40,451 nucleotides of DNA, taken from a virus. Numbering within the stretch: the stretch's first letter is position 1; each line of letters begins with the position of its first letter. Of the stretch, positions 1 through 40,451 are shown piece after piece. The stretch is from positions 1-40,451 of the IMG/VR virus record IMGVR_UViG_3300042351_000343. One strand, 5' to 3'. Below the pieces are notes generated by a model. The model was given only the letters and a program-made list of their open reading frames with translations, did no database searches and was not told the DNA's origin. A program made the translations under genes and the position numbers.

Positions 1-1943
1 TACAGGCTGGCGTTGTTGTTGGCAGCAATGGCGCCGTGCAGCAAATAGCCTTTGCTCACAATGTAGTAATCCAGTCCGGCCAGCACCTGCTTGGGCGTGT
101 ACTCTTTGAGCGTCCGGTTGATCGTGACCTCCAGAGTCGCGCCGTTAATGACCGTGCTAAAACTGGCCGTGATCGCATTGCGAATGGTGGTGTTGGTCGT
201 CGTGTCAATCGCGGGCTCAGTATCGAGCGACAAAGTGAACTTGTCGATCTCGCTGCCCAACATGTTGAAAACCGTTGGTTTGGAGCCGTAGTAGCTCGCA
301 GCAATGCGCACCGCATCGGCTGGCTGAACTGTGATGGTGCGAGCCGCTGACAGCGGCACCCATCCGGCTCGCAGCGTGCCATCTACCACCGTGCCGCCCA
401 CGGGCGTGCCGTTGATGGTCACGTAGGTAGACAACAGCTTGTCTGTGCGCTCACGGATCGTTACGCGGGTTCCCGCGCTGTCGGTGAATGTTGGAGTGAT
501 GGTTCCAGCGTTTGTGATCGTGCCCGTAGTCCTGAAACTTGATCCGGTAACCGTAGCTCCGGAACTGACAGAGATGCTGATTGCACCAAAACTCACATCC
601 GTGCCAACCTGCGTAACGGGCGTGTGACTCAGGCCACGCCAGAAAGCAGCGTCAGCGTTGTCATAGGCCAGTTTGAACAGGTATTCGGCCATCTGTGCCA
701 CGGTTGCCGATGTTGCTACCGTCAGCGTGCCAGATCCCGTAGTGCTAAAACTGAATGGCGCTGTGACCACGCTGGCGTAAGGTGTGGTGACAAAGGCGGA
801 CTTAGACAGCACAGCAGCAACAGCCACGCCAGAAGTTCCGGCGTTGGTCTTGACATCATATGTAGTTGGCGTTGATGGATAGCCAAATGCCAACACGCTC
901 ACTTGATACTGCGATTTATCTGTGTAGCCCGCACCTGATGTGTTGTATCCCACGTTATGCGCCACGGTGGATTGCAGCACCTCGGAACTGGCGGAGCCTG
1001 TGAAGGTAGTAACGCTCCCAGCGGTGCCACTGTTCAATGGCACGATTACCAGTTTTGCGTCTGAGATGTTTGCGCCAAGCGGAGTCTTTGCAGTAGCAAA
1101 AAGGGTACGAATAATCTGCTTAACACCACCGTTGCCCGCACCTCCACCACCGCCATGATACAAAACCTGCGGATCAACTGATTGCAAAGTCAGTCCTGAT
1201 CCAACAGCATACGTGTCAAGGTTTGTAGCGGTCTGACGAAGCGCTCGAATTGTCCCGCTTGTAGCGTTCAGCACTCGACAACCCACGTTGGTTGACAGAG
1301 GCTGCACGGTTGTCAGCTTCAAACCATCAACTTCAAAAGGCCCTGGGAGTTTGAACCGAGTCAGAGAAGAAGTGCTGAATGCTGCATGAGTGTGTGTGTG
1401 CGTGACGACTTGGTTGTTTCCAGTTGCCAGCAACACATTATTAAATGCAGTTGGGTTTGTTTTGCTGTTTGGCACATCCAAGTCGTTACGGCCTGACTGG
1501 TCATATATGACGCTGCCAGAATCGTGCAAGAAAGTACCAAGTCCCACAATGCACTGAGCTGCCCGAGATGGAACTTCAAACTGACTGTAGCCAAACGCAG
1601 CAGCGTTCTGTCGGTAGTCTATATGCACGCTGCTTGTTGCCAGTTTCAGAGTAATGTCGTACTTTCCCAGCGTGACGTTTGCAGCAGCAGCGTAAGCCCA
1701 GTTAACGTGAGCATTGTTCTGCACGATCACGTAGTAGTTGCCCTCTCGTTGTTCTGTCAGAGTTCCGCTGACTGCATAAATACGGGCTGTACCGCCTGAA
1801 TCAAACACCAATGTGTTGCCGGTGCGAGTGCAGCCAACAGTAGAAAAGGCGGAAGCCAAGTCATCCAAGTTGCCAGAGCCTGTGACCTCGTAGCTGTTGG
1901 CAATGCCTGCAATGGTTTGTGCGGCTGAAAGTGTGAACGGCAT
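1..1943 (-). CDS. large fibre-like structural protein, allele A, 3' part cut by window edge
   Basis: An open frame of 647 codons runs from ATG at 1943 off the left edge. It is a second allele of the complete gene at 36206-38713. Its last roughly 155 visible residues match that protein closely (shared stretches such as TRVTIRERTDKLL and NGTPVGGTVVDG). Its first roughly 490 residues do not, and they are rich in Gly, Ser, Thr and Asn as expected of beta-structured phage fibres. A short THTHTHA run lies near residue 188. The gene sits between portal and scaffold genes, an unusual place for a fibre-like gene. The function is inferred: a surface or decoration protein with an exchangeable N-terminal module. 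No catalytic motif is visible. Confidence 0.8.
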   Translation of the reverse strand, partial: MPFTLSAAQTIAGIANSYEVTGSGNLDDLASAFSTVGCTRTGNTLVFDSGGTARIYAVSGTLTEQREGNYYVIVQNNAHVNWAYAAAANVTLGKYDITLKLATSSVHIDYRQNAAAFGYSQFEVPSRAAQCIVGLGTFLHDSGSVIYDQSGRNDLDVPNSKTNPTAFNNVLLATGNNQVVTHTHTHAAFSTSSLTRFKLPGPFEVDGLKLTTVQPLSTNVGCRVLNATSGTIRALRQTATNLDTYAVGSGLTLQSVDPQVLYHGGGGGAGNGGVKQIIRTLFATAKTPLGANISDAKLVIVPLNSGTAGSVTTFTGSASSEVLQSTVAHNVGYNTSGAGYTDKSQYQVSVLAFGYPSTPTTYDVKTNAGTSGVAVAAVLSKSAFVTTPYASVVTAPFSFSTTGSGTLTVATSATVAQMAEYLFKLAYDNADAAFWRGLSHTPVTQVGTDVSFGAISISVSSGATVTGSSFRTTGTITNAGTITPTFTDSAGTRVTIRERTDKLLSTYVTINGTPVGGTVVDGTLRAGWVPLSAARTITVQPADAVRIAASYYGSKPTVFNMLGSEIDKFTLSLDTEPAIDTTTNTTIRNAITASFSTVINGATLEVTINRTLKEYTPKQVLAGLDYYIVSKGYLLHGAIAANNNASL

Positions 1944-3681
1944 TACTCAGCCCTCCCCTGTGTTGATGTTGCCATGTTTGTTCCTTGTGTCATGTTTACA
2001 GGGTGTCAGTCTTCAATCTTGATGCCGACAATCTTGCCTTTTTCTCTGACAATTTTACGGGGCTTGGTGAGCATGGCGGCTGTTTTAGTTTGGGCTTCTG
2101 CTGTTCGCTCCGATGCGGATTGAATGGCATTTGCTTGCATCTGGACAACTTCTTTCAATGAGTTTACGGCCTCGCTAATTTGGTTTCCTACCTGTTCGCT
2201 GCGTACATCCACCTCAGACCGTGCCCTGGTGCGACCGTCTTCGCCTCGCTCCATCCTTACGCCTTCGTTCATCATTTCTAAGGCGTGTTTTTCTTCGGCC
2301 ATTTGCAGTTCACGCTCTAGCTTCAGGGCTTCAAGTTCCATCTTTCTCTGACTCAGGTCAGGCATGGCGGGTTGAGCTTGTTGCGTTTGTGGCTCTTGAC
2401 CAATACCGGATAAGACTTCAGCGGTCTTAGCTTGGCTCAGTTCTGCGTCTGCGATTGTCTTGATGGTGCTTGCACGGGCTTGGGCTGCTTTGGCTTCGGC
2501 TTCTTCGGCTGCTGCTTGCAGGTACATGGAGTTTGGATCTTGCGGCTGATTTTGCATCTCGGCCATGAGTTCTTGGGCCTCGTCGTCGGTGGGCTTGACC
2601 ACGCCCATGCGCAGGAGCTTCTTGCGGAAGTAGGCATTGGCGTCGCTGATGCCCTCGCCCTCCATGTTCATCATGGCCATGGCGGTGATCACTTGCTGGG
2701 TCTCTGGATCTGCTGTGATCTGGAGCATCCCGGTCAGGGCGCGGACTGTGGCCTCGCGCTTGCTGGTGCTGGATGGGCCGACCTCGGCCACGACGTCAAA
2801 AGTGGCAGAGCTGAGGTCGTTTTGCATGACGACTTCGCCAGTCTGTTGGTCGATGCTGGGCTGCATGAGTTCGACCATCCCGGCCTCGCCTGTGGGGGCG
2901 ATGGTTTTCATCTTGCGCTTGTCTTCGATGTAGACCTCTTTGGCCATGGAGAGCCAGATTTCCCCGCAGCGCTTCATTCCCTTGGCAAAGTTGGACATGT
3001 AGATGAAGGCCTGCATGTCCACGCGAGTCTGGATCATCTCCACGGCCTTGCCTGACATTCCGCTGACCATCTTGTCGGCCCCGGCTGGGTTGCCCAAGAT
3101 GTCTTGCATGTCGGTTTCGGTGATCTGCAAGAGCGCGGCCATGGCCGGTGGTATGTTGGGGGCACGGGTGTAGGCGACGGGGCCCGAAACGGCCTGGTTG
3201 CCATTCTGGTCGGTGATCGGGTTGATCAGCAAATACGGGTAGTCCTTGAGGTTGTCCTCGGACCACATGACCTGGTGGCCTGCGACCTGCTCTGGGGTCA
3301 GGATGGGCTTTTCCACCGATGACAGTGCGGAGATCTCGCCCAGCTTGGACAGCTGCATGTTCTTCAGGCGTTGGGCATCTTTAGCCAAACGCACATGGCC
3401 CATGCAGCGTTCGATGTTGTCCACAAACCACCGTTTACCGTAAACCACAACGATAGGGATGCACTTGCCCGCGATGTAGCCCGCATCCTCCAAGACTCTG
3501 CCGCCCGACATGATGTACTTGCGAACACGTTTGCGCTTGACGCGCTTTTGACGGATCTCAACTGTGCCGATGGCCGCAAGGGTTTCTTCCAGGGTCTCGT
3601 CGTTGGCGAAGTCGGCCTGGGTGTAGCGTTCTTCCTCGCCTGCGATGTTCTGGAAGATGCGGATGGTCTCGGTCTTTTCCT
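1..3681. repeat. left copy of the non-identical terminal overlap (allele A)
   Basis: This segment matches 36744-40451 in gene order and sequence, so the window wraps past a full circular unit of about 36.77 kb (portal stop at 2006 here, 38776 there). Bases 2006 to about 3150 look identical to the other copy. Beyond 3150 scattered, mostly silent differences appear. Bases 1 to about 468 are similar, while about 470-1940 are unrelated to the other copy apart from shared style. The offset changes by 27 bp (9 codons) across the divergent stretch. Confidence 0.93.
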
Positions 3682-4372
3682 CAACCTTGTAATACTCAGC
3701 GACATAAACCACGTCAGGCGTACACCAGTCGAACTCGTACTGATGGATGATCTTGGGCCAGTCGGTTGGATCGTCGCCCCATGTGTCCTTGTAGGCCTGG
3801 CGGGTCATGCTGGTGACGACGTAGCAATACTTGGCGTCGGACTTGTCCTGGCGCTTGGCCCCGAGGTCGAAGAACACGGAGCTGTCAGCGTCAAAGATGG
3901 GTTCAATCCTGATGCGCTGGCGGTCGTCTTCGTCATTCTCCTCGTCTTCGTAGACTGTGCGCAAACGCCATGCGCCGATGCCGCCGCCGACTGCTTCCTC
4001 AAAGGCGTTGTCGTAGGCCTCATCCGCGACGGATGCCTGCTCGTCTGCACGATAGAGACCGTCGCAGACCTCGGCCAGCTTGTCGTTTTCCTGGCCGTCC
4101 TTGCTGACGTAATCGACCGTGATGCGGTTGTTGCGGTACTCGTTGATGATTCGAATCACCGAGAGCATGATCTTGTTGACCTCAAACTTGGGCTTGTTCT
4201 CGTACAAGTCCCAAAGTGGACCCTCCCATTGACTTCCAGCCAAAGAGTAAAAGCGCCGGTCTTGTAGGCATTGCAGGCGCTCGTCTCGGAGGGCTGTCTG
4301 TACGTCATCAAACTGCGCCAGGGCTTCTGCATGCAGGTTGGCGAGGCGTTGGTCGTTGCTCATTCGGGCCAT
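2006..4372 (-). CDS. portal protein (P22-like), allele A
   Basis: The 788-residue protein resembles the P22-type portal family: the length is near the P22 gp1 length (about 725), the N-terminal half is acidic and aromatic, and the C-terminal half is a long Ala/Gln/Glu-rich helical barrel-like region (about residues 600-770). The portal forms the dodecameric ring through which TerL pumps DNA. The start at 4372 is preceded by GAGGAAATCCCC, a good ribosome site. The gene follows terL by 28 bp, the usual terminase-portal order. The last roughly 380 codons look identical to the partial copy at the right end, and codons further upstream differ mainly at third positions. Confidence 0.9.
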   Translation of the reverse strand: MARMSNDQRLANLHAEALAQFDDVQTALRDERLQCLQDRRFYSLAGSQWEGPLWDLYENKPKFEVNKIMLSVIRIINEYRNNRITVDYVSKDGQENDKLAEVCDGLYRADEQASVADEAYDNAFEEAVGGGIGAWRLRTVYEDEENDEDDRQRIRIEPIFDADSSVFFDLGAKRQDKSDAKYCYVVTSMTRQAYKDTWGDDPTDWPKIIHQYEFDWCTPDVVYVAEYYKVEEKTETIRIFQNIAGEEERYTQADFANDETLEETLAAIGTVEIRQKRVKRKRVRKYIMSGGRVLEDAGYIAGKCIPIVVVYGKRWFVDNIERCMGHVRLAKDAQRLKNMQLSKLGEISALSSVEKPILTPEQVAGHQVMWSEDNLKDYPYLLINPITDQNGNQAVSGPVAYTRAPNIPPAMAALLQITETDMQDILGNPAGADKMVSGMSGKAVEMIQTRVDMQAFIYMSNFAKGMKRCGEIWLSMAKEVYIEDKRKMKTIAPTGEAGMVELMQPSIDQQTGEVVMQNDLSSATFDVVAEVGPSSTSKREATVRALTGMLQITADPETQQVITAMAMMNMEGEGISDANAYFRKKLLRMGVVKPTDDEAQELMAEMQNQPQDPNSMYLQAAAEEAEAKAAQARASTIKTIADAELSQAKTAEVLSGIGQEPQTQQAQPAMPDLSQRKMELEALKLERELQMAEEKHALEMMNEGVRMERGEDGRTRARSEVDVRSEQVGNQISEAVNSLKEVVQMQANAIQSASERTAEAQTKTAAMLTKPRKIVREKGKIVGIKIED

Positions 4373-4400
4373 GGGGATTTCCTCAATTTGTGCGATTGTC

Positions 4401-5624
4401 TCACCACTTCTTCACATTTGGCAAAGGGGTAAAGATGGCGGGTTTGGATGCACCAGCACGGCGGACAGCTTCGCAGGCGTAGCGCAGGGCGTCAATCACG
4501 TGGTTTTTCTTGTCCTCCAGCACGGGGAGAATCTTTCCCGTCAGCGGGTCGGTCTTGTAACTGTACAAGGTCAGTTCATCTATTGTATGTACACATCGGG
4601 GGTGAACCACTATGTCGTAGTTCTTTAGGAACTCGATGCCTTCCTCAACTGATCTTGGGCCTTTCACGGCTGTCATGATCTTTGGAAAGCCGTTCCTTTT
4701 CATGTGGCTGATGGTCTCAGGTCTTGCCGAATCAGCAACGATTGGCCACTTTTCCGATTCTGGCACGGTCATGAACAGTTCAGGCGTGTTCACGATCTCG
4801 CAGCCCACCATATAGGCTTCGTAATCGATGTAGAGGGTGCGGCCAATGATGTGGCACCGAACAAGTGTAGTCGGGTCAACAGCAAAACCCCAGTCTGCAC
4901 CCAATCGGTGGATGGCGTCTGGTGGTGCTTCAAACTCCTCGACACGCCAGTTCTTGAACACCCGTGTATTGCTGTTTGTCAGGTATCCACCCATCCAAAC
5001 GTGCTGAAACTTGTCAATGTCTCGCCGTTTGTCGTACTCCATTTCGTCTTTTAGAACGTCTGGAAACCACGGGTTGTCTGTAAAGTTGACCTTCAACACC
5101 TGGGCGTCTTTCGGGGGTGTTGTCCCCCTTAAAAGCAAATCAACCGGGTCAGTCGCTTGTCTTGGGTTCCAGGTAAACCAGAGTTCGGACTCAGGCTTTC
5201 GGATTGTTGGGCGCAACAGGTCAAGACTGGTCTGACTTAGGCTTTGGGCTTCCTCCACCCAGGCGCAGTCGTAACCCTCCAGTGATTTGATCGAATCCGC
5301 TGTGTGATTCTGCATACCCTGAAAGATGATCATCCCGTCACCCTTCTTGGATTTGATTACCGATTCCTGAACTTCAAAGTAAGCGCCAGCATTCATGGCC
5401 TCGATCTTTGTCTCCAAAAGACGCTTAACCGACTGATTCAGGGATTTCTGTATCTCACGAACACAAACCGAGCGCCGCTTCTGGTCCATGATGTGGGCCT
5501 CAATCATTAGTTCGGCAAACATGTGGGACTTTCCAGAGCCACGGCCACCCCATGCGCCTTTGTATCGGCTTGGGTTGAGCAGGGGCAAGGCCCACTCAGG
5601 TGTGGGAATTTGAAGGGCGGTCAT
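4401..5624 (-). CDS. terL: terminase large subunit (packaging ATPase and nuclease)
   Basis: This is the DNA packaging motor and headful or end-cutting nuclease. With the start at 5624 it has 407 residues. Walker A is GGRGSGKS at residues 26-33, and Walker B is in the WVEEAQS stretch. A C-terminal RNase H-like nuclease is shown by ADWGF, VADSARPE and HVIDALRY, which supply the expected acidic residues. It resembles the PBSX/Terminase_3 type. The ATG at 5624 overlaps the methyltransferase stop as ATGA; an earlier in-frame ATG at 5642 is possible. The preceding genes are terS and dcm, so an MTase is inserted between the two terminase subunits. Confidence 0.93.
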   Translation of the reverse strand: MTALQIPTPEWALPLLNPSRYKGAWGGRGSGKSHMFAELMIEAHIMDQKRRSVCVREIQKSLNQSVKRLLETKIEAMNAGAYFEVQESVIKSKKGDGMIIFQGMQNHTADSIKSLEGYDCAWVEEAQSLSQTSLDLLRPTIRKPESELWFTWNPRQATDPVDLLLRGTTPPKDAQVLKVNFTDNPWFPDVLKDEMEYDKRRDIDKFQHVWMGGYLTNSNTRVFKNWRVEEFEAPPDAIHRLGADWGFAVDPTTLVRCHIIGRTLYIDYEAYMVGCEIVNTPELFMTVPESEKWPIVADSARPETISHMKRNGFPKIMTAVKGPRSVEEGIEFLKNYDIVVHPRCVHTIDELTLYSYKTDPLTGKILPVLEDKKNHVIDALRYACEAVRRAGASKPAIFTPLPNVKKW

Positions 5625-6454
5625 TCTGTCAACAATCTCCATGCTGTTGCTGCACAAAGTGGGACTTGTCCGTTTCCAATGGCTTTAAGTCTGTCCACCC
5701 TAGCGGCCACCCCATCAGCCACTCTACCCACGTTGGGTTCAATTGCCCAGAAGTTGGATGAGCGACCATAGGCAAGTTCAACTGTTTCCCCTTCTCTGCT
5801 CTGCGTTGAATTGATGGATTGCTCATGTTGCCCCTGTCCCGACAATCCGAGGCTTGTGGCGTTGGGAATGTTCTTGCATAAGTTGCCAAACTCCTCCCCG
5901 ATTGACTTGGAGCATTCTTGTTGAACAAGACTTTCTTGTTGTCTCTGTTCACCGTGTCGGGTGTTGGTAGCAACGATCCAGATTCTGTCCCTCTGATGGA
6001 CTGCTCCAACGTCCGCTGCTCCCAACACTCCCCATCTCGCATCAAACCCCATTGCGGCCAAGTCTCCAAGAACGGTTCCAAGCCCCCTAGAAGTAAGCAT
6101 TGGTGAGTTTTCCACAAGCGCATATCTGGGTCGTATTTCGTGAATGATCCTCGCCATTTGACGCCACATTCCTGATCGTTCCCCGTCAATCCCTGCGCCT
6201 TTCCCGGCTGCTGAGATATCTTGGCATGGAAACCCACCCGAAACAACGTCAACAATTCCTCGCCACGGCTTTCCGTCAAAGGTTTGTACGTCATCCCAAA
6301 TCGGGAAAGGCGGGAGAAGTCCGTCATTTTGTCTGGCGCACAGTACGCTTGCTGGATAGGGTTCCCATTCAACGGCGCAGACTGTTCGCCATCCGAGAAG
6401 TTTCCCCCCAAGTATTCCGCCACCAGCGCCTGCGAAAAGAGCCAACTCATTCAC
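5621..6454 (-). CDS. dcm: C5-cytosine DNA methyltransferase
   Basis: The enzyme transfers a methyl group to C5 of cytosine in DNA, probably masking phage DNA from host restriction. Motif I FAGAGG is at residues 7-12, motif IV GGFPCQ with catalytic Cys77, a motif VI ENS variant (usually ENV), motif VIII QRDRIWIV, and motif X-like RLKAIGNGQVP near the end. At 277 residues it is short for the family because the target-recognition region is small. Its start is a GTG at 6454, overlapping the terS stop by 8 bp; the ATG four bases downstream is in another frame. The whole gene overlaps a second open frame (5629-6450). Confidence 0.93.
   Translation of the reverse strand: MNELALFAGAGGGILGGKLLGWRTVCAVEWEPYPASVLCARQNDGLLPPFPIWDDVQTFDGKPWRGIVDVVSGGFPCQDISAAGKGAGIDGERSGMWRQMARIIHEIRPRYALVENSPMLTSRGLGTVLGDLAAMGFDARWGVLGAADVGAVHQRDRIWIVATNTRHGEQRQQESLVQQECSKSIGEEFGNLCKNIPNATSLGLSGQGQHEQSINSTQSREGETVELAYGRSSNFWAIEPNVGRVADGVAARVDRLKAIGNGQVPLCAATAWRLLTE
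5629..6450 (-). CDS. overlapping second-frame ORF inside dcm (MSWLF... family)
   Basis: A 273-codon frame lies completely within dcm in another frame, from ATG 6450 (ATGA with the terS stop) to TGA 5629. Its protein contains LNPTWVEWLMGWPLGWTDLK near the C terminus and LLPTPDT/FPTPQASD motifs. From memory, these patterns recur in proteins annotated in many phage genomes next to or instead of Dcm. They are the alternate reading of conserved Dcm motifs (ADGVAARVDRLKAIGN). It may be a real dual-coded gene or a frame kept open by the codon composition of Dcm. Its start codon looks better than that of Dcm itself. No function is assigned. Confidence 0.4.
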   Translation of the reverse strand: MSWLFSQALVAEYLGGNFSDGEQSAPLNGNPIQQAYCAPDKMTDFSRLSRFGMTYKPLTESRGEELLTLFRVGFHAKISQQPGKAQGLTGNDQECGVKWRGSFTKYDPDMRLWKTHQCLLLGGLEPFLETWPQWGLMRDGECWEQRTLEQSIRGTESGSLLPTPDTVNRDNKKVLFNKNAPSQSGRSLATYARTFPTPQASDCRDRGNMSNPSIQRRAEKGKQLNLPMVAHPTSGQLNPTWVEWLMGWPLGWTDLKPLETDKSHFVQQQHGDC

Positions 6455-6893
6455 TTCTCACCACTACTCGTTCAATGCGCGTTACCAATGGATTTGTCGG
6501 GTCACCAGAAACCTCTAGCTTGTCCCCGTACTTCTTTGGGGCCAGCTTGGAAAGCAACCATTTGCGGGTGTCAACTTGAAGTTTATGCTTTTGGATGGCT
6601 TGCCAGTCTTTCTTACCGTCACCAGTCTCAGGGACTTCTTGATCGCTCAGTTCCATTACTTCTTGGGCCATGCGCTCAATCAGGTCTTCCCTCGCGTGCG
6701 CGTAATTGTCTCTCAAAAGTGAGTCCTCACTAACCCATTTATGAAACGTGCTATTCGCAATCCCTGCGGCTTGGCACGACTTGAAAGTGCTTAGGCCGTT
6801 CCTCATGCCTTCCAAGACTTCTTGGCAAATGGCGGCTTTGTCCCTTACGGGCTTTGTTGCCTTTTCGGATTTAGCCTCTTTCTTGGTAGCCAT
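6447..6893 (-). CDS. terS: terminase small subunit
   Basis: The 148-residue protein has a Lys-rich N-terminal tail and then a helix-turn-helix region (about residues 20-60: VLEGMRNGLSTFKSCQAAGI, NSTFHKWV) typical of phage small terminases. A middle helical oligomerisation part and a C-terminal KYGDKLEVSGD stretch follow. TerS recognises phage DNA and regulates TerL. The ATG at 6893 overlaps the stop of the small secreted-peptide gene as TAATG, so translation is probably coupled. The gene heads the packaging operon, separated from terL by dcm. Confidence 0.88.
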   Translation of the reverse strand: MATKKEAKSEKATKPVRDKAAICQEVLEGMRNGLSTFKSCQAAGIANSTFHKWVSEDSLLRDNYAHAREDLIERMAQEVMELSDQEVPETGDGKKDWQAIQKHKLQVDTRKWLLSKLAPKKYGDKLEVSGDPTNPLVTRIERVVVRSE

Positions 6894-7021
6894 TAAAACC
6901 CACCATTACGGGTAGTGGTGCAAGTAACGCTGCCATCCCAATTCTTCACGCATCGAGTGGTGGTTTGGGATTGGACTGCGAAAGACAAGAACAGAACTGC
7001 GATTGTGAATAGGGTTTTCAC
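6893..7021 (-). CDS. small secreted or membrane-anchored peptide, 42 aa
   Basis: A GTG start at 7021 has a strong ribosome site (AAAGGAG). The peptide begins with Lys and about 13 hydrophobic residues (TLFTIAVLFLSFAVQS), then a Thr-rich mature part with two cysteines (RCVKNWDGSVTCTTTRNGGF). This reads as a signal peptide with cleavage after about residue 18, giving a roughly 24-residue two-cysteine product in the periplasm. The stop overlaps the terS ATG as TAATG. Non-ATG start and small size make it easy to miss. Function is unknown. Confidence 0.65.
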   Translation of the reverse strand: MKTLFTIAVLFLSFAVQSQTTTRCVKNWDGSVTCTTTRNGGF

Positions 7022-7227
7022 GGTGACTCCTTTGGGTTAAATGGTTGATGGCCTTGCCGCTTTGTGGACAAGAACACGGATTGATCGACTCTTTCCGGGT
7101 AATTCGCGCTTCCCCGTTCTCTAGTACCGTGCTTCACGTTGTTGACACCCTGAGTATTTACAGAGTTCGTCTTACCATCATGGGGGTTGTCTGATTTCTC
7201 TTTGTGGTCTGAGTCCCGGACACTCAT
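7018..7227 (-). CDS. possible small hydrophilic protein, 69 aa
   Basis: This open frame overlaps the GTG of the secreted-peptide gene by GTGA, the same junction style as elsewhere in this genome. The product is very polar (Lys, Asn, Ser, Asp, Gly) with no membrane segment and no motif I recognise. The ribosome site before the ATG is weak (AAGG about 15 bp upstream). It could be real because it fills an otherwise empty stretch in the right orientation, or it could be untranslated leader of the late operon. About equal odds. Confidence 0.35.
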   Translation of the reverse strand: MSVRDSDHKEKSDNPHDGKTNSVNTQGVNNVKHGTRERGSANYPERVDQSVFLSTKRQGHQPFNPKESP

Positions 7228-7366
7228 ACATCAAACAACCTTCATGATAGTCCCCGTCTTTCCGGAGTGCCAGCTTTGTTTAACGTGCGTAGCTGTCACG
7301 GCAGACTTCCGAGCTGCTACGGGTTTATTTTACCTTATTGTAAGATTTTTTTGCAATTATATTGCA
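7228..7366 (-). promoter_or_regulatory. candidate late promoter with overlapping palindrome
   Basis: Read on the minus strand, TTGCAA (7351-7356) is followed after 18 bp by TAAAAT, a plausible sigma70-type promoter for the late operon. A 15-bp palindrome, TGCAATTATATTGCA at 7352-7366, covers the -35 box and the ninG stop codon and itself contains a perfect TATAAT on the minus strand. A repressor or activator site here would control packaging and structural genes. The rest of the stretch to 7228 shows no gene or clear terminator. Confidence 0.45.
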
Positions 7367-7914
7367 TCTTTCTTTAACCGTCTGGTTTCGGCGTTGTAAT
7401 GCTTGGCGATTTCCTGCAAACCTTCTTTGGTGTACTTTCGCACGGTCTGGTCGGATTCGATTTGCTCTACCCGTTCCAGTCCAATGCGTTCTATCAATCC
7501 TTTGCGGTATGCAAGGACGTTCCCGGCTAGGTACTGATTGCAGTGCTTGCATTGTCCGTGGATGTTGTCCTCGACAAATCTCATGTGTGGTGCAGAACCA
7601 ACACTCCGAAAATGTCCGGCATCTGTTTGGTTTGTCTCAGTGCTTGGTGGTTTTCCACATGAGATACAAGACTTGTCGGCATCCCTGGCCCTTACAAACG
7701 CATTAAACGCTGTCTGAGCGACTTTTACTAACTGGGGCTTAGTCCTCATGGCTTCTAGTTTTTCTCGGGTCTTCTTGCGGTCTTCTTGGGCTTCCTTGGC
7801 GGCTTTCTTTTGTGCCACTTGTCTGGATACCTCAAGGGCGCAAGTTGGGGAACAGACTTTTTGCATGGGCCTAGTGGGGGTGAATTCTGTTTTGCAGACT
7901 TTGCACTTTTTCAT
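7357..7914 (-). CDS. ninG: NinG (Rap-like) recombination protein
   Basis: The family is the lambda NinG/Rap group, which acts with phage recombinases on branched DNA. With the start at 7914 it has 185 residues. The N-terminal zinc-ribbon-like part is CKVCKTEF...KVCSPTCALE. A Lys/Glu-rich linker helix follows, then a second cluster CISCGKP...DAGHF...CKHCN resembling an HNH-type zinc site, and a helical tail. The ATG at 7914 is preceded by GGAGACTGAG and lies just past the PP-loop gene stop. It is the last gene of the minus-strand block before the late promoter region. Confidence 0.88.
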   Translation of the reverse strand: MKKCKVCKTEFTPTRPMQKVCSPTCALEVSRQVAQKKAAKEAQEDRKKTREKLEAMRTKPQLVKVAQTAFNAFVRARDADKSCISCGKPPSTETNQTDAGHFRSVGSAPHMRFVEDNIHGQCKHCNQYLAGNVLAYRKGLIERIGLERVEQIESDQTVRKYTKEGLQEIAKHYNAETRRLKKDAI

Positions 7915-7915
7915 C

Positions 7916-8719
7916 TCAGTCTCCACAAAAGCAAGGGATTGTTTCATCGTTGCCGAAAAAGTCTGTTTGGTCTTTGGCGAATTCCATCATTTGGGCGTAG
8001 CTTGGGCGGTCTTTGCAAAACCGACCGTTGATTTTTGCCTCTTGCTCAGCCCACCAAACAGCACGTTCAGGTTGATGCTGGATGATGCTCAAAATCTGGT
8101 TTCCACCCTTCATAAAGCACAAGTCACAGTTTCCAAGCGTTGTCACCTTGTTTTGGAATGACAAGCCAAGGTCAAAACTATTTGCTTTCCAAAAGGCTTG
8201 AACGTCTGCCTGTGTCACGCCTGTTTTTGCCAAGGGTGCGTGTAGGCTTTCCCGCAATTTCACTACCCTTTTAGGTTCGTCTGCCCTTATCCCCGCAAAG
8301 GTGTCAAATTCTTTGTGTCCAATGCTTTCCATGTACCGCGCAATCGGGGTGATTTTCAGCTCTGTCGTGCAAAACCGCATCACTGAGTTTGGCAAAAAGC
8401 TCTTTCTGTCAATCATTGCCGCAAAGGGTTCACCATTCCTTGCCGCCGTTTCAAAAGTAACTTCCTTCCAGCGGTCTTTGGTTTCCTCTGCGTCCTGGTA
8501 CTCAAGCCAAACAATTGGAACATTCCAGTTTGTCGCGCAGTCGTTCACAAACTTCAAAGTCGCTTCGTCCTCTTTCCCTGTGTTGGCAAAGCAAACCACA
8601 CAATCTTCAGGCAGGCTCATGTCGTGAGCCTCTAGCACCTTGTAAAGCATATATGCCGAAGTTCGGCCACCTGAAAAGCTGATGCAGGTCGGTTCAAGTA
8701 TTTCGAATGGGTTGCTCAT
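7916..8719 (-). CDS. phage PAPS-reductase-like PP-loop ATP pyrophosphatase
   Basis: The 267-residue protein belongs to the PAPS reductase/adenine nucleotide alpha-hydrolase superfamily. The PP-loop is SFSGGRTS at residues 14-21. Further cysteines lie at FCTTELK, CDLCFMKGG and the extreme C-terminal CFCGD, possibly a metal or sulfur-relay site. Members bind ATP and activate a substrate by adenylation. Phage versions have been linked to sulfur metabolism or nucleic-acid modification, but the substrate is unknown. The ATG overlaps the upstream stop as ATGA. It is distinct in sequence from the larger PP-loop protein at 9345-10568. Confidence 0.8.
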   Translation of the reverse strand: MSNPFEILEPTCISFSGGRTSAYMLYKVLEAHDMSLPEDCVVCFANTGKEDEATLKFVNDCATNWNVPIVWLEYQDAEETKDRWKEVTFETAARNGEPFAAMIDRKSFLPNSVMRFCTTELKITPIARYMESIGHKEFDTFAGIRADEPKRVVKLRESLHAPLAKTGVTQADVQAFWKANSFDLGLSFQNKVTTLGNCDLCFMKGGNQILSIIQHQPERAVWWAEQEAKINGRFCKDRPSYAQMMEFAKDQTDFFGNDETIPCFCGD

Positions 8720-9048
8720 CTCATGGCCTTATCAGTTCGGTTGTTTGCGTAAATGTTCGCCTTTTCAGCCTCTATCCGTGCCTGGGCAGCAATCATCATC
8801 CAACGGGTGCGCTCTCTGTTTTCCGTAGCCGCCTGAAGCGCCAATAGGTGCTGTTTGTACCTTTCACCTGCGTAGGCTTCCCGTTCTTGCGCTGCTGTTG
8901 TTTTGTGCCCGTCTAGCTCTGCCTCTTTCATGAGTTCGGCTTTAACGGTCTTTCGCATCTCTTGCATTAGGACTAGCTGGCCCTCTGACACGGCATAGTC
9001 ACCAGCATGGTCTCTCAAATAATCGACTGCTTTATCAAGTGCGTTCAT
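8716..9048 (-). CDS. conserved-type phage protein, helical, 110 aa
   Basis: I chose the ATG at 9048 because GGGGGA lies 7 bases upstream; an in-frame ATG at 9060 is the alternative. The product is almost wholly helical and charged, with Ala/Glu/Arg-rich segments (ERTRWMMIAAQARIEAEKAN), suggesting a coiled coil. It resembles small phage proteins I have seen beside recombination genes, but I assign no function. It sits in an overlapping run between the 66-residue gene and the PP-loop ATPase. Confidence 0.65.
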   Translation of the reverse strand: MNALDKAVDYLRDHAGDYAVSEGQLVLMQEMRKTVKAELMKEAELDGHKTTAAQEREAYAGERYKQHLLALQAATENRERTRWMMIAAQARIEAEKANIYANNRTDKAMR

Positions 9049-9238
9049 TTGATCCCCCATCTTTCTCTTGTTCTTTCAATGATTTGATGCGCTCTGCAAC
9101 CTTCAGGCCCAACCCTTTGTAAAACCCGGATTCGTTCGCTTCCAGTTCTTTTGTCCACCTTCGCATTTCGTCTATCCAGGCAGGCATCATGGCTAACTTG
9201 GCGATGTGGTTGGTCATGTGGTCTAGGTGTTGTTTCAT
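9035..9238 (-). CDS. small helical protein, 67 aa
   Basis: The ATG at 9238 overlaps the stop of the preceding 37-codon gene as ATGA, with GGAGG just upstream. The product is charged and helical (AWIDEMRRWTKELEANESGF, then AERIKSLKEQEK). A different frame (9045-9242) opens at the same site but gives a Pro/Arg-rich product typical of a shadow. No domain recognised. Confidence 0.6.
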   Translation of the reverse strand: MKQHLDHMTNHIAKLAMMPAWIDEMRRWTKELEANESGFYKGLGLKVAERIKSLKEQEKDGGSNERT

Positions 9239-9348
9239 TCATCCTCCAAGTCTCCGGTCAATTTCAGTGCCATTGTTATGACGTGTTCAGGGTACTGCTG
9301 GCCTTCACGTACTCTGTCCAAAATCTTCATTGCTTCAAAATAGTTCAT
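9235..9348 (-). CDS. very small protein, 37 aa
   Basis: The ATG at 9348 overlaps the stop of the IbrA-like gene as ATGA, and the stop at 9235 overlaps the next ATG as ATGA. The peptide (NYFEAMKILDRVREG, then YPEHVITMALKLTGDLEDE) looks like one small helical domain and not random translation. Tight coupling on both sides supports it as a gene. Function unknown. Confidence 0.6.
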   Translation of the reverse strand: MNYFEAMKILDRVREGQQYPEHVITMALKLTGDLEDE

Positions 9349-10568
9349 GTTTTTAGTTCTTCAGCAAAAATGTTCCACTCCAAACGGCGGCGCTTCATTA
9401 AATCCTCATACTTTGCGTATGCGCTTGTTTTTGTCGGTGAAAAACCAAGGTATTTGCACCAGTAATCGTTACGGAGCAAAGTTTTGCACACTCGCCTCCA
9501 GCTTGGCGCTTTGCCAGCGTTTTCGATCTTCAAGTCTGCTGCGTCTGGTATTCCATCGGGATAACCACGGGCAGTCCACCACTTGATGTAAACGGCAATT
9601 TTGTTTTTGTAATGCTGCGCAGTCTTTGGGGGCGTGCTAGATAACAGGCTTTTGGCAAAGCTCTCCCATGTGTGGCCGTTTGGCAGGGTTATGGTGTGGT
9701 TACCCATCACGTTGCCTCGCTCGTTGCTATACATCTTTCCTGTGTTTGCACCATTGACCCGCAAAACTAACTTAGCCCACAAACTAGGCTCAACCACTTG
9801 GTACAACCAAAGACCTTTGCGCGATTCATCACCCATTGGCTCACATATACGCATTTGGCTTAACTTCATGCCTGCTTGGTGCATTCGGTCATACAGCTTG
9901 TTATGGCTTTTTCCTGTCTTGGCATGAAACGTCCAAATATCCTCAACCTTCCAATCGTAAATTGGGTACACGTTCCAAACATTCTCAACCACGTTGGTGG
10001 TAAACATCTTGCCTTCATACGTTGGCTTTTTGCGGCTGATTGAGCGAAAACGGTTGAGGCTTTCTTGTGCGCGAATTCCAACAAAACAGGCGCACTTTTC
10101 GCCCTGTGCGTACCATTGGCCGAAAGTGGGTACAAACTCCTCAAACATGATGCCTTCGTACCAAAACGGAAAATGTGACCCGTCTTTGATGCTGATCTCT
10201 GACTTTTGACGCGCCCACAGATTCTTTTTTGTTTCGTCCCAGGCTGTCCACTCAGGCTCAAACGTAGAACAGGCGTTCCATGTCTTGATTGGCACGGCTA
10301 CCCAATACGGTTCAATGTGGTCGGCGTATTCTTTGTAAATTGCTTCGGCAAAGTCGATGGTCAAAGTAAATTGCGCTTCCCAATCCAAAAAAAACAAGCC
10401 AATTTTGCGGCCACGCTTTTTAGCTTCTTCGCAAACCATGTGAACCATGACGCCGCTATCCTTACCCGCTGAAAAGCTGCAATAGATACGGTCAAAGTTA
10501 TCAAACGTCCATTCGATGCGCTCTTGTGCCGCTTGCAGCACGTTGATTCCAAGTCCACGTTTAGGCAT
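9345..10568 (-). CDS. IbrA-like PAPS-reductase family protein (DUF3440-type)
   Basis: The 407-residue protein carries a PP-loop SFSAGKDS at residues 31-38 and aromatic-rich segments resembling the PAPS reductase-related IbrA family. The start at 10568 has GGAGAG upstream and overlaps the previous stop by 8 bp; an ATG at 10598 is less well placed. In enterobacterial prophages IbrA pairs with ParB-like IbrB, as here (10922-11614), with a 125-residue gene in between. Biochemically the family should adenylate or transfer sulfur, but no substrate is established. It could modify DNA, tRNA or a protein, or be a regulator that has lost activity. Confidence 0.8.
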   Translation of the reverse strand: MPKRGLGINVLQAAQERIEWTFDNFDRIYCSFSAGKDSGVMVHMVCEEAKKRGRKIGLFFLDWEAQFTLTIDFAEAIYKEYADHIEPYWVAVPIKTWNACSTFEPEWTAWDETKKNLWARQKSEISIKDGSHFPFWYEGIMFEEFVPTFGQWYAQGEKCACFVGIRAQESLNRFRSISRKKPTYEGKMFTTNVVENVWNVYPIYDWKVEDIWTFHAKTGKSHNKLYDRMHQAGMKLSQMRICEPMGDESRKGLWLYQVVEPSLWAKLVLRVNGANTGKMYSNERGNVMGNHTITLPNGHTWESFAKSLLSSTPPKTAQHYKNKIAVYIKWWTARGYPDGIPDAADLKIENAGKAPSWRRVCKTLLRNDYWCKYLGFSPTKTSAYAKYEDLMKRRRLEWNIFAEELKT

Positions 10569-10938
10569 TGCAGCTCTCCCACTTGGCGATAACTTCATCG
10601 GCTACACGGTTAGCCATGTCTTGTGCTTCGGGCGTCATGTAAAAATTCCACGCTATGCGCGTTTCTTCTTCGGTTGCGCCGCAAGCAAAACAGCAAGCCG
10701 CTTGACCAATCCACGGGCGCTTTCCTTGGCTTTTGCTCAAATGCTGTTCTGCGCTGATTGGATAGGCGTTAACGGCCCCGATCATTGCCTCCCGGCACTT
10801 TGTCTCTGTTGACAAGATATTTGCAGCGTGTTGAATTTTGTTCATCTCATTTTTCCTTTTTGCCCACATTCCAGATTTAAAGCATTCCCAATTCCAATAG
10901 GGATGCCACTTTTCAAACAGGTCACGAAAGCGGTTCAT
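10561..10938 (-). CDS. unknown 125-aa protein between the IbrB-like and IbrA-like genes
   Basis: The gene overlaps its neighbours on both sides (17 bp and 8 bp). The N-terminal part is Trp/Lys-rich (FEKWHPYWNWECFKSGMWAK). The middle is ISAEQHLSKSQGKRPWIGQA followed by ACCFACGATEEETRIAWNF. Cys-Cys and Cys-X-Ala-Cys pairs could bind metal or act in thiol chemistry. I do not recognise the family. Its position inside the ParB-like/PP-loop pair suggests a shared pathway. Confidence 0.7.
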   Translation of the reverse strand: MNRFRDLFEKWHPYWNWECFKSGMWAKRKNEMNKIQHAANILSTETKCREAMIGAVNAYPISAEQHLSKSQGKRPWIGQAACCFACGATEEETRIAWNFYMTPEAQDMANRVADEVIAKWESCNA

Positions 10939-11614
10939 CTACACCCTCAATTTCTTCAAAGGTTTCAGCTTCCCACGCTTCGGAAAACTCAGCATCTGTA
11001 AACAATCCAGACAATCCCGTGACTTGCTGCAAACGCAAAACCTCGTCCGAATCCATGCCAAGCTCTTTGGCGATCTTTTCATCAGACCAAAAACGGCGCT
11101 TGAGTTCGACAACAATTTCAGACATTGATTCAACCTTATGTTCACCACGGGCACGGTTGTGGCGAATTGTTGATGCCATGCGGTCGTTTTTGTTTTGGCG
11201 GTTGCCATTGATAACAACGGCAGGCAAGTAACCATGAACACGGGCGCGAACTGTCTCTGACTCTTTGCCTACACGATGACGGTGAAATCCATCTACCACC
11301 TCAAACACCCCGTCACGGCTCCATGAAACGATTGGCTGTGTGTAACCATCCTCAGTGATGGAATGCTCCAGCAACTTCATTTCAGGTGGCGCTACGCTGT
11401 TTGGGTTGTAGTCGTTGGCGCTAACCAAGTCTGACTTAATCCAGCGAACACAATCCACTGGTTCGTTTTTGAACGGCGAATAAGGAAGCAAGGCCAAACG
11501 AATGTCATTGATTGCGTCAATGCGGTCTTGCAGGTCTAGGCTATCAAGTTTGGAAAACAAAGCTGCACATTCATTTGCAATCATTGTTTTTTCTTGGGTA
11601 TCAAACAAATCCAT
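10922..11614 (-). CDS. IbrB-like ParB/sulfiredoxin-fold protein
   Basis: The 230-residue protein contains a ParB-like N-terminal domain: VDCVRWIKSDLVSANDYNPN, LLEHSITEDGYTQPIV and VVDGFHRHRVGKE (about residues 40-120). A helix-turn-helix-like region follows (WSDEKIAKELGMDSDEVLRL), as in ParB relatives. No parA is present, so plasmid-type partition is unlikely. The pairing with the IbrA-like gene points to the prophage IbrA/IbrB module. The ATG at 11614 has AGGAGAAATAG upstream, and a candidate promoter lies at 11640-11680. Confidence 0.82.
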   Translation of the reverse strand: MDLFDTQEKTMIANECAALFSKLDSLDLQDRIDAINDIRLALLPYSPFKNEPVDCVRWIKSDLVSANDYNPNSVAPPEMKLLEHSITEDGYTQPIVSWSRDGVFEVVDGFHRHRVGKESETVRARVHGYLPAVVINGNRQNKNDRMASTIRHNRARGEHKVESMSEIVVELKRRFWSDEKIAKELGMDSDEVLRLQQVTGLSGLFTDAEFSEAWEAETFEEIEGVDEPLS

Positions 11615-11680
11615 CTATTTCTCCTGTTGTTGCAGTTCAATTCTAACCACAAATCAACACAATTTAAAAGTTTTTTTTAT
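11615..11680 (-). promoter_or_regulatory. candidate promoter of the IbrB-like operon (shared early element)
   Basis: On the minus strand the sequence has ATAAAAAAAACTTTTAA (11664-11680), then 18 bp, then TAGAAT (11640-11645). The same layout occurs at 17181-17221 on the plus strand and, less exactly, at 13957 reading leftwards. Inside the spacer are two TTGTG direct repeats 10 bp apart (11648-11652 and 11658-11662), a one-turn arrangement typical of protein binding. Confidence 0.6.
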
Positions 11681-11710
11681 AGGGTTTTCCCTAGGTAAAA
11701 GTTTTTACCT
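11680..11710. promoter_or_regulatory. two adjacent inverted repeats, operator-like
   Basis: TAGGGTTTTCCCTA (11680-11693) is followed directly by AGGTAAAAGTTTTTACCT (11693-11710), a palindrome with 8-bp perfect arms and a 2-bp centre. They lie between the methyltransferase stop and the candidate promoter. The first has a weaker counterpart (AGGG-TTTAT-CCCT, 17168-17180) just upstream of the plus-strand promoter, so it may be part of the shared control module. Confidence 0.5.
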
Positions 11711-11720
11711 TGGTGTTGTC

Positions 11721-12662
11721 TTACTTTGGGATGACATTAAACAAAGTTCTTTCTTCTTCAATTCTTTGTTGCTGCAAAGGCTTGTATTCAGGGTTCAACT
11801 CGCACCCCAAATACTGGCGGCCATGCTGGAGCGCCACGGCTGCGGTCGTGCCGCTGCCCATGAACGGATCGAGCACAATGTCGCCTGGGCGTGAGCCAGC
11901 CAAAATGCACGGCTCGATCAACGCGGGCGGGAAGGTGGCGAAGTGAGCGCCCTTGTAGGGCTTCGTTGCAACCGTCCAGACGCTGCGGCGGTTGCGGGTT
12001 TCCCACTCAACGCCAGCCAGTTTCACCAAGCCTTCTTTGGTGGCGTTCTTTGGATCACCCGTCCCAACATACTTATGTGTCTTGTTTCCTGCTGGTTTCT
12101 CGCTGACGGCTGGCTCCTTCATTGCCTCGCTGTCAAAAAAATACCTTTCCGATTTGCTCAACAAAAAGATGTACTCATGCGCTTTGGTGCAGCGGTCGCG
12201 CACCGACTCTGGCATTGGGTTTGGCTTGTGCCAGATAATGTCTTGGCGCAAATACCAGCCATCAGCGCGAAGGGCGAAGGCCAGCATCCACGGGATGCCG
12301 ATCAGGTCTTTAGGTTTGATGCCTTGTGGTGGCTTGCGCGTCTCTCCATTCCATGCTCCAGCCTGCGACCCTTTGGTTTGCTTTGTTCCTTGCACTTGAG
12401 CGCCACCTTGGGCAGCGTAGCTATCCCCAATGTTCAGCCAAAGCGTCCCATCGTCGGCCAGAACGTCACGCACGCAGCGGAACACCTCAACCATTGCGGC
12501 GATGTATTGCTCTGGCGTTTGCTCCAGACCAATCTGGCCTTCATGGCCGTAATCGCGCAAGCCAAAGTAAGGCGGGCTAGTCACGCACATCTGAGCCTTC
12601 ACGCCCTCGCTGGCCCATTGCCGCATGGTGTCGCGGCAGTCTCCAAATTCGATCTTGTTCAT
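11721..12662 (-). CDS. SPPY-type DNA methyltransferase (N4-cytosine or N6-adenine)
   Basis: The 313-residue enzyme has the catalytic motif TSPPYFGLRDYG (TSPPY at residues 28-32) before the AdoMet-binding motif DPFMGSGTT (265-273), the order of the beta class. SPPY is common in N4-cytosine enzymes but also occurs in adenine ones, so the base is uncertain. A variable middle part (about 90-200) would hold target recognition. No restriction endonuclease is nearby, so it is an orphan phage methylase, probably anti-restriction. The ribosome site is weak (AAAGG), and upstream lies a long structured leader with a C4-like RNA, suggesting post-transcriptional control. Confidence 0.9.
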   Translation of the reverse strand: MNKIEFGDCRDTMRQWASEGVKAQMCVTSPPYFGLRDYGHEGQIGLEQTPEQYIAAMVEVFRCVRDVLADDGTLWLNIGDSYAAQGGAQVQGTKQTKGSQAGAWNGETRKPPQGIKPKDLIGIPWMLAFALRADGWYLRQDIIWHKPNPMPESVRDRCTKAHEYIFLLSKSERYFFDSEAMKEPAVSEKPAGNKTHKYVGTGDPKNATKEGLVKLAGVEWETRNRRSVWTVATKPYKGAHFATFPPALIEPCILAGSRPGDIVLDPFMGSGTTAAVALQHGRQYLGCELNPEYKPLQQQRIEEERTLFNVIPK

Positions 12663-13079
12663 AGCAACCTTTCATTGATAACAAGTCGTCAAACAGCATC
12701 CCTACTACTCTCTGACACATACCCCGACTGGTGAACGCTTGGATGTTTGAGGCAATACTCACCTAAGAACAATCAATAAAGATTGAACTTAGTGAAATCA
12801 CCCCGACTGGAGCCACGCCCGTAGTCATCGGAATAGTCTATTGTTAGATTGACCATCTTGCAGAGTTACCCGACTAACATCGGCCCTTCTACCCGTCTCT
12901 GCACCCCTTTCGGGTCACTCTTGTGGGTTTGGCTTGGGAAGGTTCCCCCGTTGCCTTTGAACACAGTTACGGCGGCTTTAAATGCGGTCTACCTGTGTCG
13001 AGTTGCTTGTTTGATAGCCTTCTGAGTGGCTTCTGAGTGCTAGCAAACTTTGGTCTAGCATCAATGGGACGTTGACAAA
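12663..13079 (-). other. non-coding structured leader upstream of the methyltransferase
   Basis: No convincing gene fills this stretch of more than 400 bases. It holds two exact copies of ACCCCGACTGG (12721-12731, 12800-12810) and a related ACCCGACTAAC (12868). A hairpin lies at about 12760-12795 (minus strand CTAAG-TT-CAATC / GATTG-TT-CTTAG), a GCAGAG/CTCTGC stem at about 12859-12902, and a tandem repeat CTTCTGAGTG (13019-13028, 13030-13039). A 27-codon minus-strand frame (12773-12856) and a GTG-started frame (12577-12762) are open but weak. The density of repeats and stems suggests an RNA-level regulatory leader. Confidence 0.55.
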
Positions 13080-13197
13080 CAAAAAAGCCGTTACTACTGC
13101 CCTCGGTGGAAACCCTTAAATTGAACCAAGGGCGAAGGCATGAGTAACGGCTCTAAAGTCGGTCGCTTTCCACGGCAACGGTTTGATTGTAAGCATA
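13080..13197 (-). ncRNA. candidate C4-like antisense RNA with terminator stem
   Basis: On the minus strand a 10-bp outer stem (AGCCGTTACT, 13143-13152, with AGTAACGGCT, 13086-13095) encloses an inner stem GCCCTTGGT/ACCGAGGGC. That inner stem pairs fully, with one G-U, only when read as minus-strand RNA; the plus-strand version has an A-C mismatch. The outer stem is followed by T6, so the structure can terminate. An upstream GTGGAAA can pair with loop TTTCCAC, giving an alternative fold. From memory the layout and the GGGTTTCCACCGAGGGCAGT core resemble the C4 antisense RNAs of P1/P7-type phages. I could not run a covariance search. Confidence 0.5.
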
Positions 13198-13222
13198 AAA
13201 AAAGGGACTCGCAAGCCCCTTT
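13196..13222 (-). terminator. Rho-independent terminator after the regulator operon
   Basis: On the minus strand, AAAGGGG then CTTGCGAGT then CCCTTT runs directly into a T-rich tract (about seven T in total). It lies 12 bp past the stop of the replication-helper-like gene, so it would end the transcript carrying the Cro-like regulator and that gene. Confidence 0.7.
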
Positions 13223-13233
13223 GTGAAAAAAAT

Positions 13234-13599
13234 TTACATCCGTCTGATCTGCGCCAGTCGTTCCCTTATGTGGTCAGGCATAGGGACCGCTTTTTTCCTG
13301 TCTGCTGCGATCTTTTGCAAAGCAGGGTCAATGTACTCACTAGCGGGTTTGTTGGCTGTAAAGCCCTCAGGAATCTCTGCACCGTCCCATCGTTGCTGGT
13401 TCAGGTACACCAGGGGCGCGGGAATGAAAGCGCCGTTGTCTTTTCGCCACTGGTCGGTGGTTTTCATCCATTCCACGTGCTTAACGATCTGGTCAGCACA
13501 TCCGTCATACAAACCTTTTTTCCATCGTGCCAAGCAAACAGACTTGCCGCCTTTGCGGACTGACTTGGGCCAAGCTGCCCAAAATTGTTCAAAGTTCAT
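13234..13599 (-). CDS. replication-protein-like helper, 121 aa
   Basis: The start at 13599 is supported by GAGAGGAACTGAA upstream; an in-frame ATG at 13671 adds 24 residues of Pro-rich sequence and is less likely. The domain FEQFWAAWPKSVRKGGK...W...FIPAPLVYLNQQRWDG is the pattern found at the C terminus of many phage replication initiators and helicase loaders. Here it stands alone without an initiator or helicase domain, so it may help recruit host replication proteins. It follows the Cro-like gene and precedes a terminator. Confidence 0.65.
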   Translation of the reverse strand: MNFEQFWAAWPKSVRKGGKSVCLARWKKGLYDGCADQIVKHVEWMKTTDQWRKDNGAFIPAPLVYLNQQRWDGAEIPEGFTANKPASEYIDPALQKIAADRKKAVPMPDHIRERLAQIRRM

Positions 13600-13697
13600 T
13601 TCAGTTCCTCTCAAACCCTCCAAAAAAGACTGACGGCAGGCGGGAGGTTCGCTTTTCGGCAAGGGGATCAATTCTTGCCTATCCGGGTCTTAAACTT

Positions 13698-13910
13698 TCA
13701 AACGATCAACTCATTCAAGCTCTTTCTGAAAGCAAGACCGTACTTTTTTTCCAGCACGGGTCGCCATTTGTAAGCCACTCCATTGACTAGCCATGCCTGG
13801 ACAGCAGGGCCGCTAGAAGCTCCTAGTGTCTTTGCCAGCGCCCTGTAAGACCCTTCGATCTTGTGAGCGTAGGCAAGGACTTGTGAGTAGTAGTTGTCGT
13901 CTTTTTTCAT
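13698..13910 (-). CDS. small Cro/YdaS-like DNA-binding regulator, 70 aa
   Basis: The protein has a helix-turn-helix pattern (GSYRALAKTLGASSGPAVQA, then W), and a C-terminal RPVLEKKYGLAF stretch as in Cro/YdaS family proteins, which bind operators as dimers. The ATG at 13910 is taken because the earlier ATG at 13940 would place the operator palindrome inside the gene. It is transcribed away from the early plus-strand operon across a 120-bp control region, the classic position of a phage repressor or Cro. The ribosome site is weak. Confidence 0.72.
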   Translation of the reverse strand: MKKDDNYYSQVLAYAHKIEGSYRALAKTLGASSGPAVQAWLVNGVAYKWRPVLEKKYGLAFRKSLNELIV

Positions 13911-13912
13911 GG

Positions 13913-13929
13913 TTGTGACTCTATCACAA
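13913..13929. promoter_or_regulatory. operator-like palindrome TTGTGACTCTATCACAA
   Basis: Perfect 6-bp arms (TTGTGA/TCACAA) are separated by 5 bp. It lies directly upstream of the Cro-like gene start, where a bound dimer would block its own transcription or translation start. The TTGTG half-site recurs in the three early promoter regions. Confidence 0.62.
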
Positions 13930-14030
13930 AAATACAACACGTTTAAAAGATTTTTTTGTGGGTGATTGTGTAAAATTTTCTTTTAGTGGTGTATGATTCG
14001 TTTTATCAACAACCAACCACAGAGGAAACG
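13930..14030. promoter_or_regulatory. divergent early control region
   Basis: Leftward, AAAAAAATCTTTTAA (13943-13957 reversed) is the shared early element and is followed about 19 bp later by a TAGAGT-like -10 for the Cro-like gene. Rightward, TGTAAA (13969-13974), 17 bp, TATGAT (13992-13997) is a plausible promoter for the ERF operon. Between them TTTGTGGGTGATTGTGT (13955-13971) matches TTTGTGGGTGTTCGTGT at 17199-17215 in 15 of 17 positions, so it is probably a protein site. Confidence 0.55.
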
Positions 14031-14579
14031 ATGAATGTCTATCAACGACTCAATGCGGCGCGTGAAGCATTTCACAGCCAAGAACTGCGTAAATCAGGTC
14101 ACAACAAGTTTGCGGGTTACCAGTACTTTGAACTGGGTGACTTTGTTGTACCTGCTTTGGCCATCTTTAAAAACGTTGGCTTGACTTCGGTGATTAGCTT
14201 TGGCGCTGATCAAGCAGTGATGCGAATTGTCAACACAGAAAAGCCTGAAGATTTTATTGAGATCACCAGCCCCATGTCAGAGGCTAATTTGAAGGGTTGC
14301 CACCCTGTTCAGAACTTGGGTGCTGTGCAGACCTACACCCGCCGTTATTTGTGGGTTGCTGCCCTCGAAATTGTTGAGCACGATGCGATTGACTCAAACG
14401 AGCCTGTTAAACAGGAAGTCAAACAGGCCAAAAAGGAAACACTGACAAACGCCCGATTTGCCCAGGCTGTCGAGCGCATCAAATCAGGTCAGTACACCAC
14501 CGAGAAATTGCGGTCAACTTTTGCTTTGACCGAAGAACAAGAATCCGCATTGGTAGGAGCACTCGCAAATGTTGAATAA
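14031..14579 (+). CDS. erf: ERF-family single-strand annealing protein
   Basis: The 182-residue protein matches the ERF superfamily: short N-terminal helix, then LRKSGHNKFAGYQYFELGDF, a core with VISFGADQAVMRI, and the QNLGAVQTYTRRYLWVAALE signature. ERF proteins anneal single strands and circularise or recombine P22-type genomes after infection. The ATG at 14031 has AGAGGAAACG upstream. It is the first gene of the rightward early operon and overlaps the exonuclease gene by 11 bp, a natural partnership. Confidence 0.9.
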   Translation: MNVYQRLNAAREAFHSQELRKSGHNKFAGYQYFELGDFVVPALAIFKNVGLTSVISFGADQAVMRIVNTEKPEDFIEITSPMSEANLKGCHPVQNLGAVQTYTRRYLWVAALEIVEHDAIDSNEPVKQEVKQAKKETLTNARFAQAVERIKSGQYTTEKLRSTFALTEEQESALVGALANVE

Positions 14580-15210
14580 ACCTTTGATCTTTCGCGCATC
14601 CAGCTTGGGTGACATCATGACCGACCCAAAAGGCAAAGATGAGGTTTTGTCTGTCGGTGCTAAGACCGCCGTTACAAAGATGGCTAAAGAAGCTGTCTAT
14701 GGCTTTGACGAGCGTATTTCGTCTAAGTACATGACCAAGGGCATCGAGGTGGAAGATCAATCCATTGCCCTGCTTAACTCTGTTTTGTTTACGGACTACG
14801 CAAAGAACACCGAGCGCAAAACAAACGAGTGGGTGACAGGTGAGTGCGACATTTTTACCGGGTCAAAGATCATCGACATTAAGTCATCCTGGTCACTGAC
14901 CACGTTTCCCGTGCTTGCTGAACAAGGCGAGGACAAGGGTTACATGTGGCAACTTGCTGCCTACATGATGCTTTGGGATGTTGACCATGCTCAGATCGCC
15001 TATTGCCTTGTTTCTACGCCTGAAAACCTGATCGGTTACGAAGACCCACAGCTTCACATTGTTGACCACATCAACCCTGAGTTGCGGGTTACCTTGGTCC
15101 ACTACGAACGCGACAAGGCCAAAGAATCCAAGATCAAGGAAAAGACCGAAGCCGCCCGTGACTATTACAAACAAGTCATTGAGCGCATTGCCAACGAACA
15201 CACTTTTTAA
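14569..15210 (+). CDS. YqaJ-like phage exonuclease
   Basis: The 213-residue protein has a PD-(D/E)XK nuclease core: Glu60 in KGIEVEDQ, GECD at 91-94 and IIDIKSS at 101-107, followed by WQLAAYMML, a helix typical of lambda-exonuclease/YqaJ-type nucleases. It would resect duplex DNA ends to make single strands for the ERF protein. Overlap with erf implies coupled translation. Confidence 0.88.
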   Translation: MLNKPLIFRASSLGDIMTDPKGKDEVLSVGAKTAVTKMAKEAVYGFDERISSKYMTKGIEVEDQSIALLNSVLFTDYAKNTERKTNEWVTGECDIFTGSKIIDIKSSWSLTTFPVLAEQGEDKGYMWQLAAYMMLWDVDHAQIAYCLVSTPENLIGYEDPQLHIVDHINPELRVTLVHYERDKAKESKIKEKTEAARDYYKQVIERIANEHTF

Positions 15211-15219
15211 GGAGCAACC

Positions 15220-15405
15220 ATGAGCAATCCAACAGTAACTGAGTTCGGCACCATCTCTATGAACGACAAAGGTGTCATCGTATTTACAGACTTTTTAATT
15301 GACGCTGACCGATCAACCGACTGCAAAGAGGTGATCATTATTGACGCCGTAATTCGCCGACTGCTGGCCGAGCGTGAGATGTATGCCAACAAGGAGGAAG
15401 CATGA
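15220..15405 (+). CDS. small acidic protein, 61 aa
   Basis: The ATG follows AAGGAGCAACC. The product alternates beta-prone and acidic segments (GVIVFTDFLIDADRST, EVIIIDAVIRRLLAERE) and ends in a short helix. No family recognised. It overlaps the next gene by ATGA, in the recombination operon. Confidence 0.7.
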   Translation: MSNPTVTEFGTISMNDKGVIVFTDFLIDADRSTDCKEVIIIDAVIRRLLAEREMYANKEEA

Positions 15406-15686
15406 ACGGTCGCAAACTTCGTGATGCTGGAATTGCCCTTGTATCCATTGGCCGTGAGGAATGGATATCTAAGGCTAGAAAAGCTGCAATCCGTTACGCA
15501 CAAAAACACGGATTCGTCACCATCAATGATGTACGTGAACGAATCACGTTACCTGAGCACTTTAGCCCAAACGCATGGGGGGCCATCCTTCGGGGTGATG
15601 ACTTCCAGGCGGTTGGCTACACGCAAGCAACCCACCCACAAGCACATGCACGGGTGATTCGTATTTACAAACTGAAAGGAAACTGA
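15402..15686 (+). CDS. unknown basic protein, 94 aa
   Basis: The ATG has AAGGAGGAAGC upstream and overlaps the previous stop. The product is basic with a possible winged-helix character: helices (REEWISKARKAAIRYAQKHG), a segment TINDVRERI, then beta-type C-terminal strands (RVIRIYKLKGN). From memory, similar proteins occur beside SSB or recombination genes in phages, but no function is assigned. Confidence 0.72.
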   Translation: MNGRKLRDAGIALVSIGREEWISKARKAAIRYAQKHGFVTINDVRERITLPEHFSPNAWGAILRGDDFQAVGYTQATHPQAHARVIRIYKLKGN

Positions 15687-15689
15687 AAA

Positions 15690-16088
15690 ATGAACAATCT
15701 CACAATCGCTGGCGTCCTGGGCAAAGACCCGGAACTGAAACAAATCGGACAAGATCAGGTCTTGTCTTTTACGGTCGCTGACTCGCAAGGTAAGGAAAAA
15801 CCCACTCTTTGGTGGAACTGCCAGATGTGGGGCAAACGCGCTACCACTTTGCAGCAATACATGGCAAAGGGCCAAAAGGTCACAGTGTCGGGCAGCATTC
15901 AAATGCGCGAATACACCGACAAAGACGGCAACAAAAAGACCGCAATGGACGTGCGCGTGAATGATGTGGCTTTGCAGGGTGGTGGTGAACAACAAGCGCC
16001 AAAAGCAGCGCCAGCGCAACGCCAAGCGCCTGCACGACAAACCCCTGCGCCTAGCGGGTTTGATGACATGCCGGATTGCCCGTTTTGA
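15690..16088 (+). CDS. ssb: single-stranded DNA-binding protein
   Basis: The 132-residue protein has an OB-fold N-terminal domain (NNLTIAGVLGKDPELKQIG, WWNCQMWGKRA, QYMAKGQKVTVSGSIQMREY), a Pro/Ala/Gln-rich flexible linker (residues about 100-120) and an acidic tip DDMPDCPF, like the bacterial DDDIPF tip that recruits partners. The ribosome site is AAAGGAAACTG. It would coat strands made by the YqaJ-like exonuclease. Confidence 0.92.
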   Translation: MNNLTIAGVLGKDPELKQIGQDQVLSFTVADSQGKEKPTLWWNCQMWGKRATTLQQYMAKGQKVTVSGSIQMREYTDKDGNKKTAMDVRVNDVALQGGGEQQAPKAAPAQRQAPARQTPAPSGFDDMPDCPF

Positions 16089-16096
16089 GGTCAACA

Positions 16097-16240
16097 ATGA
16101 ACAAAACAAAATTCATCACTGTCCGGCTACCCGATGACGTCATGGAAAAGCTGAAAGCCGAAGCAGAAAAAAACACTCGCAGCATTTCCGCGCAGGTTTT
16201 GCACTACATCCGAATTGAACTTGTGAAGGTGAAAAAATGA
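16097..16240 (+). CDS. Arc-like ribbon-helix-helix protein, 47 aa
   Basis: The small frame encodes a classic ribbon-helix-helix: strand TKFITVRLPDDV, helix MEKLKAEAEKNTR, turn SIS, helix AQVLHYIRIEL. This is the Arc/MetJ fold; Arc of P22 is 53 residues. It probably binds operators as a dimer of dimers and may autoregulate or shut off early transcription. It lies 9 bp after ssb and overlaps the next gene by ATGA. Confidence 0.8.
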   Translation: MNKTKFITVRLPDDVMEKLKAEAEKNTRSISAQVLHYIRIELVKVKK

Positions 16241-16683
16241 ACAACTACGAACGCACCGCTGCCTGGTTAAAGGCCTGCGGCAAAGAGCCTGACATCGAGA
16301 ATCTGTCTGTGCAGATCGGCTGCCACCTGGAGGAGTTCTGCGAGTTCCTAAGGGCGCTGCGAAGCGACTCTGAGGGTTACGGCAAATTGTTGGACCGTAC
16401 TCGCACCGAGCTCGAGTGGTTTGCTGGAAAGCTGAAACGCCGTGAGCAATTTGTTTACATCCCGGTACACTTTCGGATTGATGCCCTGGACGCCTTGTGT
16501 GATACCGAAGTCACGGGTAATGGCGTGGCTTACTTGGCAGGTATGGACAAGATTGGGGCCGATGCTGCTGTCCTTGATTCCAACGATACAAAGCTGGAAG
16601 ACGGTAAGGCCGTAATACTGCCTGGCGGCAAGATCGGCAAAGGCAAAGACTACAAAGCACCAGACTTGCGAGGTTTTGTGTGA
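16237..16683 (+). CDS. MazG-like nucleotide pyrophosphohydrolase
   Basis: The 148-residue protein resembles phage all-alpha NTP pyrophosphohydrolases: an ExxE-type metal site in HLEEFCEF (Glu32/33 and Glu36), a second acidic helix RIDALDALCDTEV, and a C-terminal tail (GMDKIGADAAVLDSNDTKLE, then GKIGKGKDYKAPDL) that is characteristic of phage MazG-like proteins. It may hydrolyse dNTPs or (p)ppGpp-type nucleotides, keeping host metabolism permissive. Confidence 0.78.
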   Translation: MNNYERTAAWLKACGKEPDIENLSVQIGCHLEEFCEFLRALRSDSEGYGKLLDRTRTELEWFAGKLKRREQFVYIPVHFRIDALDALCDTEVTGNGVAYLAGMDKIGADAAVLDSNDTKLEDGKAVILPGGKIGKGKDYKAPDLRGFV

Positions 16684-17168
16684 GAAAGGCCGGGAAGAAA
16701 CGCCCGGCCCAAAGGCCCAAGCACTACACCATCATGGATGAAATGATGGCAAGCCCGACCGAGCCATTACCAGTGGAGTACCGCCGCCACCAGTTGACCA
16801 GAATGTATGAAGGTTTGGCCTCGATGGAAAAAGGCGAAAACCCAACTACCGATGATTGGCGGGTAGTTTCAGATGCCGTCAACCTCATGGAGACATTGAT
16901 TGAAACCATGCAAGTCTGCGAGGACAACTCAGGGCTGTTGATGGATGCCATCACAGCGATGGCAATGGCAGGACGCAGAAACCTAGCGGGTAACGCTATC
17001 CGGTTGGACGGTGCAGGGATTCAGGCTGTGAGGGCGATCTTGGAAGACTACGCCGCCCTTCTTGACGTGTTGCCAGCACGCACGATGATTCGATGCCACC
17101 GACTGACCGAGAAACGATTGCATGACTTGATGGACGGTAAGCGAAAACCGAACGATGTTGCGATATAA
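16680..17168 (+). CDS. conserved-type phage protein, 162 aa
   Basis: The start is a GTG at 16680 that overlaps the MazG-like stop as GTGA, with GCGAGG upstream. The product has a basic N terminus (RKAGKKRPAQRPK) and then a helical body with no motif I can name. From memory it resembles hypothetical proteins common in betaproteobacterial phages. It ends the first early operon; a promoter candidate follows immediately. Confidence 0.7.
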   Translation: MRKAGKKRPAQRPKHYTIMDEMMASPTEPLPVEYRRHQLTRMYEGLASMEKGENPTTDDWRVVSDAVNLMETLIETMQVCEDNSGLLMDAITAMAMAGRRNLAGNAIRLDGAGIQAVRAILEDYAALLDVLPARTMIRCHRLTEKRLHDLMDGKRKPNDVAI

Positions 17169-17253
17169 GGGTTTATCCCTATAAAAAAATCTTTTAAGTT
17201 TGTGGGTGTTCGTGTTATGATTGAGCCATCAACAACACAACAGGAGCTAACAA
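17169..17253 (+). promoter_or_regulatory. second early promoter (shared element with extended -10)
   Basis: ATAAAAAAATCTTTTAA (17181-17197), then 18 bp, then TATGAT (17216-17221) with TG one base ahead (extended -10). The spacer holds TTGTG-GGTGT-TCGTG (17200-17214), closely matching the motif at 13956-13970. The upstream inverted repeat AGGG-TTTAT-CCCT lies at about 17168-17180. It would drive the small-gene operon 17254-19880. Confidence 0.65.
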
Positions 17254-17427
17254 ATGACTTTCAACATTAATCAAATCGTAAAAGCAAAATTCGGACAGTT
17301 CATCATCTTGGGCTTTCGCAGCATTGATGGAGAACAATACGCACAGGTTAAAGAGTATTGCAAGGTAACTGGCAAAGCGCGTAAAGGCGAAATGTCACTT
17401 CCAGTTTCTTCTTTGACAGCAATCTAA
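17254..17427 (+). CDS. small beta-rich protein, 57 aa
   Basis: The ATG has CAGGAGCTAAC upstream. The product reads FNINQIVKAKFGQFIILGFR, then DGEQYAQVKEYC, and ends SLPVSSLTAI. It looks like a small SH3-like beta barrel known from phage hypothetical proteins. First gene after the second early promoter. Function unknown. Confidence 0.75.
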   Translation: MTFNINQIVKAKFGQFIILGFRSIDGEQYAQVKEYCKVTGKARKGEMSLPVSSLTAI

Positions 17428-17434
17428 ACCAACC

Positions 17435-17448
17435 GGGGCTTCGGCCCC
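17435..17448 (+). other. GGGGC-TTCG-GCCCC hairpin between small genes
   Basis: A perfect 5-bp GC stem with a stable TTCG loop sits 7 bp after the 57-aa gene. No T-tract follows, so it is more likely an mRNA 3'-end stabiliser or partial attenuator than a full terminator. Confidence 0.6.
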
Positions 17449-17465
17449 ACATCAAGGAGAACGAC

Positions 17466-17639
17466 ATGAAAGACTCACACCTCAAAACCCCCCGCACTCT
17501 TGATGAGTGTCACTTCACCCCAGGCTATGTTAGCCACGACTCTAAAGAACCATTGGGCGAGCGTTTGGCTGGTTATGCCTTGGCTTTGGCAATTGGTTGC
17601 GGCATGGCCGCTTTGCTGGTTGCATGGTGGTCGTCATGA
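17466..17639 (+). CDS. small single-pass membrane protein, 57 aa
   Basis: The ATG follows AAGGAGAACGAC. The N-terminal 35 residues are polar (EPLGERL, etc.), and the C terminus is one hydrophobic helix (AGYALALAIGCGMAALLVAW) ending WSS. It is a tail-anchored topology. It overlaps the next gene by ATGA. It might act in host takeover or superinfection exclusion, but this is only a guess. Confidence 0.65.
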   Translation: MKDSHLKTPRTLDECHFTPGYVSHDSKEPLGERLAGYALALAIGCGMAALLVAWWSS

Positions 17640-17878
17640 GTACACAACCCGAAGCCTTGCGATTGGCTGATGAGCTGGATGGAACAGTAAAGACTGGATA
17701 TTGGGAGGCAGCCGCAGAACTGCGACGCTTGCACTCAGTCAATGCTGAATTGCTGGAGGCAGCAGAAGACGCAGTTAACCGCATTACATCTCAATTGAAA
17801 TTACTGAGATGTGATGACGAATTTATTGCACACGAAACGCAAAAGTTACGTTTTGCCATTGCCAAAGCACAGGAGTAA
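17636..17878 (+). CDS. helical protein, 80 aa
   Basis: The ATG at 17636 overlaps the previous stop. The sequence QPEALRLADELDG, EAAAELRRLHSVNAELLEAA is a pattern frequent in small phage proteins of Burkholderiales-type phages and probably forms a coiled coil. Function unknown. Confidence 0.7.
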   Translation: MSTQPEALRLADELDGTVKTGYWEAAAELRRLHSVNAELLEAAEDAVNRITSQLKLLRCDDEFIAHETQKLRFAIAKAQE

Positions 17879-17881
17879 ACC

Positions 17882-18184
17882 ATGAGCGATTACAACACCA
17901 TGATGATGAACAACCGTCAAGATGACGAAGACCGGGCAGAACGCCGATCAATGGCAATTGAGGCGCGGTCTGTTGAACTGATGCAACACGGTGAGGCTTG
18001 CGATCCGATGGACGGGTTCAACATCACCGAGGCGCTGGGCGAGGCAAGCACCAACGTCAAGATGGTGCTGGCCAAGGTGCTGGCCGAGCGCAAGTTCGAT
18101 CAGGTTGGAATCCTGGTGGATAGCGTGAGCCGGGAGTATTGGGCAAAGATGGCCGACGAGATGGCCGAGAGGGAGTTGACATGA
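17882..18184 (+). CDS. unknown acidic helical protein, 100 aa
   Basis: The gene starts 3 bp after the previous stop and ends in an ATGA overlap. The product is charged and Met-rich at its N terminus (YNTMMMNNRQDDEDRAERR), then helical, with REYWAKMADEMAERELT at the end. No domain recognised. Confidence 0.65.
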   Translation: MSDYNTMMMNNRQDDEDRAERRSMAIEARSVELMQHGEACDPMDGFNITEALGEASTNVKMVLAKVLAERKFDQVGILVDSVSREYWAKMADEMAERELT

Positions 18185-18915
18185 CACACACAAAAGACGA
18201 AGCATTGAAGCTGGCGCTGGAGGCGTTGTTGATTAACTGTGGTGGGAACACTGATGGCGTTGGAAAAGAAGCCATCACCGCCATCAAGCAAGCCCTTGCA
18301 GTACCTACTGTGCAGGAGCCAGTGGCGCTGGGTAAGCCAACCGATGAAATGATTCAAGCCGCTACCGATGAATACGATGAATGGGCGTTTGACAACAAAG
18401 GCACTACTGAGTGCATTCGAGCAATGCTTGCGAAGGCGCTGAAGGTCCAGCCAACACCCGCACAGCCAGCACCATTGCCCGCTCGCGTCACCGAAGAAAT
18501 GCACATTGCAGCCGTGAAGGTGTTGCATCGGGCCAATGGTGTTGATGGTCTACCGCAACGCATGCTGGATGCAATGCTTGCTGTTCAACCCGCACAGCCA
18601 GCAAACAATCAACGAAAGGTAGATATGACAAAAGACAATGAAAAACCAGTGGCAATTGAATATTGGGCGCAAGACACCATGGAATCTGGCCGATGGGCAA
18701 CAACTGGCAGGATGACAAAAGCAATAGCAAACAGGTTGCTTTCTGATGAATTTAGTGTGTTGTATCCAATGGCGCGTATTGTTGAGCCTTTAGAAGAAAC
18801 CAACGCAGCACAGCCAGCCGTGCCCGATGCCTTTGGAACGCGAGAGGGTGAGCATCCCCAATATGTGCAGGGATTTAACGATTGCAGAGCAGAGATGCTG
18901 AAAGGAATGAAATGA
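18181..18915 (+). CDS. modular protein of Ala/Gln/Pro-linked segments, 244 aa
   Basis: I chose the ATG at 18181 because it overlaps the previous stop as ATGA. Three segments are visible: KDEALKLALEALLINCGG (1-70), a repeat-like pair KPTDEMIQAATDEY / RVTEEMHIAAVKVL (about 60-135), and a different C-terminal domain, KPVAIEYWAQDTMESGRW (about 150-200). They are joined by Pro/Ala/Gln linkers (VQPTPAQPAPLPA, VQPAQPANN). From memory this architecture is common in betaproteobacterial phages. It may bring together short interaction modules. Function unknown. Confidence 0.65.
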   Translation: MTHTKDEALKLALEALLINCGGNTDGVGKEAITAIKQALAVPTVQEPVALGKPTDEMIQAATDEYDEWAFDNKGTTECIRAMLAKALKVQPTPAQPAPLPARVTEEMHIAAVKVLHRANGVDGLPQRMLDAMLAVQPAQPANNQRKVDMTKDNEKPVAIEYWAQDTMESGRWATTGRMTKAIANRLLSDEFSVLYPMARIVEPLEETNAAQPAVPDAFGTREGEHPQYVQGFNDCRAEMLKGMK

Positions 18916-19127
18916 AAACCACGATAGACATGGCCCGTGAGGCTGGCTTTGATGTGGTTGTACAAATTAATGCTGTAGATGGAAGCATTGCACACCTCAC
19001 AGCATTTGCTGCCCTTGTCCGTGCTGATGAGCGTGAGGCGTGTGCAAAGGTGTGCGAAAGAGAAGGACAAAGCCCATATGCGACAAAACACGCTGCCGCC
19101 GCCATCCGAGCAAGGGGACAAGAATGA
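18912..19127 (+). CDS. small protein with EREACAKVCE motif, 71 aa
   Basis: ATG at 18912 overlaps the previous stop as ATGA. The product ends DEREACAKVCEREGQSPYAT, KHAAAAIRARGQE, a stretch that from memory recurs in many small phage proteins of betaproteobacterial phages. No known function. Confidence 0.65.
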   Translation: MKTTIDMAREAGFDVVVQINAVDGSIAHLTAFAALVRADEREACAKVCEREGQSPYATKHAAAAIRARGQE

Positions 19128-19240
19128 CCCGCCTTCTTTTAATCGCCGCCCTGCTTTCGGCGTGTTCAACAACTCAAGAAGTTTGCGGGATTACACCGGA
19201 CGGCGACAACTTTTGCTTAATTTTAGAAAAACAAATATGA
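19124..19240 (+). CDS. mini lipoprotein, 38 aa
   Basis: The ATG overlaps the previous stop (ATGA), and the stop overlaps the next ATG (ATGA). The sequence TRLLLIAALLSAC is a compact signal with lipobox LSAC, so Cys14 would be lipidated and leave a mature peptide of about 25 residues (STTQEVCGITPDGDN...). Such mini-lipoproteins may act in superinfection exclusion or block receptors; no direct evidence here. Confidence 0.55.
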   Translation: MTRLLLIAALLSACSTTQEVCGITPDGDNFCLILEKQI

Positions 19241-19566
19241 AACTAGGAACTCAACTCGGTCAAAAAGCCAAAGCAGTCTTGGAATGTTTGCGCAAAAACG
19301 GCAAACTGAATCGCCTGGACTTGGAAATGAAATTGAACATCGGGCCGCTGTCAAAGACAATCAACGGGATGTATGGAATGCACTACATCAAACAATTCGG
19401 GGGGCAAGCGGGAATGTACGAAATTAGCAAAATGGGCCGGGTTGCTCTGGGTGAAGAATTGGCACTGAATGAATGTGTATCAACCAGGATTTGCAACGGG
19501 TCAATGCGTGAGGTCTATGTGCCTAATGTGCATTTAACCCAAAGACATGGAGTGGCACGGGTATGA
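19237..19566 (+). CDS. winged-helix-like DNA-binding protein, 109 aa
   Basis: The ATG at 19237 overlaps the lipoprotein stop. The product begins KLGTQLGQKAKAVLECLRKN, LNRLDLEMKLNIG, LSKTINGMYG, which looks like a winged helix-turn-helix. The wing would be HYIKQFGGQAGMYEISKMGR. It is a candidate late-gene regulator by position near the end of the early operon, but no target is known. Confidence 0.62.
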   Translation: MKLGTQLGQKAKAVLECLRKNGKLNRLDLEMKLNIGPLSKTINGMYGMHYIKQFGGQAGMYEISKMGRVALGEELALNECVSTRICNGSMREVYVPNVHLTQRHGVARV

Positions 19567-19880
19567 AAAAATGTTGTGATGACTACGGAAACTGCAACCA
19601 AGGCCGTGACTGCCCGATTCGCAAGGAAAGAATTGAACGTGTCGCTAAGGTAGCAAAGGCAAGGCCCGTGATGATGGCAGCAAAGCCCTTGGGGTTGTCA
19701 TCATTCTGGGTGCGTTACGGCAAGGCACTAGCCAAGTGGTTTTTGCTTGGCATTGTTGGGGTGATATGGCTTTTGTGTTTGGTAGCCGTTGTTTACTTTA
19801 CGTTCAAGGCTCCAACACCTGAAGCAGCTCTTGCTCCTTCAAGTCCCATTGCTTCAAATTCTTTTCGACACGTTGAGTAA
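19563..19880 (+). CDS. Cys-rich N terminus plus membrane helix, 105 aa
   Basis: The N terminus has KKCCDDYGNCNQGRDCPIRK, a small Cys cluster that could bind metal. A transmembrane helix follows (FLLGIVGVIWLLCLVAVVYF, about residues 60-80). Its 3' end overlaps the Rz-like gene on the opposite strand by 88 bp, so the early and late transcripts converge inside coding sequence. Confidence 0.65.
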   Translation: MKKCCDDYGNCNQGRDCPIRKERIERVAKVAKARPVMMAAKPLGLSSFWVRYGKALAKWFLLGIVGVIWLLCLVAVVYFTFKAPTPEAALAPSSPIASNSFRHVE

Positions 19881-20206
19881 AGATCGTGTAATCCACGGGC
19901 GTAGATTCTGAGATTTGCGCTTGTGGCTTTTTCGATCTTTGCTCTGTGGTCAGACTGGACGCGCAGCCGGTCAGAATCGCGCAAACGCACAGCAAGGTCA
20001 TTAATTTCATCTTGGGCATGGATGTATTCCTTTTGTGCTTTGGCGGCTTGCTCGACCTGTCTAGCGATTTCTTTGGCCTGTTCTCGTAGGGTGGAGTTTT
20101 CCAAAGAAAGCCAATGGCTTTTTTCGTGGATTCTTCCAGCTTGGTAAAGCATAAAACCTGCGACAGAGGCAGCGACCAAAATCAATGCAATGAAAATGCG
20201 ATTCAT
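19793..20206 (-). CDS. Rz: Rz-like inner-membrane spanin
   Basis: The 137-residue protein has an N-terminal membrane helix (RIFIALILVAASVAGFMLY), then a long coiled coil (EKSHWLSLENSTLREQAKEI, RQVEQAAKAQKEYIHAQDE), as in i-spanins. Spanins fuse inner and outer membranes at the end of lysis. The ATG at 20206 overlaps the endolysin stop as ATGA. An o-spanin gene is nested in another frame. Confidence 0.85.
   Translation of the reverse strand: MNRIFIALILVAASVAGFMLYQAGRIHEKSHWLSLENSTLREQAKEIARQVEQAAKAQKEYIHAQDEINDLAVRLRDSDRLRVQSDHRAKIEKATSANLRIYARGLHDLYSTCRKEFEAMGLEGARAASGVGALNVK
19804..20019 (-). CDS. Rz1: Rz1-like outer-membrane spanin lipoprotein, nested in Rz
   Basis: The 71-residue protein has a signal and lipobox (KLMTLLCVCAILTGC), so it would be lipidated in the outer membrane and partner the Rz coiled coil. 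It lies entirely inside Rz in another frame, the lambda arrangement. AAAGGAATACATCC supports the start at 20019. It is less proline-rich than lambda Rz1. Confidence 0.82.
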   Translation of the reverse strand: MPKMKLMTLLCVCAILTGCASSLTTEQRSKKPQAQISESTPVDYTIFTQRVEKNLKQWDLKEQELLQVLEP

Positions 20207-20826
20207 TGTTTCCAGCGGCGGTAAGCAAAAAACCCGGCGATAACTAACAAAATAACAACAATCCAAGAATAGTTAGTGGTTACTTCAGAAACCACCACAT
20301 CAACTTCGTCATCCGGTGTTGGGGTATTTACATTTTGTGCCGCCAAACATTGGTCCCGGCGCTCTAGTGCCCTGGTGTAAACCCCGGCGCATCCGCTACC
20401 TTCGACACTGCAATCTTTGCCCCGGACTTTTTTCCAGCGTTCGTACTCATTGCAAGCTCCGATATAGTCACCTGCGTTGATTTTTTTGACGATGGTGGAA
20501 CTACATGTTTTCACTGCACCGAACTGGTAAGAGTGACCCACAAGAATGTCATATTCTTTCTGAGAAACAGGAGCCTTCACGCATTTTGCAAGTCGCTTTT
20601 CATCCTTTGCGATGTGTTCAACAGCAAAGCGAACAGCCTCCACGGGGGTGATGGTCTCGCCTTTCTTTACGGGCGTTCCATCGGGCCGTGTGGTGCTTCC
20701 AAACCCCACGGTCTGAGGATCGCCAGCAACAGGGACAACGGCGCGTGATGTATAACCTTCGTGCGCGACAATCCCAGCAAGACCGGCGGCTGAAAGCGTT
20801 AAGGCTGCAATGGATGCGCGTTTCAT
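20203..20826 (-). CDS. GH24-type lysozyme (endolysin) with two hydrophobic termini
   Basis: The enzyme cleaves peptidoglycan. The T4/P22-type lysozyme core is HEGYTSRAVVPVAGDPQTVG with likely catalytic Glu23 and the conserved Asp36/Thr39 region. The N-terminal 21 residues are mildly hydrophobic (IAALTLSAAGLAGIVA), like a signal-arrest-release anchor. Unusually, the C terminus also carries a strong membrane helix (YSWIVVILLVIAGFFAYRRW, about 186-205) with a basic end. It overlaps genes on both sides by ATGA. Confidence 0.88.
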   Translation of the reverse strand: MKRASIAALTLSAAGLAGIVAHEGYTSRAVVPVAGDPQTVGFGSTTRPDGTPVKKGETITPVEAVRFAVEHIAKDEKRLAKCVKAPVSQKEYDILVGHSYQFGAVKTCSSTIVKKINAGDYIGACNEYERWKKVRGKDCSVEGSGCAGVYTRALERRDQCLAAQNVNTPTPDDEVDVVVSEVTTNYSWIVVILLVIAGFFAYRRWKQ

Positions 20827-21008
20827 AGTGTGTACTTATAAAAAATAAGTGGTTGAGATTTTCCGTTTCGACTGATTAACCGAATCTTTTTGACAGGCAT
20901 ATTTTCAAGTAGATCAATGATCTCTTGTTTAGAAACACCCAACGAATCGGCAAGTTCTTTTGCTGTTCGTGGGTTTTCGCCTATCAATTTTAAGATTCGG
21001 TCTTGCAT
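20823..21008 (-). CDS. small winged helix-turn-helix protein, 61 aa
   Basis: The product (DRILKLIGENPRTAKELADS, LGVSKQEIIDLLENM) is a clear helix-turn-helix of the MarR/winged type with a short wing (KIRLISRNGKSQPLIFYKY). The ATG at 21008 makes a TGATG with the preceding stop. It sits directly upstream of the endolysin, so a role in lysis timing is possible but untested. Confidence 0.72.
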   Translation of the reverse strand: MQDRILKLIGENPRTAKELADSLGVSKQEIIDLLENMPVKKIRLISRNGKSQPLIFYKYTL

Positions 21009-21361
21009 CAAATGCCTTGGCCGGGCGTGATGTAGACAGTAGCCGCTGCGCTGGACAGGCCGCTAAAGTATGTGTTGATATTGAATCGCAAGACCTCAAC
21101 AGCGCCAGGCACCAAGACGATGGCATCCGAAGGCGTGCCAGCGACTGGAGCAACCGAAGCAGCCTGGGCTAGTGCAGCTGTTGGGCCAGTGCCCAAGAAC
21201 ACGGTGGTCGTGCCGTTGTTGATGAAACGGTATTGGCCTGCGTTCTGAGGGTTGAACTTCTCGTAGACCGGAGCTTGCACGCCTGTGGGGGCTGATGCGG
21301 CTGCGGCTACGACTACGGTCTTGCCAAGGGGGGCAAATGCGATTTGAGAATTGGTTGACAT
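21008..21361 (-). CDS. probable small structural protein, 117 aa
   Basis: The product is Ala/Gly/Thr/Val-rich with a beta-strand pattern (YRFINNGTTTVFLGTGPT, GAVEVLRFNINTYFSG, AATVYITPGQG) and no membrane helix. This composition is usual for phage head-decoration or capping proteins. The family is not recognised. It lies between the tail-fibre genes and the lysis cassette. Confidence 0.6.
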   Translation of the reverse strand: MSTNSQIAFAPLGKTVVVAAAASAPTGVQAPVYEKFNPQNAGQYRFINNGTTTVFLGTGPTAALAQAASVAPVAGTPSDAIVLVPGAVEVLRFNINTYFSGLSSAAATVYITPGQGI

Positions 21362-21382
21362 TTATGGTTTCTTTCAAAAAAA

Positions 21383-21571
21383 TTATTTTTCAGAAATGGG
21401 CTGTGTCGTAACAATACGAAGTAACGTCACAGCAATTGAAATGGCGATACCGACAAACATTTGCTCAGTCGGCGTGATGGGCAGCAAGAATACATACCCT
21501 TGCACAATCGAAAGCACCGCAAGAAGCAGTGCAAACAGGACTGTTTTAGACTTTAGAAGTTTGAGCAGCAT
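21383..21571 (-). CDS. small two-helix membrane protein, candidate holin
   Basis: The 62-residue protein starts inside the 3' end of the upstream gene (26-bp overlap) and has two hydrophobic segments (TVLFALLLAVLSIVQGYVFL and MFVGIAISIAVTLLRIV). The size, topology and place a few hundred bases before the endolysin fit a class II holin. I cannot distinguish it from the other small membrane proteins near 32.6 kb. A longer in-frame version starting at 21712 is less likely because it would overlap the previous gene almost fully. Confidence 0.6.
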   Translation of the reverse strand: MLLKLLKSKTVLFALLLAVLSIVQGYVFLLPITPTEQMFVGIAISIAVTLLRIVTTQPISEK

Positions 21572-21803
21572 TTTGCAATTCCTTGTATGCGGCCACAACG
21601 TCAGCGGTGTGCATGGCAGCGCAGATGGCTTTGACCTTTGCATCTTCGGCGCTGTAATCATCGCCGGGGGCGACAACGTGGCGAGCAAACTTGCTGCTGA
21701 TTTCAACGCCATCTTCTTTGATTACGGTCTTGGTGCGAACTTGCACAGAGCCGCTTTCCAAGACCTCAATGCGGTCAACAATCTCAACTTTTTCTAAAGC
21801 CAT
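21546..21803 (-). CDS. small phage protein of unknown function, 85 aa
   Basis: The ATG at 21803 has GGAGATCAAA upstream; an in-frame ATG at 21815 is weaker. The product reads ALEKVEIVDRIEVLESGSVQ, VRTKTVIKEDG, then HVVAPGDDYSAED, a beta-then-helix pattern. From memory it resembles small proteins found after tail-fibre genes. No function assigned. Confidence 0.68.
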   Translation of the reverse strand: MALEKVEIVDRIEVLESGSVQVRTKTVIKEDGVEISSKFARHVVAPGDDYSAEDAKVKAICAAMHTADVVAAYKELQNAAQTSKV

Positions 21804-21851
21804 TTTGATCTCCAATCAAAACCAAGAATCCAGTGATCCGCACTGGCACGG

Positions 21852-22148
21852 TTAACAGTCAACAGCTCCAGAGAATTCTGGAAGTGTCTTCAAATATTTG
21901 TAGACCTGCTCGATGAAATTGGGGGCGCCGACTTCAACAGACACTGGGATCTGCTGATAGTGTTTGATGAACTGAACTTGATCTCCAGCGAAATGCACAT
22001 TGGCGTTCACTTTGCTTTTGTCGCCGTCAATCGAAACCACTTTGATGTAAGCGGAAAAAGAGACTTTCTGAGTTCCGTTTTCAATAGATCCCATTGTGGT
22101 TTGAATAACAGCTTTACCTTCTGCCTCGATGATTTTACGAAGTGCCAT
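21852..22148 (-). CDS. small beta-rich phage protein, 98 aa
   Basis: The product contains beta-prone stretches (QKVSFSAYIKVVSIDGDKSK, VNANVHFAG) and a C-terminal helix (NFIEQVYKYLKTLPEFSG). It lies just after the tailspike-like gene and resembles a chaperone or accessory subunit in size and place, but I cannot name a family. Confidence 0.65.
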   Translation of the reverse strand: MALRKIIEAEGKAVIQTTMGSIENGTQKVSFSAYIKVVSIDGDKSKVNANVHFAGDQVQFIKHYQQIPVSVEVGAPNFIEQVYKYLKTLPEFSGAVDC

Positions 22149-22158
22149 GATTTACCTT

Positions 22159-23481
22159 TCAAATTGGTGTAAGTTTGCCGTTAAAGGGAAAGCCAAGAAC
22201 CATGAATTGCTTGCCCGTGTCTGCATTGATGTCATACGCCACACCACTAGCCATCAAACCAGCAGCCAATGTAATTTTGTTTGTTCCGCCGTTTGCGTAG
22301 TTATACAGAAACACAACATCGCCGCTAATCAAACCTGTCAAAGTTGCAATGTTCGATGTTGCTGCTACGGTGTTAATCGTGACGTTTTTGCGGTTTTGCA
22401 ACGACAGTGTTGTCTGAGCACCGCCGTAATAGTCAACACCTTGAGTGATGGGCCAAAGACCGTTGACATCGAAAACAACTTCAATGAGGCCATTAATGCT
22501 TTGCCCGAGTTGAATTTTTGCAAGATCGTTAGCCCATTGCGAAGCAATATACAAGCCCTTACCGCCAGCATAAGGGGACATGAAATAAATATTGTCAACG
22601 GAACCGCCAGCCCTAGTTCCTTGAAACACAATCATGTACTTGGAATTTACCGCCCAACAGCCATTGATGACGATGCCTGAGTTTAATATTCCAGTGAAAT
22701 GAACGCCGTAACTCTCAACAGATGGTAAATCAGCACCATTGCCTTCAAGCGTCAGATTGTTGAAAACCCAACCTTGAGCGCCGCTGATATACATTCCACG
22801 CACAGTCGTAAGTGAAGTATCTTGACCGTTGTATTCTGCGTTGAAATTGTTGAACGTAAAGCCAATCATTCCAGTAACAGAAACATCAGTTTTTTCGGCA
22901 TAAAACCCATCGCGATTATTTACTCTAACGCCGCAATTGGTAAAAGCCCATGTGTTTACGGCTTGATCTGTCTCAATGTGAATACCGTCGATGTTGTAAT
23001 CACAGTATACGTTGTCAAGCTCGTTCCAAATGCTTCTACCACCACAGAAAATACCGCAATTGCAAAAATTGATTCGTAGATTACGCCAAACAATTTCGTC
23101 AACCCCGCGTGTGTCTGCGGTATTTGTGATTAAGAAACCATGACCCTGTTTTGCATTACCGTTGATAGTAAAATTTTCAAACAAAAAGTTTCTGATAATT
23201 GTTCCGGCAATGTCACCATTTAAAGTAATGACAGGGCTTGCTGCTGTAAAAGGGCTAAAAATTGTTTTCCCAATGCCATCACCATAGATAGTTTTATTGT
23301 CTGTTGAAATGACAATGTTTATCTTGTATGTGCCTTTTGGGGCATACACAGCGCGACCAGTAGCCAACGCCAAATTAAACGCAGCAGTCGAATCGGCCAC
23401 GCCAGTTGCATCAGCACCATAGTCCAGCACATTGGCTGGAGCGCCTTGGATCATTGAGTAAGTTGCTTTGGTAAGAGACAT
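22159..23481 (-). CDS. tailspike/receptor-binding protein with beta-helix
   Basis: The 440-residue protein starts MSLTKATYSMIQGAPANVLD, YGADATGVADSTAAFNLAL, the typical entry to a right-handed pectate-lyase-like beta helix in tailspikes. Regular NXX and GI/GV turns run through residues 60-350 (VFNNLTLEGNG, GIVINGCWAV). The C-terminal part may be trimerisation. It probably binds or cleaves surface polysaccharide. It has no head-binding domain of its own; that domain is on a separate gene at 24086-24568. Confidence 0.82.
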   Translation of the reverse strand: MSLTKATYSMIQGAPANVLDYGADATGVADSTAAFNLALATGRAVYAPKGTYKINIVISTDNKTIYGDGIGKTIFSPFTAASPVITLNGDIAGTIIRNFLFENFTINGNAKQGHGFLITNTADTRGVDEIVWRNLRINFCNCGIFCGGRSIWNELDNVYCDYNIDGIHIETDQAVNTWAFTNCGVRVNNRDGFYAEKTDVSVTGMIGFTFNNFNAEYNGQDTSLTTVRGMYISGAQGWVFNNLTLEGNGADLPSVESYGVHFTGILNSGIVINGCWAVNSKYMIVFQGTRAGGSVDNIYFMSPYAGGKGLYIASQWANDLAKIQLGQSINGLIEVVFDVNGLWPITQGVDYYGGAQTTLSLQNRKNVTINTVAATSNIATLTGLISGDVVFLYNYANGGTNKITLAAGLMASGVAYDINADTGKQFMVLGFPFNGKLTPI

Positions 23482-23490
23482 AACAACCCT

Positions 23491-24075
23491 TTAAACAAAA
23501 AATGTGCCCGAAAGGGTCACACTGGCATTAGCCGCCCAAGTTGGTGGGTAGGCATTGCCGTCTGTAAATATAAGACCGACGCCGTAAGTTGCACCAGCAG
23601 AAGATTGAACAGCACTGAGTGTTGATTTATCCGCAGGGTTAAAGGGTAACGAAAAACCAGTCGTCCCAAAATTTGATGAAGTGCTGGTTGTAGACTGGAT
23701 TTGCAGCACAAATGTGACTTGTCGTCCGATCTTGGTGTATTTGCCTGTGTATGTGGGAGTGCCAACAACCGTCAAATTGAAAAACGATGGCGTCCAGTCA
23801 CCTTCCTCATAGTCACTCAGCAACTCGCTTGTGCCTGCGCCCGATGTAGCAGAAAAGTCGATGCCTTTGCCAGAGGTTCCAATGACGAGATTGCCATTGC
23901 TTAAAGTTTGATCGCCAGTGAATGATTGCGCTGCATCGGTGCGTGCCATTGTTGCATTTGCATTTGGCACTGTGATAACTCTTGTCGTGCCTGCTGCTGG
24001 GCCTGTGAATTGAACCAATCCGCCAGTTATTGACGAGATTATTTGTGTTGCAATTGCTGAAACTGTCTTGAGCAT
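23491..24075 (-). CDS. tail-fibre-like protein, 194 aa
   Basis: The N-terminal part is a phage fibre stretch (GPAAGTTRVITVPNANATMA, QSFTGDQTLSNGNLVIGTSG), and the C-terminal part reads GDWTPSFFNLTVVGTPTYTG and KYTKIGRQVTFVLQIQ, a beta-sandwich seen in many fibre tips. It lies between the head-binding adaptor and the beta-helix gene, so the three may form one composite spike. Confidence 0.72.
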   Translation of the reverse strand: MLKTVSAIATQIISSITGGLVQFTGPAAGTTRVITVPNANATMARTDAAQSFTGDQTLSNGNLVIGTSGKGIDFSATSGAGTSELLSDYEEGDWTPSFFNLTVVGTPTYTGKYTKIGRQVTFVLQIQSTTSTSSNFGTTGFSLPFNPADKSTLSAVQSSAGATYGVGLIFTDGNAYPPTWAANASVTLSGTFFV

Positions 24076-24085
24076 TTCGGTCTCC

Positions 24086-24568
24086 TTAAACCAAGAATTC
24101 GATCACAGAGGTGATGGGTGGCGCTTCTGAGAATGTCACATTACCGCCAGACACTGTGTAAGTGTTCTGGTTTTGATAGACGCCATTGATGTAGATTGCG
24201 AATGGTGTGGAACTGACAGCAAAAACTGTCTGCGTTCCATTGCCAGTTGCATTGGTGGCCACCGATCCAGAAGTGATGTTGCCATTCAGTGAGGTGTAGA
24301 CCAGGCTGCCTTTGCTGTCGAGCACCTGGATGCTGTAGTCTGTGCCCACGTAGAAGCGCGATGGGCTGCCCTGGTACACCGGGTAGCCGTTGAGCGTGCG
24401 GATGGGCAGAGCTGCTGGGATGGTCAAAGCCGAATCCCAAAACACCGAGATGGGGTTGACCTGAGGGTTCAGGTTGACCGTGCCGACCCAGATGTAACCA
24501 TTCTCCAATGGCAGGCCGTCAGCGCCAGCAAATGCTGGGTATGGCGGTTTGATCGAGAGTGCGGACAT
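24086..24568 (-). CDS. stand-alone tailspike head-binding domain
   Basis: The first roughly 110 residues strongly recall the N-terminal head-binding domain of P22 tailspike: KPPYPAFAGADGLPLENGYI, WVGTVNLNPQVNPISVFWDS, RTLNGYPVYQGSPSRFYV, DYSIQVLDSKGSLVYTS. The remaining 45 residues (FAVSSTPFAIYINGVYQNQN, VTFSEAPP) form a short fibre module. In P22 this domain is fused to the enzyme; here it ends at 160 residues. It would anchor separate spike proteins to the tail machine. Confidence 0.85.
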   Translation of the reverse strand: MSALSIKPPYPAFAGADGLPLENGYIWVGTVNLNPQVNPISVFWDSALTIPAALPIRTLNGYPVYQGSPSRFYVGTDYSIQVLDSKGSLVYTSLNGNITSGSVATNATGNGTQTVFAVSSTPFAIYINGVYQNQNTYTVSGGNVTFSEAPPITSVIEFLV

Positions 24569-24599
24569 TTACTGGTTCTCCTGGATGGTGGATTGTCGC

Positions 24600-26531
24600 T
24601 CAAGGCTGCACGGGTGGCAATGCGTTGAGGGCTTCGTTGATTCTGGCCTTGGTGCGCCCTTCCTGGCGCATCTTGATGATCTGGCGCAGGCCAGATGCTA
24701 CCGGCAATGGCAAGCCTGTGAGTGCGCCTGTGGCCCCGGCTTCTGCGATGGCTGCCATGAGCGTGCCTGCTGTGCCTGAGCTGTTGACCAGTGTGCCTGG
24801 TGGCACTGTGGTGACGTAGCGCACCACGTCGTCAAGATCGCGCACGGTCTGTGCGTTCTTCTTGCCGAGAAGCACATCCAAGCGGCCATTGGCATCGAGG
24901 GCTTGCACGGACTGGTGCAGCTTGGCTGGGGAGATCATGGGGCGGTCTTGTGAGTCCGTGCCCATGCCCTTGGTGGCCTCGTCTCTGAGGTGTCGCACGG
25001 TGGCGCCTTGCAGCTCTTTCCAGGCTTGCTGGCCATCTTTGCCGCTGGTGACCAAGACGCGCTTCAGGAACGTGATTTCTTCTGGTGAGGAGTTCAGCAC
25101 GGACTTGCGGAAAACCTGGTCGGCTGCAACCTGAGGATCTTCCATGCCTTTGCGGTTCTTGATGAGACGGGCGACGATGGCGCGATTCTCGAACTTGCGT
25201 GCCTGGTCGATGCGAGTCTGACGGGCCTTTTTGTAGAGGTCACCACCCATGCCTTCGGTCTCAACGTCAAAGACCCGACGCAGGCTGCCGCCGTGAAACT
25301 GGTCTGCACCTTCAAAGCCTGCACGCTGGAAGGTCTGGCGCAGGCTTTCTGCCTGGCGCAGTGTGATGGGCTGGGCCACCAGTCTTCCGTCTGCGTCTGG
25401 GGCTGCTGCACCGATTGCGATGGCTTTCTGCTGGGCTGCCTTGAGTACCGGAGCCAAGTCACCCTCTGGGATGTTCTCGTTGATGTAGTCCACCACCGTT
25501 GTGAGGGTGACGTTGTTCTCCAGTTCGCCAGCTTTCTCGGCTGCTTTGTAGGCGGCGCGGGTGCGGTTCTTGGCTGCTGTGAGGCCTTCGGTCAAAGACT
25601 TGACGACAGCGCCGCCTGTGCTGGACAAGTCCATGAGTTGGGCGTCTGTCATGTCCACCAGTGCGTCAAAGTTCTGCAAGGCTTGCAGGTTATTTTCCTC
25701 GGCACGCTGGCGCAGGGGTCCACCCAGATCGCTCTTGATCTGTTCCTTCTCAAAGGCCAGTTGCTGGGCATCCCTGGTGGCCGCGCCTTTGGTGAGGGTG
25801 ACGGGCACGGGCAGGCTTTCTGCCGTGGTTGCGCGTCGCATGGCCTCTGGGGTGGCTGCTGCACCACCGGAAACCCGCGCACCGGCTGCTGGGGCTGTGG
25901 TGGCCACGGCTGGGGTCTCCATGCCAAAGGTCTCGCGCACGGCTGTGGTGGCCGCTTGCACTGGCCTGGCGATGGCTTGGCCTGTTGCTGTGGCCGCACG
26001 CTGGCCTGCTGCTGTCCCGATCTGACGGGCTGCGCCAACTGTTGGGGCTGCGGTGCGTGCTGCTTGCATCACTGCGCCTGGGGCTGCAATTGCAGGCAAG
26101 ACTGGTGGCAGGACGTTGGCCAGGACTTGGCCCACTGCTTGCACCTGTTCCTGGCCAGCTTGGGTGCGTGGCTGGTAGGTGAGCGCCTGTGCGCCCTTTG
26201 CCGCGGCTTGCTCGACTGCACGCATGGCTTCTGGCGTGCCAAAGTTGCCAGACAGGATTTGCTGCGACAAACCTTGGAGAGTTCCGGCTAACGTGCCGAG
26301 CGTGCCACCGACTGCGCCAGTGCCAAGGGTCAGTGCTGTTTCACCAGCACCGACGATCTGATCCATCACGCCTGGCTGCTGTGGCAGTGGTGCGTTCTGC
26401 TGCTGGAAGGTGGCCGTGTTCTCTTCGCCCTTGGCAAGCTGGTAGGCCTGCGCCACAGTGTCGAACTCAGGCGTTCCGCGCTTTGCAGAATTCTTGACAA
26501 TCCAAGATGCGTATTCATCGGCTGTTGCCAT
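24600..26531 (-). CDS. large DNA-ejection-type internal protein, 643 aa
   Basis: The N-terminal YASWIVKNSAKRGTPEFD region is typical of phage injection proteins. Then comes an Ala/Gly/Gln-rich membrane-active-like stretch (about 55-200) with GAVGGTLGTLAGTLQG. The C-terminal half is helical and charged. By position (downstream of gp10-like and 506-aa genes) and composition it corresponds to the P22 gp16/gp20-like ejection proteins, which form a channel across the envelope. The match is by context and composition, not a clear motif. Confidence 0.7.
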   Translation of the reverse strand: MATADEYASWIVKNSAKRGTPEFDTVAQAYQLAKGEENTATFQQQNAPLPQQPGVMDQIVGAGETALTLGTGAVGGTLGTLAGTLQGLSQQILSGNFGTPEAMRAVEQAAAKGAQALTYQPRTQAGQEQVQAVGQVLANVLPPVLPAIAAPGAVMQAARTAAPTVGAARQIGTAAGQRAATATGQAIARPVQAATTAVRETFGMETPAVATTAPAAGARVSGGAAATPEAMRRATTAESLPVPVTLTKGAATRDAQQLAFEKEQIKSDLGGPLRQRAEENNLQALQNFDALVDMTDAQLMDLSSTGGAVVKSLTEGLTAAKNRTRAAYKAAEKAGELENNVTLTTVVDYINENIPEGDLAPVLKAAQQKAIAIGAAAPDADGRLVAQPITLRQAESLRQTFQRAGFEGADQFHGGSLRRVFDVETEGMGGDLYKKARQTRIDQARKFENRAIVARLIKNRKGMEDPQVAADQVFRKSVLNSSPEEITFLKRVLVTSGKDGQQAWKELQGATVRHLRDEATKGMGTDSQDRPMISPAKLHQSVQALDANGRLDVLLGKKNAQTVRDLDDVVRYVTTVPPGTLVNSSGTAGTLMAAIAEAGATGALTGLPLPVASGLRQIIKMRQEGRTKARINEALNALPPVQP

Positions 26532-28052
26532 TTAACGGCCTCCACTCAAGATGGCGTCAGCTTGTGACCGGATGTTGTTTTGGGCTGCTGCTGGTCTTGG
26601 ATTGCGATCTGTGGGGATCTGCTGCGCCAAAGAAGTCTGCTGTGTTGGGTCGTAACGCTTGCTAACGTCTTGCACGACTCGCTGGGTAAAGTCATTGAAG
26701 GATTCACCCGCTTTGGTTGCGTAGTCGCCAGCTTGAAATGTGTTCTTCGCACGGGTCAACACGCCATTGTTGCCAGCAAGCCAGTCGGTCTTGGCATTTG
26801 ATACGGATGCTTCAATGTCTTGCAATTTAGCCATTCCCCGAAGAAAACTCGCCATTGTTTTAGCGTCAGCGGTTTCAGGCGGGAAGGGCTTTAAGGCCAA
26901 TTGAATATCTGCATCGGTGGCTGGGCCTGGTGGCAGTGACTTGATAGCGGCTGAGTTTCGCAAACGTGTGTATTCGTTTCTAAGTTGCGTAAGGCCACCT
27001 TGAAAACCTGTTCCTTTTTTCAGAAATTCCGAGGCGCTGCTAAACACGCCGTAACCACCACCAGCGGCTTCCAATTGTTTTGCAAGATCGTTAAATTGAC
27101 CAGCCGATTGTTTAGCCGCTGCCGCCGTCACAGCGGATTCGTTGACCAACTTGCGAGTGTCGACTGGCATCTCTGTCATATTTTTTTGAATGCTTGACAG
27201 CTTTTCAGCGACTGTGACCTGCATGGTTTGGCGATCAAGATTCAGCTTGGCGGCTCGATTGCCGATTTCGCTGTTGATGTTCTTAATCTGTGCTGCATTC
27301 AAGTTCAGGTTGGCTTGCGCCAATGGGCCTGCATACTGAGCGTCAATTCTGGCTTTGTCTGCGTCTGCTTTAGCTTTATCCGCATCGGCTTTGGCTCGTT
27401 CTTCTGCATTCTTGGCTGTGGCTTGCGCTGTCGTTGCATCAGCTACTGCTTTGTCTGCAACTGCTATGGCTTCGCGTTGCTTTTCTGGGGCCATTGCTTC
27501 ATCACGCGCCGTTCCTAGACCTTTATCAATGGTCTCAAAGAACTCTTTTGCACCGGGGATGCCTGCGGAACTTTGCACCAATGCTTTGAAAGCTGTTTGC
27601 GTGCCTTGCACCGGGTCTTTGATTGCGGCTTCTGCGAGACGGTTAAACAGGTTTGCGTCATCTTGGTCGCCACTATTTTGGGCTGCAACTGCGCGTTCTT
27701 GCAAAAGCCTGATTCCGGTTTGTGGGTTGGCTTGTAGTGCAGAAAGAAGCTGCCCGGTTGATTTCAATGCGCCTTGCTGTTGTTCTTTGCTGATGCCTTC
27801 CATGAATGGTCGGAATGCGTTTGCTTGCTCTGGTGAAAGTAGTGAGGCATACCGTGCAGCATCGCGCATGGTTGGCTTTGGGTTTGAAAAGAATTTGGAC
27901 TGTTCTTGCGCCGCCAATTGTTGCCGCTGCTGCTGTTGGACCATGGCGGCTTGTTTTTGCTGCAATTCGACCATGCCTGCGCCAAGTTGCAAGCCTTGCG
28001 TTGCCTGTGCGAAAGGGTCTGCAACTTGTGCGAGGTAGTTGATGGGTTCCAT
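26532..28052 (-). CDS. ejection-type internal protein, 506 aa
   Basis: The protein is Ala/Gln-rich and nearly all helix (LQLGAGMVELQQKQAAMVQQ, DKAKADADKARIDAQYAG), a pattern of P22 gp20-like ejection proteins or other coiled virion proteins. AAGGAATAGAC supports the ATG at 28052. The stop directly abuts the next ATG. Inferred role: carried in the head and injected with DNA. Confidence 0.65.
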   Translation of the reverse strand: MEPINYLAQVADPFAQATQGLQLGAGMVELQQKQAAMVQQQQRQQLAAQEQSKFFSNPKPTMRDAARYASLLSPEQANAFRPFMEGISKEQQQGALKSTGQLLSALQANPQTGIRLLQERAVAAQNSGDQDDANLFNRLAEAAIKDPVQGTQTAFKALVQSSAGIPGAKEFFETIDKGLGTARDEAMAPEKQREAIAVADKAVADATTAQATAKNAEERAKADADKAKADADKARIDAQYAGPLAQANLNLNAAQIKNINSEIGNRAAKLNLDRQTMQVTVAEKLSSIQKNMTEMPVDTRKLVNESAVTAAAAKQSAGQFNDLAKQLEAAGGGYGVFSSASEFLKKGTGFQGGLTQLRNEYTRLRNSAAIKSLPPGPATDADIQLALKPFPPETADAKTMASFLRGMAKLQDIEASVSNAKTDWLAGNNGVLTRAKNTFQAGDYATKAGESFNDFTQRVVQDVSKRYDPTQQTSLAQQIPTDRNPRPAAAQNNIRSQADAILSGGR

Positions 28053-28061
28053 GTCTATTCC

Positions 28062-28817
28062 TTAAAAGCCGCTGAGGGCTGCGTAATCGGCTTGTGACAT
28101 GCTTGTTGGTCCAGAGATTGCAGTCCCGCTGAATGGGCTGGATGCACCACCAAACAATTGACCAAAACCACCTGCGCCCTGGACTGCGCCAAAGGCTTTG
28201 TTGATGCCGCCAGTGAGGGCGCTTTGTTGGCCTAGGATGCCTCCAGCCTGGGCTTGTCCTTGCCTTCCTAGCAAGGTTGCGATGTTGGTTCCTGTGGACA
28301 TGCCAGCGTTGCCGACACCGGCTGCTGCGTTCTGTCCGATGGATGACAGACCACCAAGGCGCTCGTATTGCTGATTGATGAGGCTAGAGAGCAGGGCTGG
28401 ACGGAACTGTGCGAGTGCGCCTTGTACGTTACCGCCACGCAAACCACCTGTGGCAGATGCGTTTTGAAGGATGGCGTTTTCACCCTGCTGTTGCAGTGCA
28501 GCAAATTGTGGGCTGCCTTGTAAGGCTGTGATGGCTTGTTGCTGTGCGCCTGGTGCGCCTAGTCCAAGCAATGCCTGCTGTTGTGCGAGTGCGCCTGTGC
28601 CTGCTTCGTTGTAGGGCTGCAAGAGTTGCCGAATGGCGTCAAACTGTCGGCGCTGTTCATCAATGCCACCTTGCGCTGCTTGCTGTTGGACTTGTGAGGC
28701 ATCTCCCACTGACTCGCGGCCTTCGATTGCTCCACCAAGACCAGCGCCAATTACGCCGCCAATGCCTGGAAGCAAGAAGTTGCCTGCAATGCCGCCTAGT
28801 GCGCTAAGTAAACCCAT
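28062..28817 (-). CDS. small internal/ejection protein (P22 gp7-like by position)
   Basis: The 251-residue protein begins with a glycine-zipper-like hydrophobic run (LLSALGGIAGNFLLPGIGGV, IGAGLGGAI) able to insert in membranes, followed by a Gln/Ala-rich helical body and a Gly-rich C terminus (QLFGGASSPFSGTAI). This fits the smallest of the three ejection proteins. Function is inferred from position and composition. Confidence 0.65.
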   Translation of the reverse strand: MGLLSALGGIAGNFLLPGIGGVIGAGLGGAIEGRESVGDASQVQQQAAQGGIDEQRRQFDAIRQLLQPYNEAGTGALAQQQALLGLGAPGAQQQAITALQGSPQFAALQQQGENAILQNASATGGLRGGNVQGALAQFRPALLSSLINQQYERLGGLSSIGQNAAAGVGNAGMSTGTNIATLLGRQGQAQAGGILGQQSALTGGINKAFGAVQGAGGFGQLFGGASSPFSGTAISGPTSMSQADYAALSGF

Positions 28818-28833
28818 AAAAACACCTCAATAT

Positions 28834-28899
28834 TCATTGGATGCCGCTGGTAGCATGTTTCTCAGCGGCTTGATTGTCCCACATTTGCATTTCGTGCAT
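28834..28899 (-). CDS. possible 21-codon ORF with hairpin
   Basis: The ATG overlaps the previous stop as TGATG and encodes MHEMQMWDNQAAEKHATSGI plus Gln. It fills the 80-base gap. A GCCGCTG/CAGCGGC stem (28843-28869) lies in the same interval. Either a tiny gene or just an intergenic hairpin; I favour the hairpin. Confidence 0.3.
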   Translation of the reverse strand: MHEMQMWDNQAAEKHATSGIQ

Positions 28900-29234
28900 C
28901 AAGTAATTTCACGTCCTGATGCTCGGATGGTCAGTGATGTGGCTGCACTGGCAATGGTGGAAATAAAACCACCCGTCTCCAAAGCCTGCCCCACCAATTC
29001 AGGACAGGTATAGGTTTCATCGGGTGCGATTGATCGTGTGTCCATAATCAAGTTGGATGCACCTGGACTGCCCCCGCTTGTCACCAAGTTGACACTGATG
29101 GTCAGATTACCGGCGCTGGTGTTGGTGATCGTGAACTTGTCAATGATGGCCTTGCAGTTCACTGCTGTGTACTGCGTGGTCTGGCTGTTCTCGGCCTGCT
29201 TTGCTGGGATCAGAACTTTAATGGATACGGTCAT
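28899..29234 (-). CDS. small beta-structured virion protein, 111 aa
   Basis: The sequence alternates beta strands (KFTITNTSAGNLTISVNLVT, SLTIRASGREIT) and has a Thr/Ser-rich core, like immunoglobulin-type decoration or accessory proteins. Starts by ATGA overlap with the 264-aa gene. Function inferred as structural only. Confidence 0.62.
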   Translation of the reverse strand: MTVSIKVLIPAKQAENSQTTQYTAVNCKAIIDKFTITNTSAGNLTISVNLVTSGGSPGASNLIMDTRSIAPDETYTCPELVGQALETGGFISTIASAATSLTIRASGREIT

Positions 29235-30025
29235 AAGACACCTTCAATGTTGTTGGCAACTGTGAGAATAATGGACGGGATGCCTGGGTGGGGTGCAGCC
29301 GCAGGAAATGCAGCAATTTCGACAGTGAGGTCGCTCACCGAAAACATCAGCTCAATATAGTCATTGGCTTTGAGATCAAAAAAGTAATTCAGCGATGAAA
29401 AAATTTCAGCGTTGTTGCCCTGAATTCTGATTTGACTGGCACTGTCTGGCACGTCTACGCCGTTGAGCCTAAACCAAAAAAAGAACTCGCCCGTTCCGCC
29501 TGCTGTTTTGTCCAGTTGGAACGAAGTGTCGAAGTTGTAAATGCCCGGTGTGTCCACGTACACCCTCGATGTCGGGGTGCCAAGATACACGCCATTGCTC
29601 AAATCGGTGTTGTTGAACGTGACGGCCTTGGCCGTGTTGATGGTGGTGGCTGTCTGCGTGGTGGTGTCGTAGAACGAGCCGTATCTTGAACGCTTAAATT
29701 CCCTTGGCGGGGGTGCCATTTGCAAGCCCTCTACAGCCTTGGTCAGATTGTCTAGCAGTTCCAATGCCTGATTTGCTTTGTTTTCAGCCAAGGCGCAATT
29801 GATGGCCGACTCTTGGGCAAATGCAGCAAGCTGGGCCAATGCGCTGTTGGCTGTGGCCGCTGCGCTGTCGGCCTGATATTCAAAATCAGTACCCGTAATA
29901 GCTTGGATTTGATCGACTGTGGAGAACAGCAGTTCAAACTGCCTGATCTGTTGTTGATCGGTCAAGAACGCCGCGAGTTGGTCACGGGTAAGGTTAAGCC
30001 TGCGGGATTGGGGTGCGGTTGCCAT
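29231..30025 (-). CDS. virion protein with C-terminal jelly-roll (C1q-like) domain
   Basis: Residues 1-110 are helical and Ala/Gln-rich (QQQIRQFELLFSTVDQIQAI, ALAQLAAFAQESAINCALAE), giving a trimeric stalk. Residues 125-255 look like a jelly-roll sandwich (KAVTFNNTDLSNGVYLG, GIYNFDTSFQLDKT, FFFWFRLNGVDVPDS). This is common in phage fibres and neck appendages. Overlaps both neighbours by ATGA-type junctions. Confidence 0.7.
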   Translation of the reverse strand: MATAPQSRRLNLTRDQLAAFLTDQQQIRQFELLFSTVDQIQAITGTDFEYQADSAAATANSALAQLAAFAQESAINCALAENKANQALELLDNLTKAVEGLQMAPPPREFKRSRYGSFYDTTTQTATTINTAKAVTFNNTDLSNGVYLGTPTSRVYVDTPGIYNFDTSFQLDKTAGGTGEFFFWFRLNGVDVPDSASQIRIQGNNAEIFSSLNYFFDLKANDYIELMFSVSDLTVEIAAFPAAAPHPGIPSIILTVANNIEGVL

Positions 30026-31422
30026 CAGTACGCCAATGCCTCAATCTGAGCTTCGAGGCGAACAAAGGAAATGTGGGCATCACTGTCACCACGAAACCTT
30101 TGGATTCTCCAATTCCTCATGTGGCCTTGCTGAAACCATGCAAGACGCTTGGCAGTGTTTCCAGTGGTTCCAACTGAGATGCTTCGGTCCTGACTCCATG
30201 CAAGGCCGTTGACGCTGTAACTGGTGCTGATTTGTGGATTCTTGCCAAGGGCTACGCTACCCGTCAAACTGACTAATTCAAGTCGGTTGAAGATTGCGCC
30301 GTTGCCTTCGTTGTAAACGATAGTCGTGCCGAATTCCCATCGAACCTGTTGGCCCCAATGGTGTCCTGTGTTTTGCACCAAGTAACCGATTGAATTAGAT
30401 TGTGGGTCGCCAACCAGCCACTTGTCGTAGGCCCAAACCATGTTTTGTGCGCGGTACTGACTGAATCCGACAACTGTGGTTGTAAGGGTAAACCAAACCT
30501 GATCGCCAAGCGCCTCGGATGCGGCTGCATCGTAGACCATCGTACGGTCGGGAAGGTGGACGTACAAATGTTGGTGTGACTTGTCGTTACGTGCTTCGAG
30601 CCTGACTTGAGACAATTGATCTTCGGTGTAGGTCAAAAGCAGTTCGTCAATTTCCTGAGTACTGATCTTTTGGGTGGCAGATGACGCGCCCACGTAAACG
30701 CCAGGGGCTTCGTTTCTGCCTCCACCTAAAAAAGCAATTCGGTCAATGTAAACGCAGCAAGCATGTGTGCCAATCACGCCTTTTTGAATCTGTGCGCCCT
30801 CAATACGTGCAAAGGGGAACAAGTCACCACCTACGTTATCAAACACTTCAATAGTGTGTCTGTTTAACGCATAGACCTCGTTTCTAAGTTTGACAATAGC
30901 CAAGACCGGGTCCGGGTCAACCTCTGAGCTTCCATATTTCAATGGGTTAACTTGGGTCGGGTCGTTGAGTTCCGTCACAATGAGAAACTCGCCATCCGTG
31001 CTCAAAAAATAACCGTCAACCCAACAAAAATCCACCACGTTACCAAGGTCTGTATCTGTCACTTGGGTAAGTGATCCATTCAAGTAATACAAGCGCCCAC
31101 CGGATGCAATGGCTAAAGAATCAAAGCTGTAATCAAAGGTGACAGGCCCACCGCTGCCCACATCCCCCAAGACCGTCACCGTTCCATTGCTAGACACTGA
31201 AACCAGCTTTGTCCCCATGACACGGTAACAAGTTCCATTCCAGTTCACACCACCTCGATCAATGCCTGGGCCTGTCCCATTTGCGACGATGCCATCACCG
31301 GGGCGCAAGAACCCATTACTAATCCCAGACTGCTTAGGTACTGGCACCATGTTGACCGGATACGCTGTTCGCAGTTCGGGTGTGCTGTCAGCATAAATCC
31401 CGCTAAGAATTTGAATCTGCAT
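30025..31422 (-). CDS. gp10-like tail/DNA stabilisation hub protein
   Basis: The 465-residue protein resembles P22 gp10, the hub that closes the portal channel: beta-propeller-like repeats with YPVNMVPVPKQSGISNGFLR near the start, CWVDGYFLSTDGEFLIVTEL, then IEVFDNVGGDLFPFARIEGA and QIQKGVIGTHAC, YVHLPDRTMVYDAAAS. It would bind the gp4-like ring and hold the spike adaptor. The length matches P22 gp10 (472). Confidence 0.85.
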   Translation of the reverse strand: MQIQILSGIYADSTPELRTAYPVNMVPVPKQSGISNGFLRPGDGIVANGTGPGIDRGGVNWNGTCYRVMGTKLVSVSSNGTVTVLGDVGSGGPVTFDYSFDSLAIASGGRLYYLNGSLTQVTDTDLGNVVDFCWVDGYFLSTDGEFLIVTELNDPTQVNPLKYGSSEVDPDPVLAIVKLRNEVYALNRHTIEVFDNVGGDLFPFARIEGAQIQKGVIGTHACCVYIDRIAFLGGGRNEAPGVYVGASSATQKISTQEIDELLLTYTEDQLSQVRLEARNDKSHQHLYVHLPDRTMVYDAAASEALGDQVWFTLTTTVVGFSQYRAQNMVWAYDKWLVGDPQSNSIGYLVQNTGHHWGQQVRWEFGTTIVYNEGNGAIFNRLELVSLTGSVALGKNPQISTSYSVNGLAWSQDRSISVGTTGNTAKRLAWFQQGHMRNWRIQRFRGDSDAHISFVRLEAQIEALAY

Positions 31423-31425
31423 GGC

Positions 31426-31881
31426 TTACCCAACGCGATACCAGCTATTGGTGGCTTGGTAGAAGCGCATTGTGAAGAATGCGTTAGCGGCCAAAGTAGT
31501 GGGAGCACCAAAAGCCGCTGTTGCGCCGTTCAGGGCCAGCGTGAAGGTGGTAATGATCTGTGTGGTGGTGACTCTTACCTGAGTTCCGTCTGGCACGCCA
31601 GTGTTCAAGGGAAGGGTCACAGTACCAGCGGCCAAAGTGCCAGCAGGTTGGATGATCATCCATTGCTGTTCACTGACTGGCGTGGGTACTGTGATATTGA
31701 ATCCAGTGCCAGGGGTGTAGAGATTTGTGGCCACGGTGGGGGCCGCGAAGGTTTGCTGAAAGTATTGCAGCAACTGAGTTACTGAGACTTTGCGAGCATC
31801 CCCGTTATTGGGGACGTACACAGGAATTAGATCGCCACCCGAAAGTTGGCTAAGTCCTGATAGTTGATTGATGTTGGCCAT
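31426..31881 (-). CDS. tail-associated beta protein, 151 aa
   Basis: The N terminus (INQLSGLSQLSGGDLIPVYV) and the DARKVSVTQLLQYFQQTF segment are widespread at the start of phage fibre and structural proteins. The C-terminal domain is beta-rich and ends FFTMRFYQATNSWYRVG. AAGGACAATC precedes the ATG. It lies between gp10-like and gp4-like genes, so it is a likely virion accessory. Confidence 0.68.
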   Translation of the reverse strand: MANINQLSGLSQLSGGDLIPVYVPNNGDARKVSVTQLLQYFQQTFAAPTVATNLYTPGTGFNITVPTPVSEQQWMIIQPAGTLAAGTVTLPLNTGVPDGTQVRVTTTQIITTFTLALNGATAAFGAPTTLAANAFFTMRFYQATNSWYRVG

Positions 31882-31889
31882 GATTGTCC

Positions 31890-32369
31890 TTAGTTAAATT
31901 CAATGGGGCCATCACCACCGGCTAAAACGGGGTCAGATGGTGGGCGAATGAATGGGTTGTCAATGCGCCAAGGTTTGTTACCTGCGCCTGCTGACATGGT
32001 TGCAGGAAGTTGCTGTTCCATCGGCATGGCTGCGCGTGACAGGAGCGTGTTGTAAGACTCTTTGGCTGTGGCTTTGGTGTCTGGTAAAACTTGTTTACCG
32101 TAAGACGGGGCCAGCTTAATTGCCAAGTTGGTGTAGATGGCTTGATTGGCGCTGTCGGGCACGTTGGTTTGTTCGTCTAGGTCACTGTCTTGAGGGCTTG
32201 ATGGCAGTGGGTAGGACAATCGAATGCCAAGGGCGTTCCATGCGGACATCATCATGTCGAGACGCCGAAGGGCAGATTGAAGTTGCTCAGGTGTCAGGTC
32301 AAAAACGTAAGAGGCCAGCCCGATTTCGTCAAAGGCTTGCTCAATAAATTGGCGCTTTGTCCATCCCAT
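31890..32369 (-). CDS. gp4-like tail accessory factor
   Basis: With the ATG at 32369 (GGAGGA upstream) the protein has 159 residues, close to P22 gp4 (166). It begins GWTKRQFIEQAFDEIGLASY and continues DLTPEQLQSALRRLDMMMSA, WNALGIRLSYPLP, the gp4 family pattern. The gp4 ring extends the portal and starts tail assembly after packaging. An in-frame ATG 37 codons upstream would overlap the previous gene and is rejected. Confidence 0.83.
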   Translation of the reverse strand: MGWTKRQFIEQAFDEIGLASYVFDLTPEQLQSALRRLDMMMSAWNALGIRLSYPLPSSPQDSDLDEQTNVPDSANQAIYTNLAIKLAPSYGKQVLPDTKATAKESYNTLLSRAAMPMEQQLPATMSAGAGNKPWRIDNPFIRPPSDPVLAGGDGPIEFN

Positions 32370-32370
32370 G

Positions 32371-32616
32371 TCATTCCTCCAGTTTTTTGCGTAAAACAGC
32401 CATTTCAATAGCGTGTTTTTCTTGCTCACGCTGATCAGCTTTTTTGGCTCTGAGAGAGCCAATGATTTGCAGGATTGCACCGCAAATCATCACAGTCACA
32501 CCTATCACTGTAGTCCAATCAAGCGATGAAAGCCAAGTTGAAAAGGTTGTCATGGCACCACCACCCAACAAGACCTTGAATCCAAATGCTTCTGTTGTGT
32601 ATTCATCAGTTGTCAT
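32371..32616 (-). CDS. small membrane protein with charged tail, candidate holin
   Basis: The 81-residue protein has one strong membrane helix (TTVIGVTVMICGAILQIIGS) followed by a charged coiled C terminus (LRAKKADQREQEKHAIEMAV). This resembles some phage holins (T7 gp17.5-like topology), although it lies far from the endolysin. A shorter start at Met22 is possible. ATGA overlap with the preceding small membrane protein. Confidence 0.6.
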   Translation of the reverse strand: MTTDEYTTEAFGFKVLLGGGAMTTFSTWLSSLDWTTVIGVTVMICGAILQIIGSLRAKKADQREQEKHAIEMAVLRKKLEE

Positions 32617-32789
32617 TTCTCACTCCCATAAATACCATAGGCCACGGCTACCATCAAAGGAAGCGACAGAATTCGATAGATGATATTTTGCATGACTGGG
32701 TCAAATGTTTGAACAATTGGAATGAGTATGCTACCCGTGAGCGTCATTATCGCTGACAGCGTGAGCGCAAGCTTGATTGCTTTTCGCAT
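32613..32789 (-). CDS. small two-helix membrane protein, 58 aa
   Basis: The ATG at 32789 follows GAGGATGCTTA and overlaps the end of the papain-like gene by 59 bp in another frame. Two hydrophobic segments are visible (IKLALTLSAIMTLTGSILIP and ILSLPLMVAVAYGIYG). Together with the next gene it could form a holin/antiholin-like pair. Small and easily missed. Confidence 0.6.
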   Translation of the reverse strand: MRKAIKLALTLSAIMTLTGSILIPIVQTFDPVMQNIIYRILSLPLMVAVAYGIYGSEK

Positions 32790-33198
32790 TAAGCATCCTC
32801 AGGATCTCAGCCATAACACTGTCAGGGCTGATGGGTTGATTGGGGTGCATCCCCGTCAACGCGATCCATTGGACTTCAAAACAATACAAACCTTTTGAGT
32901 CAGAAAACCTAAAGGGCAATTTGAAACCAAGCAGCGAAAACGGGTCATACCGCATTTTTAGAACTTTAGTAGTCCGTTCTGATGCGATTTTATCCGTTAC
33001 TGGTGTTTCAAACAAATCCCAATTTTCCTGATCAGTAAACTTTTCCGCCAAAAACCCCGATCTTGTCGTGTGCCAAAGTTGATCACCAATGACTACGCCA
33101 CCATGGGCATAGCCTGTTTTGAGCGTCCATTTTGTGTAGCGATTAAACAACCCGGCTATCAATCCTGGGGCGTTTGTTTTGCGGAAAGCGATTTTCAT
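32731..33198 (-). CDS. permuted papain-like (NlpC/P60/YiiX-type) protein
   Basis: The 155-residue protein has KTGYAHGGVVIGDQLWH with a candidate catalytic His and a later KGLYCFEVQWIAL with a candidate nucleophile Cys. His before Cys is the order of circularly permuted NlpC/P60 and YiiX-type enzymes, which cleave amide bonds in peptidoglycan or lipids. In a head-gene neighbourhood it may be a virion-associated wall or lipid hydrolase. The identification rests on these motifs only. Confidence 0.58.
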   Translation of the reverse strand: MKIAFRKTNAPGLIAGLFNRYTKWTLKTGYAHGGVVIGDQLWHTTRSGFLAEKFTDQENWDLFETPVTDKIASERTTKVLKMRYDPFSLLGFKLPFRFSDSKGLYCFEVQWIALTGMHPNQPISPDSVMAEILRMLNAKSNQACAHAVSDNDAHG

Positions 33199-33458
33199 TT
33201 AAGTTTGGCTTCAATCAATGAATTCAATTTTTTGTCACTTGTGCGACCGTCAAATCGAATACCAAGTTCTGCGGCCTTGGCCTCCAGTTCCTCACGGGTG
33301 GGTTCTGTGTCGTCGGGTTTGAATTCGTCTGTCTGCTGTGCTTGGGCTGCGGCTTGTTCACGCAGAAGTCGATGATTGATGCCGTCCAGCGGTTGAGAGG
33401 GTTTGCGAATCTTGACCGGCTTTTTGTGTCGAGGGGTGCGGATGTCGTCTTGCATCAT
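33195..33458 (-). CDS. small protein with HeH/SAP-like C-terminal motif, 87 aa
   Basis: The basic N-terminal half (RTPRHKKPVKIRKPSQPLDG) is followed by an acidic linker and a C-terminal EELEAKAAELGIRFDGRTSD, KKLNSLIEAKL helix-extended-helix pattern, typical of head-completion or neck proteins in phages. Start overlaps are ATGATG. It follows the coat gene across a terminator. Confidence 0.7.
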   Translation of the reverse strand: MMQDDIRTPRHKKPVKIRKPSQPLDGINHRLLREQAAAQAQQTDEFKPDDTEPTREELEAKAAELGIRFDGRTSDKKLNSLIEAKLK

Positions 33459-33488
33459 TTGGCCTTTTTGGGTGCTTTCCTAAGAGAA

Positions 33489-33509
33489 AGGGGGGCCAAA
33501 GCCCCCCAT
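33489..33509 (-). terminator. strong hairpin after the coat gene
   Basis: On the minus strand GGGGGGC-TTTG-GCCCCCC is followed by TTTCTCTT, 14 bp past the coat-protein stop. It is probably a partial Rho-independent terminator or mRNA stabiliser that raises coat mRNA relative to downstream genes. Confidence 0.72.
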
Positions 33510-33522
33510 TCTTTGGTGCTGC

Positions 33523-34794
33523 TTATTGATTAAACAGCAAGATGCCAGCCATTTGCGGGTTGGACATTGTGACGCCGTACAAAGTATCCAGACGATACTT
33601 TGTGGTCATGGTGTCAATGTCGTAGAACTTTTGCATCACCAGCTCGATGCCCTGGTCGGTGCTGGCACGCATAACGGATGTGCCTGCATCGGTGGGGACA
33701 GCGTAGCGACCGGGCAGCAACTCGATGCTGTCTTTGTGCCAGAAGCAGTTTACGCCGGTGGCGTTGTCGTTGAGCCAGTTCAGCGTTGCGGTAGCGGATG
33801 TGCTGGCCACTTCAATGTTCTGGTACTGCAACTCTGGGTCGGTTGGGCTAGAGTTTGCGCCAATCATCGGGGGGCTGATTGTCATGGTCGTGCCCGAGTC
33901 CACCGAGATAACTCGGAAGGTCTTGGGCAGGCCGGTAGACAGCTTGGTGATGTGGTGGCGTGCGTTGATGCCAGGGATCGTGAAAGCATCACCAACGTTG
34001 ACGCCGGTGGTGGTGCTCACAGTCACTGTTTGATAGCGGTTGTCCACGTTGATTTGACCGCCGACCGAGTTGGAGGTGGCACGGGGCACAAAGCGAACTT
34101 GAGCGCCGTTGGTGGCGATGGTGACCGCTGTGGCTTGCGCTGCAATGCGGTTGCCGTAGTCGAGCTTGTAGGTCTCAAAGCCTGCGACCATGCCAACGTA
34201 GCTGCGCTCATAGGCCTTGTCAGACTTGCTGTTGCCAAAGCTGCGAGTGGTTGCGGCCAAGTTGCCTGCCAGACCGTTGTAATCGCGGCTGTTCAGTGCG
34301 AGGTAACGGTTCTCCATTGGGATGCCTTGCTCGTTCAACAAGCTGTCGCACAGGGCGATATCGTCGTAGTCACCAGATGCACCAGCAACAGGCACGACCA
34401 GAGTTCCTTGGTTAGCGGCCACGTTCATGACAGACACGTTAATGTCGCTGGCCAGCTTTTGGCGTGCAGCTTGGCCAAGGCGGTTTTCTTGCAAGGCGTC
34501 GCGCAGTTCTTTTGCGTCCAGTTTCCATGCGCTTGTCTTGGAAAACCCAAGGGTCGCAGGGACGGACAATTGCGTCATGTCTTCGTAGTTCGACGAGATG
34601 GACGAGCCAACAGTCGAATTGAAAGATGTTGCAATGTAGGGCATTGGACGCCAGATGGTGTCGCGGCTGCGCTCCATGCTGGTGCTGTCAGTGTTAAACA
34701 CGGACACGTTGCGGGACAAAACGAGGGCGTCTTGAAAACCCTCAAGGATACTTTCAAACGCGACACGTTCTTCTTTAGAAAATGCATTAGCCAT
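33523..34794 (-). CDS. major coat protein (P22 gp5-like)
   Basis: The 423-residue protein matches the P22 coat family in length (430) and order: N arm with SRNVSVFNTDSTSMERSRDT and IWRPMPYIAT, core helix DAKELRDALQENRLGQAARQ, an inserted domain about 225-310 (GGQINVDNRYQTVTVSTTTG), and DNATGVNCFWHKDSIELLPG near the C terminus. It forms the HK97-fold capsid. It is followed by a strong hairpin and preceded by the scaffold gene. Confidence 0.92.
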   Translation of the reverse strand: MANAFSKEERVAFESILEGFQDALVLSRNVSVFNTDSTSMERSRDTIWRPMPYIATSFNSTVGSSISSNYEDMTQLSVPATLGFSKTSAWKLDAKELRDALQENRLGQAARQKLASDINVSVMNVAANQGTLVVPVAGASGDYDDIALCDSLLNEQGIPMENRYLALNSRDYNGLAGNLAATTRSFGNSKSDKAYERSYVGMVAGFETYKLDYGNRIAAQATAVTIATNGAQVRFVPRATSNSVGGQINVDNRYQTVTVSTTTGVNVGDAFTIPGINARHHITKLSTGLPKTFRVISVDSGTTMTISPPMIGANSSPTDPELQYQNIEVASTSATATLNWLNDNATGVNCFWHKDSIELLPGRYAVPTDAGTSVMRASTDQGIELVMQKFYDIDTMTTKYRLDTLYGVTMSNPQMAGILLFNQ

Positions 34795-34816
34795 GATGGG
34801 CTCCTAAATTAAAAAA

Positions 34817-35689
34817 TCATTTGGAAGCTGATCGCTTTTGCGCTTTGTACTGGATGACTTTCGTCATGTTTCCAGTCTTTTCCGCTTCTGCTCTCAGCCG
34901 TTCGAGGGTTGAGTCCACCGCCCCAGAGACTCGGCCAGTTCCTGACACGATTCTTTCGGGCGGTGGGGCTGCCCTGCGGTTGGTAACTTTCAAATCTTTC
35001 TCCAGTTTCGCTACCGCAAAGGCAAACTTTACGGGGTCTTTGATGGATGCCAGTTCCTGCGCCTTCTTTGGGTTCTTACCGAGTGCGTAGACAACAAGTG
35101 CGGGGTTATCCGCGCCTTGCAACATAACGCCTTGCTGGGTGACGTTGAATAACTCCTGAGCGACTGCTTCGGCATCTTCAAAGTCTTTGACCTTCAGTTC
35201 AGCTTTCGCCTTACCGTAGCCATCCAACTTAGCTTGCCAGGCTTTTTGCTGATTCATAACTTCAGCTTCTTGCTTGGCGTTGACTTCATCGGCTTGTCGC
35301 TTGCGCTCAAACCAACCTGTCAATGCTTCCTCGTACTTGTCAGCGTCATAGTCGTGATCTTCAAGTTTTGGCTTTGGGCCTAGCGTGACCGGCTTGGTCT
35401 CAGTCTGTACTGTGGTTTGCAGCTTTGTTTGAAGTTCGCGGTTTTGGCGCTGAAGTTCGCGGTTTGTCTTTCGTAACTCACGTACCCATTCAGGTGCATG
35501 TACTGGTTCTTCGGGAGGCGGCGCTTCCTCACCAATGGAGACTACAACCTCGTCGGATTCGGCCTCGTCGTCTTGGGCTTGGGCCTGCTCACCTTCGGCT
35601 TGCGCCTCGGGCTGCTCGGTGGCCTCGTCCTCGATGACTGCGGTGTCGTCGTTCGTGGTGTCGTCGTCCTGTTCTGCCTGTGTGTTCAT
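34817..35689 (-). CDS. scaffolding protein
   Basis: The 290-residue protein is highly acidic at its N terminus (EQDDDTTNDDTAVIEDEATE), then helical and charged, with a basic C terminus (RAEAEKTGNMTKVIQYKAQK) suited to binding coat protein. The P22 scaffold is 303 residues with a similar basic C-terminal binding region. I take the ATG at 35689 (AGGG six bases upstream) over the GTG at 35710. Located directly upstream of the coat gene. Confidence 0.85.
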   Translation of the reverse strand: MNTQAEQDDDTTNDDTAVIEDEATEQPEAQAEGEQAQAQDDEAESDEVVVSIGEEAPPPEEPVHAPEWVRELRKTNRELQRQNRELQTKLQTTVQTETKPVTLGPKPKLEDHDYDADKYEEALTGWFERKRQADEVNAKQEAEVMNQQKAWQAKLDGYGKAKAELKVKDFEDAEAVAQELFNVTQQGVMLQGADNPALVVYALGKNPKKAQELASIKDPVKFAFAVAKLEKDLKVTNRRAAPPPERIVSGTGRVSGAVDSTLERLRAEAEKTGNMTKVIQYKAQKRSASK

Positions 35690-35762
35690 CGTTGACCCTG
35701 TGAAACTCACCCATTAAAACGGCTGGGTGGATACCGTTGTTCTAATTGTCGCTTTTCTGCAA

Positions 35763-36209
35763 CTAATTTGCAAATGCATTCAAAATAATGTCTGAATCCA
35801 TCTCAACACTGAGCATTAATGCATCAATGGCGTCTTGTTCGTCTTCAATGTAAGCCTGAATTGCTTGTTGGGCCAATTGCATTTCCGCTTGATATTCTTC
35901 TTTGACTTGAAGTCTTGCTTGCAGTTGAGCGTTTTCAATTCTCAGTGATTCAAGATCAATGTTACCAACTTCGTAAGCGTTGATTTTCTGAGCGAGTTTG
36001 ACGGCTTCGGGTTTCTTGACTTCACGCAAAACAGTTTGAGCCTGTCGCAATGTAAGCGATTGCTCCAAGGCTGCGCGTTCGTTTGCCCAACCCCGTTTCT
36101 TTTGGGTTTTGCCAGAGCCTCCGCCGCCCTGTACTTGCTCAGAAAAGCCCCATGAGAAGCCCCATGAGTTACCCCACGCACCGCCCCAAGCATCCCATGT
36201 TTGCATCAT
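35763..36209 (-). CDS. protein with Trp-Gly repeat N terminus, 148 aa
   Basis: The N-terminal 25 residues are an unusual repeat (WDAWGGAWGNSWGFSWGFSE), then a Gly-rich hinge and a long helical segment (EVKKPEAVKLAQKINAYEVG, ENAQLQARLQVKEEYQAEMQ). The ATG overlaps the previous stop as ATGA. The WG repeat may be a flexible, aromatic docking tag. Role unknown; it lies between the fibre-like gene and scaffold. Confidence 0.68.
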   Translation of the reverse strand: MMQTWDAWGGAWGNSWGFSWGFSEQVQGGGGSGKTQKKRGWANERAALEQSLTLRQAQTVLREVKKPEAVKLAQKINAYEVGNIDLESLRIENAQLQARLQVKEEYQAEMQLAQQAIQAYIEDEQDAIDALMLSVEMDSDIILNAFAN

Positions 36210-38713
36210 ACTGGCCCAAATGGATCTGCTTGAGTGCCCACGCCGTCAATAAAGACGTCATTGACTTTGACGATATTTGCATCAACCACCTCACCGGCTT
36301 GCATTGGAGTGCCCAAGGCTGTCACCGATGCTTGCGATGCTTTGTCTGCAAGTGTGGCTTCTTTCGCAAGAACGGTTGACCCTTCAATTTGCACAAGTGT
36401 TGGACCATTTACCAAGGTGTCAGTCTTGGCTTTGATGGCTGCGCTGGTCGCTTCTTTCGCCAGCACGGTTGAGGCGTCTACCTTGGCCGCAATGCTGGAC
36501 TGGTCCGCATCGCCAATACTGGCTTGCATTTGCGTCCAAGGCGCTGTGCCCAGGAACGCGCCTGATGCGTTCAGCACGGTCATGGTGGACTTGACGCCAG
36601 TTATCGGGTCTTCGTAGTAGATTACCAGCGGCACCTCGTAGCCCACGGTCGTCGGCACGATGGCGCTGCCGCCAGAGTCTAGGTCTGCCATGCGGATTTT
36701 GTAGGCCTGGGAATAAGTAACGATAGTGCCTTCACTCATTGAGTACAGGCTTGCATTGTTGTTCTGCGCGATGGCCCCGTGCAGCAAGAATCCACGCGAA
36801 ACGATGTAGTAATCCAGTCCGGCCAGCACCTGCTTGGGCGTGTACTCTTTGAGCGTCCGGTTGATCGTGACTTCAAGAGTTGCGCCGTTAATGACCGTGC
36901 TAAAACTGGCCGTGATCGCATCGCGGATCGTGGTGTTGGTTGTCGTGTCAATCGCGGGTTCAGTATCAAGCGAAAGCGTGAACTTGTCGATCTCGCTGCC
37001 CAGCATGTTGAACACGGTAGGCTTGGAGCCGTAGTAGCTTGCCGCGATTCGCACGGCATCGGCGGGCTGCACGGTGATAACGCGAGCCGCTGACAGCGGC
37101 ACCCATCCGGCTCGCAGCGTGCCGTCAACAACCGTGCCGCCCACGGGCGTGCCGTTGATGGTCACGTAGGTAGACAACAGCTTGTCTGTGCGCTCACGGA
37201 TCGTTACGCGAGTACCTGTGTTGTCGGTGTATGTAACGTCAGTTGTACCGTTGACGGTGATCGTGGTTGTCGTAGTTAAGCTGCTAATGGCTGTGGTCTT
37301 TGTCAGCGCCGAACCTGAATCAACAGCCAGCGACCATGCCCCAATGTTCAGCACGCCGTTGTTGCAAGTCCATGTGTCTGTGCTGGCCCAATTGGTGAAT
37401 TGGCTGATCCAGTAGCGGTAGTAGTTCCAGAGGTCTTGCAGTGTGCGGTTGGCGGCGATCACAATTGACCCGCCAGTTGCGCCCGATGCCGTAAATGCGA
37501 TGCCTGTCAGTGCAGCCGCCGTAGCCTCGTTCACCGTCACAGCAGTTGCCAGAGGAACAAGCGCCATGCCCTTTGCAATCGCCGTATCAGACCCCAACAC
37601 TATTGAGGTGTCTTGTGTCTGGTAATCAAAGGTACGGAACTGGTAATTAGCCGTGCTTAACGGGAATCGCAGATTCTTGGTGTTCGCTGTACCCCACCAG
37701 ACTTGCAGGATTGGTACAGACGCAGCGACACCACTGGCGTTGGTTGTTCCGGTGTAACTCAGAGGCGTGCGAAAGTCCCAAGTTTTGAGGCTGCTTGCCG
37801 TTGTGATCGTTGCCGTTGGGCTGTTGACGGGTGCGTCAGTTGACTTAAACCGTGCATTTTGGATATTGGCCCCTTCAAGGTTTGTTACCTTGAAGGCGAC
37901 TTCTTGAAAAAGCGGGACTACGTGTGCGTTTCTATACCCCGCCGTGGGGTTTTGAATGACTACGTTCAGTGCTGCGCCTTTTGCAGAGTTGTACAGCTCA
38001 ACCCAACCAGCTCCGTAATTGTCAAAGTCGTAAGTCCCATCGACGTTGCTAGGGGCGTAAGCGACAAACTTTGCGTCAGTACCACCAGCAACCGCCCCAA
38101 CATACTGCATCAAGTATTCAGAACCGAATGCCTTGGCTGAAAATTCCGTTGGCATTCTGAAAAGGTCATACGCAACATCGTAATGGCGCGTATTTCGGTA
38201 AATGACGTCTGAGCCGTAAGCTCGCACACGGAGACTACCAGCGCCATTGGCTTTCACTGCGTACTTATCCACACTGTATTCACGGATAATTGCGCCGTTG
38301 GCGTAAAAAATGCCACCGTTCACGTAGTAGCTACCACCGATTAGTGTTGATCTACCTCCAGCCGCAACACCATAACCAGAGGAGGCTAGGTTGTCGGAAT
38401 AATTGGCTGTTAGCCCAAACGCTTGAAAGTGAATTCCTGACGCTTTAGGCGTTACGCCGTCTGCTGCAAATGAGCCAGAGGTGTAATTACCTGTGCCCAA
38501 AACATGCAGGTGATACGGAATCACCGTGCTTTTGGAAGGGTCAGCAATGGTCAACGTCCCTGCAATGTCAATGCCTACGTTGGGGCAGTAGTACAAGAAA
38601 CCATCACCCATAGCAACACGGGTAACGCCTGCCATGCCGTTAATACCGTCCCAGCTTGTGTCTGTTGTGCCTGCTGTTTGGGTGATAATCGTGCCTGAGA
38701 TTGTGAAAGCCAT
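36206..38713 (-). CDS. large fibre-like structural protein, allele B (complete)
   Basis: The 835-residue protein has an N-terminal beta-rich region with repetitive Gly/Asn/Thr sequence (VGIDIAGTLTIADPSK, GRSTLIGGSYYVNGGIFY; about 1-350), a middle module (TAAALTGIAFTASGATGGSI, TLQDLWNYYRYWISQF) seen in other phage structural proteins, and a conserved C-terminal part shared with allele A (from TRVTIRERTDKLL). Repeated VDASTVLAKEATSAAIKAKT and IEGSTVLAKEATLAD segments lie near the end and suggest a trimeric coiled coil. It is probably a virion fibre or adhesin, encoded unusually between portal and scaffold. Confidence 0.78.
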   Translation of the reverse strand: MAFTISGTIITQTAGTTDTSWDGINGMAGVTRVAMGDGFLYYCPNVGIDIAGTLTIADPSKSTVIPYHLHVLGTGNYTSGSFAADGVTPKASGIHFQAFGLTANYSDNLASSGYGVAAGGRSTLIGGSYYVNGGIFYANGAIIREYSVDKYAVKANGAGSLRVRAYGSDVIYRNTRHYDVAYDLFRMPTEFSAKAFGSEYLMQYVGAVAGGTDAKFVAYAPSNVDGTYDFDNYGAGWVELYNSAKGAALNVVIQNPTAGYRNAHVVPLFQEVAFKVTNLEGANIQNARFKSTDAPVNSPTATITTASSLKTWDFRTPLSYTGTTNASGVAASVPILQVWWGTANTKNLRFPLSTANYQFRTFDYQTQDTSIVLGSDTAIAKGMALVPLATAVTVNEATAAALTGIAFTASGATGGSIVIAANRTLQDLWNYYRYWISQFTNWASTDTWTCNNGVLNIGAWSLAVDSGSALTKTTAISSLTTTTTITVNGTTDVTYTDNTGTRVTIRERTDKLLSTYVTINGTPVGGTVVDGTLRAGWVPLSAARVITVQPADAVRIAASYYGSKPTVFNMLGSEIDKFTLSLDTEPAIDTTTNTTIRDAITASFSTVINGATLEVTINRTLKEYTPKQVLAGLDYYIVSRGFLLHGAIAQNNNASLYSMSEGTIVTYSQAYKIRMADLDSGGSAIVPTTVGYEVPLVIYYEDPITGVKSTMTVLNASGAFLGTAPWTQMQASIGDADQSSIAAKVDASTVLAKEATSAAIKAKTDTLVNGPTLVQIEGSTVLAKEATLADKASQASVTALGTPMQAGEVVDANIVKVNDVFIDGVGTQADPFGPV

Positions 38714-40451
38714 TATTCAGCCCTCCCCTGTTTTGATGTTGCCATGTTTGTTCCTTGTGTCATGTTTGCAGGGTGTCAGTCTTCAATCTTGATGCCGACA
38801 ATCTTGCCTTTTTCTCTGACAATTTTACGGGGCTTGGTGAGCATGGCGGCTGTTTTAGTTTGGGCTTCTGCTGTTCGCTCCGATGCGGATTGAATGGCAT
38901 TTGCTTGCATCTGGACAACTTCTTTCAATGAGTTTACGGCCTCGCTAATTTGGTTTCCTACCTGTTCGCTGCGTACATCCACCTCAGACCGTGCCCTGGT
39001 GCGACCGTCTTCGCCTCGCTCCATCCTTACGCCTTCGTTCATCATTTCTAAGGCGTGTTTTTCTTCGGCCATTTGCAGTTCACGCTCTAGCTTCAGGGCT
39101 TCAAGTTCCATCTTTCTCTGACTCAGGTCAGGCATGGCGGGTTGAGCTTGTTGCGTTTGTGGCTCTTGACCAATACCGGATAAGACTTCAGCGGTCTTAG
39201 CTTGGCTCAGTTCTGCGTCTGCGATTGTCTTGATGGTGCTTGCACGGGCTTGGGCTGCTTTGGCTTCGGCTTCTTCGGCTGCTGCTTGCAGGTACATGGA
39301 GTTTGGATCTTGCGGCTGATTTTGCATCTCGGCCATGAGTTCTTGGGCCTCGTCGTCGGTGGGCTTGACCACGCCCATGCGCAGGAGCTTCTTGCGGAAG
39401 TAGGCATTGGCGTCGCTGATGCCCTCGCCCTCCATGTTCATCATGGCCATGGCGGTGATCACTTGCTGGGTCTCTGGATCTGCTGTGATCTGGAGCATCC
39501 CGGTCAGGGCGCGGACTGTGGCCTCGCGCTTGCTGGTGCTGGATGGGCCGACCTCGGCCACGACGTCAAAAGTGGCAGAGCTGAGGTCGTTTTGCATGAC
39601 GACTTCGCCAGTCTGTTGGTCGATGCTGGGCTGCATGAGTTCGACCATCCCGGCCTCGCCTGTGGGGGCGATGGTTTTCATCTTGCGCTTGTCTTCGATG
39701 TAGACCTCTTTGGCCATGGAGAGCCAGATTTCCCCGCAGCGCTTCATTCCCTTGGCAAAGTTGGACATGTAGATGAAGGCCTGCATGTCCACGCGAGTCT
39801 GGATCATCTCCACGGCCTTGCCTGACATTCCGCTGACCATCTTGTCGGCCCCGGCTGGGTTGCCCAAGATGTCTTGCATGTCGGTTTCGGTGATCTGCAA
39901 GAGCGCGGCCATGGCCGGTGGAATGTTGGGGGCGCGGGTGTAGGCCACCGGGCCGCTGACTGCCTGGTTGCCATTCTGGTCGGTGATCGGGTTGATGAGC
40001 AAATACGGGTAGTCTTTGAGGTTGTCCTCGGACCACATGACCTGGTGGCCTGCGACCTGCTCTGGAGTCAGGATGGGCTTCTCGACCGATGACAGTGCGG
40101 AGATCTCGCCAAGCTTGGACAGCTGCATGTTCTTGAGGCGCTGGGCGTCTTTGGCCAGACGCACGTGGCCCATGCAGCGCTCGATGTTGTCCACAAACCA
40201 ACGCTTGCCGTACACCACCACGATGGGAATGCACTTGCCTGCGATGTAACCGGCATCCTCCAAGACCTTGCCGCCTGACATGATGTATTTGCGAACGCGC
40301 TTGCGCTTGACGCGCTTCTGGCGGATCTCCACCGTGCCGATGGCAGCGAGGGTTTCTTCCAGGGTCTCGTCGTTGGCGAAGTCGGCCTGGGTGTAGCGCT
40401 CTTCCTCACCTGCGATGTTCTGGAAGATGCGGATGGTCTCGGTCTTTTCCT
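36744..40451. repeat. right copy of the non-identical terminal overlap (allele B)
   Basis: This segment corresponds to 1-3681. The portal segment 38776-39920 looks identical to 2006-3150. From 39921 to the edge, differences appear that are mostly silent in the portal protein. On the other side, 37215-38710 is a different N-terminal module from 470-1940. The intergenic stretch 38714-38775 differs from 1944-2005 at only a few bases. Confidence 0.93.
38776..40451 (-). CDS. portal protein, allele B, 5' part cut by window edge
   Basis: The frame encodes the C-terminal 558 residues of the same P22-like portal as 2006-4372 and runs off the right edge. The product looks almost identical: the clearest change is SGGK versus SGGR in the KYIMSGG region, although the DNA there differs at many third positions. 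Mostly silent change means both alleles have been under selection for function, so this is not a decaying duplicate. Confidence 0.9.
   Translation of the reverse strand, partial: EKTETIRIFQNIAGEEERYTQADFANDETLEETLAAIGTVEIRQKRVKRKRVRKYIMSGGKVLEDAGYIAGKCIPIVVVYGKRWFVDNIERCMGHVRLAKDAQRLKNMQLSKLGEISALSSVEKPILTPEQVAGHQVMWSEDNLKDYPYLLINPITDQNGNQAVSGPVAYTRAPNIPPAMAALLQITETDMQDILGNPAGADKMVSGMSGKAVEMIQTRVDMQAFIYMSNFAKGMKRCGEIWLSMAKEVYIEDKRKMKTIAPTGEAGMVELMQPSIDQQTGEVVMQNDLSSATFDVVAEVGPSSTSKREATVRALTGMLQITADPETQQVITAMAMMNMEGEGISDANAYFRKKLLRMGVVKPTDDEAQELMAEMQNQPQDPNSMYLQAAAEEAEAKAAQARASTIKTIADAELSQAKTAEVLSGIGQEPQTQQAQPAMPDLSQRKMELEALKLERELQMAEEKHALEMMNEGVRMERGEDGRTRARSEVDVRSEQVGNQISEAVNSLKEVVQMQANAIQSASERTAEAQTKTAAMLTKPRKIVREKGKIVGIKIED

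Follow-up and report, generated by a model that had tools for sequence, protein, structure and literature searches.

The closest described relatives of the locus analysed here are the IbrAB pairs of E. coli ECOR-9, of the E. coli chromosome (YbdN/YbdM) and of phages (PMC4490671, PMC4541368), in which a PP-loop protein with a DUF3440 domain (IbrA) and a ParB-like protein (IbrB) are encoded by adjacent and often overlapping genes. Our literature search on the two proteins gave little past annotation names. In the Dnd and Dpd systems, too, ParB-superfamily proteins occur together with PP-loop enzymes or base-modifying enzymes (PMC12839542, PMC11662687), the pairing of DndB with the PP-loop protein DndC being comparable to that of IbrB with IbrA. 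A further point of reference is the nin region of phage lambda, whose NinC is itself poorly understood (PMC3224144).

The window, by which we mean the entire stretch of DNA analysed (40,451 bases), is a linear IMG/VR record derived from a tailed phage with a portal protein, a terminase, an Erf-like annealing protein and NinG. The start of the contig is repeated at its end: positions 1-491 and 1925-3681 are 89% and 97% identical to positions 36744-37234 and 38695-40451, respectively, and the portal gene occurs twice. Because of this repeat the assembly has probably continued beyond its own beginning, with strain variants, and the genome itself would measure about 36.7 kb; the record is nevertheless classed as linear and without end repeats.

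On the minus strand, from position 11614 down to 7357, the genes are ordered as follows: the ParB-like protein IbrB, a protein of 125 residues which we label U125, IbrA, three small ORFs, a second, NinC-like PP-loop protein which we label PP2, and NinG. A sequence-only reading had treated the genes at 7916-11614 as one modification module translated as a single overlapping run, and all of the ORFs it named are indeed real, on the minus strand and in such a run. However, overlaps of 4 to 38 bases join adjacent genes along the whole run, NinG included, and equally tight overlap recurs in the TerS-dcm-TerL genes of the same window. Overlap does not, therefore, mark a module here; it is a property of a compact transcript and alone cannot define one. 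Promoter and terminator counts in the window did not exceed those in shuffled sequence. Instead of forming a single module, the run splits into an IbrB/U125/IbrA cassette (9345-11614) and a nin region with the NinC-like gene and NinG.

This division emerges from gene neighbourhoods. Viral contigs were scanned with each component alone and the other components were counted within 4 kb; each scan covered the 80 closest relatives, such that the counts describe the neighbourhood of the seeding family, and many of the records are fragments. Around the best 80 U125 matches, IbrA was present in 78/80 loci and ParB in 77/80, while the best 80 ParB matches were accompanied by IbrA in 78/80 and by U125 in 77/80. 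In both sets, the two loci without IbrA stop at a contig end. Seen from IbrA, the ParB cluster is present in 54 of 63 loci. All 136 distinct ParB/U125/IbrA triplets lie on one strand, and the three orders in which they occur (ParB-U125-IbrA in 106, U125-IbrA-ParB in 23 and IbrA-ParB-U125 in seven) are rotations of one cyclic order. In 16 loci ParB and U125 form a single fused protein, one of these loci being in a bacterial MAG (L154). Cultured phages with U125 comprise Pseudomonas phage Amjad_SA, Microcystis phage Mwe-JY13, Pseudoalteromonas phage XCL1123 and the mycobacteriophages Gaia and Nebkiss, all five of which also appear among the IbrA matches. IbrB, U125 and IbrA are a tight cassette, inherited as one unit, which is found among the early genes of phages with many different hosts. 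The co-occurrence analysis proposed along with the sequence-only reading thus upheld its grouping of these three proteins, which are nearly always together, and not its inclusion of the second PP-loop protein, which is rarely with them (1/80). Nor could the two methyltransferases of the same genome, previously offered as circumstantial support for modification, be retained as members: within 4 kb of the U125-seeded loci, the N6/N4 enzyme was found in 2/80 and the cytosine enzyme in 4/80.

The component which distinguishes this cassette from E. coli IbrAB, YbdN/YbdM and the phage IbrAB pairs, none of which has an adjacent U125, is the 125-residue protein itself (10561-10938, minus strand). U125 belongs to no Pfam, PHROG, NCBIfam or PADLOC family; no member of its 39-sequence alignment matches PHROGs, and Pfam returned two isolated weak matches only. 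AlphaFold2 models it with confidence (pLDDT 94.1, pTM 0.87) as an entirely helical protein. A sequence profile found no match in the PDB, and a Foldseek search of the PDB with the model gave no match with an E-value below 2.8. Searching BFVD with the same model produced one viral relative, which at 116 residues is as long as the U125 protein of XCL1123. Seven positions are invariant in the 39 sequences (E18, S62, G78, A80, A109, A113 and W120), of which E18, G78, A80, A109 and A113 are kept at 95% or above in 123 non-redundant members. The CCFAC motif to which attention had been drawn is present in the U125 of the window, but is not a feature of the family: across the 123 members C82 is conserved in 59%, C83 in 46% and C86 in 2%. 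Such poor conservation rules the motif out as a metal site. A plasmid search for U125 gave no match at the sensitivity applied. In the literature searched, which did not take in most subscription journals, neither U125 nor its constant association with IbrAB is described; IbrAB itself is known, and U125 as the third part of its cassette is new.

IbrAB pairs without U125 (E. coli YbdNM and those of Streptococcus and Flavobacterium phages) indicate that the protein is not needed in every lineage. On a quick maximum-likelihood tree of IbrA, the presence of U125 changes state three times, possibly through one gain and two losses; on the same tree YbdN and the IbrA of PhiR5_2, both without U125, are sister to the clade of the window's IbrA. 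In one clade (L012, L045, L273 and L290), an unrelated family of 108-129 residues replaces U125 directly upstream of IbrA (L273:3407-3793, L012:571-945 and L045:5991-6314, as well as L290). The member checked, that of L273, has no Pfam match.

The genes downstream of the cassette belong elsewhere. PP2 (7916-8719, minus strand; 267 residues, with an SGGRTS loop) is a homologue of lambda NinC (Orf290; 290 residues), with 32% identity over 203 residues (BLASTP E-value 1e-26) and an hhalign probability of 99.9%; it also matches phrog_424 and PAPS_reduct, and its relatives in cultured phages are annotated either as NinC or as 'PAPS reductase'. It overlaps by 32 bases the gene for NinG (Rap), a Holliday-junction nuclease (7357-7947, minus strand; PF05766, 197.6 bits) which is 37% identical to lambda NinG. 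These two genes are a nin region, separate from the cassette, although other nin genes were not identified in the window. Among the best 80 PP2-seeded loci, IbrA, U125 and ParB were nearby in one, which is the same phage in another sample (L003). Searches of whole records agree with this count. The 32 whole viral records with PP2 contained no clear IbrA, the two weak matches falling in 267-residue frames which resemble PP2 itself. Conversely, the 43 whole U125 records yielded one weak, partial NinC-type match (G017, 45 positions) and two other weak matches confined to the PP-loop common to both families, in frames the size of IbrA. The NinC-like gene stands beside the cassette by chance only, and a single module with two PP-loop enzymes is rejected by the neighbourhood counts and the whole-record searches alike.

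The small ORFs between the two units have weaker affinities. The family of the 37-residue ORF (9235-9348, minus strand), a phage small-protein family, is commoner with the NinC-like gene than with IbrA, occurring within 4 kb in 29/80 PP2-seeded and 7/80 U125-seeded loci; 79 of the fetched loci contain a member, in many cases next to the NinC-like gene. The 114-residue ORF (8716-9060, minus strand) belongs to a small phage family which accompanies the NinC-like gene within 4 kb in 24/80 PP2-seeded loci, while the 67-residue ORF (9035-9238, minus strand) matches no Pfam or PHROG family.

NinC-like proteins bear on the suggestion that the whole run is one DndC-type module for the sulfur modification of DNA or RNA. 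Two PP-loop proteins do lie within one overlapping run, and PP2 matches SspD (2.6e-13) with conserved C117, C198xxC201, C263 and C265, a spacing which we take to resemble that of iron-sulfur APS reductases. Since the SGGRTS loop and these five cysteines are kept at 95% or above in 41 non-redundant members, it is quite possible that the NinC-like protein is an active iron-sulfur PP-loop enzyme; the family profile found no match in the PDB. Yet the near-complete separation of the NinC-like and IbrA families just described, together with the placement of the NinC-like gene next to NinG as in lambda, largely refutes a common sulfur module by gene order. A cysteine desulfurase is also absent from the record, as had been anticipated: PF00266 was not matched, control genomes were positive, and a host enzyme could replace it. 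For DndE, neither the record nor any of the control genomes gave a match. We consider a single sulfur module highly improbable.

The cassette's own PP-loop protein, IbrA (minus strand), is better placed at 9345-10568 than at the ORF-list start of 10598, as its relatives begin MPKxxLG. It matches DUF3440 (PF11922) at 135.1 bits, against a curated cut-off of 25, and PAPS_reduct (PF01507) at 58.7 bits. Three motifs are nearly invariant, namely S43-x-G45-K46-D47-S48, G174-I-R176..E179-S180-L-N-R183 and Y211-P-x-Y-D215-W, and S43, G45, K46, D47 and S48 are conserved at 95% or above. Loops of the SxGKDS type bind ATP and form adenylated intermediates, and PAPS reductases have lost this signature; by profile, the IbrA loop aligns to SSSFGIQ, the degenerate loop found in true PAPS reductases. 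The IbrA model (pLDDT 82) matches CysH (top), ATP sulfurylase CysD and FMN adenylyltransferase in fold, with a TM-score of 0.66 by target to human FAD synthase (8rom). From these enzymes, with which its N-terminal domain has a common fold, IbrA differs in its additional DUF3440 C-terminal domain and its two partner proteins.

These data do not sit comfortably with IbrA as a phage PAPS reductase, a cysH-like auxiliary metabolic gene boosting host sulfate assimilation. Such a role would suit the Pfam and PHROG names and the top fold match, and phage cysH has been reported as an auxiliary metabolic gene, for example in viruses of green sulfur bacteria (PMC8226683). Against it, the ATP-type SxGKDS replaces the CysH loop; the protein has no ECGLH-type catalytic cysteine tail, its only frequent cysteines being C381 (94%), C252 (73%) and C371 (71%); and a single-enzyme step would have no use for constant ParB and U125 partners. 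We regard this role as very unlikely and, given the retained ATP-type loop, 'PAPS reductase' as probably a misnomer for IbrA, judging by its sequence motifs. Phage annotations under this name cover at least two distinct sets of proteins, IbrA and NinC. Homologues of IbrAB, known from phages infecting many groups of bacteria and from the chromosome of E. coli K-12 (YbdN/YbdM), can easily be mistaken for genes of sulfate assimilation.

A DndC-like sulfur role for the cassette, as envisaged in the sequence-only reading, is weakened on similar grounds, because IbrA has no conserved CxxC pair and is without the iron-sulfur cysteines of DndC-type enzymes, and because CCFAC is not conserved in U125. 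IbrA matches DndC weakly (3.5e-06), and U125 matches no Dnd model. Sulfur chemistry for IbrA is possible but not indicated.

IbrB (10922-11614, minus strand; 230 residues), a protein of the ParB/Srx fold, matches phrog_2159 at 2.4e-68 and Pfam ParB_N (PF02195) at 22.3 bits, below cut-off, and has invariant DG(F)HR and TIRHNRARG.H motifs in 89 non-redundant members. Nucleotides and DNA can both be bound by the ParB fold (PMC12704722); in the main text of that ParB survey, IbrA, PAPS reductase and DUF3440 are absent. By analogy with the partners of ParB-superfamily proteins in Dnd and Dpd, a nucleic acid would be a reasonable target for the cassette.

On balance, we think it probable that 9345-11614 encodes an IbrAB pair extended by U125 as a third subunit, and that the cassette forms an ATP-dependent activating and modifying complex, not a phosphorothioation system. 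The proposal builds on the observed co-inheritance, fusions, conserved ATP site, fold class and separateness of NinC, to which it adds complex formation, adenylation, a substrate and a role for each subunit. IbrA would bind ATP in its CysD/FAD-synthase-like PP-loop site and adenylate, and so activate, a substrate. IbrB, as a nucleotide binder, would act as its partner or regulator, supplying a second nucleotide site and perhaps positioning IbrA on nucleic acid, while U125 would be a structural or specificity subunit bridging the two. The product, made during infection, would probably be a modified nucleic acid or metabolite, which some lineages may process further with an acetyltransferase or an ectoine-synthase-like cupin.

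Genes for both of these enzymes are minority accessories of the cassette. A GNAT acetyltransferase lies inside or directly beside it in 14 loci, which are all of the loci found with GNAT; in 11 of them it separates U125 from IbrA, and in three it is elsewhere in or beside the cassette. Loci with GNAT include L201, L202, L244, L151, L248, L251 and L256. An ectoine-synthase-like (EctC-like) cupin (PF06339, 1e-33) occurs in 10 loci of one IbrA clade and is fused to ParB in five of these (L149:4308-5204, which is Gaia gp104, L195, L196, L199 and L229). It stands alone beside ParB in XCL1123 and others. The intact ATP PP-loop of IbrA and the presence of these genes in some cassettes keep the originally suggested modification-type chemistry plausible. 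A more specific form, in which IbrA-IbrB-U125 is a new nucleic-acid modification complex, with IbrA using ATP to activate a phosphate or base, IbrB and U125 picking the site, and the GNAT or ectoine-synthase-like partners building an amino-acid-like adduct in some phages, is offered tentatively, as one possibility. U125, with its fold unlike that of any solved protein, the fusions and the enzyme partners provide a concrete gene set for co-expression and assay.

Enzyme accessories also point to a chemical product rather than to gene regulation alone. As a transcriptional co-activator set, IbrAB-U125 would alter host or prophage expression without a modified product, in keeping with the name 'co-activators of prophage gene expression' found in the literature (PMC5874904), with the proposal of E. 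coli IbrAB as an activator of eib genes (Sandt 2002, as cited in PMC10434257) and with the binding abilities of the ParB fold (PMC12704722). A pure co-activator would, however, have no need of the near-invariant PP-loop, adenylyltransferase-type core of IbrA, and GNAT and EctC-like genes join the cassette; we judge this role rather unlikely. A defence or counter-defence device, for instance with IbrB as nucleotide sensor and IbrA as effector, is quite improbable: ParB-like and PP-loop proteins are found repeatedly in Dnd, BREX type 4 and Dpd systems (PMC12839542), but no cassette protein has a strong PADLOC family, no nuclease is a recurring partner inside the cassette, and its placement among early genes, in phages with many different hosts, likewise argues against such a function.

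Two further arrangements involve duplication of IbrA or its parts. In approximately 16 loci, a separate gene paralogous to the C-terminal domain of IbrA (profile positions 318-394) directly follows U125 and the full-length IbrA is also present (for example L153:6299-6610 and L152:6329-6583). On one contig (L176), two full-length IbrA genes of different clades occur together (193-1521 and 2855-4120).

Follow-up and report, generated by a model that had tools for sequence, protein, structure and literature searches.

A single-copy leader RNA of freshwater phages with a pseudoknot, a terminator hairpin and interchangeable second RNAs

What is the folded, non-coding stretch that separates a replication-initiator-like gene from a DNA methyltransferase gene in an uncultivated viral genome, and what might it control? 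The stretch lies in IMG/VR record IMGVR_UViG_3300042351_000343, whose positions 1 to 40,451 were analyzed as a whole (the window). An initial annotation, made from the letters of the window, placed a C4-like antisense RNA candidate at 13080–13197 and suggested that, the downstream gene being a methyltransferase, it may regulate DNA modification. Our answer is that the hairpin belongs to an RNA family of freshwater phages that is undescribed; we tentatively prefer, among several readings of its function, an attenuator at the heads of operons that carries a kin-specific pairing tag. The features on which the argument rests are the following.

13234 to 13599, minus strand: replication-initiator-like gene, upstream (PHROG 9474, E = 5.6e-14, for the ORF 13234–13671)
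13201 to 13222, minus strand: intrinsic terminator of the upstream gene, from the terminator/promoter scan; its hairpin holds the −35 element of the leader
within 13201 to 13222, minus strand: T-run of that upstream terminator, which contributes to the spacer of the leader promoter
13186 to 13214, minus strand: predicted promoter (TTGCGA, 17 nt, TACAAT), from the promoter scan plus the family-wide −10
13081 to 13180, minus strand: type-1 leader RNA, about 100 nt, from the model match and covariation; the start is deduced from the −10
13162 to 13179, minus strand: 5′ hairpin H1, five pairs (98.6% of cells paired)
13167 to 13173, minus strand: 5′ arm of the pseudoknot, GTGGAAA (the pairing tag), from covariation
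13106 to 13112, minus strand: 3′ arm of the pseudoknot, TTTCCAC, in the bulge of the main hairpin, from covariation
13086 to 13152, minus strand: main (terminator) hairpin with a conserved CA/GT internal loop, from folding and covariation
13081 to 13086, minus strand: terminator U-tract, from the sequence
12663 to 13080, minus strand: second RNA, 'type F', with approximate ends; non-coding up to the methyltransferase gene
11721 to 12662, minus strand: DNA methyltransferase gene, downstream (Pfam N6_N4_Mtase, E = 2.8e-55)

On the minus strand, a two-part stem runs into a T-tract (TTTTTT at 13086–13081); read from the sequence, its outer part pairs 13152–13143 with 13095–13086 and its inner part pairs 13140–13133 with 13105–13098. 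The minimum free energy (MFE) of 13152–13080 on this strand is −36.1 kcal/mol (z = −7.47; equaled by none of 200 shuffles), that of the same bases on the plus strand is −28.7 (z = −5.04), and one pair of the inner stem is U-G on the minus strand vs A-C on the plus strand, as the initial annotation had noticed. The 5′ segment GTGGAAA (minus strand, 13173–13167) is exactly complementary to TTTCCAC (minus strand, 13112–13106); the annotation read this complementarity as a second possible fold, and the pairing is indeed conserved, but it is not an alternative: it forms a pseudoknot, compatible with both hairpins, that bridges the loop of the 5′ hairpin (13179–13162) and the bulge of the main hairpin. 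Similarly, 13080–13197 was correctly located, but the element is larger, that is, it extends from the promoter at approximately 13214–13186 to 13081, with a second RNA beyond that reaches approximately 12720 or further. The annotation was also right in seeing a minus-strand RNA of regulatory type with a terminator. The covariance model of the family gives 106.5 bits on the minus strand (the window itself is among the model's 88 training rows) and 18.4 bits on the plus strand.

The family to which the annotation had assigned this RNA is not the correct one, however. The C4 RNAs of P1/P7 are short folded phage RNAs that obtain their specificity from short complementary segments; they are complementary to a downstream target within the same transcript, and the operon downstream is that of the antirepressor (icd/ant). 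Downstream of the window RNA there is no antirepressor, the next gene being the DNA methyltransferase. When the covariance-model check was run, C4 (RF01695, as the c4 antisense RNA is listed in PMC2864571) had no gathering-score match in the window and was not among the five weak, unrelated Rfam matches listed for 12660–13240 at E ≤ 10; it also had no gathering-score match in 31 loci whose leader is this one or a related one, and no match at E ≤ 0.1 in 14 loci. At the gathering score, Rfam 15 as a whole gives no match in the window. The leader resembles C4 as a phage-encoded, short folded RNA with short complementary segments but differs in having its own terminator, then a second RNA, and no antirepressor; the logic of C4 may still apply, because a fast-changing, self-complementary segment fits antisense specificity. 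The suggested link to DNA modification does not generalize either: the RNA precedes many different genes, so the methyltransferase, merely the next gene in the window, is local context.

Two other properties of the window were observed. Behind the RNA locus, genes for a PAPS-reductase/DUF3440 protein, a ParB-like protein and the N6/N4 methyltransferase lie in a row (9345–12662, minus strand). Also, the 40,451 nucleotides contain a repeat of approximately 1.7 kb at a spacing of 36770 (approximately 1.9–3.68 kb vs 38.7–40.45 kb) with 89–100% identity per 200-base block; the sequence before the repeat is unlike at this distance, which makes the record look either over-long or assembled from two variants.

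How widely does the RNA occur? A two-arm pattern with a free middle was found in 34 viral contigs and a wider core pattern in at least 119, whereas the exact core pattern was found in one of 84,980 species genomes. That single match is located in a Comamonadaceae bin, on a contig with terminase, Erf, and RusA genes that is, therefore, a phage contig. With the covariance model, two of 399 genomes of the same family match; the second match (31 bits, in a very G+C-rich, coding-like stretch) was judged to be chance. The carriers are probably phages of Burkholderiales. One of them is in GenBank: in MW202484.1 (Manatee Spring), the leader lies beneath an ORF annotated as a hypothetical protein (UOF77725.1, which overlaps both leader and second RNA at 33533–33892, that is, 2951–3310 of our locus L287); this ORF is probably not a real gene. 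The family is undescribed in the open-licence papers of PubMed Central, itself weak evidence of absence.

The conservation of the fold was assessed with 88 non-redundant sequences (137 reduced to 89 representatives at ≤88% identity, minus L342, in which an insertion displaces the 5′ hairpin). Displayed side by side, the matches share a TATAAT-like box and a short 5′ hairpin; in addition, a loop co-varies with a bulge of the main hairpin. The paired positions are kept in relatives: for the fold including the pseudoknot, 97.0% of cells are paired and 22 of the 35 pairs have changed on both sides, with a covariation score of 0.506 vs 0.174 for shuffles and ≤0.112 when the partners are slid. In the main hairpin, the 18-pair helix is paired in 99.2% of cells and the apical five-pair helix in 85.4%; because the search patterns fix parts of this core, some of its conservation follows from the search itself. 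Neither the tag nor the promoter was part of these patterns. For the pseudoknot alone, 98.4% of cells are paired and six of seven pairs have changed on both sides; its third pair, for example, is C-G in 34 sequences, G-C in 29, A-U in 23, and U-A in two. Spacing within the hairpin varies by single bases, which excludes a conserved reading frame; a protein-coding leader was rejected on this basis.

The signals that flank the fold suggest where transcription would begin and end. In 75 of 88 leaders (7.2% of random places), a −10 hexamer lies 6–8 nt upstream of the 5′ hairpin; a −35, with 8 of 12 reached, accompanies it in 60 of 88 (1.8% of random places). In the window, the promoter scan found one site vs 1.1 expected, which by itself is weak evidence. 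At the other end, the hairpin is followed by a T-run in 124 of the 125 pattern matches (the one that lacks it is a chance match), and the window leader has the G+C-rich hairpin and U-tract of an intrinsic terminator. In 13 of 89 leaders, including that of the window, the −35 lies inside the terminator hairpin of the upstream gene (vs four of 1780 random stretches). Such fusion of promoter and upstream terminator is what might be expected if the locus simply insulated operons by means of an ordinary promoter and terminator, the non-coding stretch behind it being unrelated. We regard that explanation as improbable: ordinary terminators have neither a conserved pseudoknot (with six of seven pairs changed on both sides) or core sequence nor a lasting linkage to conserved second RNAs.

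That linkage is general, since a conserved non-coding stretch lies behind nearly all leaders. By single linkage, 87 of 89 downstream stretches are similar to another one over 40 nt or more; the stretch of the window stands alone among those 89. The second RNA of the window is 86% identical to that of L082 over 13092–12720, and 147 nt of it (13003–12857) recur with approximately 80–84% identity in 17–18 loci upstream of replication-initiator genes; its fold has a z of −2.30. The stretches behind leaders comprise several types of second RNA that are interchangeable. One type is the Betaproteobacteria-1 RNA (RF02932), which reportedly comes from a 2017 paper; it is the downstream partner of the leader in other phages (L167, L202, L233, L295), not the leader itself, and in L289 it is found behind another leader type. 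The RF02932 model has no match in the window; elsewhere its matches lie behind the leader.

A further second RNA is type B, with 85 stretches found by a pattern of its own. In an alignment of 32 of 38 representatives (L315, L319, L324, L341, L350, and L364 were omitted as odd), 22 of 37 predicted pairs have changed on both sides; the MFE of one type-B RNA alone is no better than that of shuffles (z = +0.70), so the fold is visible only from the alignment. A terminator-like hairpin is located upstream of type B at 57 of 64 distinct sites vs 39 of 640 random stretches.

Each kind of leader can be combined with different kinds of second RNA. The type-1 leader (n = 118; five further loci are too short to judge) precedes types A (9), B (36), C (15, plus 6 in compound form), D (25), E (6), F (2), G (1), and H (2), two further compound forms (1 each), and 14 unclassed stretches. 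The unrelated type-2 leader (n = 19) precedes types B (1), C (9), and F (7) and two unclassed stretches; both type-3 leaders precede type A.

Free swapping and type-B covariation, together with a single copy per record at differing places, would be compatible with a locus of two RNAs that act in trans: the leader would be a short RNA in its own right, with the second RNAs as exchangeable effectors that are produced by leaky read-through and aimed, for example, at host defence. We consider this possible but on the doubtful side; action in trans has no need of the constant orientation and operon-head preference described below.

Several loci have additional components. Upstream of type B in L306, L319, L341, L361, and L371 are leaders outside the type 1–3 patterns that by eye have the same layout of hairpin plus T-run. 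In L369, L345, L347, and L310, the leader and the type-B RNA are separated by an additional structured stretch that contains a T-loop motif like that of tRNAs, GGTTCGANTCC; Rfam finds no tRNA match in this stretch of L369, L310, and L345. A further type of second RNA, in L212 and L214, contains the T-arm-like GTGGGTTCAAGTCC, and in L214 three tRNA genes lie directly upstream of the leader. Unconnected with the RNA, the terminase large subunit ORF of L173 (1046 aa) has by eye an intein-like insert.

The position of the locus in the genome is the next line of evidence. In a model scan, each of 44 records contains exactly one locus, all second matches being the same place on the opposite strand; the records were picked for holding a leader, so these numbers measure copy number, not prevalence. 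With scored gene calls, the next gene on the same strand is located 207–923 nt downstream in 33 of 33 records, and the co-directional run of genes is longer downstream than upstream in 25 (the reverse in seven, a tie in one), a ratio that overstates the independent cases because the 33 records include near-duplicates (11 pairs); these calls supersede an earlier crude-ORF count of gene runs (15/18). Typically, in the 25 records, the locus is found one to three genes past a strand switch; in the seven, it is within a long same-strand region and not near its head. In other contigs, the locus is near terminase genes or before the gene for the major head protein, the protein families having been checked on representatives.

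A structured RNA near phage operon heads with a host promoter is reminiscent of the put sites of HK022. According to PMC9378689, putL and putR are two-stem RNAs of approximately 70 nt that lie close to early promoters and need no phage protein for their action in cis. The put RNA suppresses pausing and termination in cis via the zinc-binding domain of the β′ subunit of RNA polymerase. By analogy, the leader and second RNA might bind RNA polymerase so that terminators along the operon are ignored, and the operon-head place, the host-type promoter, and the large conserved fold, as well as the resemblance to putL/putR in placement, agree with this. We nonetheless think cis antitermination unlikely: essentially all members have a U-tract after the leader hairpin, and a cis element has no need of a fast-changing tag. 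The leader also differs from put in its pseudoknot, its U-tract, and the second RNA behind it.

A replication-origin RNA of the ColE1 kind (a primer RNA plus a control RNA) was also considered. Replication-initiator loci (n = 80) carry a type-1 leader in 36 cases and a type-2 leader in 31, never the two together; the other 13 carry neither, as judged by pattern only (several are short fragments, and the leader of L150 is type-2-like by eye); thus 67 of 80 have one or the other. There is one locus per record, and the GC-skew minimum of the window (approximately 13.9–14.5 kb) is nearby. Across 18 records, however, the distance to the skew minimum is as by chance (mean 0.265 vs 0.25 for a uniform distribution); an origin located by GC skew was therefore rejected, and we judge an origin RNA to be very improbable.

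A further property of the leader is the variability of its pairing tag. In the fixed-core subclass of type-1 leaders, three loop bases occur in ten forms and are fully compensated by Watson-Crick changes in 38 of 38; in all 19 type-2 leaders (19 of 19), the sequence of a segment with 8–11 contiguous pairs is almost free to differ, and there is hardly any variation at the other positions. The 7/7 tag is perfect in 108 of 118 leaders by script; inspection by eye attributes nine of the ten misses to slips of register in the regular expression and shows one (L225) to be 6/7. Between pairs of relatives with flanks that are 90–97% identical, tags differ in 23 of 56. The divergence per nucleotide of tag, flanks, and rest of the leader is 0.163, 0.073, and 0.069, respectively, at 90–97% flank identity, 0.254, 0.127, and 0.111 at 85–90%, and 0.330, 0.181, and 0.135 at 80–85%, that is, the tag changes approximately twofold faster than the flanking DNA with complementarity kept (only perfectly matched tags enter these figures, including the 23 of 56, and the divergence pairs are not independent). 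The need for two-sided change should slow the evolution of a helix rather than speed it up; this rate might stem from selection for difference, from recombination that exchanges entire tags, or from a relaxed constraint on sequence.

The stretch that directly follows the terminator is complementary to the H1 of its own locus with a score of 16.66, compared with 14.21 (sd 0.31) for other loci (0 of 300 shuffles); in the window this complementarity is weak (10.0 vs the mean of 16.66). In 18 phage sequences searched for targets elsewhere in their own genomes, the longest tag match averaged 9.17 nt vs 9.42 nt for foreign tags, a weak negative because for at least four of the 18 (G426, G427, G430, G438) the 14-mer was taken in the wrong register. 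Loop pairing of this general type is familiar from ColE1 RNAI/RNAII and from the CI RNA of phage P4; in these, as would be the case here, the sequence of the pairing would set self/non-self specificity, but in the leader both partners are within one molecule.

The attenuator that we tentatively prefer would work as follows. A host-type (σ70-type) promoter would produce a leader of approximately 100 nt that folds as a loop-bulge pseudoknot and stops at its own intrinsic terminator; partial read-through would extend the transcript into the second, large structured RNA and then into a long operon. The leader would, therefore, act as an attenuator that also releases a stable short RNA. Its 7-bp tag would pair only with its own copies, either on another leader or on the partly complementary stretch behind the terminator, and such pairing between copies might provide feedback or a kin-specific shut-off according to the logic of C4, the P4 CI RNA, and ColE1 RNAI. 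The succession of promoter, short leader, terminator, second RNA, and operon matches the layout of an attenuated unit, and a self-complementary tag that differs among relatives suggests pairing between copies; from these we propose the kin-specific attenuator. The layout shared by unrelated leaders, the swapping of leader and second-RNA types, the promoter and T-run signals, the operon-head place, the single locus per record, the covariation, the faster change of the tag, and the family-wide complementarity behind the terminator argue for it. The seven of 33 loci away from the head of a run, the weak complementarity behind the terminator of the window, and the weakly negative target search argue against it, the tag rate may have causes other than selection, and attenuation by itself leaves the large, diverse second RNAs unexplained.

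A more speculative extension, to which we give low credence, is that the tag is under selection to differ and that the locus is a self/non-self system made only of RNA, which would choose whose operon runs in a co-infection. It would place one locus of exchangeable parts (a tagged leader that pairs with itself and stops at its own terminator, plus at least one large structured RNA), mostly at operon heads, in each genome of phages with very different gene content.

The Betaproteobacteria-1 RNA finds at least a partial explanation as one building block of this larger locus. As a single-copy RNA shared by phages with unrelated genes, the locus points to a basic, overlooked step of gene control, and with its fast-changing, self-matching tag the leader may be an RNA switch that discriminates between related phages.
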